A stretch of 37,368 bases of DNA from a virus: positions 1 to 37,368 of the IMG/VR virus record IMGVR_UViG_3300007735_000691. One strand, written 5' to 3'. The translations under genes were made by a program, and so were the position numbers. Under the pieces are notes generated by a model. That model was not told the DNA's origin. It searched no databases and saw nothing but the letters and a program-made list of their open reading frames with translations. Shown here one piece after another: positions 1 through 37,368 of this stretch; within the stretch, counting starts at the first letter, position 1; each line of letters begins with the position of its first letter.

Positions 1-122
1 CATCGCCCACGACATAGGCAACGCCGTTGCGCTCCTCGTAGCGAACGCTGGTGATGTCGCCGACCGCCTCGGGCCGCGTGGGCTTGCCGTCCTTCTCGTG
101 TTCGATGACGAGTTTCGGACGC
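1..122. repeat. terminal direct repeat (circular contig overlap), left copy
   Basis: These 122 bases are identical to 37243-37364. The only disagreement is in the last four bases of the window, which read attc where the internal copy reads gagc at 123-126. The repeat lies inside one open reading frame that continues correctly when the ends are joined (304 + 962 nt = 1266 nt, divisible by three). This is best read as the overlap of a circular or circularly permuted genome of about 37,242 bp, not as a biological repeat. A true short terminal repeat cannot be excluded from sequence alone. Confidence 0.93.
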
Positions 123-304
123 GAGCCACGCGAGATGAACTTGCCCGTGCGGGAAACGATGTCCTTCACGCGGCCATTGTCGTACTGCTGCATGGCCTCG
201 TCCTCGTCCGAGTCAATGGACGGATCGAAGCCCATGAACAACTCGAGGTTCTTGATGCGAACCTTGCCTTCCGGGGTGTTCTCGACGGTGTGGGATGCTG
301 CCAC
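1..304 (-). CDS. capsid maturation protease/scaffold, N-terminal part (continues at 37242)
   Basis: This is the first part of a gene interrupted by the contig ends; it continues at 37242 and stops at 36281, giving 421 aa. The N-terminal 180 residues fit the Mu gpI-like head protease pattern. That pattern is a catalytic-type His in PKLVIEHEKDGKP (about residue 69), a GDITSVR strand, then PRRSAEIW with the candidate nucleophile Ser (about 122), then LSEVALLG. It would process capsid and scaffold in the prohead. The GTG at 304 has AGGAG eight bases upstream. A second GTG at 310 overlaps the preceding stop as GTGA and would add two residues (423 aa). Family assignment is from motif order only. 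Confidence 0.8.
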   Translation of the reverse strand, partial: MAASHTVENTPEGKVRIKNLELFMGFDPSIDSDEDEAMQQYDNGRVKDIVSRTGKFISRGSRPKLVIEHEKDGKPTRPEAVGDITSVRYEERNGVAYVVGD

Positions 305-306
305 GC

Positions 307-666
307 TCACCGCTCCTTCCGGCCCTTGCCGAAGTAGAAGCGATCCTCGACGGCGAAGGTGTCGGGCGCGCCGGGGCGGGAGTGCGGCATCTTGTTGAAA
401 TCCACATTCACAACCCCCCAATGTTCCGCAGGGCCGTCCTCATCGGCCGGATACTGAACTTCCCGCGCTGTAATCGCAGATTCGGGAACTCCACTCTGCT
501 TCATCGCTCCGCGCAGTTTGGAAACGAGTTCCGTGGCCTTGCCCTTCTGATTTCGGAACGAAATCGTTCCAACACCGAAACGATTCGACACATTGACTTC
601 ATCAGGCCGGAAACCGAAACGGGTAATGAGCGACTTCAATCGCGCCGTAAAATCTTCACTTGCCAT
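307..666 (-). CDS. unknown virion-region protein with SRPG motif (119 aa)
   Basis: I do not recognise a family for this small protein. It lies between the Mu F-like head protein and the capsid protease and is coupled to both sides: its ATG lies 11 bp inside the previous gene, and its stop overlaps the possible GTG start of the protease. The N-terminal 80 residues look like a compact alpha/beta domain (KSLITRFGFRPDEV, later VPESAITAREVQYPAD). The C-terminus carries SRPGAPDTF followed by VEDRFYFGKGRKER, a peptide nearly repeated at the N-terminus of the upstream neighbour (TEDRFYFGKPG). Position suggests a virion or head-assembly role; function is not inferable. Confidence 0.75.
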   Translation of the reverse strand: MASEDFTARLKSLITRFGFRPDEVNVSNRFGVGTISFRNQKGKATELVSKLRGAMKQSGVPESAITAREVQYPADEDGPAEHWGVVNVDFNKMPHSRPGAPDTFAVEDRFYFGKGRKER

Positions 667-1600
667 TCTTCACCTCCACATTCCAGTAGCGTCCCGTCGT
701 AGCGACAGGACTGGTTGCGCTGTATCCCTTGGTCGATGCACGCCGCCCGAAGTCTCGGGCAAGGTCGGCATCCTCGAACGAAATCACGAGCGTATCGCTG
801 CCGACCTGAACCGCACGCCATCCGCCCTCAGGCATCACCTTCGCGGAGAGCAGTTTGCCGAGCATGGGCGACTTGCTCGCCTCTGCAAAGTTGCCACGGT
901 CAAGGCTGGATGCGTCGAACTTGTCGGGCGAGCCGGGGCGGGAGAATGACGCGCGGTCAAGTTGCTGAAGCATTCCTCGCAGATCTTTCATGTCTCGGCC
1001 AAGGCGAAGCCATGATGAAACCGCAACTTCATTGGCGCGTCCAACTTCGTGATTGAATCGCAGAGCGTCGGTCTTGTTGCCCTGCTGCTTCATCCGGCGT
1101 TCCGCTGCGGTATTGTCGGCATAATCCAAAAGCGCCCGCTGAAGCGCATCGCGGGTAGCACCCTTCGGAATGTCGGAGATGAACCGATTGATAGCCGAGG
1201 CAACATCACTCGCCGCAAACTCCTCCGGCTGCTCGTTCTTGTCCTTCGGCACGCAGTTCGGCACGGTGCGACCGTCCTTCTGCTTCGTGCCGACAGGCTC
1301 GTAGCCCTCCCAACACGCATCCTCAAGGCCGAACCGCGCGGGCTGGCCGGGGCGGGAGAAGCGAGTGTACGGCTTGGAAAGATCAAGGATCTGCACGCGA
1401 AACGAATGCCATCCGTCCTTCGCCGCTCGTCGCTTGATTTCGTCCATCTGCGCGGGGGTCTTGGCCTTCGTTGAAAGAACTTTTTCGTGAAGTCGATCAG
1501 TCTCGCCCTTCGGAAGTCCCCAAAGCACATACTCCTTTTCAAACCGCTCGGGATGGCCGGGCTTGCCAAAGTAGAACCGATCCTCTGTCTTGTTGGTCAT
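656..1600 (-). CDS. unknown head-region protein with repeated SRPG motifs (314 aa)
   Basis: The protein has a mosaic of short motifs. EDRFYFGKPGHPERF sits at residues 6-20, SRPGQPARF near 83, then ACWEGYEPVGTK...VPNCVP near 95-118. The ACWEGY/VPNCVP peptide recurs in phage structural proteins as I remember them. A helical middle follows, then SRPGSPDKF near 219 and a final alpha/beta segment resembling the domain in the next gene. The start ATG overlaps the stop of the Mu F-like gene (ATGA). Its place between Mu F and the protease argues for a head-associated protein, perhaps an ejected or minor capsid component. No enzyme motif is visible. Confidence 0.78.
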   Translation of the reverse strand: MTNKTEDRFYFGKPGHPERFEKEYVLWGLPKGETDRLHEKVLSTKAKTPAQMDEIKRRAAKDGWHSFRVQILDLSKPYTRFSRPGQPARFGLEDACWEGYEPVGTKQKDGRTVPNCVPKDKNEQPEEFAASDVASAINRFISDIPKGATRDALQRALLDYADNTAAERRMKQQGNKTDALRFNHEVGRANEVAVSSWLRLGRDMKDLRGMLQQLDRASFSRPGSPDKFDASSLDRGNFAEASKSPMLGKLLSAKVMPEGGWRAVQVGSDTLVISFEDADLARDFGRRASTKGYSATSPVATTGRYWNVEVKNGK

Positions 1601-2655
1601 CGTTTGAATCCGGGGTCGGGGTACAGGCCGCGATCAATGATCTGCTGACGCTTCGCGTTATACCGCGCGAGAGCAGCACGGTCTAGCGTTTCGTCCTTCC
1701 GCACGAACCCCATCTCTCGCGCCTCGTCAAAGGTCACGGGTGTCAGCGCGCCTCGACAGTTGAAGCCGTTCGGCGGCACTAGCCCCTGCCGCTTGAAGTC
1801 CGCAGCCGTCGCTATGTAGCCGTCCATCTGCCAATGCGCGCCCGGGTTCCTGCTGTCGCCCTTCCGGCGGTACACGCCACCGGGTGCGCCGCGCGTCCTG
1901 CTGTCGTGGATCTCGACCAAGCGCAGCAGGGGAGCCCATGAAGCCACGGCAGGCTTGTCCATCACATCGGCGGTGGCCTCGTTGTAGGCCGATGCTGTGT
2001 TGGTTCGATAGACCGTTTCCAGTCGCGCCGTGGTCATCCCGATGATGCCTTCGACCTGCGCCCTCCGAATAAAGGAAGATAAACTTCCACTTTTTAGCCC
2101 CTGCGGCATCGCGCTGGTTTCGATGCTGCGGGCGATCAGGTCTTTCAGTCGCTTCGCCTGCGCCGCCGTAGCGCCCTTGACGCGGAACGAGCCGTCGAGC
2201 GTGGCCCGCAACGCCTCCAATCGCTTGGTCAAGTCGCGTAGGGCCGTTCGGCTCTCGGTGCGTGCGATGCGGTCGGCGAGCCGCTGCATCTCGCTCCGGA
2301 TGCGCCGTGTCTCCGTCCACGATCGCGGTACGCGCCGCCGGAACGCACGCAGAGCTTCCCAGAACACGCCCGGAGTAAATCCGGCGTTCCAGTCATCGTC
2401 CGCGAAACGATCCGGCTTCTCGTCCGGCCATTCCTCCGGCTCCCACTCGTTTCCCTGCGCCTTCGTGGCCGCGTAGGCCCGCGCCTGCCCCGCTAGCACG
2501 GTCAGCGTCAGCACTTGGCCCAACGCCTCGCCGTACCGCTCCCACGCCTCCTCGGCCTCCTCCGGCTCCTCGCGCACCTGTGCCGCTAGGGCTGCGCGAT
2601 ACCAGCGGGAAACTTCCCGCAGGCCGCGCCGATAGATGCGGTCGAACTCGGTCAC
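1597..2655 (-). CDS. Mu F-like minor head (head morphogenesis) protein
   Basis: This 352-aa protein has the signature of the SPP1 gp7/Mu gpF head-morphogenesis family. An all-helical N-terminal region with YRTNTASAYNEATADVM (about residues 217-233) precedes the C-terminal core: VEIHDSRTRGAPGGVYR, then HWQMDGYIATAADF, then LVPPNGFNCRGALTPV. The D-x-R-T-R...P-P...N-C-R pattern is the family hallmark, though the usual RTR-x-x-H histidine is displaced here. Members bind the portal and are carried in the capsid in few copies. The gene follows the portal with an ATGA overlap, which is the canonical order, and overlaps the next gene in the same way. Confidence 0.93.
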   Translation of the reverse strand: MTEFDRIYRRGLREVSRWYRAALAAQVREEPEEAEEAWERYGEALGQVLTLTVLAGQARAYAATKAQGNEWEPEEWPDEKPDRFADDDWNAGFTPGVFWEALRAFRRRVPRSWTETRRIRSEMQRLADRIARTESRTALRDLTKRLEALRATLDGSFRVKGATAAQAKRLKDLIARSIETSAMPQGLKSGSLSSFIRRAQVEGIIGMTTARLETVYRTNTASAYNEATADVMDKPAVASWAPLLRLVEIHDSRTRGAPGGVYRRKGDSRNPGAHWQMDGYIATAADFKRQGLVPPNGFNCRGALTPVTFDEAREMGFVRKDETLDRAALARYNAKRQQIIDRGLYPDPGFKR

Positions 2656-4628
2656 TTGCGGCGGCGGGTCTTGCTGGCCTTTGCCTTACGCCCACGCTTC
2701 GCGGCGGTGGTCTTGCGACCCTTCTTTGCGTGCAGTTCGCCGCGCCGCTTCATGGATAGCGCGATAGCCACGGCCTGATCCTGCGGGTAACCCTCGTCGC
2801 GCAGTAGCGCGATCTTGCGGCTCACGGCATCGTCCTTCGCGGCGTTCGCGTCCTTGCCTTCGGCGCGGTCGAGTTCCTTGTCCTTGCGCTTGGCCCACGC
2901 CTTGCCGGGGTCACCGCCCCACAGCAGCCACGCGATGTACCCCGCCGAATCCTCGCCCCAACCCTCGCCCTGCTTGTCCACCTCGTGCCGTGCGAAATAT
3001 GAGTGCATTCTCCTTACGGTGGACGGCGAGAGCGTCTTGCGGTTCGACAGGTCGCGCGCGCGAGCCACGCCGACCTCCGTGCCGCCCCTGCCGTGCTTCT
3101 TCCGCAGTTCCAGCCCGCGACGGGCCGCGCTCGCCATCTCCTCGGTCGGAGTCAAATCGACATCCGACAGCGCGAACTTGTCCTTGCCGAACGGTGTCGG
3201 CTCGTCGCCCTCCGGCTCGCTCTCCGGCCCCATCGGGGGCAGATCCAGCCCCGGCATCCCGCCCATGCCGCCCTCGGCGGGAGCCTGAAGCACCGACTCG
3301 TCATCCTCCGGCTCGGCCAGTCCAAGCACCTTGCGAGCCTCGCGCTCGGACACGCGGCCACCCAACTTCGTGAAGGCTTCGATGGCCTTCATGTACTCGT
3401 CGGGGTTCGGCTTGCTCACGCTGAACGAGAACTGCGGTGGCGTACCGTCATCGCCGAAGTTGAAGCGATAGAGCGGCGTGACGATTTCGCGCGTGATCGT
3501 TTCGGCCAGCGCGTTGGCGACATAGGTCATCTGCCGATTGAGCGTCTGCGCGTGCTGGTCGCCAATGCTTGAACCGAGGCCCGTCGAAACGGCCTGCGAA
3601 CTGCCCGTCTGACCAAGGATCACTTCCTTGATGTTCTCGGTAAGATACTCCACCATCTTTGCGAACGCTTCGGCATTGCCGCCGTTCGGCTCAAGGATCT
3701 TGATGTCGTAGCCCGCGTCCGTGCCGTCGCCGTTGCGGGGAATCAGAACCGAGACATCGCCGAGAAGGTTCTGCATGGCCGATTCCATGTCGGACTTCGC
3801 GGCATCGTTCCCGACCGGGTAGTTGCCGATGCGGATGCCCATGCTGTACCGCTCGATATAGGTCGCCCAATTCTGTAGCGCGGCCTGCTTCAGCGACCAG
3901 TAGTACCACACGAGGTCGCGCATACCGCGACCGAGGTAGGCGTTCTCGGCCTCGTAGGGATCGTCAAAGTCAACGCCCTGCGGCTGGAAGGTGTGAAGTG
4001 CAATCGTGCTGCGCTGCTCGTCATCCAGCGGCAGGACGCGGCTATCCCACCCAATGACCGTGCCGTTGATCTTGTCCGTGTCCGGGGCCGCACCGCCGAT
4101 GGTCTGCGTGTAGTAGCGCGGGCCGACCTTGAGGCCGAGTTGGCCGAGTTCGGTCATGGTCAGGCTGTCGCCGTGGATCGGCAACCAGTCCCGCATATAG
4201 ACCGTTTCGCCGTGCTTGCCGAACACCATGTTCACCGCCGAACGCCCGTACCAAAGCGCATCCAGCAGATGCCGCATCAGGTCGGTGAATCGCGGGGTGT
4301 TCTTCAAGAGTTTCTCAATGAACGCGGCCTGCTCGGTTGCGTCCTCGTCGCCCTGCATATCGGCGGGGCATTGCACGGCCCACTCGCTGCAAGCGACCGA
4401 CAGTTGCAGCATGGTGAGCGGCCCCATGATGTCGGGGTCGTAGCGCATCTGCCGCTGGAGGTTCCGATCCTTGCGGAACGCCAGCGAACCCTGCCGGAGA
4501 ATCTTGTTGACCGACAGGTAGTAAGAACGCTGCATCTCCACCGGGGTGACGAGTGCCTGAAACACGGGTGCTGCTCGCACCATGTCTGCGCCCTGCGTGG
4601 TAGTTGCTTCGCTCATGTTCTCGTTCAT
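2652..4628 (-). CDS. portal protein, DUF935/Mu gp29-like, with C-terminal extension
   Basis: This 658-aa protein forms the dodecameric DNA gate of the head. The core (about residues 30-430) has the DUF935 pattern: RQMRYDPDIMGPL, LMRHLLDALWYGRSAVNMVF, then LEPNGGNAEAFAKMVEYLTE and KEVILGQTGSS...GSSIGDQHAQ, and finally ITREIVTPLYRFNFG. After it come an acidic Pro/Gly linker and two unexpected segments. One contains TEVGVARARDLSNRKTLSP...RRMHSYFARHE...AWLLWGGDPGKAWA, the other KIALLRDEGYPQDQAVAIA, and the protein ends in a Lys/Arg-rich tail. I start it at 4628, where ATG overlaps the terminase stop as ATGA; an in-frame ATG at 4652 would add eight residues. Confidence 0.94.
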   Translation of the reverse strand: MNENMSEATTTQGADMVRAAPVFQALVTPVEMQRSYYLSVNKILRQGSLAFRKDRNLQRQMRYDPDIMGPLTMLQLSVACSEWAVQCPADMQGDEDATEQAAFIEKLLKNTPRFTDLMRHLLDALWYGRSAVNMVFGKHGETVYMRDWLPIHGDSLTMTELGQLGLKVGPRYYTQTIGGAAPDTDKINGTVIGWDSRVLPLDDEQRSTIALHTFQPQGVDFDDPYEAENAYLGRGMRDLVWYYWSLKQAALQNWATYIERYSMGIRIGNYPVGNDAAKSDMESAMQNLLGDVSVLIPRNGDGTDAGYDIKILEPNGGNAEAFAKMVEYLTENIKEVILGQTGSSQAVSTGLGSSIGDQHAQTLNRQMTYVANALAETITREIVTPLYRFNFGDDGTPPQFSFSVSKPNPDEYMKAIEAFTKLGGRVSEREARKVLGLAEPEDDESVLQAPAEGGMGGMPGLDLPPMGPESEPEGDEPTPFGKDKFALSDVDLTPTEEMASAARRGLELRKKHGRGGTEVGVARARDLSNRKTLSPSTVRRMHSYFARHEVDKQGEGWGEDSAGYIAWLLWGGDPGKAWAKRKDKELDRAEGKDANAAKDDAVSRKIALLRDEGYPQDQAVAIALSMKRRGELHAKKGRKTTAAKRGRKAKASKTRRRK

Positions 4629-6055
4629 GGGTTGTTTCCGTAAAGTCGCCACAACTTCGGCCTGTTGCTTGTGACGGTGGTTGGTTTCGCTTGTGGATCG
4701 TAACGGCGTGTGCGACCATGTTCTAGGAGATCCACCACCGCATCCACGGTGTCATCATGCTCGGCAGCAGGGAAAGCGACCATTTCGTCACGGATTGGCT
4801 CCTGCGTCGGTTCGATCCGGCCATCCGCTCTGCATCGCAGCCGGAGCCTGCCCTGCTCGACCATCGGCTGCGCCTCGCTCGCCCGCACCACCTTGTCCTT
4901 CGTCCGGGTCAGCCGTTGGATCGGAATGCGGGTGACGGTCGCGAGTTGTTGGCAGAGGCCCGCCTGCGGGCCGTTGCCCTCGGCGAGGATCAGGGACGCG
5001 GATAGCCGCTCGCAGGCATCGACGGCACGGCGCATGAACTCGGGGAAGGTGGCCTGAACGCGAATGCACTCCAACACCCACACATTCGATTCCCGGTCGA
5101 TGAGGGCGATGACGCAAACGCTGTAGTCGCCGCGCTCGCCGCGCTTCTCGGTAAAGGCCCAGTCGATGGCCGCGATGACGCGCCCATTGCCTCGAGCAGC
5201 TTCGGGCGGATCAACGGGGTACAGCCCTGCCTCGATCCACTCGGGCCGGAAGATCAGCGCATCGTCCGACACAGGCACGAGTTCGTAGGCGCGGGCGTAG
5301 CCGAGCGGCCCCATCTCGCGCCGCTGCGCCGTCAGCACCTCCTGCGTGAACACCTCGGCCCACGGGCTGTCAAAGCCTCGGCATGGTCGCCAGAACAGCG
5401 ATCCGTCCTCTTGCGCCTGCCGCTTCCATTCGGAGGTCAGGTCATCGGTGTGGTACGGCGTGAACAGTCGCCATGTACGCGGCCTGCCCGCGCTGAAGTC
5501 CCGCATCGGCAGCCAGTTATTCCGCCACGCCTCCTTGACCTTCTCGCGCTCGGCAGGAATCAGGACGGAGTTTCGGAGGTCGCAAACATCGTCCCCGCAG
5601 AGGAGGTCGGCACGGCCACCCGCTCGCCCGAAGATGTTCGCCGCCTGCATCGTCGCATCGCGGTGCATGGCCTTGGACTTGACCACGATCTCGTTACTGC
5701 CGTCCGTGCCCGCGTCGGGCTTCAGCATCTTGATGTCGGGAAAGACGGCTCGGTAGACATCCGAGCGCATGATCTGCACGACCATGCGGATCTGTTCCTG
5801 CGCCTTCGCGACCGTCTGCCCGATGTGCTTGATGCGGATGGCGGGGTTGTTGCCGATCTCCCATGCCTGCCGGATGCCCAACTGCACGGACTTCCCGTGG
5901 CCTCGAGGCATCCCAATCGCCGCGTCCCCGTGCTTCGACAGGTGCGCCTGCATCTCGGCGTGAAGCGCGGACTGGTTGAATCCGAGCAGTTCGGCGAAGA
6001 TGTCCGGGCAAAGCCGCGCCGCCTGAAGGATCGCGTCCGTATCGGGGTCACGCAT
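4625..6055 (-). CDS. terL: terminase large subunit
   Basis: This is the packaging motor ATPase and nuclease, 476 aa. The ATPase half shows a deviant Walker A GMPRGHGKS (residues 48-56) and Walker B ADLLCGDDVCD (149-159). The RNase-H-like nuclease half shows AAIDWAF with Asp298, GERGDYSV with Asp310, LILAEGNG with Glu359 and EHDDTVDAVVD with Asp434/435/438. All key residues are present, so it should be active. It starts eight bases inside the small-subunit gene and ends with an ATGA overlap to the portal gene. The order small terminase, large terminase, portal, Mu F is standard for phages with a Mu-type head. Confidence 0.96.
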   Translation of the reverse strand: MRDPDTDAILQAARLCPDIFAELLGFNQSALHAEMQAHLSKHGDAAIGMPRGHGKSVQLGIRQAWEIGNNPAIRIKHIGQTVAKAQEQIRMVVQIMRSDVYRAVFPDIKMLKPDAGTDGSNEIVVKSKAMHRDATMQAANIFGRAGGRADLLCGDDVCDLRNSVLIPAEREKVKEAWRNNWLPMRDFSAGRPRTWRLFTPYHTDDLTSEWKRQAQEDGSLFWRPCRGFDSPWAEVFTQEVLTAQRREMGPLGYARAYELVPVSDDALIFRPEWIEAGLYPVDPPEAARGNGRVIAAIDWAFTEKRGERGDYSVCVIALIDRESNVWVLECIRVQATFPEFMRRAVDACERLSASLILAEGNGPQAGLCQQLATVTRIPIQRLTRTKDKVVRASEAQPMVEQGRLRLRCRADGRIEPTQEPIRDEMVAFPAAEHDDTVDAVVDLLEHGRTRRYDPQAKPTTVTSNRPKLWRLYGNNP

Positions 6056-6452
6056 TGCCGAGCCGCCGGGCGATGATCTCGCGGGCGCGGGCTTGGATTT
6101 CCGGGCTGATGACCACGCGCTCGGTCGCCTCGCCCTCCTCGAGTCGTTCCATCTTGTCGAGGGCGATAGCCGTGTTCACGCGATCCCGCGCCATCGCCGC
6201 TAGTACCTCGGCGGCTCGCAAACGGTCGCGTGGCTGCGCCATATCGTCGTTCAGGATGCGAGAGCAGACCTCGGGAGCCTGTTGCATCACGGGCTCCGGG
6301 ATCTGCCACCCGTGCGTAAGGGCACGCTGTAGGAGGCGCATGGCTGACCTCTGACGGGACGGAGGCTCGTCAAGCAGCGGCAGGGTGGGGGCCGATGGCG
6401 GCTCGATTGTAGCCTGCGCTGCGGGCTTGGACTGGATTCGCTTGCGTGCCAT
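6048..6452 (-). CDS. putative terminase small subunit (134 aa)
   Basis: The gene lies immediately upstream of the large terminase and overlaps it by eight bases, the usual place for the DNA-recognition subunit. The N-terminus is basic and proline-rich (MARKRIQSKPAAQATIEPP). The remainder is mostly helical: RLLQRALTHGWQIPEPVM, then RILNDDMAQPRDRLRAAEVLAAMARD, then a C-terminal helix. I start at 6452; the frame stays open upstream to 6608, but that part is Arg/Pro-rich and covers an intergenic hairpin. No diagnostic small-terminase motif is visible, so the call rests on position and general architecture. Confidence 0.68.
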   Translation of the reverse strand: MARKRIQSKPAAQATIEPPSAPTLPLLDEPPSRQRSAMRLLQRALTHGWQIPEPVMQQAPEVCSRILNDDMAQPRDRLRAAEVLAAMARDRVNTAIALDKMERLEEGEATERVVISPEIQARAREIIARRLGNA

Positions 6453-6462
6453 CTCACGAAAT

Positions 6463-6495
6463 GCTACCGCCCCGGCGCGAGGCCGAGGCGGCAGC
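6463..6495 (-). terminator. hairpin upstream of small terminase gene
   Basis: On the minus-strand RNA, GCUGCCGCC (6495-6487) pairs fully with GGCGGUAGC (6471-6463), using one G-U pair. An inner CGGC/GCCG stem can form in the loop. The same sequence read on the plus strand has a mismatch instead of the wobble, which favours function in leftward RNA. Only AUUUCG follows, so it is a weak terminator at best. It may be a processing or attenuation hairpin between the lysis-region genes and the packaging genes. Confidence 0.4.
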
Positions 6496-6516
6496 CCGAA
6501 CAGTTCCCCTTGTCCG

Positions 6517-6654
6517 TCAGTTCTTCTTTCCGGGAATCCATCCCGCGATCTTCGACAGCGGGACGAGATGCCCCGCGATGTAGCCGATGGCAAAGGCAGC
6601 GACCGCACCCCACACGCTACCGATCACACTCTCGATGCTCGCAAGCGTCATCAT
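6517..6654 (-). CDS. small single-span membrane protein (45 aa), holin-like candidate
   Basis: This short gene is supported by a strong Shine-Dalgarno AGGAG eight bases before ATG (6654). The product is MMTLASIESVIGSV... with one hydrophobic segment at residues 8-28 (SVWGAVAAFAIGYIAGHL) and a short C-terminus ending GWIPGKKN. It starts just after the lipoprotein gene stops (6658), and its ribosome site lies inside that gene's last codons, so the two are coupled. Size, a single span and a basic tail fit small holins or holin regulators, but such features are not specific. The end GWIP plus basic residues also occurs in the upstream lipoprotein (GWIPRRK). Confidence 0.65.
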   Translation of the reverse strand: MMTLASIESVIGSVWGAVAAFAIGYIAGHLVPLSKIAGWIPGKKN

Positions 6655-6657
6655 GGT

Positions 6658-7194
6658 TCAGACTCCTTTCGCGGGAGATTGTACCGACTCCGCGTTCGCT
6701 TTGCGCCACGCCGCGTCGAACTCGCGGTCGGCTGCTCGGCGGGCCGCGATGACCTCGCGCAGCCCCTCGGGCTTGGTCTCGTCGAGAGCTGCGACGGCCA
6801 GTTCTGCCTCGGCGACCTTCCTGCGTGGTATCCACCCGATAGCCACTCGGATCGCCGTCCCGATGCCCGTGGCGTGGACGAGCCACACGAGGGCCGCCCC
6901 CGCCGCCGCGATGGCGACCCACCGGATCAGGCCCGACCACCAAGGCTCGCGGTCTACGACCCCCGGTAGGGCCGTGTGGATCGCCTGCGTGCCTTTGCCG
7001 ATGGCTACGGCCTCCGTCGCAATCGTCGCCGCGTCAGCCACCACCTCGGGCTGATCGGCCTGCTCGCCGATCCGCAACGCGAGGCGGTGGATCGTGTTCG
7101 CCCGCTCGCCGATGCCGTTGGCCTCAACCGCGATCCGCTCGCTCGCGGAGCAGCCGATGAGCAGCAGGCAGGCGATCAGATAGCGAGCATCCAT
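6658..7194 (-). CDS. lipoprotein with internal transmembrane segment (178 aa), spanin-like candidate
   Basis: The N-terminus MDARYLIACLLLIGCSAS is a lipoprotein signal with lipobox LIGC (Cys15). A helical region rich in Ala/Glu follows (residues 20-80). Then comes a hydrophobic stretch WWSGLIRWVAIAAAGAALVW (85-104), a second weaker one to about 122, and a charged helical tail. A lipid-anchored end plus a membrane span recalls unimolecular spanins, which bridge the outer and inner membranes for the last step of lysis. Here, however, the span is central and not near the C-terminus. The gene overlaps its upstream neighbour by 19 bp and is coupled to the 45-aa membrane protein. Spanin assignment is inference. 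Confidence 0.72.
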   Translation of the reverse strand: MDARYLIACLLLIGCSASERIAVEANGIGERANTIHRLALRIGEQADQPEVVADAATIATEAVAIGKGTQAIHTALPGVVDREPWWSGLIRWVAIAAAGAALVWLVHATGIGTAIRVAIGWIPRRKVAEAELAVAALDETKPEGLREVIAARRAADREFDAAWRKANAESVQSPAKGV

Positions 7195-7505
7195 TCGCCC
7201 GCGTCCTCATCCCAATACCACGGCCCCCCGGATGGCTGCGGGACAGGAGCTTCCCATCTGCAAGTTGTCTCGTTCAGAACCCACGACGGGAAAGGCTTCG
7301 GCGGAATGAATGCATCCCGCGCTAGGTCGTAGGTGTATCCAATTCCCGCGAAGTTCTTTCGGATGCGCCCGTTGTACGAGGTTTGCACCCAAGCACCACC
7401 GAGCAGATTCGCACACCACTGCGCTCCGTTGGCCTCCTCGGAATCGGGCACCACGATCACGCGCTGCACAATGTTGTCGGCGTTGATTTCTGCGAAGTGC
7501 GCCAT
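7176..7505 (-). CDS. T4-type conserved tail-associated protein (109 aa)
   Basis: The sequence MAHFAEINADNIVQRVIVV, then CANLLGGAWVQTSYNGRIR, then NFAGIGYTYDLARDAFIPP, and a Trp-rich C-terminus, matches a small protein I know from many myophages and cyanophages. There it sits among tail-fibre and structural genes, usually without an assigned function. It directly follows the glycine-rich adhesin-like gene, with only three bases between stop and start, so it may be a fibre accessory or assembly protein. Its Shine-Dalgarno site is weak (GGTTGACGC before ATG), suggesting dependence on translation of the gene before it. Confidence 0.82.
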   Translation of the reverse strand: MAHFAEINADNIVQRVIVVPDSEEANGAQWCANLLGGAWVQTSYNGRIRKNFAGIGYTYDLARDAFIPPKPFPSWVLNETTCRWEAPVPQPSGGPWYWDEDAGEWMLAI

Positions 7506-7508
7506 GCG

Positions 7509-8402
7509 TCAACCCGTGAAGGTGAAGGTTCCCGTGCTTGAGAATGTGTGGATCGTATTGCCTCCGACACTCGTGACCGTGCCGCCGCTGCCACGCTGCG
7601 CTCCCGCATACGCAACGATCACGATTCCACTGCCGCCCGCGTTGGTGACATCGGTGAATCCATCGCCGCCACCGCCGCCGCCAGTGTTTGCGGTTCCCGA
7701 CACAGCATTGTTTCCAACATCATCTCCACCCTTTCCGCCACCACCTGTCCCGCCTGTTCCGTCACCACCCGATCCGTAGCCGCCGCCACCGCCACCGCCT
7801 CCATAGGTCACGCTTGAGCCGCTGATGCTGTAGGCGGTTCCGTTTCCGCCAGTCGCTCCCGTTTGCGTTGCTCCCGTACCGCTTGCATCTCCACCCGCAA
7901 CGCTCGCACCGCCACCTCCACCTCCTCGTCGCGGATCGGGACTAGTGCTTCCGGTTCCGAGATTTCCGCGTCCTCCATTGTTTCCCTCTCCGCTCGTCGC
8001 AGTTCCTCCGGTGCTTCGATCATTCAGCGTGAATGCACCGCCGCCTCCTCCACCCGATCCTCCATTTTTCCCGTTGGTCGGAGGGAATCCGTAACGACCG
8101 CCGCCGCCTCCACCCGTGCAGAAAAGGGTGTCGAACTGCGATGCGTTTCCGGTCGTTCCTTCTGCACTCGCTCCACCGCCTGCGCCGCCTGCACCGACGA
8201 TGACGGTGTATTGCGTATTCGGTGCGAGGGTAATCGTCGCGGAATATCGAACGCCACCAGCACCACCACCGCCACCCGCAGGCGATCCACCACCACCTCC
8301 ACCACCCGCAACCACGAGAACTTCTGCGGTGTAGGGGCCGAGGCCCGCGAGCATTCCGGGCCGCTTGACGCGGCGAGGCATCGTATCCCAACGGGTACGC
8401 AT
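7509..8402 (-). CDS. glycine-rich tail fibre/adhesin-like protein (297 aa)
   Basis: After a short basic N-terminus the protein is a glycine-rich domain. YTAEVLVVAGGGGGGGSP near residues 24-41 is followed by repeated runs of four to eight glycines separated by Thr/Asn/Ser segments, and by the closing strand GGSGIVIVAYAGAQRG. This arrangement (LVVAGGGGGG at the start, SGIVIV at the end) is typical of the Gly-rich receptor-binding domain of phage fibres and adhesins, which can pack as polyglycine-II helices. The last 30 residues form a beta tail (NTIHTFSSTGTFTFTG). It likely contacts the host surface. Start 8402 has no clear Shine-Dalgarno; ATG 8381 is an alternative. Confidence 0.85.
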   Translation of the reverse strand: MRTRWDTMPRRVKRPGMLAGLGPYTAEVLVVAGGGGGGGSPAGGGGGAGGVRYSATITLAPNTQYTVIVGAGGAGGGASAEGTTGNASQFDTLFCTGGGGGGRYGFPPTNGKNGGSGGGGGGAFTLNDRSTGGTATSGEGNNGGRGNLGTGSTSPDPRRGGGGGGASVAGGDASGTGATQTGATGGNGTAYSISGSSVTYGGGGGGGGYGSGGDGTGGTGGGGKGGDDVGNNAVSGTANTGGGGGGDGFTDVTNAGGSGIVIVAYAGAQRGSGGTVTSVGGNTIHTFSSTGTFTFTG

Positions 8403-8405
8403 GGG

Positions 8406-8972
8406 TCAGATGAAGGTGTAGAACGCGCCCATCGTAGGACTTCCTGCCCCGACAGTGGCCTTGAACTGGAGTGTCACGAACTGCGAGCCGATGGTGTCCA
8501 CGACGGCGTGAGCGTGCTGGACATTCCCGCTTGCTGCGGTTGCGGGGCTATAGACATTCACGGTCGGCACACCTGTGCCAACGGTGACGCTGCTAAAGAA
8601 AAAGGCGTTCGTGCCGTCTACTGAAATGAAAGGCACATTGCCTGCCGTTCCGGTGTAGCCCATCGTCAGGTCGGCCAGCACGGTCGGAACATAAATCTTC
8701 ACACCGACATTCGCACCCGACCTCTGCACATACCAGTTCCAGCCCACGACGCGAACGCCGACGGCGGTGTAGTTGTTCGCGCCAGCGAACGGAGTGACGC
8801 GCAGCAGGCTCGGGTAGTTCGTTCCCGGCGAAAGGATCAGCGCGGACTGGCCGGTTGTGCTAGGCGCGGTCGTGGTCGCTACGGCAGCGTCATACGCCTG
8901 CGCGCTCGTCAGCGTGATCGGCCCAACTTCAAAGAGTGCGTTCTGTCCCGTTGTGATGAATGCGTTTGGCAT
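8406..8972 (-). CDS. beta-rich minor structural protein (188 aa)
   Basis: The protein is Thr/Val/Gly-rich and lacks hydrophobic membrane segments or charged catalytic clusters. The stretch NNYTAVGVRVVGWNWYVQR (about residues 66-84) is typical of small phage structural proteins that form a beta barrel or jelly roll. The C-terminal part QFVTLQFKATVGAGSPTMG suggests edge strands. Its ATG overlaps the stop of the upstream membrane protein (TAATG), and it precedes the glycine-rich adhesin, so it may be a fibre base or decoration protein. No closer family is recognised. Confidence 0.72.
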   Translation of the reverse strand: MPNAFITTGQNALFEVGPITLTSAQAYDAAVATTTAPSTTGQSALILSPGTNYPSLLRVTPFAGANNYTAVGVRVVGWNWYVQRSGANVGVKIYVPTVLADLTMGYTGTAGNVPFISVDGTNAFFFSSVTVGTGVPTVNVYSPATAASGNVQHAHAVVDTIGSQFVTLQFKATVGAGSPTMGAFYTFI

Positions 8973-9256
8973 TACGGCTTCCTTTCGAGGCGGTCAATGC
9001 GGGCGAGGATGGCTTCGATGCGCGCTCCGAACTCTCGGTCGGTCGCGCTCAATGATCCGATGGTCTTGGCAAGGTCTGCGGTGATCGCGGCCAACTCGGT
9101 GATGCGAACTCCCTGCGCGTCGAGCGTAGCGTCGCGCCTGCCGATGGTCAGGAACACGGCTGCGATGCTGCCGAGCAGGACGAGCGTCTGCACGCCCTGA
9201 AGGATCGTTTGAACCGACACCGCCTTGCCGAGATTCACTTCTGTGGATTCGCTCAT
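8972..9256 (-). CDS. membrane-anchored coiled-coil protein (94 aa), holin or i-spanin-like
   Basis: I start the gene at 9256, where ATG overlaps the stop of the HExxH gene as ATGA; the upstream frame is Arg/Pro-rich shadow sequence. Residues 22-39 (QTLVLLGSIAAVFLTIGR) form one membrane span. Residues 45-94 form a heptad-patterned amphipathic helix with repeated Leu/Ile/Ala. An N-terminal span with a long coiled coil is seen in inner-membrane spanins and in some small phage holin-like proteins. It stands next to an HExxH protein and upstream of the lipoprotein gene, which fits a lysis role, but this is inference. Confidence 0.72.
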   Translation of the reverse strand: MSESTEVNLGKAVSVQTILQGVQTLVLLGSIAAVFLTIGRRDATLDAQGVRITELAAITADLAKTIGSLSATDREFGARIEAILARIDRLERKP

Positions 9257-9564
9257 GTCTTGGCCTTTGGACGGGATGGTAGCGGGTGCCGTCGCCATGC
9301 CAAAGAGAAAAGGACACGGGCCACCACCGCCGCTGCGTCGGTCACGGTTTCCTCCGCAAGCGAAGGGATCGCCGCGTGGAGGGTCTCGTGGACGGTGACC
9401 TCGAGGAGCCGTTGCGCTCGGAGGTTGCGCCGGATTCGGATGGTGGGGTGTGGCCCCGGCGGGTGATCGCAGTCGCCGTCGCGATCCTTCGGCAGCTCGC
9501 GTGCCTTGACCATGCGGACGCGCCAACGCCGCCCGTTGATCGTGGCCCGCGTTTCAAGTCGCAC
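9253..9564 (-). CDS. small HExxH metallopeptidase-like protein (103 aa)
   Basis: The protein carries LLEVTVHETLHAAIP, an HExxH zinc-binding motif near residues 59-63, preceded by a beta region with HPTIRIRRNL and followed by a helix with ETVTDAAAVVARVLFSLAW. This resembles the short SprT-like or putative metallopeptidase proteins common in tailed phages. They are mostly uncharacterised, and activity cannot be assumed. The start is GTG (9564) with GAGGTG five bases upstream and an 11-bp overlap with the metallophosphoesterase gene. It might be a peptidase of the lysis or head-maturation system, or a DNA-linked protease. Confidence 0.75.
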   Translation of the reverse strand: MRLETRATINGRRWRVRMVKARELPKDRDGDCDHPPGPHPTIRIRRNLRAQRLLEVTVHETLHAAIPSLAEETVTDAAAVVARVLFSLAWRRHPLPSRPKAKT

Positions 9565-10516
9565 GGGTCACCTCGGCGGCGAGGCGGTAGTCCTTCTGCG
9601 TCCCGGCGATGTGCAGGCGCATCCACACCGCGCCCTTCGTCTTGGGCGGGATGCCCTTCTCGATGGCCCATCCGCCAAAGCCGTCGCCGTGTTCGTCCTT
9701 GTAGGTTCCCACGCGGCAGTGGATCTGCTCGTCAAGCACGACCTCGGCGAGTCCCATGAACTGGCGCACGCGCTCGCGTGCGAGCGGCACGACCCAGTGG
9801 TGGTGCGAGTGTCCCGTCACAACAATGTCAGCGTCGGGGTACAGGCTTGCGTGTCGACGGGTATCAAGCACGCCGTGCGTCATCATCGCACCGCCGCCCG
9901 CGCCGTGGAAATAGCGCATCTTGAACGAGAAGGTGCCGCCATTCTTCGATACGAGCCGGAACAGCACCCACCCGCCATAGCCGCCGGAGTACACGGGTGC
10001 CGGGCCTGCCGCGCTCAACCCGGCGCAAGTGCGCTCGGTCAGGTCAACCTCGTGCCGCTTGGTCACGCTTGTCTCGTGGTTTCCTCTGCCGATGACCACG
10101 AACCGATCCTGCCACGGGCTGAAGAACTTGACGGCCTCGCGCACGACCGCATCGAGGTAGTCGCCGCACTGGTACTCGGGTCGCATGGCCGAGCGGTCGG
10201 CCCGTGGATCCCACTTTCCTTGGCATACACAGTGGAAGTCGCCGCACGAAATCACCCCTCCCTTGCGCTTCACGACCTCCTTCATGTGCCGCGCTTCCAT
10301 GTCCTGATCGGTGTGCGCGTTGTCGTGGTGGCGGTCGGAGTCGATCAAGGCCCACCACTCGAACCCGTGCGGCGTGTCGCACAGCATCGTCACCCGGTGG
10401 ATGTTGCGGCTCAACTTCTCGACCGTCCATTTCGTGCCCGGCGTGATGCCGTCACGCCAGTAGTGATCCTTCAATTGCTCGCGGATGCGTTCCTTGTCGC
10501 AGCGTCGGGTCATCAT
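9554..10516 (-). CDS. calcineurin-like metallophosphoesterase (320 aa)
   Basis: All metal-binding blocks of the family appear in order: DSDRHHDN (residues 59-66), VISCGDFHC (88-96), VIGRGNHE (141-148), His204 in YFHGAGGG, and VTGHSHHHW (233-241). It should therefore be an active two-metal phosphoesterase, acting on nucleic acid or a phosphorylated small molecule. Substrate cannot be told from sequence. It lies directly after a RusA-type resolvase with a 4-bp overlap and good Shine-Dalgarno GAGGTG, so a role in phage DNA metabolism is plausible. Length is usual for phage members. Confidence 0.9.
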   Translation of the reverse strand: MMTRRCDKERIREQLKDHYWRDGITPGTKWTVEKLSRNIHRVTMLCDTPHGFEWWALIDSDRHHDNAHTDQDMEARHMKEVVKRKGGVISCGDFHCVCQGKWDPRADRSAMRPEYQCGDYLDAVVREAVKFFSPWQDRFVVIGRGNHETSVTKRHEVDLTERTCAGLSAAGPAPVYSGGYGGWVLFRLVSKNGGTFSFKMRYFHGAGGGAMMTHGVLDTRRHASLYPDADIVVTGHSHHHWVVPLARERVRQFMGLAEVVLDEQIHCRVGTYKDEHGDGFGGWAIEKGIPPKTKGAVWMRLHIAGTQKDYRLAAEVTRAT

Positions 10517-10953
10517 CGCACCTCGTTCAGGAGGAGTTCGACGCGCGGGTTCTTCGCGTCCACGAGTATCACGAGCGGAAGGTGAGTCAGGGCGTTGTCA
10601 TCGCGGAGCAGGCCCGCGTCTACGAGGCCATCGAACACGGCCTTGAGGCTTGCGAGGCAGTTGTCCTTGTCGCGGCGGCGAGCGTCTCGAGCGAACCAAT
10701 GCACCTCACAGGTCGCGTCCTTCCACCCACCTTTGACATCGGCCTCGTACATGGCGACCTGTGCGGATGCCCACGCCTCCGTTCGCGCACGCTTCACGGC
10801 CTTGAACTTGACGGCCCAATGGCACCGCGCGTTCGGCGAGAGCGTCCGAGCAGGGGTGCCGACCGTGACGGTGAGCGACTCGGCCACGGGTGCATTGTGG
10901 CCGTCGCCGTCATCCGGTGGAAGGGATCGGGCCGTCCGTGGCTCCTGTCCCAT
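10513..10953 (-). CDS. rusA: RusA-family Holliday junction resolvase
   Basis: The 146-aa protein shows the RusA pattern. LSPNARCHW (38-46) begins the fold, RRRDKDNCLASLKAVFDGL (92-110) supplies Asp95 and Asp97, and GLLRDDNAL (114-122) supplies Asp118. Together these correspond to the three catalytic acids of RusA. The enzyme would cut branched DNA before packaging or resolve ERF-driven recombination intermediates. The start at 10953 is supported by GAGGAGG six bases upstream. The N-terminal 25 residues are Pro/Asp-rich and not part of the conserved domain. Confidence 0.93.
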   Translation of the reverse strand: MGQEPRTARSLPPDDGDGHNAPVAESLTVTVGTPARTLSPNARCHWAVKFKAVKRARTEAWASAQVAMYEADVKGGWKDATCEVHWFARDARRRDKDNCLASLKAVFDGLVDAGLLRDDNALTHLPLVILVDAKNPRVELLLNEVR

Positions 10954-10968
10954 CGTGAACCTCCTCGC

Positions 10969-11220
10969 CTACTGCTCTTCGTCTCGTGGTCTGAACTTGC
11001 GCCTCGGCAACGGCTCGACGGCGGCGAACACCTGTGCCGCGAGCTTCAGGCCCGCGCGTGCTTCGTCTAGGTCGTACTGCGTGGGGTAGTGCTTCAGGAG
11101 CCGCCGCGCCTCGGCCCGTAGTTCACCCGGCACCCCCGGCGTGCGCTTGGGGTCAACAAGTGCCGCGAGGAAGTGCCGGGTTTTGGCGATGGCTCGGAAT
11201 CGTTCGTGTGGCAGGGTCAT
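10969..11220 (-). CDS. BPSL0761-family protein (83 aa)
   Basis: The pattern MTLPHERFRAIAKTRHFLAAL, then PGVPGELRAEARRLLKHYP, is characteristic of the BPSL0761 family. These are small proteins of proteobacteria and their phages with conserved R-A-x-x-x-T-R-x-F-L and L-x-H-Y-P motifs and no known function. The C-terminal half (LDEARAGLKLAAQVFAAVE) is helical and ends in a charged tail. The gene follows the small-gene array and precedes the resolvase, with GGAG about nine bases before ATG. Family recognition is by motif; its role in the phage is unknown. Confidence 0.82.
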   Translation of the reverse strand: MTLPHERFRAIAKTRHFLAALVDPKRTPGVPGELRAEARRLLKHYPTQYDLDEARAGLKLAAQVFAAVEPLPRRKFRPRDEEQ

Positions 11221-11241
11221 GGCGCAAGGCTCCCTAGTCCC

Positions 11242-11403
11242 TCACTCCTCGGGGTTTGCGTCGCTCATTGTATCGGCCTTGCCGTCATGCTTCGCCAGTT
11301 CCGCTCGGAGCCGTTTGATCTCCGCAGCGGCTTCCAGCGCGATGCCGTAGCCGTATGCCTGCCACAGTCCCTCCAGCCGGGAAACAAGGTCGCGGTCGGT
11401 CAT
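11242..11403 (-). CDS. array protein 8: small helical protein (53 aa)
   Basis: This is the last gene of the small-gene array. The product MTDRDLVSRLEGLWQAYGYG... contains a helix ALEAAAEIKRLRAELAKHDG with the EAA-x-EI-x-RLR pattern found in other members. It has lost the C-terminal W-D-C-F-K-E-N-T peptide and ends DANPEE. Its ATG overlaps the stop of the previous member (ATGA), and its Shine-Dalgarno AGGAG lies within that gene's final codons. Function is unknown. Confidence 0.7.
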   Translation of the reverse strand: MTDRDLVSRLEGLWQAYGYGIALEAAAEIKRLRAELAKHDGKADTMSDANPEE

Positions 11404-11633
11404 GGCTTCTCCTTGAAGCAGTCCCAACCACGCCGCTCGGCTTCAAGCAATGCGCCTCCGTGCGTTTCGCTATCCAACTCGCACGCCTCACGCCTCGCCT
11501 CGTCGCGCTCTTTCTCAAGTTCACGGCACTTTTCGGTCAGAAGATTGTTTTGATACCGCGCATTCTCCAGTTCCTCGGAGAGCCTAAACCGCTCCGACAT
11601 CGCAGGATGTGGATTTGGTGTTGCATCAGTCAT
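11400..11633 (-). CDS. array protein 7: coiled-coil protein ending WDCFKEKP (77 aa)
   Basis: The product begins MTDATPNPHPAM. It then forms a long charged helix: RLSEELENARYQNNLLTEK, followed by CRELEKERDEARREACELD. It ends ERRGWDCFKEKP. The coiled coil with E-R-D-E-A-R-R is shared with neighbouring members. The final codons encode the Shine-Dalgarno site of the next gene. I start at 11633, behind AGAGGAAAACACCA; the upstream frame is a shadow of the preceding gene. Role unknown; small soluble coiled-coil proteins in phage accessory regions often bind host proteins. Confidence 0.75.
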   Translation of the reverse strand: MTDATPNPHPAMSERFRLSEELENARYQNNLLTEKCRELEKERDEARREACELDSETHGGALLEAERRGWDCFKEKP

Positions 11634-11652
11634 TGGTGTTTTCCTCTTTGAA

Positions 11653-11889
11653 TCAGTCGTTTGAGCCATAGCAATCCCAACCCCAATCTCGCATGACAAC
11701 GACGGGGTTGGCATAGAACTTGTCGTCGTATAGGCTCTGATTGATTTTTGCCTGCTTTTCACAGGCGGTTCGCCTTGCTTCGTCACGCTCTTTGCGGAGC
11801 CGATCAATCGCATCGGCGGCTGCGTTGCGAATATGTGGCTCAAGTTCTGTGGGCAGACGGAGCATGGTTACGATAAATGAATCAGTCAT
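11653..11889 (-). CDS. array protein 6: coiled-coil protein ending WDCYGSND (78 aa)
   Basis: The protein starts MTDSFIVTMLRLPTELEPHI and has the shared helix AADAIDRLRKERDEARRTACE. It ends DWGWDCYGSND, a variant of the common C-terminal peptide. A stop codon cuts the peptide short. The following untranslated bases still read as F-K-E-E-N-T-N-D if translated, so the ribosome-site module survives outside the gene. The start at 11889 overlaps the previous gene by eight bases and has AAGGAG upstream. Function unknown. Confidence 0.75.
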   Translation of the reverse strand: MTDSFIVTMLRLPTELEPHIRNAAADAIDRLRKERDEARRTACEKQAKINQSLYDDKFYANPVVVMRDWGWDCYGSND

Positions 11890-12202
11890 TAGTGTTCTCC
11901 TTGAAGCAGTCACATCCCCTTCGCTTTGCTTCCATATGCGGATCAGCCATCGTCGGAAGGTGTTCGGCCTCGTTGTTGCACACCTCTCGCCTCGCCTCGT
12001 CGCGCTCGTCCATCATGCGGCGCATCTCATTGCAAATGCATGAGTAGTCACGGCGCAGCCGCTCAATCTCCTTGATGGCACACTCAATGTAGTAAGCAGC
12101 AGTAGCAGGGGCATCGAAAGTGTCTGCACCGCTGTCCCGAATGGTTGCGGCAATCTGCTGAAGGCGGGGGATGGTGTTGAAGTTGGTGGTGGGGTCAGTC
12201 AT
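11882..12202 (-). CDS. array protein 5: coiled-coil protein ending CDCFKENTND (106 aa)
   Basis: One of the two longest members (106 aa). MTDPTTNFNTIPRLQQIAAT opens a helical domain; YYIECAIKEIERLRRDYSCI and MMDERDEARREVCNNEAEH follow, then the end KRRGCDCFKENTND. It contains six Cys residues in total, spaced through the second half. The start at 12202 lies within the last codons of the previous gene (ATGACTGA overlap), with AAGGAG inside the K-E codons. No catalytic motif is visible. Confidence 0.75.
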   Translation of the reverse strand: MTDPTTNFNTIPRLQQIAATIRDSGADTFDAPATAAYYIECAIKEIERLRRDYSCICNEMRRMMDERDEARREVCNNEAEHLPTMADPHMEAKRRGCDCFKENTND

Positions 12203-12398
12203 TGGTGTTCTCCTTGAAGTTCTTGTAGCACTCCCAACCAAAACGCAGCCGTTCCATTTCCTCCGTGACATCCACCAAATGAGATCGCAGGCACTCAATC
12301 AGGTGAGTTCCCTCCGCGTTGGTGCTGCTCAAGCCACGAGTTGCTTCAAGAATCTGCCTGCTTTTCTGTTCGTAGTTGCCACGAATGAACTCAAACAT
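12195..12398 (-). CDS. array protein 4: small helical protein ending FKENTND (67 aa)
   Basis: The product MFEFIRGNYEQKSRQILEAT... is helical and ends MERLRFGWECYKNFKENTND. Compared with its relatives the C-terminal peptide has three extra residues (WECYKNFKENTND), yet the DNA still provides AAGGAG and the same eight-base overlap with the next start. This suggests the ribosome-site part is under tighter constraint than the peptide. ATG at 12398 follows AAGGAGAACACGG. Function unknown. Confidence 0.72.
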   Translation of the reverse strand: MFEFIRGNYEQKSRQILEATRGLSSTNAEGTHLIECLRSHLVDVTEEMERLRFGWECYKNFKENTND

Positions 12399-12621
12399 CC
12401 GTGTTCTCCTTGAAACAGTCCCATCCGCGTCGCTTGGCTTCGCGCTTCTTGTCACTCTCATTCATACGAAGCCCAGTTTCGTTCATGCTGCACACCTCCC
12501 GCCTCGCCTGGTCGCGCTCCGACCGAAGCCGTTCGATTTCATCGGCGGCTTCGCGGCATATTTCACCGTGCGGAATGCAAGTGCAGTCTCGAAGTCGCCT
12601 AACGAGTTCGGTGTCGTTCAT
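12391..12621 (-). CDS. array protein 3: coiled-coil protein ending WDCFKENTDV (76 aa)
   Basis: MNDTELVRRLRDCTC opens the protein. EICREAADEIERLRSERDQ forms the conserved coiled coil, QARREVCSMN follows, and the protein ends KRRGWDCFKENTDV. It resembles array protein 8 at its start (DTELVRRLRD against DRDLVSRLEG). The start at 12621 overlaps the membrane-protein gene by 23 bp, with AGGGA seven bases upstream. This is the clearest full-length member of the family in the window. Function unknown. Confidence 0.77.
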   Translation of the reverse strand: MNDTELVRRLRDCTCIPHGEICREAADEIERLRSERDQARREVCSMNETGLRMNESDKKREAKRRGWDCFKENTDV

Positions 12622-12802
12622 GCAATTCCCTTTGCTCTTGTCGGAAGGTTATTCGCATAGCGAGCCACACGGCAAGCAGCACGATTGTCGCGGCGATTAC
12701 CAAGTTCGCGGCGGTCGGATCAAAAAGCGGTTCGCCTTGAATGCTGGCCGGGCGTTCTCCGTGCCGCATCGTAATGTACGGATTGACGGGCGGCGTACTC
12801 AC
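12599..12802 (-). CDS. array protein 2: small membrane protein (67 aa)
   Basis: A GTG start at 12802 overlaps the previous stop (GTGA) and has AAGGAG eight bases upstream inside the codons of the preceding K-E-N. The product has a polar N-terminus (MSTPPVNPYITMRHG), one membrane span at about residues 33-55 (ANLVIAATIVLLAVWLAM), then a basic cytoplasmic-type tail RQEQRELHERHRTR. It lacks the coiled coil and the C-F-K-E-N-T end, so it is a different gene inserted in the array. It could be a membrane-acting host-takeover or superinfection-exclusion protein; this is speculation. Confidence 0.72.
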   Translation of the reverse strand: MSTPPVNPYITMRHGERPASIQGEPLFDPTAANLVIAATIVLLAVWLAMRITFRQEQRELHERHRTR

Positions 12803-13179
12803 GGCGTGTTCTCCTTGAAGCAGTCCCATCCCAGTCGTTGAGCGATTCCCTCTGCACCTCTTGCACCTTTCCACCCGAATGGGTGACCTTCAACCTCCAA
12901 CAGTTCTTCACACAACCTTCGCCTCGCCTCGTCGCGCTCGGCGCGCACGGTTTCGATTTCCGCGACGAGCAGCGCGTTGCGCTTGGCGAGCCGTTCGGCC
13001 TCGGCCCGTTCCGTGTCTCGCTCCTGCGCGTAATGCTCGGCCATCTCGTTTGCGACCTCAAGCATTCCGAGCAGTTTCTTCACCTCGTCGGCTGCTTCAT
13101 CCAAGATGTTGGGGCTTCCAACGGTCGCCCTGACGCGATCCGATGCGAGCCGAAGTGCGTTGATGATGTCCTCGCTCAT
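12799..13179 (-). CDS. array protein 1: long coiled-coil protein ending WDCFKENTP (126 aa)
   Basis: First and largest array gene. MSEDIINALRLASDRVRATV leads into DEAADEVKKLLGMLEVANEM, then a continuous coiled coil of about 60 residues with AERLAKRNALLVAEIETV and RAERDEARRRLCEELLEV, and the end AQRLGWDCFKENTP. The start at 13179 overlaps the HTH gene stop (ATGA) behind AAGGAGCAGGAGC. It establishes the pattern found in the smaller genes: EAADE helix, E-R-D-E-A-R-R, Cys, then W-D-C-F-K-E-N. Function unknown. Confidence 0.77.
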   Translation of the reverse strand: MSEDIINALRLASDRVRATVGSPNILDEAADEVKKLLGMLEVANEMAEHYAQERDTERAEAERLAKRNALLVAEIETVRAERDEARRRLCEELLEVEGHPFGWKGARGAEGIAQRLGWDCFKENTP

Positions 13180-13481
13180 GCTCCTGCTCCTTCGCATTCA
13201 CCAAGAAGAATCTGAATCGCTGCGAGACTAATACGCTGCTTTCCGGTCGCAACGAGCGACAGGTATGTAGGACTCAATCCGGTGCGCCTTGAAACATCCC
13301 GAAGGCTTTGCCCGCGCTTCGCGAGTTCGATAGCCCGTGGCCCGTGATCCGCCAGCACGACCTCTCGGTACGCCTCGTCCTGCGCAAGTCGTTGCACAAC
13401 CTTGGCGAGCGCGAGTGTTTCCTTGGGCGCGTTGCGATTGATGGTCACGGGAACGGATCGAAGGATGTTTCGCTGCATCAT
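13176..13481 (-). CDS. XRE-type HTH DNA-binding protein (101 aa)
   Basis: The C-terminal half is a Cro/C1-type helix-turn-helix: AIELAKRGQSLRDVSRRTGL then SPTYLSLVATGKQRISLAAI (residues 50-89). The N-terminal 45 residues are helical and may dimerise. The start is one of two adjacent ATGs (13481 or 13478) behind CAGGAGACACC; 13481 overlaps the previous stop. It could bind the palindrome in the divergent control region at 18444-18463, or regulate the array it leads. No integrase is present, so a lysogeny repressor is less likely than an early regulator. Confidence 0.83.
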   Translation of the reverse strand: MMQRNILRSVPVTINRNAPKETLALAKVVQRLAQDEAYREVVLADHGPRAIELAKRGQSLRDVSRRTGLSPTYLSLVATGKQRISLAAIQILLGECEGAGA

Positions 13482-13936
13482 GGTGTCTCCTGTGTGGCTT
13501 CTAGTGCTGCGTGAACGATGCCGACCTGATACTTCGACCATGCCGCGACATCGGCGGGTAGCGGCGATCCGTCAAGAGCCGCGTGCTTCCTGCACCGGGC
13601 CACGGCCTTGGCGATTTCTTCGCGCGGTGCGAGCAAGAGCGTGTTACGCATCTGCTTCGCCTCGCGCTCGACCTCGTGGGGGTCGATCCCTTCCTGCATC
13701 GCCCGAGCGTGCACCACCATCTTGCGCTGGTTGCGTTTGATCTCGCCGACCAGTTCCTCGGCCTTGCAATGCGTCCGGGCTAGGCTCGCTCGCAGGCTCT
13801 TGCAGGCTTGCACTATGTCCTCGTGGCTGAAGCCCTCAAGCACCTTCGCGGCCTCGGCGTGCCGCTTGGAATCCGGCTTGGCCCACGAGGAGCCTCCGAA
13901 GTACTCAAGAATCGTTGCTGCGGTTTCGGCTCTCAT
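13478..13936 (-). CDS. unknown helical protein next to replication gene (152 aa)
   Basis: The protein begins MRAETAATILEYFGGSSWAK and is almost wholly helical, with KVLEGFSHEDIVQACKSLRA, then KRNQRKMVVHARAMQEGIDP, and a C-terminal part with ARCRKHAALDGSPLPADVAA. It overlaps the DUF1376-like replication gene by four bases and has GGAGACACC before ATG. Position directly after a replication-initiator-like protein recalls phage helicase-loader or O/P-type partners, but no ATPase motif (P-loop) is present. I therefore leave it unassigned. Confidence 0.75.
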   Translation of the reverse strand: MRAETAATILEYFGGSSWAKPDSKRHAEAAKVLEGFSHEDIVQACKSLRASLARTHCKAEELVGEIKRNQRKMVVHARAMQEGIDPHEVEREAKQMRNTLLLAPREEIAKAVARCRKHAALDGSPLPADVAAWSKYQVGIVHAALEATQETP

Positions 13937-14709
13937 GGTGTCTCCACGGGGTCAAGGTATCGACCCTGCCCAAGCCAAGTCGCCGGGTGCGGGATGAACT
14001 TCGGGTCGGTTAGTTTGTGCTGCTTTGCGAGCGCGTCGATCCGCTCCTCCATCCAAATCAAGGCATCGTGCGGCTCGTCATGCTCGAAGTCCTCCATGAC
14101 CTCGCGCACGGCCTTGTCGAGCAGGGTCATGGCCTTCTTCCGGCCGACCTTGCGCGGGAACCGCTGCCACAGCGCGTCGAGCGCGGCTTGCGGGATCGTG
14201 GCTCGCCTGTTCGGCCTCGGATCATCTGACGGTGAAACGGGCTCGACGGCGGAGCCGTTGAGCGTATCTCTGACCTTGCTTTCGCTGTCGGTTCCGATCT
14301 CGCTTTCGATTTCGTTATCGCTTTCGTTTTCGATGGCATCGTTCTGCATTGCGTCCGCATTGCGTCCGCTATGCCACCGCATTGCTGCGGCATTGCGAGC
14401 CTGCTTGCGCTTCCGGTCGCCTGCCGCAAGGCTCTTTGCCCGGATCTCCTCGCAGCGGGGATTCCGAAGCAGCCCGTCCGGGCCGAGGAGGAACTTGCGC
14501 TTGATGCGATCCCAGTGCGCGACCGTGCCCGGTGCGATCTCCTCCAGCACTTGCGGATCGGCATTTAGACCGCCGTTGCTGTACTGCTCGCAGAGCAGAT
14601 ACAGATACGCGAGCGCAGCTTCAGCGGGCCACCCCCTCGTAGACCACGCGAAGCGTTGGTAGTAGAACGGCATGAAACCCATCGCGCCGCTCTCGGTTTG
14701 TACACTCAC
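13933..14709 (-). CDS. DUF1376-like replication initiation protein (258 aa)
   Basis: The N-terminal domain (residues 10-95) matches DUF1376: FMPFYYQRFAWSTRGWPAEA, then YLYLLCEQYSNGGLNAD, then a winged-helix-like part ending in FLLGPDGLLRNPRCEE. A low-complexity linker of about 70 residues follows (ENESDNEIESEIGTDSES). The C-terminal domain has ALWQRFPRKVGRKKAM and FIPHPATWLGQGRYLD, the tail found in phage replication proteins. It probably marks the origin and recruits host replication proteins. The start is GTG 14709 with AGGAGG six bases upstream. The encoded asparagine/glutamate linker DNA is a plausible site for an internal origin, but I see no iterons. Confidence 0.87.
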   Translation of the reverse strand: MSVQTESGAMGFMPFYYQRFAWSTRGWPAEAALAYLYLLCEQYSNGGLNADPQVLEEIAPGTVAHWDRIKRKFLLGPDGLLRNPRCEEIRAKSLAAGDRKRKQARNAAAMRWHSGRNADAMQNDAIENESDNEIESEIGTDSESKVRDTLNGSAVEPVSPSDDPRPNRRATIPQAALDALWQRFPRKVGRKKAMTLLDKAVREVMEDFEHDEPHDALIWMEERIDALAKQHKLTDPKFIPHPATWLGQGRYLDPVETP

Positions 14710-14752
14710 TCGAAGCCTCCTGCGCTCTCTATCAGCGCGGTTACGGTTAGAG

Positions 14753-14779
14753 ACGGCTCCCGCACGCTACGGGGGCCGT
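14753..14779 (+). terminator. intergenic hairpin between methyltransferase and replication gene
   Basis: On plus-strand RNA, ACGGCUCCCG (14753-14762) pairs with CGGGGGCCGU (14770-14779), one pair being G-U, with loop CACGCUA. UUCGCUUU follows. The minus-strand version has a C-A mismatch. It lies in the 81-bp gap 14710-14790, which holds no gene. Orientation suggests termination of rightward antisense RNA, which is unexpected here; it may also work weakly in leftward RNA. Confidence 0.4.
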
Positions 14780-14790
14780 TTCGCTTTCCA

Positions 14791-16164
14791 TCATCCCTGA
14801 TTCTCTAGGGATTGCAAGCGTTCGGTTTCCACGGCCTGAATTCGCTCGCCGATCCACGCCATGCAGTTGCAAGCCATGCTGTTCCCGAGCGCCTTGTATC
14901 GCGGCCCGTCCGGGCATTCGTCAGCGCCCTTCCCGCGCCACGGGATCGCGGTGTAGTCATCCGAGAAACCTTGGAGCCGCTCGCACTCACGCGGCGTGAG
15001 GCGACGGACGGTCATGCTCGCTGCATGGACGGCGGCGACCTGTTGCGTCACCTCCGAGGACTGCGGCGACCGCGAAGGGTCGTTGTGCGCCGTGAGCGTC
15101 GGACACGCCACCGCCGCGTGCGCCGCGTTGTCCCGCGCCAGCGTGTGACACGGGTCACCCGGCTTGCGGTTCTGGCGATTGACCGGAGCGGTGATTTGGA
15201 ACAGGTCGTATGGGATGGGCTGTAGCACCGCGCCGAAGTTGTCCTTATCCGGCATTCGCTGCGCGCCGTTGGCGTTCTGCTTGGTCAGCGTCCCAGCGCA
15301 ATCGCTACCGTCCCACCATGTTGACCTTGAGGCAACATAATGCTGCGCGTCAACCTCCGGTGCGCCCATGCCTGTCGGGCCTTTCGCCGTCAATGCTCCA
15401 ACAACATCAGGCACAAACAACGGCGAACCATTCAGGGCGTGTTGATCCGCTAGTCCAAGCTTGTCTCCGAATTCGTGGTTGAGGGTGCTTGCGGCTCTTG
15501 CGGGCAAGCAGCCTGATCTAGTGCCTGCTTCAACATCGGCGGGAGCTGCTTTCCGCGCCTTTCTGCTCTCCTCAAGATGCCAGCGCAGGCCCGTGCCGAG
15601 AGCAAGAACCTCGGCGGCAAGTTCCCGACCTCTAGGATCTCGCTCAAGGTCGAAACCAACGACGAAAACCCGTCGCCTTCTTTGCGGCACGGCCTTGGGC
15701 CATCGTCCGTCCACTCGGCAGTATTGAGCGTCAAGCACCCGGTAGGCCCACCCGTACCCGAGTTCGCCCAGCGCCCCGAGGAAGGAACCAAAGTCCCGTC
15801 CTCCCCCGCTTGACAGAACACCGGGGACATTTTCCCACACAATCCATCGAGGCCGTAAACGCCGAGCGATTTCAAGATAGGTGAGCATGAGTCCTCCGCG
15901 TGGATCGCTAATTCCTTTGCGGAGTCCGGCGACGGAGAAAGTTTGGCAGGGCGTTCCGCCCACCAGAAGGTCAACTGTTCCTGATTCAAGAGGCCACTCC
16001 TGATGTTTGGTCATGTCGCCGTAGTTCGGGACGGTCGGATAGTGATGCGCGAGAACCGCGCTGGGGAACGGTTCGATCTCGCTGAATGCAACTGGAGTCC
16101 ATCCGAGCGGATGCCACGCGACCGTCGCGGCCTCGATTCCGCTGCACACGCTCAAGTAGCGCAC
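14791..16164 (-). CDS. dcm: DNA (cytosine-5) methyltransferase
   Basis: The protein contains all main motifs of C5 cytosine methyltransferases. Motif I is YLSVCSGIEAATVAWHPLGW at the N-terminus; motif IV is GGTPCQTFSVAG with the nucleophile Cys73. Motif VI is VWENVPGV (Glu111), motif VIII is PQRRRRVFVVG (about 160-170), motif IX is LTPRECERLQGF, and motif X is YKALGNSM. Between VIII and IX lies a long target-recognition region with GALTAKGPTGMGAPEV and GTLTKQNANGAQRMP. It should protect phage DNA from host restriction; the site is unknown and no cognate nuclease is present. I start at GTG 16164, right before motif I, giving 457 aa. Confidence 0.93.
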   Translation of the reverse strand: MRYLSVCSGIEAATVAWHPLGWTPVAFSEIEPFPSAVLAHHYPTVPNYGDMTKHQEWPLESGTVDLLVGGTPCQTFSVAGLRKGISDPRGGLMLTYLEIARRLRPRWIVWENVPGVLSSGGGRDFGSFLGALGELGYGWAYRVLDAQYCRVDGRWPKAVPQRRRRVFVVGFDLERDPRGRELAAEVLALGTGLRWHLEESRKARKAAPADVEAGTRSGCLPARAASTLNHEFGDKLGLADQHALNGSPLFVPDVVGALTAKGPTGMGAPEVDAQHYVASRSTWWDGSDCAGTLTKQNANGAQRMPDKDNFGAVLQPIPYDLFQITAPVNRQNRKPGDPCHTLARDNAAHAAVACPTLTAHNDPSRSPQSSEVTQQVAAVHAASMTVRRLTPRECERLQGFSDDYTAIPWRGKGADECPDGPRYKALGNSMACNCMAWIGERIQAVETERLQSLENQG

Positions 16165-16487
16165 GATCCGTCCCCCAACGATTGGATGCGTTCCGTCCCT
16201 TTGTCGATCTGCGCCTTGACATCGTCCAGCCACGCCTGCCGATCCTTCGGCGAGCGGTAGAACGAATGCGCCGCCTGCTGCATCGTGAGCGCGGTGGGCG
16301 CGGTGCAGCCGATCAGCTTCGCGATGCCTGACGGCGTGGCGTTCGTGTAGGTGTGGAGCGCGTCATACGCGAGCCTGCGGGCCGCGACGGCTTCCTTGCC
16401 GATGCCGGAGCCGGGTTGCGGAAACTCGAAGCCTCGCGCCTTCAGCGCGGCCTCGACGGCGGGAACGACGATACTGGGGGCGTACAT
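16152..16487 (-). CDS. DnaA domain IV-like HTH protein (111 aa)
   Basis: The middle of the protein (EAVAARRLAYDALHTYTNAT, PSGIAKLIGCTAPTALTMQQ, AAHSFYRSPKDRQAWLDDVK) recalls the C-terminal DNA-binding domain of DnaA. It has the same helix order and A-R-x-L-A...I-A-x-L-I-G spacing, but not the exact DnaA signature D-H-T-T-V. It has no ATPase domain. Its ATG overlaps the Gp157 stop (TGATG), and its end overlaps the methyltransferase start. It could bind origin DNA or act as a decoy of host DnaA. The homology is by eye and tentative. Confidence 0.62.
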   Translation of the reverse strand: MYAPSIVVPAVEAALKARGFEFPQPGSGIGKEAVAARRLAYDALHTYTNATPSGIAKLIGCTAPTALTMQQAAHSFYRSPKDRQAWLDDVKAQIDKGTERIQSLGDGSCAT

Positions 16488-17002
16488 CAGGAAACCTTCA
16501 GGTAGGGTTGCTTCGGAACCAGTCGCGCGAAGGGCAGCGTACTGCCGCCTTCGATGGCATCTCGGATCGCATCCTTGTCCGGCGTGATCCGCACCTCCTC
16601 GCGCGTGAACTCCGGCGGGACATCGCCGACGATCTCGAGCGCGGCCTTGCCGCCGGGCATCGCTGCGGTCGCCCGCCATCGCGGCGTTTCTAGCGTCTTC
16701 ATGCCCTCGGCCTGCATGATGCGAAGCACTTGCCCCTTCATCCACGCTGCTACGGCCTCGTCGCGCTTGGCCCGCTGACGCAGCCGCTCGGCCTCGACCT
16801 TGCGTGCCTCCGCGCGCACTTCGATCTCGCGCACGAGTGACAGCACCTCGTCCACGCAGGCGGGCAGGCTCTCGGCCTGTCGCGCAAGGATGTCGAAGTG
16901 TCCGTCCATCGCCTCGGTCAGCTCGCCCTCGCTGTCGAGCAGCATCGCCTCCAGTTCGCGGGCCGCGCCGGAGGCTTCGTACAGTCGCTGAATCGTTCCC
17001 AT
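16487..17002 (-). CDS. Gp157-family protein (171 aa)
   Basis: The order of features fits the siphovirus Gp157 family. The N-terminus is MGTIQRLYEASGAARELEAM. A long coiled coil follows, with EVRAEARKVEAERLRQRAKR and a Met/Gly-containing helix VAAWMKGQVLRIMQAEGMKT. Then comes a small beta domain with TLETPRWRATAAM and IVGDVPPEFTREEV. Gp157 of Streptococcus phage Sfi-type gave the family its name; members lie with ERF/recombination genes, as here. The exact role is unresolved. AAAGGACACCGAT precedes ATG 17002. Confidence 0.86.
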   Translation of the reverse strand: MGTIQRLYEASGAARELEAMLLDSEGELTEAMDGHFDILARQAESLPACVDEVLSLVREIEVRAEARKVEAERLRQRAKRDEAVAAWMKGQVLRIMQAEGMKTLETPRWRATAAMPGGKAALEIVGDVPPEFTREEVRITPDKDAIRDAIEGGSTLPFARLVPKQPYLKVS

Positions 17003-17035
17003 ATCGGTGTCCTTTCGTGTGGGGGGTGAATAGCC

Positions 17036-17061
17036 CCCGGCGGACTTGCGTCAACGCCGGG
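17036..17061 (-). other. intergenic hairpin with possible weak internal promoter
   Basis: CCCGGCG (17061-17055) and CGCCGGG (17042-17036) form a perfect 7-bp stem in leftward RNA in the gap between the ERF and Gp157 genes. The loop contains TTGACG (17054-17049), followed 16 bases later by TATTCA (17032-17027). The -35 is good and the -10 poor, so an extra promoter for Gp157 and downstream genes is possible but weak. Confidence 0.35.
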
Positions 17062-17075
17062 AGCCTTCCGGGGGT

Positions 17076-17969
17076 TCAGAACGGGATCTCGTCCTCGGCA
17101 GGCACCGTGGCCGCCTCGGGCTGCGTGGATTCTACCGGGAGCCGCAGGCCGTACAGCGTCCAACCGTACTGCCCTTCTTGGATGAACGCCTCGACCTGCT
17201 CGCCGCCCATCGCGTCCTGTGCGGCCTGCATCAAGGTCTGGTCGAAGCACGAGGCCCACTGCTCGCCCTGCGCCGTGCCGAACAGAATTGGCCACCTCTG
17301 CCCACCCTTGGCGGTCGGCTTGCCCTGTCCGACCTTCTGCACCGTCAATCCCTGCCGCCATGTGCAGTCCTTGGCGGGCCGGGAGGCCATGACCTCGCCA
17401 AACGCGCTATGAGCCGCCGGGGCGCGTTCCGGGGCCAGGGCCGGGGTCGGAGCCGCCTTCGGGGCCGGAGCGGCCTGTGGGGCATCCTGCGCGGCCTGAC
17501 GCGGTGCGGGGGCCGGACGGGCCGGAGCCGGGGTCGCCTTGCGCGGCTCGAAGGTGCGGTCATCGCGCCGATCCATCTCGGCCTCGTCCTCACGGGGAAC
17601 GAGCAGGAGGTCGCGGAGGTAGTAGCCGAGGCTAGAGGTCAACGCGCCCGCAAGAGCCTTGTCGATCGGCCTGCCCTTTTCGGGGATCGCAGGCCAAGTC
17701 ACCTCGTCGTTCGCCGTCTCGCCGCTAGCTGCGTGGGTGAGGATGAAGGTGCTAGTGACGATCCCCCCCTCGGGCGTGCCGTCGAACTTCCACCCCGCCC
17801 GGCGCACAGCCAGTCCCGCGCCGTGCAGCACCTCGCGGCACGCGCCGATCATCCCTTCCGCGCTGACATAGGAGTAGTGGTGGAAGCTATTCTTCGCGTC
17901 CTTTGCCACGCTCGGAAGAGCGCGTTGCGCCGCGAGGAGTGCGGTCGCGAGTGTCTCGGTCTTGCTCAT
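17076..17969 (-). CDS. erf: ERF single-strand annealing protein with SSB-like C-terminus
   Basis: Residues 1-130 match the ERF superfamily: TALLAAQRALPSVAKDAKN, FHHYSYVSAEGMIGACREVL, THAASGETANDEV and TSSLGYYLRDLLLVPRED. ERF proteins anneal single strands and drive recombination. A Pro/Ala-rich linker (140-187) joins a second domain (about 200-278) with CTWRQGLTVQKVGQGKP and GWTLYGLRLPVES that could be an OB fold. The last seven residues AEDEIPF are close to the SSB tip (D-D-D-I-P-F) that docks host repair proteins. The start has AGGAGAAACGAGACACCC upstream. It probably works with RusA and Gp157. Confidence 0.9.
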   Translation of the reverse strand: MSKTETLATALLAAQRALPSVAKDAKNSFHHYSYVSAEGMIGACREVLHGAGLAVRRAGWKFDGTPEGGIVTSTFILTHAASGETANDEVTWPAIPEKGRPIDKALAGALTSSLGYYLRDLLLVPREDEAEMDRRDDRTFEPRKATPAPARPAPAPRQAAQDAPQAAPAPKAAPTPALAPERAPAAHSAFGEVMASRPAKDCTWRQGLTVQKVGQGKPTAKGGQRWPILFGTAQGEQWASCFDQTLMQAAQDAMGGEQVEAFIQEGQYGWTLYGLRLPVESTQPEAATVPAEDEIPF

Positions 17970-18008
17970 GGGTGTCTCGTTTCTCCTGCGTTGAAGGTGC
18001 AGGCCGTC

Positions 18009-18026
18009 CCGCCCCCGGAGGGGCGG
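18009..18026 (-). other. GC hairpin with UNCG-type tetraloop
   Basis: In leftward RNA CCGCCCC (18026-18020) pairs perfectly with GGGGCGG (18015-18009) around UCCG, a member of the stable UNCG tetraloop class. It sits in the 71-bp gap between the 98-aa gene and the ERF gene, about 40 bases before the ERF start. No U-tract follows, so it is more likely an RNA stabiliser or attenuator than a terminator. Confidence 0.45.
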
Positions 18027-18040
18027 TGGGGCTTGCGCCG

Positions 18041-18337
18041 TCAGATGTCGAGTCCGCCCTCCTGCACCATAACGGTGCAGGCGTGGTTCCGAGTCACGAT
18101 TTCAGGGCTTCCCACAAATCGCTGTCCACCGTACTGCGAACTGCGTTCCTGACGGGCCATCGAATTCATAATGTCCTGCTCATCCATCGAACGCAGATCG
18201 CCGAGGAACACGGTCGTTTCACGCCACCCCTGCGTCGATTCAACCGCCTCGACCGTCTTGATGATCGTGACCGGATGCTCGCCGCCGTTCTTGTAGTCGC
18301 TGATGCTGCACTTCCAAGTTTCGCTCTTGATTCTCAT
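18041..18337 (-). CDS. first leftward early protein, unknown (98 aa)
   Basis: The gene is the first of the leftward operon. The product MRIKSETWKCSISDYKNGGE is followed by VTIIKTVEAVESTQGWRETT, VFLGDLRSMDEQDIMNSMAR and a C-terminal strand RNHACTVMVQEGGLDI. It looks like a small alpha/beta protein; no family is recognised. AGGAG lies nine bases before ATG 18337, and a short GCGGC/GCCGC stem sits just upstream of that site. Early position suggests a host-directed or regulatory role. Confidence 0.75.
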   Translation of the reverse strand: MRIKSETWKCSISDYKNGGEHPVTIIKTVEAVESTQGWRETTVFLGDLRSMDEQDIMNSMARQERSSQYGGQRFVGSPEIVTRNHACTVMVQEGGLDI

Positions 18338-18375
18338 TTGCGTCTCCTGCGGCCTCGCCGCGTTTGGGTGTCTCT

Positions 18376-18394
18376 GTCAGCCGCCCCGGCTGAC
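18376..18394 (-). promoter_or_regulatory. 5' hairpin of the leftward transcript
   Basis: GTCAGCCG (18394-18387) and CGGCTGAC (18383-18376) form a perfect 8-bp stem with a 3-base loop. The first base of the stem is the predicted +1 of the leftward promoter (seven bases past the -10), so the RNA would start with this hairpin. This may stabilise the 5' end; it could also be a protein-binding site as DNA. Confidence 0.6.
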
Positions 18395-18400
18395 GGGTGA

Positions 18401-18428
18401 ACTGTACCACACATCGGCAGGCTGTCAA
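18401..18428 (-). promoter_or_regulatory. leftward early promoter
   Basis: Read on the minus strand, TTGACA (18428-18423) is a perfect -35 and TACAGT (18406-18401) matches four of six -10 positions, with 16 bases between. It lies about 65 bases upstream of the first leftward gene and faces the other promoter across the palindrome. It should be read by host sigma70-type RNA polymerase. Confidence 0.75.
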
Positions 18429-18443
18429 CGCCTTCCACAAACA

Positions 18444-18463
18444 TTTCGGAAAGATTTCCGAAA
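18444..18463. promoter_or_regulatory. 20-bp perfect palindrome, candidate operator
   Basis: TTTCGGAAAGATTTCCGAAA is an inverted repeat with 9-bp perfect arms and a 2-bp centre. It lies 16 bp upstream of the leftward -35 and 75 bp upstream of the rightward -35. Its size and place suit a dimeric HTH regulator such as the XRE-type protein at 13176-13481. A partial match (GGAAATCTTC) occurs near 18518. Confidence 0.65.
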
Positions 18464-18537
18464 GGGGCCGGAAGCGCGGCGACTATATAGAGCCTGCCTT
18501 GCCGCAAGAAAGAGTTAGGAAATCTTCTAGTGGTGGC

Positions 18538-18565
18538 TTGACAGGGGCCGATGAGGGGGTACCAT
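18538..18565 (+). promoter_or_regulatory. rightward early promoter
   Basis: TTGACA (18538-18543) is a perfect -35 and TACCAT (18560-18565) matches four of six -10 positions, with a 16-base spacer, the same as in the leftward promoter. It drives the rightward operon starting at 18621. No other good promoter was found on this strand nearby. Confidence 0.75.
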
Positions 18566-18571
18566 TCAAGC

Positions 18572-18588
18572 GTCCCCGGGGCGGGGAC
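18572..18588 (+). promoter_or_regulatory. 5' hairpin of the rightward transcript
   Basis: GTCCCC (18572-18577) and GGGGAC (18583-18588) form a perfect 6-bp stem around GGGGC. Its first G is seven bases past the -10 and so the likely +1. This mirrors the leftward transcript. The leader continues with GGCC-cggta-GGCC and the ribosome site GAGGAGACACCC before ATG 18621. Confidence 0.55.
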
Positions 18589-18620
18589 ACCGAGCGGCCC
18601 GGTAGGCCGAGGAGACACCC

Positions 18621-18692
18621 ATGACCGACCTTCACAGCGAAGCCGTTCTCGACACCTCCCGCAGCCTTGATGCGAAGGGAGGTGCGCGATGA
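18621..18692 (+). CDS. leader peptide-sized first rightward gene (23 aa)
   Basis: ATG 18621 follows an excellent ribosome site (GAGGAGACACCC). The peptide is MTDLHSEAVLDTSRSLDAKG ending GAR, and its stop overlaps the next start as ATGA. The last codons (AAGGGAGGTGCGCG) supply the Shine-Dalgarno site of that gene. It may be a functional micropeptide or only a translational entry point for the operon. Confidence 0.6.
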   Translation: MTDLHSEAVLDTSRSLDAKGGAR

Positions 18693-18961
18693 GTCGCATC
18701 TTGAATAGCCGAGGAATCATCGCTCTCGCGCAGACGATGCGAACGGTATGCGGTCTCGACGCAAACCTTTCAGACGAACGGGTGCTTGATATCGTTTCGC
18801 GTTCGACGGGTCGCGCGGCAGAATGTGGCTTGACGAAGTTGGAACTCGACGGAGAAATCGAAATCCCGCGCCGCCTGACCCGTGATGGAAACCCGTTCGT
18901 GTTGACTGCGCGCTCGGACTGGTTCAGCGAAGTTGCTGATGATGAAGGAGGTGCAGCGTGA
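18689..18961 (+). CDS. rightward early protein, unknown (90 aa)
   Basis: The product starts MSRILNSRGIIALAQTMRTV and includes LSDERVLDIVSRSTGRAAEC, a helical segment, then a short beta part (ELDGEIEIPRRLTRDG) and an acidic end. No family is recognised. The ATG overlaps the leader peptide stop, with GGGAGG upstream; the stop overlaps the next start (GTGA). Tight coupling at both ends indicates a real gene. Confidence 0.75.
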   Translation: MSRILNSRGIIALAQTMRTVCGLDANLSDERVLDIVSRSTGRAAECGLTKLELDGEIEIPRRLTRDGNPFVLTARSDWFSEVADDEGGAA

Positions 18962-19266
18962 ATCGCACCATCGCGCAGCACTTGGAGGGCGATCTCAACC
19001 CGGACTTCCTCGCCGGAATGCTCTGCAAGAGGGCGGGGATGTCCCCCGCGCAGCTCACGGCGGCGTTCGGAGTCGGTGCCGCGCTCTACCGCCTCAACGC
19101 GGAGGAACTGCGCATTGAACAGGTCGAGCGCGGCGAGTTTCAAATGTCGCTCGCCATCGCCGAGCAGTGCGTCTCGGATGCAGCAGAAGCGTACGACGCA
19201 GCCGTAGCGACCTTCGTGAAACTGTGCAGCGATCTTCGATTGGAGGTGGTGGATGCGCCTCGTTGA
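18958..19266 (+). CDS. rightward early helical protein (102 aa)
   Basis: A GTG start overlaps the previous stop (GTGA), with GGAGG seven bases upstream. LNPDFLAGMLCKRAGMSPAQ, LTAAFGVGAALYRLNAEELR and SLAIAEQCVSDAAEAYDAAV show a mostly helical protein. The AGMSPAQLTAAFGVGAALYR segment could be a helix-turn-helix, but the match is loose. Together with the next gene it may form a small regulatory pair. Function unknown. Confidence 0.72.
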   Translation: MNRTIAQHLEGDLNPDFLAGMLCKRAGMSPAQLTAAFGVGAALYRLNAEELRIEQVERGEFQMSLAIAEQCVSDAAEAYDAAVATFVKLCSDLRLEVVDAPR

Positions 19267-19462
19267 ACGATGGGTGAGCGATAAAGATAAGCAGTTGCAC
19301 CAGATGCGCCTGCAACCCGATGCGCCGCTCCTCACGCTCGAGGAGTGCGCGGAGGCGTTGGGAATGACCTACGAGCAAGTCAAGTACCTGCACGCGAGTG
19401 CGCTTCAGAAGATCGGTGCCGCGCTCTCGGTCTACGGCTACCACAAGGAGATCGCCCGATGA
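19253..19462 (+). CDS. sigma70 region 4-like HTH protein (69 aa)
   Basis: Residues 27-55, LTLEECAEALGMTYEQVKYL then HASALQKIGAAL, match the region 4.2 helix-turn-helix of sigma factors (T-L-E-E-I-A-x-x-L-G-V-T-x-x-x-V-x-x-I-x-x-x-A-L-x-K-L). No other sigma region is present. Such a free-standing domain could bind -35 DNA or the RNA polymerase beta flap and redirect host transcription toward phage genes. The start at 19253 has GGAGGTGGTG upstream and lies 14 bp inside the previous gene. Confidence 0.75.
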   Translation: MRLVERWVSDKDKQLHQMRLQPDAPLLTLEECAEALGMTYEQVKYLHASALQKIGAALSVYGYHKEIAR

Positions 19463-19581
19463 GCCTGCTGTGGTTGATGCCGGAAGATGACTTGCCGCGC
19501 CCAAAGTCGCCGGAGCCGTACGGCCTGCCGGAACCCGAGCCGGAGCCGGAGCCTGATCCGTTCAGAAGGGAGGAGCCATGA
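19459..19581 (+). CDS. short proline/glutamate-rich protein (40 aa)
   Basis: The gene is coupled on both sides by ATGA overlaps, with AAGGAG before its ATG inside the previous gene. The product begins MSLLWLMPEDDLPRPKSPEP and ends in a run of five P-E pairs followed by DPFRREEP. It is too short for a folded domain and very acidic; it may be a linear interaction peptide. Its last codons provide GGGAGGAG for the next gene. Function unknown. Confidence 0.62.
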   Translation: MSLLWLMPEDDLPRPKSPEPYGLPEPEPEPEPDPFRREEP

Positions 19582-20000
19582 CCTACCGTTACGAAAGCCG
19601 CCTCGCGTTCGACGCGGTCACGCCGTCCATCGGAGAGCTTGCACAGCGCGTCCTCGACCTAGTTCGCAGCAGCGGGTCGCACGGCGCAACTTGCGACGAG
19701 GCCATCGCGATCCTCGGCCTGACGCACCAGACCGCTTCGCCCCGGTTCACGGAACTGGAGGCGAAGGGGTTCATCGTCCGCACCGAGAAGCGTCGGCGCA
19801 CCCGCAGCGGGAATCAGGCCGCGATCTACATTCTTGCCGATTCGCCCGGATTGTTCTCAAGTCCGAGGGTCGGGCGTGCCGATGCTATGCGTGCAGTGAT
19901 ACGGGCGGCGATGACCGCCCGGACTACAGGGGACTGGATGGCGTTCGACCAAGCCCTCGGCGCGTTGCCGAAGGCCGAGCGAGCGCGACTTCAGAAGTAG
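19578..20000 (+). CDS. winged-helix DNA-binding protein (140 aa)
   Basis: Residues 20-90 have a winged-helix pattern: AQRVLDLVRSSGSHGATCDE, then LGLTHQTASPRFTELEAKGF as the recognition helix, then a wing IVRTEKRRRTRSGNQAAIY. The rest is helical and basic (GALPKAERARLQK). It resembles small phage MarR-like or wHTH proteins and could regulate the switch between early and late transcription. Shine-Dalgarno is GGGAGGAGCC before ATG 19578. Confidence 0.8.
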   Translation: MTYRYESRLAFDAVTPSIGELAQRVLDLVRSSGSHGATCDEAIAILGLTHQTASPRFTELEAKGFIVRTEKRRRTRSGNQAAIYILADSPGLFSSPRVGRADAMRAVIRAAMTARTTGDWMAFDQALGALPKAERARLQK

Positions 20001-20008
20001 GAGACACC

Positions 20009-20209
20009 ATGCTTACCATCCGACTGACCCGCGCGGAGGCGCAGTTCATCCGCAACCGAATGCGTTTGACCGCGATGAACGAAACGGGCGATGACGCAGC
20101 AACCGCCGCGCAGATCGCGGATGCCATCGAACCCGAACTGGCAGGCTCCGCGCTGTTCCGCGAGATCCGCGAGGTGTTCGCAGACCTTTACCCGGAGGGC
20201 CGCGAATGA
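20009..20209 (+). CDS. rightward early protein, unknown (66 aa)
   Basis: The ribosome site AGGAGACACC directly precedes ATG 20009. The product MLTIRLTRAEAQFIRNRMRL continues with a helix (DDAATAAQIADAIEPELAG) and ends in EIREVFADLYPEGRE. The opening strand followed by helices could suggest a ribbon-helix-helix fold (short strand, then two helices), but this is uncertain. Its stop overlaps the next ATG. Confidence 0.72.
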   Translation: MLTIRLTRAEAQFIRNRMRLTAMNETGDDAATAAQIADAIEPELAGSALFREIREVFADLYPEGRE

Positions 20210-20331
20210 GCGCGCAACGCAAGCATGACCTCGTGGACTTCTACCTCGGCTTCGCCTTCGGCCTGTTCGGCGTGGCCGCGTTCATCGTAGGCTCGTGGAG
20301 TCACGGGTATCTTGAATGGCTGATCCCATGA
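20206..20331 (+). CDS. small single-span membrane protein (41 aa)
   Basis: The product MSAQRKHDLVDFYLGFAFGL continues with FGVAAFIVGSWSHGYLEWLI and ends in Pro. A basic N-terminus is followed by one hydrophobic helix (about residues 12-30), so an inner-membrane protein with its N-terminus inside the cell is likely. Both ends overlap neighbours as ATGA. Its role is unknown; early phage membrane peptides often affect superinfection or host physiology. Confidence 0.66.
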   Translation: MSAQRKHDLVDFYLGFAFGLFGVAAFIVGSWSHGYLEWLIP

Positions 20332-20654
20332 GCCCCGCCCAAACAGCCCTCGACATCATCGAAACCGTCCCGGCGGTCGTGCCGTGCTGTTCGGGCGATC
20401 AGGCCGTGCCATCCTCGACCATCGCAGCTCTACGCGAGGCGATTCGCAACGCGGCAGAGGACGAGCGCATCATGGCTCGAATCCTCGCCCGTGCGCTCCC
20501 AGTCGCGCAGGCCCATGTGGTGAGGATGCAGGCCGAGGCAGACGGTGCGGTCGCCCTCAACGGTAAGCCGCACCCGGTCAGCGAAGAGCTGCTCCTACAG
20601 GCTCGCGAACTGCTGTATTCGATCCGAGCGCGGGTGGGGGTGTCCGATGACTGA
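20328..20654 (+). CDS. rightward early protein, unknown (108 aa)
   Basis: I start at ATG 20328, which overlaps the previous stop; an in-frame ATG at 20316 would add four residues. The protein has a short N-terminal helix, a Pro/Cys segment (TVPAVVPCCSGDQAVPSST), then long helices with ALREAIRNAAEDERIMARIL and SEELLLQARELLYSIRARVG. No family is recognised. It overlaps the next gene by eight bases. Confidence 0.72.
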   Translation: MSPAQTALDIIETVPAVVPCCSGDQAVPSSTIAALREAIRNAAEDERIMARILARALPVAQAHVVRMQAEADGAVALNGKPHPVSEELLLQARELLYSIRARVGVSDD

Positions 20655-21135
20655 AGTACTCCTGATCCTCGTCGCGTTGATCTGTGGCGCGATCCTGTGG
20701 CACCTGTTCACCCGCAACACGCCGCCGCAGGCGCGGATCGTGCTGCCCGGCCACCCGATGCACCGACTCGACCGGGCACGGGAGATCCCGTGGCACGAGC
20801 CGCGCGTACCGCTCGCGGCCACGCACATCGCTTGGATCATGCACGGCGAGGGCGATCTTGGAACCGTCCACACGCTCTACCTTCAGACGCTCGCATCGCT
20901 CCGGCAGGAGGTGCAGGATGCGAAATCGCCGTGGGGGCCGATCATCGCGCACAGCATCGAACTAGAGTGCGACATTCGAGGCCGGGGCTGCATTCCCACC
21001 TCCGAGGTGATGTACGCGGTCGCTCGCGTGGACAGCGACGGGAACGAGTACTGGCTTTCGCGCGACGGTTCGTGGGTCGCGCGATGGAGCGCGGATGCCG
21101 AAATCTTTGAGGTGTTCCCCGGCCAAGTGCGCTAG
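20647..21135 (+). CDS. membrane-anchored protein, last gene before the terminator (162 aa)
   Basis: MTEVLLILVALICGAILWHL is an N-terminal membrane anchor or uncleaved signal. The remainder is a soluble alpha/beta domain with REIPWHEPRVPLAATHIAWI, a helix with TLYLQTLASLRQEVQDAKSP, and a beta C-terminus with EVMYAVARVDSDGNEYWLSR ending FEVFPGQVR. No family is recognised. The start overlaps the previous gene and the intrinsic terminator lies 60 bp after its stop. Confidence 0.72.
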   Translation: MTEVLLILVALICGAILWHLFTRNTPPQARIVLPGHPMHRLDRAREIPWHEPRVPLAATHIAWIMHGEGDLGTVHTLYLQTLASLRQEVQDAKSPWGPIIAHSIELECDIRGRGCIPTSEVMYAVARVDSDGNEYWLSRDGSWVARWSADAEIFEVFPGQVR

Positions 21136-21194
21136 GCCGCTACAATCCACCCGCGCGGGTCGCCCCCCCGATACTGCCCGCGTCTAGGTGTCTC

Positions 21195-21232
21195 GCCCCG
21201 GTGGCCCTCGCGGCTGCCGGGGCTTTTCGTTT
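21195..21232 (+). terminator. intrinsic terminator of the rightward operon
   Basis: GCCCCGG (21195-21201) pairs perfectly with CCGGGGC (21217-21223) and is followed at once by TTTTCGTTT. The loop can form a further GC pairing. This is a strong rho-independent terminator in the plus direction, 60 bp after the last coupled rightward gene. The stretch 21136-21194 before it holds nothing else I can identify. Confidence 0.88.
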
Positions 21233-21244
21233 AGGCTACCGCGC

Positions 21245-21538
21245 ATGGCAAGGATGCCCCGACCCAAACCTCCCCCCGACCTCTACCGCGCACTCGAGGC
21301 CGTAGGCGACCTCCTGCGCGAGCGCGAGATGCCCGACCTCGCAGGCGATGTCGAGGCCGTCGTGGACGCGCTGCGCTCCATGCTTGAGCTGACCCGCTAC
21401 GGCGACGCACTGTGGGGGGACGAGATACGCAACCTCCTGTGCATCCGGCACGCGCTTCGCCCCCGGCGTGGCACCGTAGACGATCCCATGCGCGGTCGCC
21501 GCAAGGCACGCCGCATTCGCAGGCGGTCGTTCAGATAG
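21245..21538 (+). CDS. doubtful small basic ORF beyond the terminator (97 aa)
   Basis: The frame MARMPRPKPPPDLYRALEAV continues with a helical region DLAGDVEAVVDALRSMLELT and a very basic end RRKARRIRRRSFR. The composition is protein-like, but there is no Shine-Dalgarno site, and the frame starts after the operon terminator. It converges with and overlaps the end of the leftward tail operon by eight bases. It could be expressed from read-through. Without it the interval 21233-21530 has no gene on either strand that I can support. Confidence 0.38.
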   Translation: MARMPRPKPPPDLYRALEAVGDLLREREMPDLAGDVEAVVDALRSMLELTRYGDALWGDEIRNLLCIRHALRPRRGTVDDPMRGRRKARRIRRRSFR

Positions 21539-22907
21539 TCACGAGCGAATCGGAGAGCGTCGGCGTGGTCGAGACGGGCAGATAGATGCCCTGCCGCTCG
21601 AGGCCGACGAACCGCGCGAAGCCCGCCATGAACTTGCCGTTCGTGCTGGTGGTGCTTGTGACCGCCGTCGAGAAGGTGTCGTTCTCGGCCCAGTCCGTCA
21701 CGCCGGGGTAAATCACGAAGGACGGCCCGCCCGCGTAGGCGCGAACCATCGGCACGAGAACGAGTTCATCGATCACGAGCGTGTTGCCCGAACCGATGGC
21801 CGTGCTGCTGTAGATATCGAGGTAGACCGTGGTCGGGATCGCGCTCTTCGCGAGGCTGAAGGTCGTGCTGCTCACGGCGTAGGAAGTCGTGACACTCGAC
21901 AGGTCGAGCGTGATCTCGCTGCTGCCCGTCAGCACGGTGCTCGAAGAATTGCGTAGGCCGATCTTCACGACACCCGTCGTTCCGCTCGCCGTCTTCTTCG
22001 CGTAGCAAATCAGCGCGTAATCCGTGTCCGGCTGAATCGTCACGGGCGTGCTGTTCGAGTAGGCGAGCTGCTGCCGCAGGCTCGTCAGCGTCGAGCCGTC
22101 GCCCACGATGGACAGTGCATAGTCACCGCGTGCCGGGCTGCTCGACCGAAGCACTTGCGAGCCCGCCGATCCGGTGGTGATCGTCCACTGCGCCGGAGTG
22201 TTCGTAGACCAGTTCTCGAACGCGCCGTTCGCGATGATGCTCTTCCCCGGCTCGCCAGTCGGGCTATTGATCGCGGCAGGCGTGGCCGTGATCGTCGCGG
22301 CGGTGCCGCTGCCACCCGGCCACTCGGTGTTCGTGTAGGCACGGTTCGCATCGCCTCCGAGCCGGAACGAGGCCGCTCCAAAGTTCAGGACATTGCCGGG
22401 AGCGACACAGGTGCCCGTGATCGTCTCGGCATACATCTCCTGCAGGAAGTCGGTCGAGGCCGGGCGATACGCCCGCGCAAGGACGGTGCCGTTGCCGAGG
22501 TTGCCCGCCGTGATCGTCGTGCTGATGCTGCTCGTGCCGACCGAGCGGAAGGACGCGCTCTGCGCGATCATCGAATCCCGCAGACCCTTGTAGGCCGTGG
22601 TCAGCGTGCCGTCGTAGAGCTGCCCCTCGGCGCGGATCGTGTTCAGGATCAGGTTGTTCGCCGCCGACTGGAGCATCGGGTACAGGCTCGTCCCGAGCCT
22701 CGCCGGGAAGCCCGTGATCGGCGCGTCCATGCCCGTGAACGGGGCGACCGCCGAACGGTAGTCCGTGCCATCGAACTGCGTCAGCAGGCTCGACAGGTCT
22801 GCGCCGTACAGGGGGGACATCCGGGTCTTGATGTCGTTCGCGTACCCGAAAATCTTGCCGAGTCGCGTTGCGAAGTTGGTCAGATTGACGGACGAGAGCG
22901 TTGGCAT
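21531..22907 (-). CDS. minor tail protein with carbohydrate-binding-like module (458 aa)
   Basis: The last leftward gene. N-terminal helices (LTNFATRLGKIFGYANDIKT) resemble those of the 417-aa protein at 31341-32594, and the middle shares the pattern IIANGAFENWSTNTPAQWTI followed by strands. The pattern N-G-x-F-E-x-W-x-x-x-P-x-x-W is typical of CBM4/9-like jelly rolls that bind polysaccharide. The C-terminal part has GPSFVIYPGVTDWAENDTFS, again matching the paralogue. It is probably a tail or adhesin component that touches host surface glycans. A TTAGGATGCCGCC leader precedes ATG 22907. Confidence 0.82.
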   Translation of the reverse strand: MPTLSSVNLTNFATRLGKIFGYANDIKTRMSPLYGADLSSLLTQFDGTDYRSAVAPFTGMDAPITGFPARLGTSLYPMLQSAANNLILNTIRAEGQLYDGTLTTAYKGLRDSMIAQSASFRSVGTSSISTTITAGNLGNGTVLARAYRPASTDFLQEMYAETITGTCVAPGNVLNFGAASFRLGGDANRAYTNTEWPGGSGTAATITATPAAINSPTGEPGKSIIANGAFENWSTNTPAQWTITTGSAGSQVLRSSSPARGDYALSIVGDGSTLTSLRQQLAYSNSTPVTIQPDTDYALICYAKKTASGTTGVVKIGLRNSSSTVLTGSSEITLDLSSVTTSYAVSSTTFSLAKSAIPTTVYLDIYSSTAIGSGNTLVIDELVLVPMVRAYAGGPSFVIYPGVTDWAENDTFSTAVTSTTSTNGKFMAGFARFVGLERQGIYLPVSTTPTLSDSLVTI

Positions 22908-22916
22908 GGCGGCATC

Positions 22917-23468
22917 CTAACTGACCGCAGACCACTTTCCGATAGGGCAGGACTCGCTCGGCAGGCGCACCTTCAGGGCCGTGAAGCACCCGCACTTGCG
23001 GCACTTCGAGCCTGTCCAGTTCTCGCAGCCCTTGCAGATCGCAAGCCGCTCCTGCGCCATCGGGCTGTCGGGAGTCACGAGCGCGGCCATCGCCTTCGGC
23101 GCAGCCTTCACCATGTCCCACAAGCCCGCGCCCTCTCGCTCGACCCGCTCGGCCTCGGCCTGCTCCTGCGCGGCCTGCGCGTCCCGCTTCTCCTGCTCGG
23201 CGCGGTTGAACGCCTCGGCATCAGGCTCTCCACGCTCGTACTCCACCGCCGGAACGGCGTATCGGATGATTGGAACCGCCACGCCCGTGCGCTCGTCAGG
23301 CACCACGCCATCGGCTGCGATGGCAGCGCGATCCTCTTCCCAGTAGGCAGGGTTGGTCTGTTGCTGCTCGTAGTGCCGCTGCTTGATCGCCGCGCTCGCC
23401 AGTGCGATCTCGCGTGCCATCGTGTAGGAGTACTTCACCCGGAGGCTGTTCGCGTTGAATGGTGTCAT
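22917..23468 (-). CDS. Cys-cluster tail-region protein (183 aa)
   Basis: I start at ATG 23468, which overlaps the previous stop as ATGA. The N-terminal two thirds are helical with a long charged coiled coil (AEAFNRAEQEKRDAQAAQEQ). The C-terminus has a compact metal-site-like cluster: ICKGCENWTGSKCRKCGCFT, then SESCPIGKW. Six Cys in C-x2-C...C-x2-C-x-C...C-P spacing recall the small Cys-rich end motif found in phage tail genes, likely a zinc or iron site. The role may be in tail tip assembly; function is not established. Confidence 0.78.
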   Translation of the reverse strand: MTPFNANSLRVKYSYTMAREIALASAAIKQRHYEQQQTNPAYWEEDRAAIAADGVVPDERTGVAVPIIRYAVPAVEYERGEPDAEAFNRAEQEKRDAQAAQEQAEAERVEREGAGLWDMVKAAPKAMAALVTPDSPMAQERLAICKGCENWTGSKCRKCGCFTALKVRLPSESCPIGKWSAVS

Positions 23469-24718
23469 GGTGTGCAGGATCGATGCGCTCGGTCGTACCC
23501 CACGCAGACGCTCGTGGAGTAGTCGAGTTCCATCGTATACGAGGGCACATCGTTCGGCTGCCACACCCCGTCGATCTTCGTCCCGGTATGCGGAATGCGA
23601 ATGATCATCTTCGACATCTTGTTGTCGCAGCAAAGCCTGTTCCGGGATTGTGTGAAGCAGCGCACTCCGTTCGATACAGTCAGAGACTCGCCGTTACAGG
23701 TGTCGGTGATTCGCTCCACGATCTCGTCCGCGTTGCAGGCGATGTCGACAGTGGTCTCCACCGTGTTCGATCCGAAACAGTCGGTGTCGGTTTCGATTCT
23801 CGTCACGCCCAACCGCTTGCCCGCATCGGCGCAGCTCGGCGCGTTCAGCGCGAGCGTGTCGCAGTAGTTGTTCGAGAAGTTGAGCGGGCCGAGGGTGACC
23901 GTTTCGGTAACGCTCGCATCCGTCTTGATGCTCGTGACGAGTTCGAACCACACCTTGATGACACAGGTCGGGTTGTAGGTTGTCGGTCGCTGACAGGGAC
24001 TCGGCTGCGTGTTGTTCCCGCCCGGTCGCGGGCCGACTGGAGGGATGACGGGAGGGCCGACACCACCACCTCCGCCGCCTGTGCCCGGTCTCACACACCT
24101 TTGAAGGTCTTCCGCAGTTGCCGTACTACATGGGCCAACTTTGACCAGTCCGACTACGGGAGGCCCGTTTAGTTCAGGACATCCGTTCAGAACATCTGTG
24201 GGCTGATTGTTCATACAAGCGCACACAATGCAACGGGTGCCGCAAGCCTCTCTACTCCAATTCAAATACCCCTGCTGACTACCATACAGTCGGGACAGAG
24301 CGAAGCACTGGCATTTCGTCACATTGTCCGTGCAGTTGCACGCACTACAGCATGATCCGGTTTCGCTATCGCAGGGAATGTTGCACTCACTGCTTGTACA
24401 AGGCCCGGCAACATTCAACCACCCACCCTGATATCCGGTCTCACACGCAGGGCGTGAAAACACATGAGCGGACTGCGTGTATCCAATCTTCAGGAATGCG
24501 CCCGATAGATCGAACTTGCTACAGCAGTAGCAACGGAGACACGAATCGGGACAAGTCGTTGCTGCCCCCTGCCATTGACCGCCGATGCGACGGCATTCGC
24601 ATTCCGTTGTCTGTTCGCAGCCCGGAGGCGTGTTCAGGTCGCCGCGTGTGCAGCAAGCCCCGAGCGGCCCGTTATCGCACCAGTCGGCATCGCAGCAGCA
24701 GTTTCGATCCGCGCTCAT
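23465..24718 (-). CDS. very cysteine-rich virion protein (417 aa)
   Basis: About 43 of 417 residues are Cys. The first half is a string of Cys-dense segments (NCCCDADWC, GACCTRGDLNTPPGC, TECECRRIGGQWQG, GSCCSACNC, CIVCACMNN). A glycine-proline linker GTGGGGGGVGPPVIPP follows, then a beta-rich half with spaced Cys. The G-A-C-C...C...G-G-x-W-x-G...C pattern resembles small disulfide modules seen in planctomycete and marine phage proteins, as I remember them. It is likely an extracellular, disulfide-bonded tail-tip or fibre protein. Its start overlaps the 106-aa gene. Confidence 0.8.
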   Translation of the reverse strand: MSADRNCCCDADWCDNGPLGACCTRGDLNTPPGCEQTTECECRRIGGQWQGAATTCPDSCLRCYCCSKFDLSGAFLKIGYTQSAHVFSRPACETGYQGGWLNVAGPCTSSECNIPCDSETGSCCSACNCTDNVTKCQCFALSRLYGSQQGYLNWSREACGTRCIVCACMNNQPTDVLNGCPELNGPPVVGLVKVGPCSTATAEDLQRCVRPGTGGGGGGVGPPVIPPVGPRPGGNNTQPSPCQRPTTYNPTCVIKVWFELVTSIKTDASVTETVTLGPLNFSNNYCDTLALNAPSCADAGKRLGVTRIETDTDCFGSNTVETTVDIACNADEIVERITDTCNGESLTVSNGVRCFTQSRNRLCCDNKMSKMIIRIPHTGTKIDGVWQPNDVPSYTMELDYSTSVCVGYDRAHRSCTP

Positions 24719-25035
24719 GCACCGACGACACCCGTTGCCACAAGGCTCAAGGCCGTGGCGTTGTCCGCATAGGCCCGCAGCTGATGCCCGTCCGGAACGA
24801 GGATGTTCTCGAGAATGTGATGGTCGTGCGAGGTCAGCGTGTGGTTGTGCAGCAGGAAATCGCCCTGCGTCATCTGCGCCGTGCCACGCACGATGCCGAG
24901 GTAGACGCTGCGCGTGTTGTTCGTGCTGTTGCAGATGTAGATAGTCTTGAAGAACAGGGATTGCCCCTCAAGGCCCGTAGCCACGGCCTGCTCGACATCG
25001 GTGATCGCGAATCGGATGAGGACGGGCTGGCTCAT
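24715..25035 (-). CDS. small beta-sandwich tail protein (106 aa)
   Basis: The sequence MSQPVLIRFAITDVEQAVAT, FFKTIYICNSTNNTRSVYLG, DFLLHNHTLTSHDHHILENI and LVPDGHQLRAYADNATALSL matches the general pattern of small phage structural proteins. These alternate a Y-x-x-N-x-T-N strand, a D-x-L-L-x-x-x-x-L turn and a P-x-G-x-x-L-x-A-Y-A strand. It is probably a tail-tip or decoration subunit. Overlaps of four bases link it to both neighbours. No enzymatic feature is visible. Confidence 0.78.
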   Translation of the reverse strand: MSQPVLIRFAITDVEQAVATGLEGQSLFFKTIYICNSTNNTRSVYLGIVRGTAQMTQGDFLLHNHTLTSHDHHILENILVPDGHQLRAYADNATALSLVATGVVGA

Positions 25036-28001
25036 GCTGTTTCGATGATACCCGCGAGTTCGCTATCCGTAGCCTTCGCGGCACCACTTGCACCCATGTA
25101 TGGCCAAGTCGGCGCGGTCAACGGCGCAAAGCCGCCCGCCGGGGCAGGTGCGCAGCGCACTTCGACATCCGGCTGCACCGCGATCCAGTACGAGGTGAAG
25201 CCGAGGCGGTTCGTCACCTCATACACCGGAACGATGTCGAGCTTCGGCGTGTAGGGCCGACGAATCGGCTCGTCGCCCGCCGGGCCGAAGTCCCAGTTGA
25301 AAGGCATGCCGCCGACGCTGTGCGGCCATTGCAGGGTCGTTCCGGTCTGCGGGTTGGGGTTGAACCACTGCTCGTAGAGGTTGAACGCGACACCCGCACA
25401 GAGACCCTTGTAGCCAAGCGCACTGCCGCTCGACCAGTACATTGTGAATGGGTTCGCGTCCGGCGCAGCCTCCACGAAGAAGTAGCGGTTCATGTAGAAA
25501 CGCTGCTCCGTGACGGCGGTCGGATCTTCTGTAAACGCCTGCTGCACGCCAATCACGCGGGCCATGAAGATACGCACCACATTCGACCGCTCGGTTCGAC
25601 GCAGGCTCGTGTGCTTCACGCCGCTGACCATCGCAGCCGTCACGCCTGCGCCGCTCGTCTGTGCTTCGACCTTTGCGCCCTGCGGGTACAGGAGCGGGTG
25701 GTTGTTGTGCCCGCGAATGCGGTACTCGACGCTCGGAATGCCGATGGTTCCGAACCGAATCGTCTCGTACTGCAAGCCCACGCTCGGGGTGATCTGCGAC
25801 AAGCGACCCTGCGCCATCGGGTCAGGCATCCGCGTGAACACGGCCTCGCCGTCCGACACCTGTCGGAGGTAGTCCATACGCGCCTTCAGCAGTTCCCGGC
25901 GACCCTTCAGCGTCGTGTCGAATCGCTCGGCGAAGCTGTAGTCGAACACCATGCCCGCGTCGGTGGGTGTCGGCGTGACGGTGTTCGGGTCGAGCGACTT
26001 GATCGCGGTACGCAGCAGACCGCTCGTGTAGTTCCACGGCACCTCGTAGTCCACGACCGGATCGGGCGAGATGTACTTGTCCACACGCGTGTTCGTGTTG
26101 CCCAATCCCTTCGGGCCACCGACCGAGAGCCAGTACTCCGGGCCATTCACGAACGAGCCGCCCGTCGCGGCGTTGTGATTCGTTCCCGGCAGGAACGCAG
26201 GCACCAATCCGTTCGGCGTGCTGTGGCCGATCATGGCCGGGATGTGATCGCGAATCTCGACGGTCGTGTGCGTCGGGCTTGCGACATCCGTGTGCCACAG
26301 CGTCGGCGTGCGACTGTTCAGGCCGTTGACGAACCGGGTAGAGATAACCCCATCCGTGGTCTCATGGCTTCGGCAGTCCACGAGGTGCGCGTAGGTGTGC
26401 GCGACATTATCCGCACCGTATCCATAGGGCGCGATCCACGGGATGTTGTACGCCTCGCTGCGCTCCGGCCCGAGCCGAGAGCAGTAGAACGCCTCGTGCG
26501 ACACAACCACGGTCTGCGGGAGGTCGAGCGTCATCGTGTTGATGTAGCCCGCCACGCGGTAGTCGGCCATGCTCGACAGCCAGTTCGGAAGGTTGGGGAC
26601 GGTGCCTGCGGTCTGCGTCCCGTGCGCTCGAGCGAGCGACAGCACGAGCGACAGGGATCGAGCGTCATACAGCCACACGCAGCCATGCCGCTGCGCGAAG
26701 GTGTCCAACGCCTCCCCAAGTGTCATGCCCCGGAAATCAAGGTTCACAATGTCGCCATCGTCAAACGCTGCCGCACCCGCAGGCTTGCCGAGCTGCGCGT
26801 CGTAGAACGCGAGATCCAGTTGAAGCACGCCGTTCGTCGCGAACAGCACTTGAGCAGCCAACGCACGCAGGATCTCGTCCCGGCTGTAGGGCCGTTGGAT
26901 ATGCGTCAGAGCCGCCGCCGTGTTTGTCCAGTTCCGACCCGGCACTTGCAGCGATGCCTTCCAACTAGGGGCCGTCGTTTCGCCCTGCACATAGGACGGA
27001 TCTTCAAAGCCGGGGAAGTCGAGAACCGCAGGCGGGTAAGTCACCGTCGCGGCCACGGTGTTCGCCTCGAACGCGACGGGCGGATCAGCGAGCATATTCA
27101 CGCAGCCGAGAGCCATGCCGCCGTAGTACTGCTGCTGATTCGTGTTGTTTGTGCTGTCCGTGATCGCGCCGCTGCTCGTGATGCCGTCGTGGATCAAGTC
27201 CGACCGGAACTTGAGCGACCGAATGCCGCGCAGCATCGAGCGGACATCGGTCAACTCCATGACGAACAGCGTGTCGTTCTGCTGCGGGCGACCGCTCAAG
27301 TTCACGGCAGACGAGGCTGCACCGCTGCGGCGCAGTTCTCGGATACTGGTGCAGATCAGGCTTGCAAACACCATTGAGCGCGGCGCACCAAGCGGCGTTT
27401 CCACGGCGTTGGTGCCGCCCGTCAGCGTCGAGAGCATGGACATCGCTTCCGCTCTGCGGGTCGAGATGTCATCTCGCGAGCGGAGGATCTCGGCCCCGAC
27501 AGGCTGACGCATCGCGCCATAGTCGCGCTCCTGCTCGTTCACCGGAACATCCTGAACGATTGGCGGTGCGGTTTCGGCCTGCGGCGCAGCCTCCTCCGGT
27601 GGGTTCACGCTCTCGTCCCGGATCGGATTCGGGATGCCGGGGTTGTTGATGATCGCGAGCTGCGGCTGCGGCAGGCTTGCGGCATCGGCGGGCAACTGGA
27701 CGAGGCCGCGCTCCGTTGTGCCCCCCTGCTCCGACAGGTACAGCGTCCACTTCAATGGGTCGTTTCGGTTCAGAGTGGCGATGGCGTTACTGGCGAAACC
27801 GCCCTCGTCACTCAACGGATGCACAAGCACGCTAATGCGTGCGCTCTCGCAGGCTCCTACGAGCGGGTTCTGCACCACATTGATCGCGTCCGCGTCGTAG
27901 CCATTGGCCCGCAGCAGCGCGTCGAGTTCCTCGCTGCGCCTGACGATGCGAAGCTGCGTGTAGTCCGTGTCGTTGTCGAGCCATCCGTAGATGCCTGCCA
28001 T
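25032..28001 (-). CDS. large minor tail/tip protein (989 aa)
   Basis: This is the largest gene. It is beta-rich and polar, with no membrane segment. A 100-residue N-terminal alpha/beta part (MAGIYGWLDNDTDYTQLRIV) and a Pro/Glu linker (NPPEEAAPQAETAPPIV) precede a long region with VNLDFRGMTLGEALDTFAQR near residue 430, a short repeat-type domain, and many Asn/Thr loops. Position among tail genes and size suit a tail tip, baseplate hub or fibre-like protein. No lysozyme or peptidase motif was found. The stop of the upstream gene and its SD form TGACCGTAGGATG. Confidence 0.8.
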   Translation of the reverse strand: MAGIYGWLDNDTDYTQLRIVRRSEELDALLRANGYDADAINVVQNPLVGACESARISVLVHPLSDEGGFASNAIATLNRNDPLKWTLYLSEQGGTTERGLVQLPADAASLPQPQLAIINNPGIPNPIRDESVNPPEEAAPQAETAPPIVQDVPVNEQERDYGAMRQPVGAEILRSRDDISTRRAEAMSMLSTLTGGTNAVETPLGAPRSMVFASLICTSIRELRRSGAASSAVNLSGRPQQNDTLFVMELTDVRSMLRGIRSLKFRSDLIHDGITSSGAITDSTNNTNQQQYYGGMALGCVNMLADPPVAFEANTVAATVTYPPAVLDFPGFEDPSYVQGETTAPSWKASLQVPGRNWTNTAAALTHIQRPYSRDEILRALAAQVLFATNGVLQLDLAFYDAQLGKPAGAAAFDDGDIVNLDFRGMTLGEALDTFAQRHGCVWLYDARSLSLVLSLARAHGTQTAGTVPNLPNWLSSMADYRVAGYINTMTLDLPQTVVVSHEAFYCSRLGPERSEAYNIPWIAPYGYGADNVAHTYAHLVDCRSHETTDGVISTRFVNGLNSRTPTLWHTDVASPTHTTVEIRDHIPAMIGHSTPNGLVPAFLPGTNHNAATGGSFVNGPEYWLSVGGPKGLGNTNTRVDKYISPDPVVDYEVPWNYTSGLLRTAIKSLDPNTVTPTPTDAGMVFDYSFAERFDTTLKGRRELLKARMDYLRQVSDGEAVFTRMPDPMAQGRLSQITPSVGLQYETIRFGTIGIPSVEYRIRGHNNHPLLYPQGAKVEAQTSGAGVTAAMVSGVKHTSLRRTERSNVVRIFMARVIGVQQAFTEDPTAVTEQRFYMNRYFFVEAAPDANPFTMYWSSGSALGYKGLCAGVAFNLYEQWFNPNPQTGTTLQWPHSVGGMPFNWDFGPAGDEPIRRPYTPKLDIVPVYEVTNRLGFTSYWIAVQPDVEVRCAPAPAGGFAPLTAPTWPYMGASGAAKATDSELAGIIETA

Positions 28002-28016
28002 GAGTGCATCCTACGG

Positions 28017-29915
28017 TCAGCCGCCCGTACTGCTCGGGTCAAGGTAATCCTGCGGCGCGATTGTGCCGTTCCGGTTCTCGCGGTTCGTGACCTCAACGCT
28101 GCCGGAGTACGGGTTGCGCGGCAGTTGCAGGGTCTCGGGCATCCACACGGCGCGATTCGGGCCGGATTCTCCCCCGATGTACCGCCGGAGGTGTGCGCTG
28201 TTGGCGACCGACACTTGCAGGCGGCGGGTCGCCCGAATGGCGATGATGCGGTTTCCGCTCGCGTCAGGCGGGCCGTCGTTCATCTGAATGTCCTGCGAAA
28301 CGACCGCGTAGCGGTCATCTACCTTCGGCCACGGCACCGCAATGCCACGCACGCGCGTACTCATTTCGACCGTCTGCGTGATGATGACCTTCGGCAAAGA
28401 CATCTGGAAAGAGAACTGATGCTCGCCGCCCATCGTTTCCATCTGCGAGAATCGCGTGTCGATTCCCACACTCTGCGAAGCTCGGTACGAGAAAATCGCG
28501 GGCGCGTCCGCTACGAGTTGTTCATCCGGCTGTTCGCCAGTCTGTGCAGGCTTGGCGACATCGCCGCGCTCGTTCGGATCGACGAACAGACCGTCCGCTT
28601 GAGCATCTGATGCTTCAAGGGCGACAGCCGTGCCCTGCGTGGTTCCCGTCAGCGTCACCCAAGTGTTCGCAAGGGTGCAGGGGTCGAACTTGAACTTCGG
28701 CTGATAGCCCGCGCCAAAGGTCGAAAACCCGTATGCGGGGACATTCAGCGCGGACACGCGCGAAGGATTGGGGTGTGAGAAGAGGTACTTGTAGAGCCAT
28801 CCGTCCACCGCACCGACCGCTTCATTCTGCGGCGTGTTGACCATCGAACCCCACGCCGTGATCTCGACCACAATTTCGTTTCGCTTGAACAGCGAAGGCT
28901 CGGCAACCTTGAACGACACCACCGTGTCCGGGTTCGGCGGCATGAATCGAATCCGCGTCAGAGCGATTTCAAGCGCACGGAAGAACAGACTCGCACGCAT
29001 GGTGCGGTAGTCCGTCGCGCCCGGTGTGGTCGCGTTGTCATCGGATGTCTCAATCGGAGGGCCGATCAGGTTGCACCGGAACACCTTGCGACCGATTTCA
29101 TTCCCTTCGATTCCGCGCTCGTAGTCGAACGACGCATCGCCCGACAGCGCAGGAAACGGCAGGCTTGCGGCGACCTGCTGGTCGATGATGTGGAACACAA
29201 GCGTCTTCTGATCGGCCTCGACATAGAACTCCTGCTTCGTCCTGCGGAAGCCCTTTGGAATCAGGCCGCTGACGAACTGGCGATAGTCCGAAGGACTCGC
29301 GGAGTAGGTCGCGGGACTTCCCGTAGCCATGTTCAGGTCGGTGATGTTGCTGTATGGGCGCGTGGAGGTCGGCGGCGTTTGCGCCGTAACTGGCACCGAT
29401 GACGGCCCGCCCGTGCCGGAGTTGGATTCGCTGATTTCAAGGAAGCCGCGCCGCTCGATTGTGGACACACCCTCCTCATCGATGCTATGCGTGATCGTGA
29501 TTTCGGCCTGCTGAATCGGGCTGCTGTTGCAGTTGTGCCAAGTGAACGAGAATCCGATGACGAAGGTGCCCGTATATCCGCCCGTGATCTCGGTGATATT
29601 CACCGATGGCAGCGGCCCCTTCCCAGTGTCTCGTATGGTCGTGTACACAGACTCGTCGCTGCCCGCAGCGAGGTACATGGTGGTCGCGTTGTCATCGAAC
29701 TTGATCGACAGCAACTTCCCCGGCACATTCAGGGTATTGCGAATGTCCGCAAGAGCAGTCGTGAACGCGCTCGAGTTCTTGTAGATGCCGACACCCTCGA
29801 GCGTGTGCTTCTTGCCCGTTCGGTTGCGGTTGTCATTGTCGAACTCGTTCTCTGTCGTGAAACGAGAAATCTTGCAGTTCGTGATCGCAATGCCGTTGTA
29901 GGTGACGGTCGCCAT
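28017..29915 (-). CDS. minor tail protein, distal-tail-like (632 aa)
   Basis: The N-terminus MATVTYNGIAITNCKISRFT, the region KGPLPSVNITEITGGYTGTF and the following FSFTWHNC look like the tube-like domain of distal tail or minor tail proteins (G-P-x-P-x-x-x-x-x-x-I-x-G-G-x-T). The remainder is beta-rich with several paired segments, such as EITAWGSMVNTPQNEAVGAV. It lies just downstream of the tape-measure candidate, where Dit-type proteins are usually found. The length is greater than a typical Dit, suggesting added domains. Confidence 0.8.
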   Translation of the reverse strand: MATVTYNGIAITNCKISRFTTENEFDNDNRNRTGKKHTLEGVGIYKNSSAFTTALADIRNTLNVPGKLLSIKFDDNATTMYLAAGSDESVYTTIRDTGKGPLPSVNITEITGGYTGTFVIGFSFTWHNCNSSPIQQAEITITHSIDEEGVSTIERRGFLEISESNSGTGGPSSVPVTAQTPPTSTRPYSNITDLNMATGSPATYSASPSDYRQFVSGLIPKGFRRTKQEFYVEADQKTLVFHIIDQQVAASLPFPALSGDASFDYERGIEGNEIGRKVFRCNLIGPPIETSDDNATTPGATDYRTMRASLFFRALEIALTRIRFMPPNPDTVVSFKVAEPSLFKRNEIVVEITAWGSMVNTPQNEAVGAVDGWLYKYLFSHPNPSRVSALNVPAYGFSTFGAGYQPKFKFDPCTLANTWVTLTGTTQGTAVALEASDAQADGLFVDPNERGDVAKPAQTGEQPDEQLVADAPAIFSYRASQSVGIDTRFSQMETMGGEHQFSFQMSLPKVIITQTVEMSTRVRGIAVPWPKVDDRYAVVSQDIQMNDGPPDASGNRIIAIRATRRLQVSVANSAHLRRYIGGESGPNRAVWMPETLQLPRNPYSGSVEVTNRENRNGTIAPQDYLDPSSTGG

Positions 29916-29924
29916 TCTTGCGCC

Positions 29925-30860
29925 TTATGGATAGGTGCTGCCGGGAGGACGGAAGAACGGTGCCTGCCCGCCGGGCGTGGCGTATCCGGGCTGCGCCGTG
30001 CCACGATAGAGACCGGAGATCGATGCGATTTCGCGCAGCTGCGTAGCGGCCCAGTCGGAACCATTTGCCTGCGGTGCGGTGTTCTGTGCCACCTGTGAAA
30101 TCTGCACCAGAATGTCCGTCAACATCTTCAGCGAATCATCGAGAGTGGATGCGACCCCGCCGACTGCTGCGCCGACCGTGTTCGACACGCTAGACACGCC
30201 CGCAAGGCCGAGGAGGTTTAGAACCGATCCCGGAACCAATCCCGTTGAGAGTTGGAGCAGCACCTTCCCGATGCCGCTCTGATATTCCTGAATCAACTGG
30301 AAGATGCCGCGCAGCACCTCGATCACAGAGATCAATGCGTTCAGAATCGGCGGGATGACCGTGTTGACCCGTTCGAGGATCTGCACGGCTGTGCGAAGCA
30401 GAGCCCCCGCAAGAACACTCAAGAGCCCCTGAATCAGCAACTTCCACGGCTCGAGCAGTCGCATGAGTTCGCGATACCACCGCAGCACCATCGTGTACAT
30501 CGGGCCGAGTACACGAGCCTCGCGCACTTGCTGCGTAATGTCCTGAATCTTCAGCGCGACATTCTCCATCATTACGCTCGGCGAAAACTTGCCGCGCTCA
30601 CTGGCTGCGCGAACAGCTTCCTGCACGATGTTCACGAGTTTCTTGAACACCTCGACAATCTTCGGAACGATCTTTGCGATTTCGTCCGCGACCGTGCCGA
30701 CGATGGCTCCGATAGCCGCTCCCTGCGGGCCGAAGGCCATGCCGATAGTCGCCCCGAGGGTCGCCATCTCCCCGCCGCCCTTTTCCTCCGCTTTCGTAGC
30801 GGACGGGCCTGCCCCCATGTCGCCGAAGTCGATCTTGATATGTCCGAGGTCTTCAGCCAT
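29925..30860 (-). CDS. tape-measure-like tail protein (311 aa)
   Basis: The protein has a Gly/Ala-rich hydrophobic region GATIGMAFGPQGAAIGAIVG (34-53) and long amphipathic helices. Two strongly hydrophobic segments follow (WKLLIQGLLSVLAGALLRTA, VIPPILNALISVIEVLRGIF), and the C-terminus is Pro/Gly-rich (PFFRPPGSTYP). Helical content with membrane-like stretches, and position after the chaperones, fit a tape measure that sets tail length and inserts in the host membrane. At 311 aa it is short for a siphophage, predicting a tail of roughly 45 nm by the usual rule. An alternative is a pore-forming minor tail protein. Confidence 0.68.
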   Translation of the reverse strand: MAEDLGHIKIDFGDMGAGPSATKAEEKGGGEMATLGATIGMAFGPQGAAIGAIVGTVADEIAKIVPKIVEVFKKLVNIVQEAVRAASERGKFSPSVMMENVALKIQDITQQVREARVLGPMYTMVLRWYRELMRLLEPWKLLIQGLLSVLAGALLRTAVQILERVNTVIPPILNALISVIEVLRGIFQLIQEYQSGIGKVLLQLSTGLVPGSVLNLLGLAGVSSVSNTVGAAVGGVASTLDDSLKMLTDILVQISQVAQNTAPQANGSDWAATQLREIASISGLYRGTAQPGYATPGGQAPFFRPPGSTYP

Positions 30861-31344
30861 CGTTCATGACTCGCAGCATGGTGCGGAAATGTGCGAACGC
30901 ACTCGCCAATCCTTCGACATCATCGTGCGCCCCGCCCTCGACGCGAAGCAGCACTTGCGCCGAGGACGAGGCATTAGTCATGGCCCACCCCGAAATACCT
31001 GACGCAACCGCCACCGCCAAGGGAAACGCGCCGCGCGGCATGGTGCCGACTCCCGGCGCATCGCCGAGCAGCCGCTTGGTTTCGCGCTTGCCGAGGTCGA
31101 ACTCGACCTTGACTACCGCATGAATGCGGTATTCCATCGTCATCGCGTTCACGCTTGAATGCTCGCCGATGGTCTGAAGGTTCAGCGGCTCGATCTGAAT
31201 GCTCGGCGCGGCACTCGACTGGAGGCGCAGCTTGTCCACCACGAACGCCCGCGTGCCCGCAAGCGTGGCAGGCAACTGTGCGACGATCCGCGCCGACAGG
31301 GCGGCGAAGAAGGTCTCGAGCGTCGTGGAGGCCGTAACACTCAC
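30853..31344 (-). CDS. tail-region protein, unknown (163 aa)
   Basis: GTG 31344 overlaps the previous stop (GTGA). The product begins MSVTASTTLETFFAALSARI and has APSIQIEPLNLQTIGEHSSV, MTMEYRIHAVVKVEFDLGKR and a C-terminal helix GLASAFAHFRTMLRVMNDG. The alpha/beta pattern with an early helix and a central sheet is like tail terminator or completion proteins, but the position between a CBM-like protein and the tape measure is unusual for those. Assignment is left open. Confidence 0.72.
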   Translation of the reverse strand: MSVTASTTLETFFAALSARIVAQLPATLAGTRAFVVDKLRLQSSAAPSIQIEPLNLQTIGEHSSVNAMTMEYRIHAVVKVEFDLGKRETKRLLGDAPGVGTMPRGAFPLAVAVASGISGWAMTNASSSAQVLLRVEGGAHDDVEGLASAFAHFRTMLRVMNDG

Positions 31345-32594
31345 GGGATCACCGAGTTGTTCACCGTTGGGGAACCGCTCGTCGGAACCTCGATGCCGTT
31401 GGCGAACGGAGCAAAGAATCGCTCCGTGTAGGACAGAACCGACGAGGCGTAGTTGTTGGTCACCTGAACGGTCATCCGGTCACCGATGCGCCAGTCCGTG
31501 CCGCCGCCAATGATCTGAAAGAACTGCCCGTTCGTGCCCTGCTGTGGCGGCACGAATACGAACAATCCATCGACGGCCACCTCTTCCGTCGCCAAACCGT
31601 CAAAGCCGAGCGTGGCCGTCAGGCTCGTCACCGGAGCGTCCCACGCGCTCTGATACGAGGAACTCGCAAGCGTCCACGAGGTGCTGCTCGCAAGCGCATC
31701 GAGCGTCTTGGCCGCGCCGCCCGTGTTGTCCTCCAGTTCCATCGAGATGTCGCGCGAGGGCGTGCCTGCCACCTTCTTGTACCAGAATCCAAACACGACG
31801 CGCCTGCCGGGGCCAAGCGTGGTCACGGGGAGAGACTGGCTGATCTTCGTCATAAGGCCGTTGCCCGTGAACTTCAGGGCACTCGTGCCACGGAATGTTC
31901 CCGTGGTCAACTGCGAAATCTGCGCCGCCTGCGACACGACCGTCCACCCGCTCGGCACGCTACTCACCCAAGTCTCGAAGGTTCCGTTCGTGACGATGTT
32001 GGCATTCACATAGTCCGAGGACACCATCGTGGTGTTCAGGCCCGTGCCGCCAGGCCACTGGCTGTCGTTGATGTTGGGGTAAGCCGTGCTTCCGGTCACG
32101 CGGAAAACCTCACTGCCCGCCACCGATCCGGTGGTCGTATCGCTGATGCACTCGAACTGAAGCAGGTCGGTTCTTGACATCTGCGACGGCTCGCCGCTGA
32201 ACACGATGGTTCCGGTTCCGGTTCCGGTGCGAGAGATAGCACCAATCGTCACCGTGTTTTGCAGCAGCGAAGTGCTGCCGGAGCGCATCTGACGAACCAG
32301 TTCCCGCATGGCCGGAAGCGTCTGCTTCGGGATGTTCGCGTTGTCCGAGTTGACCATCTCCGTGAGAGTCTTGACACCACCTTGCACCGCCGCGCTGATG
32401 GTTGCGTCCGTGCTGTTGTAGATCGAAAGAAACCGCTCGAGCAGCGGCGTGTACATATACCGCGTCGCCGCCGTGTACTGCGCGTCGAGGTTCGTAACGC
32501 GGGTCACGATGCCTGCCCGCGCGTCGAGCTGCGTCTTGGCGATGCCGAAATGCCCGCCGAGGCGGTTGTAGAGCGTGGTGAGCGAGACGGTCAT
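31341..32594 (-). CDS. minor tail protein with carbohydrate-binding-like module (417 aa)
   Basis: The protein is a paralogue of the 458-aa protein at 21531-22907. It has a helical N-terminal third (YNRLGGHFGIAKTQLDARAG), then IVTNGTFETWVSSVPSGWTV, the N-G-T-F-E-x-W...P-x-G-W start of a CBM-like jelly roll, then GRRVVFGFWYKKVAG and EVAVDGLFVFVPPQQG, and a closing DWRIGDRMTVQV. The two proteins share order, length and motifs but little identity, so duplication is old. It lies between the tail chaperones and the tape measure, an unusual place for an adhesin, so a tail-tube decoration role is possible. Confidence 0.82.
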   Translation of the reverse strand: MTVSLTTLYNRLGGHFGIAKTQLDARAGIVTRVTNLDAQYTAATRYMYTPLLERFLSIYNSTDATISAAVQGGVKTLTEMVNSDNANIPKQTLPAMRELVRQMRSGSTSLLQNTVTIGAISRTGTGTGTIVFSGEPSQMSRTDLLQFECISDTTTGSVAGSEVFRVTGSTAYPNINDSQWPGGTGLNTTMVSSDYVNANIVTNGTFETWVSSVPSGWTVVSQAAQISQLTTGTFRGTSALKFTGNGLMTKISQSLPVTTLGPGRRVVFGFWYKKVAGTPSRDISMELEDNTGGAAKTLDALASSTSWTLASSSYQSAWDAPVTSLTATLGFDGLATEEVAVDGLFVFVPPQQGTNGQFFQIIGGGTDWRIGDRMTVQVTNNYASSVLSYTERFFAPFANGIEVPTSGSPTVNNSVIP

Positions 32595-32833
32595 TGGTCG
32601 TGAATCCCTATCTTGAGTTCCTGAATCAATTGCTGCGCCGTTGGCTCGCCGTTACCACTCCGCGCGAAAAGAGACTGCTGTATCTCTGCCATCGACTGCT
32701 TGTTTCCGAATGCTGCACCGATGGACAAGAGAACCGGAGCGGCACGCCATCCATGCACCATTCGCAGATTCATCATGCAACCCATCGCAATCTCCGGCGG
32801 CATGGCATAGGGGGAAACGCCGTAAACAGCCAT
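32591..32833 (-). CDS. tail assembly chaperone T-like extension (made by -1 frameshift)
   Basis: This frame is -1 relative to the upstream chaperone and is open well before it ends. The slippery heptamer GGGAAAA at 32863-32857 is in phase as G-GGA-AAA, so a fraction of ribosomes would make a 167-aa fusion: 79 residues of the first protein, then STRAVSLF, then this 80-aa region. The ATG at 32833 has no Shine-Dalgarno, so independent translation is unlikely. The sequence (PYAMPPEIAMGCMMNLRMVH, SMAEIQQSLFARSGNGEP) is helical, as in lambda gpT. The fusion would recruit tape measure and tube subunits. Confidence 0.82.
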   Translation of the reverse strand: MAVYGVSPYAMPPEIAMGCMMNLRMVHGWRAAPVLLSIGAAFGNKQSMAEIQQSLFARSGNGEPTAQQLIQELKIGIHDQ

Positions 32834-32841
32834 GAAGAGGC

Positions 32842-33093
32842 TTACGGCGCGAGTGCTTTTCCCAAGTCGCGGAGCTTCATGCTGACCCGCAGGCCGATGG
32901 CAAGGGCTTCCGCGTCCGTGACCGCGCTTGCCTGATTCTTCGGGCGCAGGCAACGCTTCACGATCTCGATGAGCTGCGCGTTCGTCGGCTCGGGTACGCC
33001 CGTCAGTGCGATCTCTGCCATGACGAGCAGGCCGTCAATCTGGAACTGCACCTCTCCGACTTGGACGCTGATGTTGAAATCGTCGTTATTCAT
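32842..33093 (-). CDS. tail assembly chaperone G-like (83 aa)
   Basis: The gene lies between the tail tube and tape-measure regions, the usual place of the lambda G/GT pair. MNNDDFNISVQVGEVQFQID opens with beta strands, followed by helices LIEIVKRCLRPKNQASAVTD and ALAIGLRVSMKLRDLGKALA. The last six codons hold the slippery sequence that produces the longer G-T form. AGGATGGCCGC precedes the ATG. Size and position match gpG homologues. Confidence 0.83.
   Translation of the reverse strand: MNNDDFNISVQVGEVQFQIDGLLVMAEIALTGVPEPTNAQLIEIVKRCLRPKNQASAVTDAEALAIGLRVSMKLRDLGKALAP
32857..32863 (-). promoter_or_regulatory. programmed -1 frameshift site (GGGAAAA)
   Basis: Minus-strand GGGAAAA, read as TTG-GGA-AAA-GCA in the zero frame, fits X-XXY-YYZ exactly and is one base from lambda's GGGAAAG. 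After the shift the frame reads AGC-ACT-CGC and stays open to 32591. The zero frame stops 12 bases later at TAA (32844-32842). Confidence 0.87.
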
Positions 33094-33108
33094 GCGGCCA
33101 TCCTACGG

Positions 33109-33627
33109 TCAAGAGGTTGAGCGCGTGTAGATGGCCGAGCCAGCCGTGCCGGGCAGGATCTCAAACTTGAAACCCGCTCGGGTCGGCTTGTTGCCGATGT
33201 CCTTCACCGTCGTGGAGACCAGCCGACAGCGATCCACGGTGTAGTGCGGTGCGCCCGTAATGTCCGAATCGACCTTGAGGGCGACCAAGAGCGCACCCGA
33301 TGGGTCGTAGGCGAGCGAGCCGACCTTCGGGAAGTAGAAGGTGTCGGCAGTAGTGCCGCTCTGACCATCGACTCGCTGAAGAAGGCTAGCGAGCTGTGCG
33401 GGGTCGTAGGTCACCATCGTAAAGTTCACATACGCGCGTGCGCCCATCAGGATCGCGTCGGCGGGATTGTTGCCGAACTCGTTCGTGAAAACATCGTTGT
33501 ACTGGTACTCGATGTCGATGGTGAATAGATCGTCGTTGTCGGTTCGGCCAAGTTCGGTTGCCGGAGTGGTTCCGGCGTTGCCCCACAGGATCTTGTGCGG
33601 GCCTGTCACATTCAAAGCGATGGGCAT
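33109..33627 (-). CDS. major tail tube protein (172 aa), probable
   Basis: The protein MPIALNVTGPHKILWGNAGT then DLFTIDIEYQYNDVFTNEFG, PADAILMGARAYVNFTMVTY and a C-terminal GFKFEILPGTAGSAIYTRST is beta-rich and has the size of a tail tube subunit. It follows the connector genes and precedes the chaperone pair, the standard position of the major tail protein. GGAGG six bases before ATG 33627 is one of the strongest ribosome sites in the region, as expected for an abundant protein. Alternative: a minor tail protein. Confidence 0.78.
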   Translation of the reverse strand: MPIALNVTGPHKILWGNAGTTPATELGRTDNDDLFTIDIEYQYNDVFTNEFGNNPADAILMGARAYVNFTMVTYDPAQLASLLQRVDGQSGTTADTFYFPKVGSLAYDPSGALLVALKVDSDITGAPHYTVDRCRLVSTTVKDIGNKPTRAGFKFEILPGTAGSAIYTRSTS

Positions 33628-33649
33628 GGAAGTCCTCCGATGGGATACT

Positions 33650-34162
33650 CTAACGCGCTCCGAGGGCGCGAGCGATAGCCCGTGCCACCTCTCGGCGGGC
33701 CGTTTGCGGCATGGCGAAGATCGGGCGGGCGGGCACGGTCACGCCGTTCCGAGCGAGCGCGTACTCGCCGCGCTTCATGGCTTTGGGGTCACGCCGCACC
33801 GCGCCACGGGTGAACGGGATGAAGTTCGGCCCGCTCGTCTTGAAGCCGTGTTGATGGAACACAGACAGGATCGAGCCCTGCAAGGTCATGCGAATGCCGC
33901 TCGTCGTCGCGGTCGTTTCGGCGGTCAGCGAACGGTACAGGTCGCCCGTGTCCTTGAGCGGCATCCCGCCCTTGCGGTAGTGGTCGATGGTTCGCTTTTT
34001 CTTGCCCTTGCCGATGGTCACCTTGGCCGTATCGGCCCACAGGGCCGCATAGCCGCCGACATCCGCGCCTCGGGAGTCGATCCGGGCCTGCGCCTGCTTC
34101 ACGAGGATGCGAGCCACCTCGGAGGCTTGTAGACGCTTCAGGAGCCTCGCGCGAAGATCCAT
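33650..34162 (-). CDS. virion morphogenesis (Mu gpG/HK97 gp10-like) neck protein
   Basis: The 170-aa protein has the pattern of this family: helical basic N-terminus MDLRARLLKRLQASEVARIL, YAALWADTAKVTIGKGKKKR, GGMPLKDTGDLYRSLTAETT, then VFHQHGFKTSGPNFIPFTRG and a late VPARPIFAMPQ. L-K-D-T-G-x-L-x-x-S and H-Q-x-G...P-A-R-P are its hallmarks. It likely joins head and tail at the neck. The start overlaps the previous gene by one base (TGATG-type junction). Confidence 0.9.
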   Translation of the reverse strand: MDLRARLLKRLQASEVARILVKQAQARIDSRGADVGGYAALWADTAKVTIGKGKKKRTIDHYRKGGMPLKDTGDLYRSLTAETTATTSGIRMTLQGSILSVFHQHGFKTSGPNFIPFTRGAVRRDPKAMKRGEYALARNGVTVPARPIFAMPQTARREVARAIARALGAR

Positions 34163-34653
34163 CAGTACGCCTGCGTGCGACGGGTCGGGAAGAAGGTGCT
34201 GTCTGCGTTCATCGCAAGGCTACCCCGCGTGCTCGAGGTAATCACCTGAACGGTGGCCGTGCCGCTGTCGCGCTTGGCATCGACCGCGAACACCCGCTTG
34301 CCGTCCCGAAGGTCGCCAAGGGTCGCCTGCGCCCGGTTGGCCTTCGCCTTGACGCTCTCGGGGACATCGCCGCCGCGCCGCTCGAACAGGAAGCAGAGGG
34401 CCAAGTCGGCCACGAGGCCGCGCAGCATCCCGTTCCCGTCCGTCCCAAGAGTCTCAATCTCGGCCACGGTGTAGGCGTTCGACCGGGTAGCCGCGCTCGC
34501 GACCTCCTCCCCAGCCCGGAGCAGAGCTTCCGTGATGATCGTGGACGAGGCCACGGTGCCATCCGAGTTCGTATCGGATGCCAGTTCAGCGAGCAGCCGA
34601 GCGTCCGCATAGAGCGCGAAGTTGCTGTTCGACAGGAGTTGCGCCATCGGCAT
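34162..34653 (-). CDS. DUF1320/Mu gp36-like head-tail connector (163 aa)
   Basis: A predominantly helical protein: YADARLLAELASDTNSDGTV, IITEALLRAGEEVASAATRS, GMLRGLVADLALCFLFERRG, ANRAQATLGDLRDGKRVFAV. This is the order found in Gp36-like adaptors (N-terminal helix, membrane-like helix A-D-L-A-x-x-x-L-F-x-R, D-L-R-x-G-x). It fits between the capsid and virion-morphogenesis genes. GGAGG lies eight bases upstream of ATG 34653, just after the capsid terminator-like hairpin. Confidence 0.87.
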   Translation of the reverse strand: MPMAQLLSNSNFALYADARLLAELASDTNSDGTVASSTIITEALLRAGEEVASAATRSNAYTVAEIETLGTDGNGMLRGLVADLALCFLFERRGGDVPESVKAKANRAQATLGDLRDGKRVFAVDAKRDSGTATVQVITSSTRGSLAMNADSTFFPTRRTQAY

Positions 34654-34674
34654 AGGTCAATCCTCCAAGAAAGA

Positions 34675-34703
34675 GGGCCGCCCGGTGATTAGCCGAGCGG
34701 CCC
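34675..34703 (-). terminator. terminator-like hairpin after the major capsid gene
   Basis: In leftward RNA GGGCCGCUCGG (34703-34693) pairs with CCGGGCGGCCC (34685-34675), all 11 positions pairing with one G-U, and UCUUUCUU follows. The plus-strand version has a mismatch. It stands between the capsid stop and the Gp36-like gene in a 76-bp gap. A partial terminator or RNA processing site would raise capsid expression relative to the connectors. Confidence 0.75.
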
Positions 34704-34729
34704 GTGAGTTGCTGCCGTAAGGGGCCGCG

Positions 34730-35800
34730 TCAGGAAGCGATGTCAGCGACATACACCGCAGCCAGCGGCGCAGTCAGTTCGATCGCGCTGTTGTCCGTCA
34801 CGCTGCCACGGATGCGACGGTTCCACGGATCCTCAAGAGTCTCCACCGTCATGTCCTCGTAAGCGAAGATGCTGACGGTCGAGAACGACGGGCCTTCGTT
34901 GCCGACCATGCCACCGGGGCGGCTCACGAACGCAATGCCGGGGGCCGCAGCGTCGCCGTAGAAGAATCCGACCGACTTGCTGGAACCCTTGCGGTTGCTC
35001 ACGCGCACGGTGTCATCCACCACGACATTCACGCCGAACATCTGCGACGGGAGGCCGTAGGTAGCGAACTGCGCGTCACCCTGAAGGAAGTTCAGAGCAG
35101 CCGGGTAGTTCTTCACATAGTCGCGCACGCCATCGGTGCTGGCGAGCAGACGCGCAGTTACGGGGTTCATCACCGCGCAGATGTCGCTCGGGCCGACAGC
35201 CGCGTTCGTGGACTGCACGATCTTCTCGCACGCCGTGCGGAACAATACCTGCACACCGTCCGTTTCAGGAGTGGTTCCGATCACATTGTTGTTGATCAGA
35301 GCCGTCGCCGTCGTGTAGTGACCCGCCATGTTGCCAGCAGCGTACGAGGTGTAGCGCATGGACGAGTCGTACGAGGTGTTCGTGCTGATCAGGGTCGCAG
35401 CGCGATACGAGCGGTGGGTCATCATCTTCGCAGCCGCAATGCGAGCGTGCGAAGCCACGATGTCCCATTGCGCCTGTCGCGCAGTCTCCTGCGGGATGGA
35501 GAACGACGACTGGTAACGAGCGCAGCCGTAAGCCACGAAGTCGAAGTCGCTGTTGATGCCGGTCGGGCGGTCTTCACCAAGAGGCCAAATGTTGTCCTGC
35601 GTGCTGACCACTCTCGCAGTCTCCTCCTCGTCAATCCGAAGGAACCAGCCAGCGGCCTGCTGCACCGGAACCAACTGTGCGTAGCGGGTGATGGCGAACT
35701 TGTTTGGACTGCGAGTGAACTCGATCTGAATCTGCCCAGTTGCGGCAGAGAAGGTGGGGACGAAGGTATTCAGACCTCCACCGGGTGCGACTTCAGCCAT
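34730..35800 (-). CDS. major capsid protein (356 aa)
   Basis: Length, position after the decoration protein and before the connectors, and composition fit an HK97-fold capsid subunit. The N-terminal MAEVAPGGGLNTFVPTFSAA resembles a segment of the protease/scaffold (VGGGLNTFIPS), so it may be processed. Later regions AVMNPVTARLLASTDGVRDY, GLPSQMFGVNVVVDDTVRVS and GFFYGDAAAPGIAFVSRPG resemble the P-domain and A-domain strands in other capsid proteins, ending in DPWNRRIRGSVTDNSAIELT. No sequence-level family match is certain. AAGGAG-type SD is present before the ATG (CAAGGAGCA). Confidence 0.87.
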   Translation of the reverse strand: MAEVAPGGGLNTFVPTFSAATGQIQIEFTRSPNKFAITRYAQLVPVQQAAGWFLRIDEEETARVVSTQDNIWPLGEDRPTGINSDFDFVAYGCARYQSSFSIPQETARQAQWDIVASHARIAAAKMMTHRSYRAATLISTNTSYDSSMRYTSYAAGNMAGHYTTATALINNNVIGTTPETDGVQVLFRTACEKIVQSTNAAVGPSDICAVMNPVTARLLASTDGVRDYVKNYPAALNFLQGDAQFATYGLPSQMFGVNVVVDDTVRVSNRKGSSKSVGFFYGDAAAPGIAFVSRPGGMVGNEGPSFSTVSIFAYEDMTVETLEDPWNRRIRGSVTDNSAIELTAPLAAVYVADIAS

Positions 35801-35839
35801 TGCTCATTGCTCCTTGTGTTGGGTGATTTGGTGGAAGGA

Positions 35840-36262
35840 TCAGGCGTAGTAGTTGAAGCCCGCAACCTTCTGAATGCGGATGATGCGACCAGCCGCACCG
35901 TCCTCCAGCGCGACATAGCCCTGAAAGCGACGCGCTCCCGAGCCGCCTGCAGCGGCAGTATCCGCAAGGCGAGCCGTGCCATCGGTGTGCGCCTGCACAA
36001 GCGCACCACGAGTCGGAGTCGTGGCGGTGTGGCATTGAACGAGAACGACATCGCCACCCTGAAGGGTGATCGCATCGCCAGTCGTTGCGTGGTTCGCGCT
36101 GTCAAAGCGGCGAGTGCTGCCATCAGTCACACCGACAACAGCCGTCGTGCCGTCGCTGGCCTCAAGGCCCGTGTTGTCCGCAGAAGTCGAAGCCACCACG
36201 AAGCGATACGGACGGATCGTGCCGCCCGCGATGAGTGCCGGAGTATCAGAGAACGATCCCAT
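35840..36262 (-). CDS. capsid decoration protein (140 aa)
   Basis: The protein MGSFSDTPALIAGGTIRPYR, VVASTSADNTGLEASDGTTA, VVGVTDGSTRRFDSANHATT, GDAITLQGGDVVLVQCHTAT is a small beta barrel with P-Y-R-F-V...G-V-x-D-G...A-x-x-G-D, the usual pattern of the capsid cement/DUF2190-like proteins. It lies between scaffold and capsid genes, where decoration proteins are encoded. It would bind the expanded shell and stabilise it. The GAAAGG ribosome site lies about nine bases before its ATG. Confidence 0.84.
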   Translation of the reverse strand: MGSFSDTPALIAGGTIRPYRFVVASTSADNTGLEASDGTTAVVGVTDGSTRRFDSANHATTGDAITLQGGDVVLVQCHTATTPTRGALVQAHTDGTARLADTAAAGGSGARRFQGYVALEDGAAGRIIRIQKVAGFNYYA

Positions 36263-36280
36263 TGTCTTGTTTCCTTTCGA

Positions 36281-36949
36281 TCAGGCGGTCTTCTGACCGC
36301 TGTACTTTGCGAACAGGCTCTTGAACTTGGCGAGATCGCCAGCGGCCTCATGCACCGCACGAGCGGTAGCGGTCTTCACATCCATGCTCTCGCGACCCTC
36401 GTCGGTCACGGTGTGCTGCGCGACGGTCGGCACATTGATGGGGTTCTTCGCCATCGTGGCCTTCCAGAACGCGATCTTCGCCGAGGGGTTGCCGCTGTCG
36501 GCCAGTTCCTCGACCATGCTGTTGCGGAACTTGCCGCAGCGGTAGCCGTCGCGGATCATGCCGTCGACTTCCTTGCCGAACCGCTCCAGTCGGAGCTGAC
36601 GCTCGAGTTCCTGCACGCGGGCGAACAGAGCCTTCTCGCTCGTCTTGCTCTTGCTCATCTTGGCCTTTCCGCCGTAAGCGGCCTCCATCTCCTCCTCCTC
36701 CTCCTCCTCCTCCTCGCCGGAGTGGGAGCCGATGTCCACATGGACAGCGTCATCGAACTTCTCTGCGTCCTCGGCGGCGTAGGCCATCTCGGCCTCATCG
36801 CCCTCCGCAGCCATCGCGGCAGCGTCGGCCTCCTCGGCCATCTTGTCCTCATCCTCGTCAGCGGCGCACTCGTCAGCAGCGGCAGCGGCGAGAGCCTTCT
36901 TGGCCTCCTCGTCGTGCTGCTCCATCTTCTTCTTCATCTTGCTCGGCAT
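36281..36949 (-). CDS. nested scaffold protein from internal start (222 aa)
   Basis: Within the protease/scaffold gene, ATG 36949 (MPSKMKKKMEQ) follows AAAGGAAAGCCA, a plausible Shine-Dalgarno at about six bases, and lies right after the protease domain and the shared GGGLNTF peptide. It would make the scaffold domain alone, in frame, as lambda Nu3 is made within gene C. The separate scaffold would be the more abundant form. Its acidic tract and coiled coil are typical of scaffolds, which must leave the capsid before packaging. Translation is inferred from the start context only. Confidence 0.62.
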   Translation of the reverse strand: MPSKMKKKMEQHDEEAKKALAAAAADECAADEDEDKMAEEADAAAMAAEGDEAEMAYAAEDAEKFDDAVHVDIGSHSGEEEEEEEEEMEAAYGGKAKMSKSKTSEKALFARVQELERQLRLERFGKEVDGMIRDGYRCGKFRNSMVEELADSGNPSAKIAFWKATMAKNPINVPTVAQHTVTDEGRESMDVKTATARAVHEAAGDLAKFKSLFAKYSGQKTA

Positions 36950-37364
36950 TGGCTTTCCTTTGGTTCCTGACGGGATGAAGGTGTTCAGACCTCCGCCCAC
37001 GCCAATTTCATCGAAAGTTTCCTTGGAGTCAATAGAAACGACCCGCACGACTCCCATAGGCCGCTCGAAGACCACCTTCGAGCCATGCTTCGTGAACCTC
37101 GTATCTGGCAGCGGCCTGCGCGGCGTGTCACGCCCGAGCAGAGCCACCTCCGACAGATGGTTGTCCTTCCAGATTTCCGCACTGCGGCGGGGGTAGGCGT
37201 TGCTCGCGAGCAGCGAATCGAACGCCTCCTTCGGCATCTCGACATCGCCCACGACATAGGCAACGCCGTTGCGCTCCTCGTAGCGAACGCTGGTGATGTC
37301 GCCGACCGCCTCGGGCCGCGTGGGCTTGCCGTCCTTCTCGTGTTCGATGACGAGTTTCGGACGC
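36281..37364 (-). CDS. capsid protease/scaffold, main part (continues from 1..304)
   Basis: When the circle is closed this joins 1-304 to give a 421-aa protein. Residues about 60-175 hold the protease-like region with His69 and Ser122. Residues 176-192 have the shared peptide (EIGVGGGLNTFIPSG). Residues 199 to the end are a scaffold: a basic-acidic helix (KMKKKMEQHDEEAKKALAAA), acidic region with nine successive Glu, a coiled coil (FARVQELERQLRLERFGKEV), and a helical C-terminus. It is a protease-scaffold fusion as in Mu I/Z and lambda C/Nu3 systems. ATG at 37366 arises from the contig's four final bases and is not a true start. Confidence 0.83.
36690..36715. repeat. (TCC)n microsatellite encoding poly-Glu
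   Basis: A run of about eight TCC/GAG units encodes nine successive glutamates in the scaffold domain. Such trinucleotide runs are prone to slippage, so length may vary between isolates. The acidic region is expected in scaffolds and may not depend on exact length. Confidence 0.75.
37243..37364. repeat. terminal direct repeat, right copy
   Basis: This is the right copy of the 122-base overlap that equals 1-122. The four bases after it (37365-37368, with the adjacent cytosine) do not fit the internal sequence at 123-126 and look like a contig-end error or a minor variant. They create a false ATG at 37366. Confidence 0.93.
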
Positions 37365-37368
37365 ATTC

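Follow-up and report, generated by a model that had tools for sequence, protein, structure and literature searches.

Short conserved boundary sequences in the nin region and elsewhere in lambdoid phages have been proposed as a route to mosaic genomes by homologous recombination (work cited in PMC3029335). A different kind of short repeat was described in cluster K mycobacteriophages, where Start-Associated Sequences, 13 bp long and containing AGGAG, lie just upstream of the starts of different gene families; according to that description they are conserved beyond rRNA pairing and sometimes include the upstream stop codon (PMC3203893). In Island3, the DNA encoding the last 18 residues is common to the tandem genes 67 and 68, and this was interpreted as a recombination site of some 50 bp by which a gene was gained or lost (PMC3029335). 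Among recombinases, phage D3 Erf and Red beta are about equally good at recombining diverged DNA (PMC3945230). It has been debated for decades if mosaic phage genomes are the product of homologous recombination at short boundaries or of illegitimate joints that selection then sorts; part of the difficulty is that boundary sequences tend to be hard to find.

Here we analyzed an array of small genes in an IMG/VR virus record of 37,368 bases (the window), which encodes a Mu-type portal, terminase, C-5 cytosine methylase, Gp157 and an ERF recombinase. We think it likely that the array consists of small genes joined by short coding boundary sequences, which couple translation and also serve as homology handles for the swapping of modules.

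Organization of the Array

After the genes were re-called, all array genes (A to H) were placed on the minus strand, a detail absent from the first-pass annotation. The array is flanked by a gene for a helix-turn-helix protein on one side and a set of small genes on the other. The helix-turn-helix gene (13176-13481) lies just upstream of gene A, and its relative in contig L007 (after position 4207) lies downstream of a WDCF junction. Two further features of the window were recorded in passing: an 11 bp repeat, TCCGCATTGCG, in four imperfect copies within a DUF1376-like gene (14343-14397), and a 417-residue protein very rich in cysteine, encoded on the minus strand of the structural half (23465-24718).

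The first-pass annotation had counted six junctions at which the upstream gene ends, or once ended, in a WDCFKENT-type peptide, and this count held, with five coding junctions (A/B, C/D, D/E, E/F and G/H) and a decayed one (F/G). Gene A (12799-13179, 126 aa) ends in WDCFKENTP, and junction A/B (12799-12828) encodes W-D-C-F-K-E-N-T-P-stop, with AAGGAG 8 bp 5' of the GTG of gene B and a 4 bp overlap of start and stop. Gene B (12599-12802, 67 aa) is unrelated to the WDCF proteins and likely contains one membrane helix, judging from inspection of its sequence. The B/C boundary is not a WDCF-type junction; the start of gene C lacks AAGGAG and overlaps gene B by 23 bp. Gene C (12391-12621, 76 aa, ending WDCFKENTDV), gene D (12195-12398, 67 aa, ending WECYKNFKENTND) and gene E (11882-12202, 106 aa, ending CDCFKENTND) are followed by junctions C/D (12391-12423), D/E (12195-12236) and E/F (11882-11914), respectively, each with AAGGAG 7 bp 5' of the next ATG and an 8 bp overlap. 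Gene F (11653-11889, 78 aa) ends in WDCYGSND, and at the decayed junction F/G (11634-11679) the coding end is lost; behind the end of gene F the junction DNA persists out of frame as TTCAAAGAGGAAAACACCAATG, and TTCAAAGAGGAAAACACC remains in the 19 bp gap 5' of gene G. Gene G (11400-11633, 77 aa) ends in WDCFKEKP, and junction G/H (11400-11426) has AAGGAG 5 bp 5' of the ATG of gene H, with a 4 bp overlap. The last gene of the array, gene H (11242-11403, 53 aa), encodes an N-module-like protein, DLVSRLE..AAAEIKRLRAEL.

At the five coding junctions the peptide codons AAG-GAG, within the coding end TTCAAGGAG.., serve as the Shine-Dalgarno site of the next gene, as had been proposed; this dual use of the same bases is a direct observation. 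The overlaps of 4 bp (A/B and G/H) and 8 bp (C/D, D/E and E/F) likewise agreed with the initial reading, while the claimed spacing of seven or eight bases applied to four of the five junctions and failed at G/H. Allowing up to 3 mismatches, TTCAAGGAGAACACC occurs in 8 copies in the window vs. 0.65 expected, and none of 100 shuffles reached 8.

The array genes also share internal ERDEARR pieces, as the first-pass annotation had noted. We located these in genes A (12919-12939), C (12499-12519, in the variant form ERDQARR), E (11987-12007), F (11770-11790) and G (11490-11510), all on the minus strand. Below, N module and C module refer to the parts of a WDCF gene on either side of this block.

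Conservation of the Junction at the DNA Level

Among WDCF-type ORFs of IMG/VR contigs, 161 of 169 had a Shine-Dalgarno match, and the next start lay at −4 in 107 and at −8 in 22. Free variation of codons under a conserved peptide would have spoken against a DNA-level role, and it was not what we found: in 129 W(D/E)C(F/Y)KE endings the lysine codon was AAG in 129 (69% elsewhere in the same ORFs) and the glutamate codon was GAG in 125 (59% elsewhere). The phenylalanine codon of WDCF was TTC in 97% of cases vs. 54% elsewhere. Where the KE residues are displaced, as in WDCFPQE, WDCFKQE and WDCYTQE, the AGGAGG shifts along with them and is still kept. The plain GAG excess in KE was dropped as stand-alone evidence, as the glutamates of ERDEARR are likewise GAG-rich.

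Beyond what the first-pass annotation had described as a coiled-coil piece, ERDEARR itself is, as read from codons and alignments, a second DNA-conserved exchange point. The block opens with the codons GAG, CGC, GAC, GAG, GCG and AGG, each at 71-92%. The arginine codon AGG stands at 71% in this block and makes up only 11% of arginines elsewhere, so that the conservation is not just codon preference. The codons of AADEIERL (GCC GCC GAC GAG ATC GAA CGG CTG) form a third DNA-conserved block of the WDCF genes, with 29 exact copies counted, and AADEIERLR may be a third exchange point.

A scan made without requiring WDCF recovered a sister junction, the 18-mer AAGGAGGACGGCAAGTGA, in at least 120 stretches. 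Among 124 distinct copies, 119 lie at a gene end in the frame KEDGK-stop, and 118 of these 119 open a GTG gene. The gene ends concerned follow WDCF in 80 cases and other endings in about 39, most of the latter belonging to unrelated proteins, one of them a 40-residue membrane peptide. The junction therefore also joins genes that lack the WDCF motif, which goes further than the initial reading. When the middle glycine codon of AAGGAGGACGGCAAGTGA was left free, GGC occupied it in about half of the 80 stretches listed and no other triplet (of 64) exceeded 5; the pooled GGC count of 124 includes loci retrieved by the exact AAGGAGGACGGCAAGTGA search. Contigs L259, L010 and L246 carry tandem arrays linked by KEDGK junctions, with shared cassettes in differing order, and in L259 (2189-2431) the 40-residue membrane cassette (DFGIGVIVGIVLT..) is duplicated in tandem, with the junction bounding each copy.

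These data bear on the idea that WDCFKE and ERDEARR simply serve a protein function, such as that of a C-terminal recognition tag, and that the shared ending reflects protein conservation only. W-D-C is invariant in the aligned family while its Asp and Cys codons vary more, and synonymously, so the peptide is probably constrained too. However, the K and E codons are fixed, AGGAGG is retained when KE is displaced, and about a third of the KEDGK-junction genes are non-WDCF. In addition, 41 of 190 ERDEARR proteins have no W[DE]C[FY] near the end, and most of these still have a ribosome site there. A protein motif as the sole cause is therefore disfavored, and we regard it as quite improbable.

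Variant arrangements of the motif were also observed. In L010 (1056-1083) and L026 (3411-3440) the tail is doubled as GWDCFDTGV-WDC(Y/F)KE, looking as though another junction end had been appended, and the tail of gene D in the window (WECYKN-FKENT) may be similar to these. WDCFKE is internal to longer proteins in L201 (5386-5406, with another ERDEAR segment after it), L032, L115, L125 and L159; these are fused units in which the junction start has been lost.

Exchange of Modules Between Contigs

When junction neighborhoods were compared between contigs, homology was seen to start or stop at the block running from WDCFKE to the next start, or at ERDEARR. The array in the window is itself composed of such pieces. 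The C-terminal part of gene A is common to L112 (90%) and L205 (76%) from ERDEARR through the junction, with the L112 homology spanning 12943 to 12809. Gene C combines the N module of L006 (12621-12489) with a C module common to L005, L007 and L312, for which homology starts at 12553, 12519 and 12541, respectively, and runs in each case down to about 12400; the L007 homology begins exactly at the first base of the ERDQARR block. Gene E is a chimera joined at ERDEARR, with the N module of L307, L310 and L025 (L307/L310 homology stopping at 11989) and the C module of L029 and L024 (homology from 12007). The N module of gene F is 93% shared with L307, the homology stopping at 11771. The C module of gene G belongs to a cluster that occurs behind six different N modules, and homology to many contigs begins at the ERDEARR of gene G, at 11510 or 11511. 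At junction G/H, L123 matches the window with 95% identity from position 11429 on, and the sequence immediately upstream is unrelated.

The proposal that the array genes are exchangeable cassettes is borne out by this concentration of breakpoints at the junction and by gene D, a complete junction-to-junction cassette (12423-12200) that is 87% shared with L026. In L307 an F-type N module comes immediately after the D cassette, with no gene E between them. Conservation of the same genes in the same order among relatives would have told against exchange; instead, modules that share at least 80% of their DNA lose every trace of similarity at the junction.

Over whole loci, HSP ends at 189 motif sites numbered 46 (left) and 78 (right), vs. 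about 4.5 each under a shift null. Per motif site this corresponds to 0.24 left and 0.41 right vs. 0.015 and 0.066 at other start sites, ratios of 16x and 6x that are approximate, as the control start sites include false starts, which dilute the control rate. Among 158 proteins, the N module was shared in 124 pairs and the C module in 88, and both were shared in only 9. We then measured linkage as the share of pairs that keep DNA similarity between adjacent 30-base windows in 221 units. Within modules, 78-99% of pairs stayed similar, whereas similarity was kept in only 4-9% of pairs across the junction (C module to downstream gene) and in 11-15% across ERDEARR (N to C module). One control within the N module was weaker (0.56), suggesting that some exchange occurs elsewhere too, perhaps at the DNA-conserved AADEIERLR that lies there.

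Direct cases of C-module swapping were found in L029, L069 and L264, which are syntenic and 92-95% identical over 5.2-5.5 kb; their chief difference is about 60 bp between ERDEARR and WDCFKE (units L029:4004-4159 and L069:1696-1851, and on the minus strand of L264). Their C modules read ..RNEANHLPTMADPHREARR, ..GWQGLDTGSTPRNTATV and ..IAHRVFVSGGLRPAELAHL, while the ERDEARR codons are identical and GAGGACGGCAAGTGA is the same in all three. Where the same N module and the same downstream gene occurred together, the C module differed in 6 of 8 pairs.

Phage genomes are usually viewed as having mosaic joints that fall at gene boundaries and lack shared sequence (PMC3029335), and illegitimate recombination could in principle account for the pattern here if joins were random, survivors were limited to gene ends or to a permissive coiled coil, and the junction were kept as a good ribosome site with overlapping stop and start. 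The junction does contain a near-ideal Shine-Dalgarno site. A ribosome site, however, leaves unexplained the fixed GGC spacer, the codons of WDCF and the rare AGG in ERDEARR, and the density of breakpoints per site exceeds that at other starts in the same contigs 6- to 16-fold (an approximate ratio, as false starts are included). We consider illegitimate joining with selection unlikely.

Distribution Among Phages

Well over 100 IMG/VR contigs carry the WDCFKE-type ending. Gene C as query returned 80 loci, and a codon-neutral search for the GWDCFKE pattern gave at least 119 stretches; the 21 bp form of the window junction gave only 12, some of them apparently unrelated. A motif scan of 257 billion bases of genomes yielded 14 matches, of which only two (L201 and L205, both metagenome-assembled genomes) had family genes. 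Among 50,697 deposited phage records there was no GWDCFKE ending, no relative of gene C or of the membrane cassette was found, and the junction DNA matched at chance level only. Mu-type portals were present in 9 of 49 related contigs, ERF in 9 and RecT in 8, and the carrier phages seem to be an uncultured and mixed group.

All related sequences are metagenome contigs, many of the 49 being fragments, and the shared blocks are short, which raises the concern that assemblers fused unrelated phages at shared short repeats. Blocks of 18-30 bp, however, fall short of the k-mer lengths by which most assemblies are resolved. Frames also stay open across the joins, one unit recurs in the separate contigs L222 and L242, and for L029, L069 and L264, which are otherwise syntenic, an artefact would require two wrong joins per contig within 100 bp. 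An assembly artefact is thus very improbable.

Tandem cassettes with a repeated junction also resemble integron arrays, and cassettes might be moved by site-specific recombination of the integron or shufflon type. Against this, a search for tyrosine recombinases (PF00589) was positive in 14 of 14 control genomes and in 0 of the 49 related contigs; the 18-30 bp junction has no inverted repeat discernible by eye; and an internal exchange point at ERDEARR is ill-suited to gene cassettes. A site-specific system appears extremely improbable, and integron-like movement was rejected given that no tyrosine integrase was found in the 49 contigs.

Proposed Mechanism

The boundary DNA encodes the last residues of the upstream gene (W-D-C-F-K-E and a few more) and also holds the Shine-Dalgarno site and spacer of the next. 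Since the next start overlaps the stop at that spacing, downstream translation is probably coupled to upstream translation. Since the boundary DNA hardly varies from site to site, it could work as a homology handle, and a crossover between two boundary sites would join any upstream gene in frame to any downstream gene with a working ribosome site. The ERDEARR codons would provide a second handle inside the WDCF genes, so that N modules, C modules and following genes could assort independently.

The crossovers may come from homologous recombination or single-strand annealing by phage recombinases such as ERF and RecT, and phage annealing recombinases probably make the module swaps. The candidate enzyme in the window is an ERF-superfamily single-strand annealing recombinase (17076-17969, minus strand; PF04404, E-value 5.6e-9). 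Its link to the exchanges is only plausible, as ERF occurs in the window and in 9 of the 49 related contigs, and RecT in 8 others. Several points weigh against the handle reading: known annealing recombinases were found in only about a third of these contigs, many of which are fragmentary; identity of 18 to about 30 bp is near or below the lengths usual for efficient annealing recombination; and ERDEARR may be favored partly as a tolerant coiled-coil fusion point and not as DNA. Relaxed, Rad52-like recombination (PMC3945230) is a candidate mechanism here, although it was demonstrated with longer homologies than these handles.

Scans of the WDCF proteins against Pfam, PHROGs and NCBIfam gave no consistent family match, only scattered weak coiled-coil matches. 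The AlphaFold2 model of gene C is helical (helices 3-11, 19-48 and 55-65; mean pLDDT 80.7, pTM 0.56), and a viral fold search with it returned nothing at E < 0.001, the best match being an uncharacterized protein of an uncultured phage. It is a fair guess that the small WDCF proteins have an accessory role and that the C module determines what they bind, in which case variation of the C module would alter their binding. More tentatively, the system may perform homology-driven combinatorial diversification, in which hypervariable C modules of 20-30 residues, carried by tiny helical proteins, are swapped between two DNA-fixed handles, changing binding. If true, diversification would proceed in frame and translation-ready without a dedicated recombinase or reverse transcriptase, and related phages could rapidly alter the binding targets of these proteins, such as those in the host or in defence.

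Comparison With Known Systems

The closest known systems are the lambdoid boundary sequences, the Start-Associated Sequences and the repeat of Island3 gp67/68, and we found none in which a coding end, a ribosome site and an internal handle come together with so many breakpoints. Like the junction described here, Start-Associated Sequences are repeats directly 5' of starts with a Shine-Dalgarno core; in contrast to it, their description mentions neither a breakpoint or peptide-end role nor an internal handle (PMC3203893). The junction consensus TGGGACTGCTTCAAGGAG with its spacer does not match the Start-Associated Sequence consensus GGGATAGGAGCCC, so the junction is placed like a Start-Associated Sequence without being one. 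Island3 represents one case in one phage, whereas here there are hundreds of sites and the ribosome site lies inside the repeat.

The lambdoid boundary sequences, as they are cited in PMC3029335, resemble the present junctions in being short DNA shared at gene ends and proposed as a substrate for recombination. Here too the same short DNA ends unrelated, exchangeable genes, and the homology of different genomes begins or ends there. One short sequence makes any two genes compatible by supplying a peptide end, a stop, a ribosome site and a start. With boundaries that are obvious and numerous, and with sharp breakpoints and minimal pairs differing chiefly by one module, the question of how mosaics originate becomes testable. 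Unlike the lambdoid boundaries as so cited, the boundary in these arrays is coding, includes the next gene's ribosome site, is repeated at most of the joins in an array and is paired with an internal handle.
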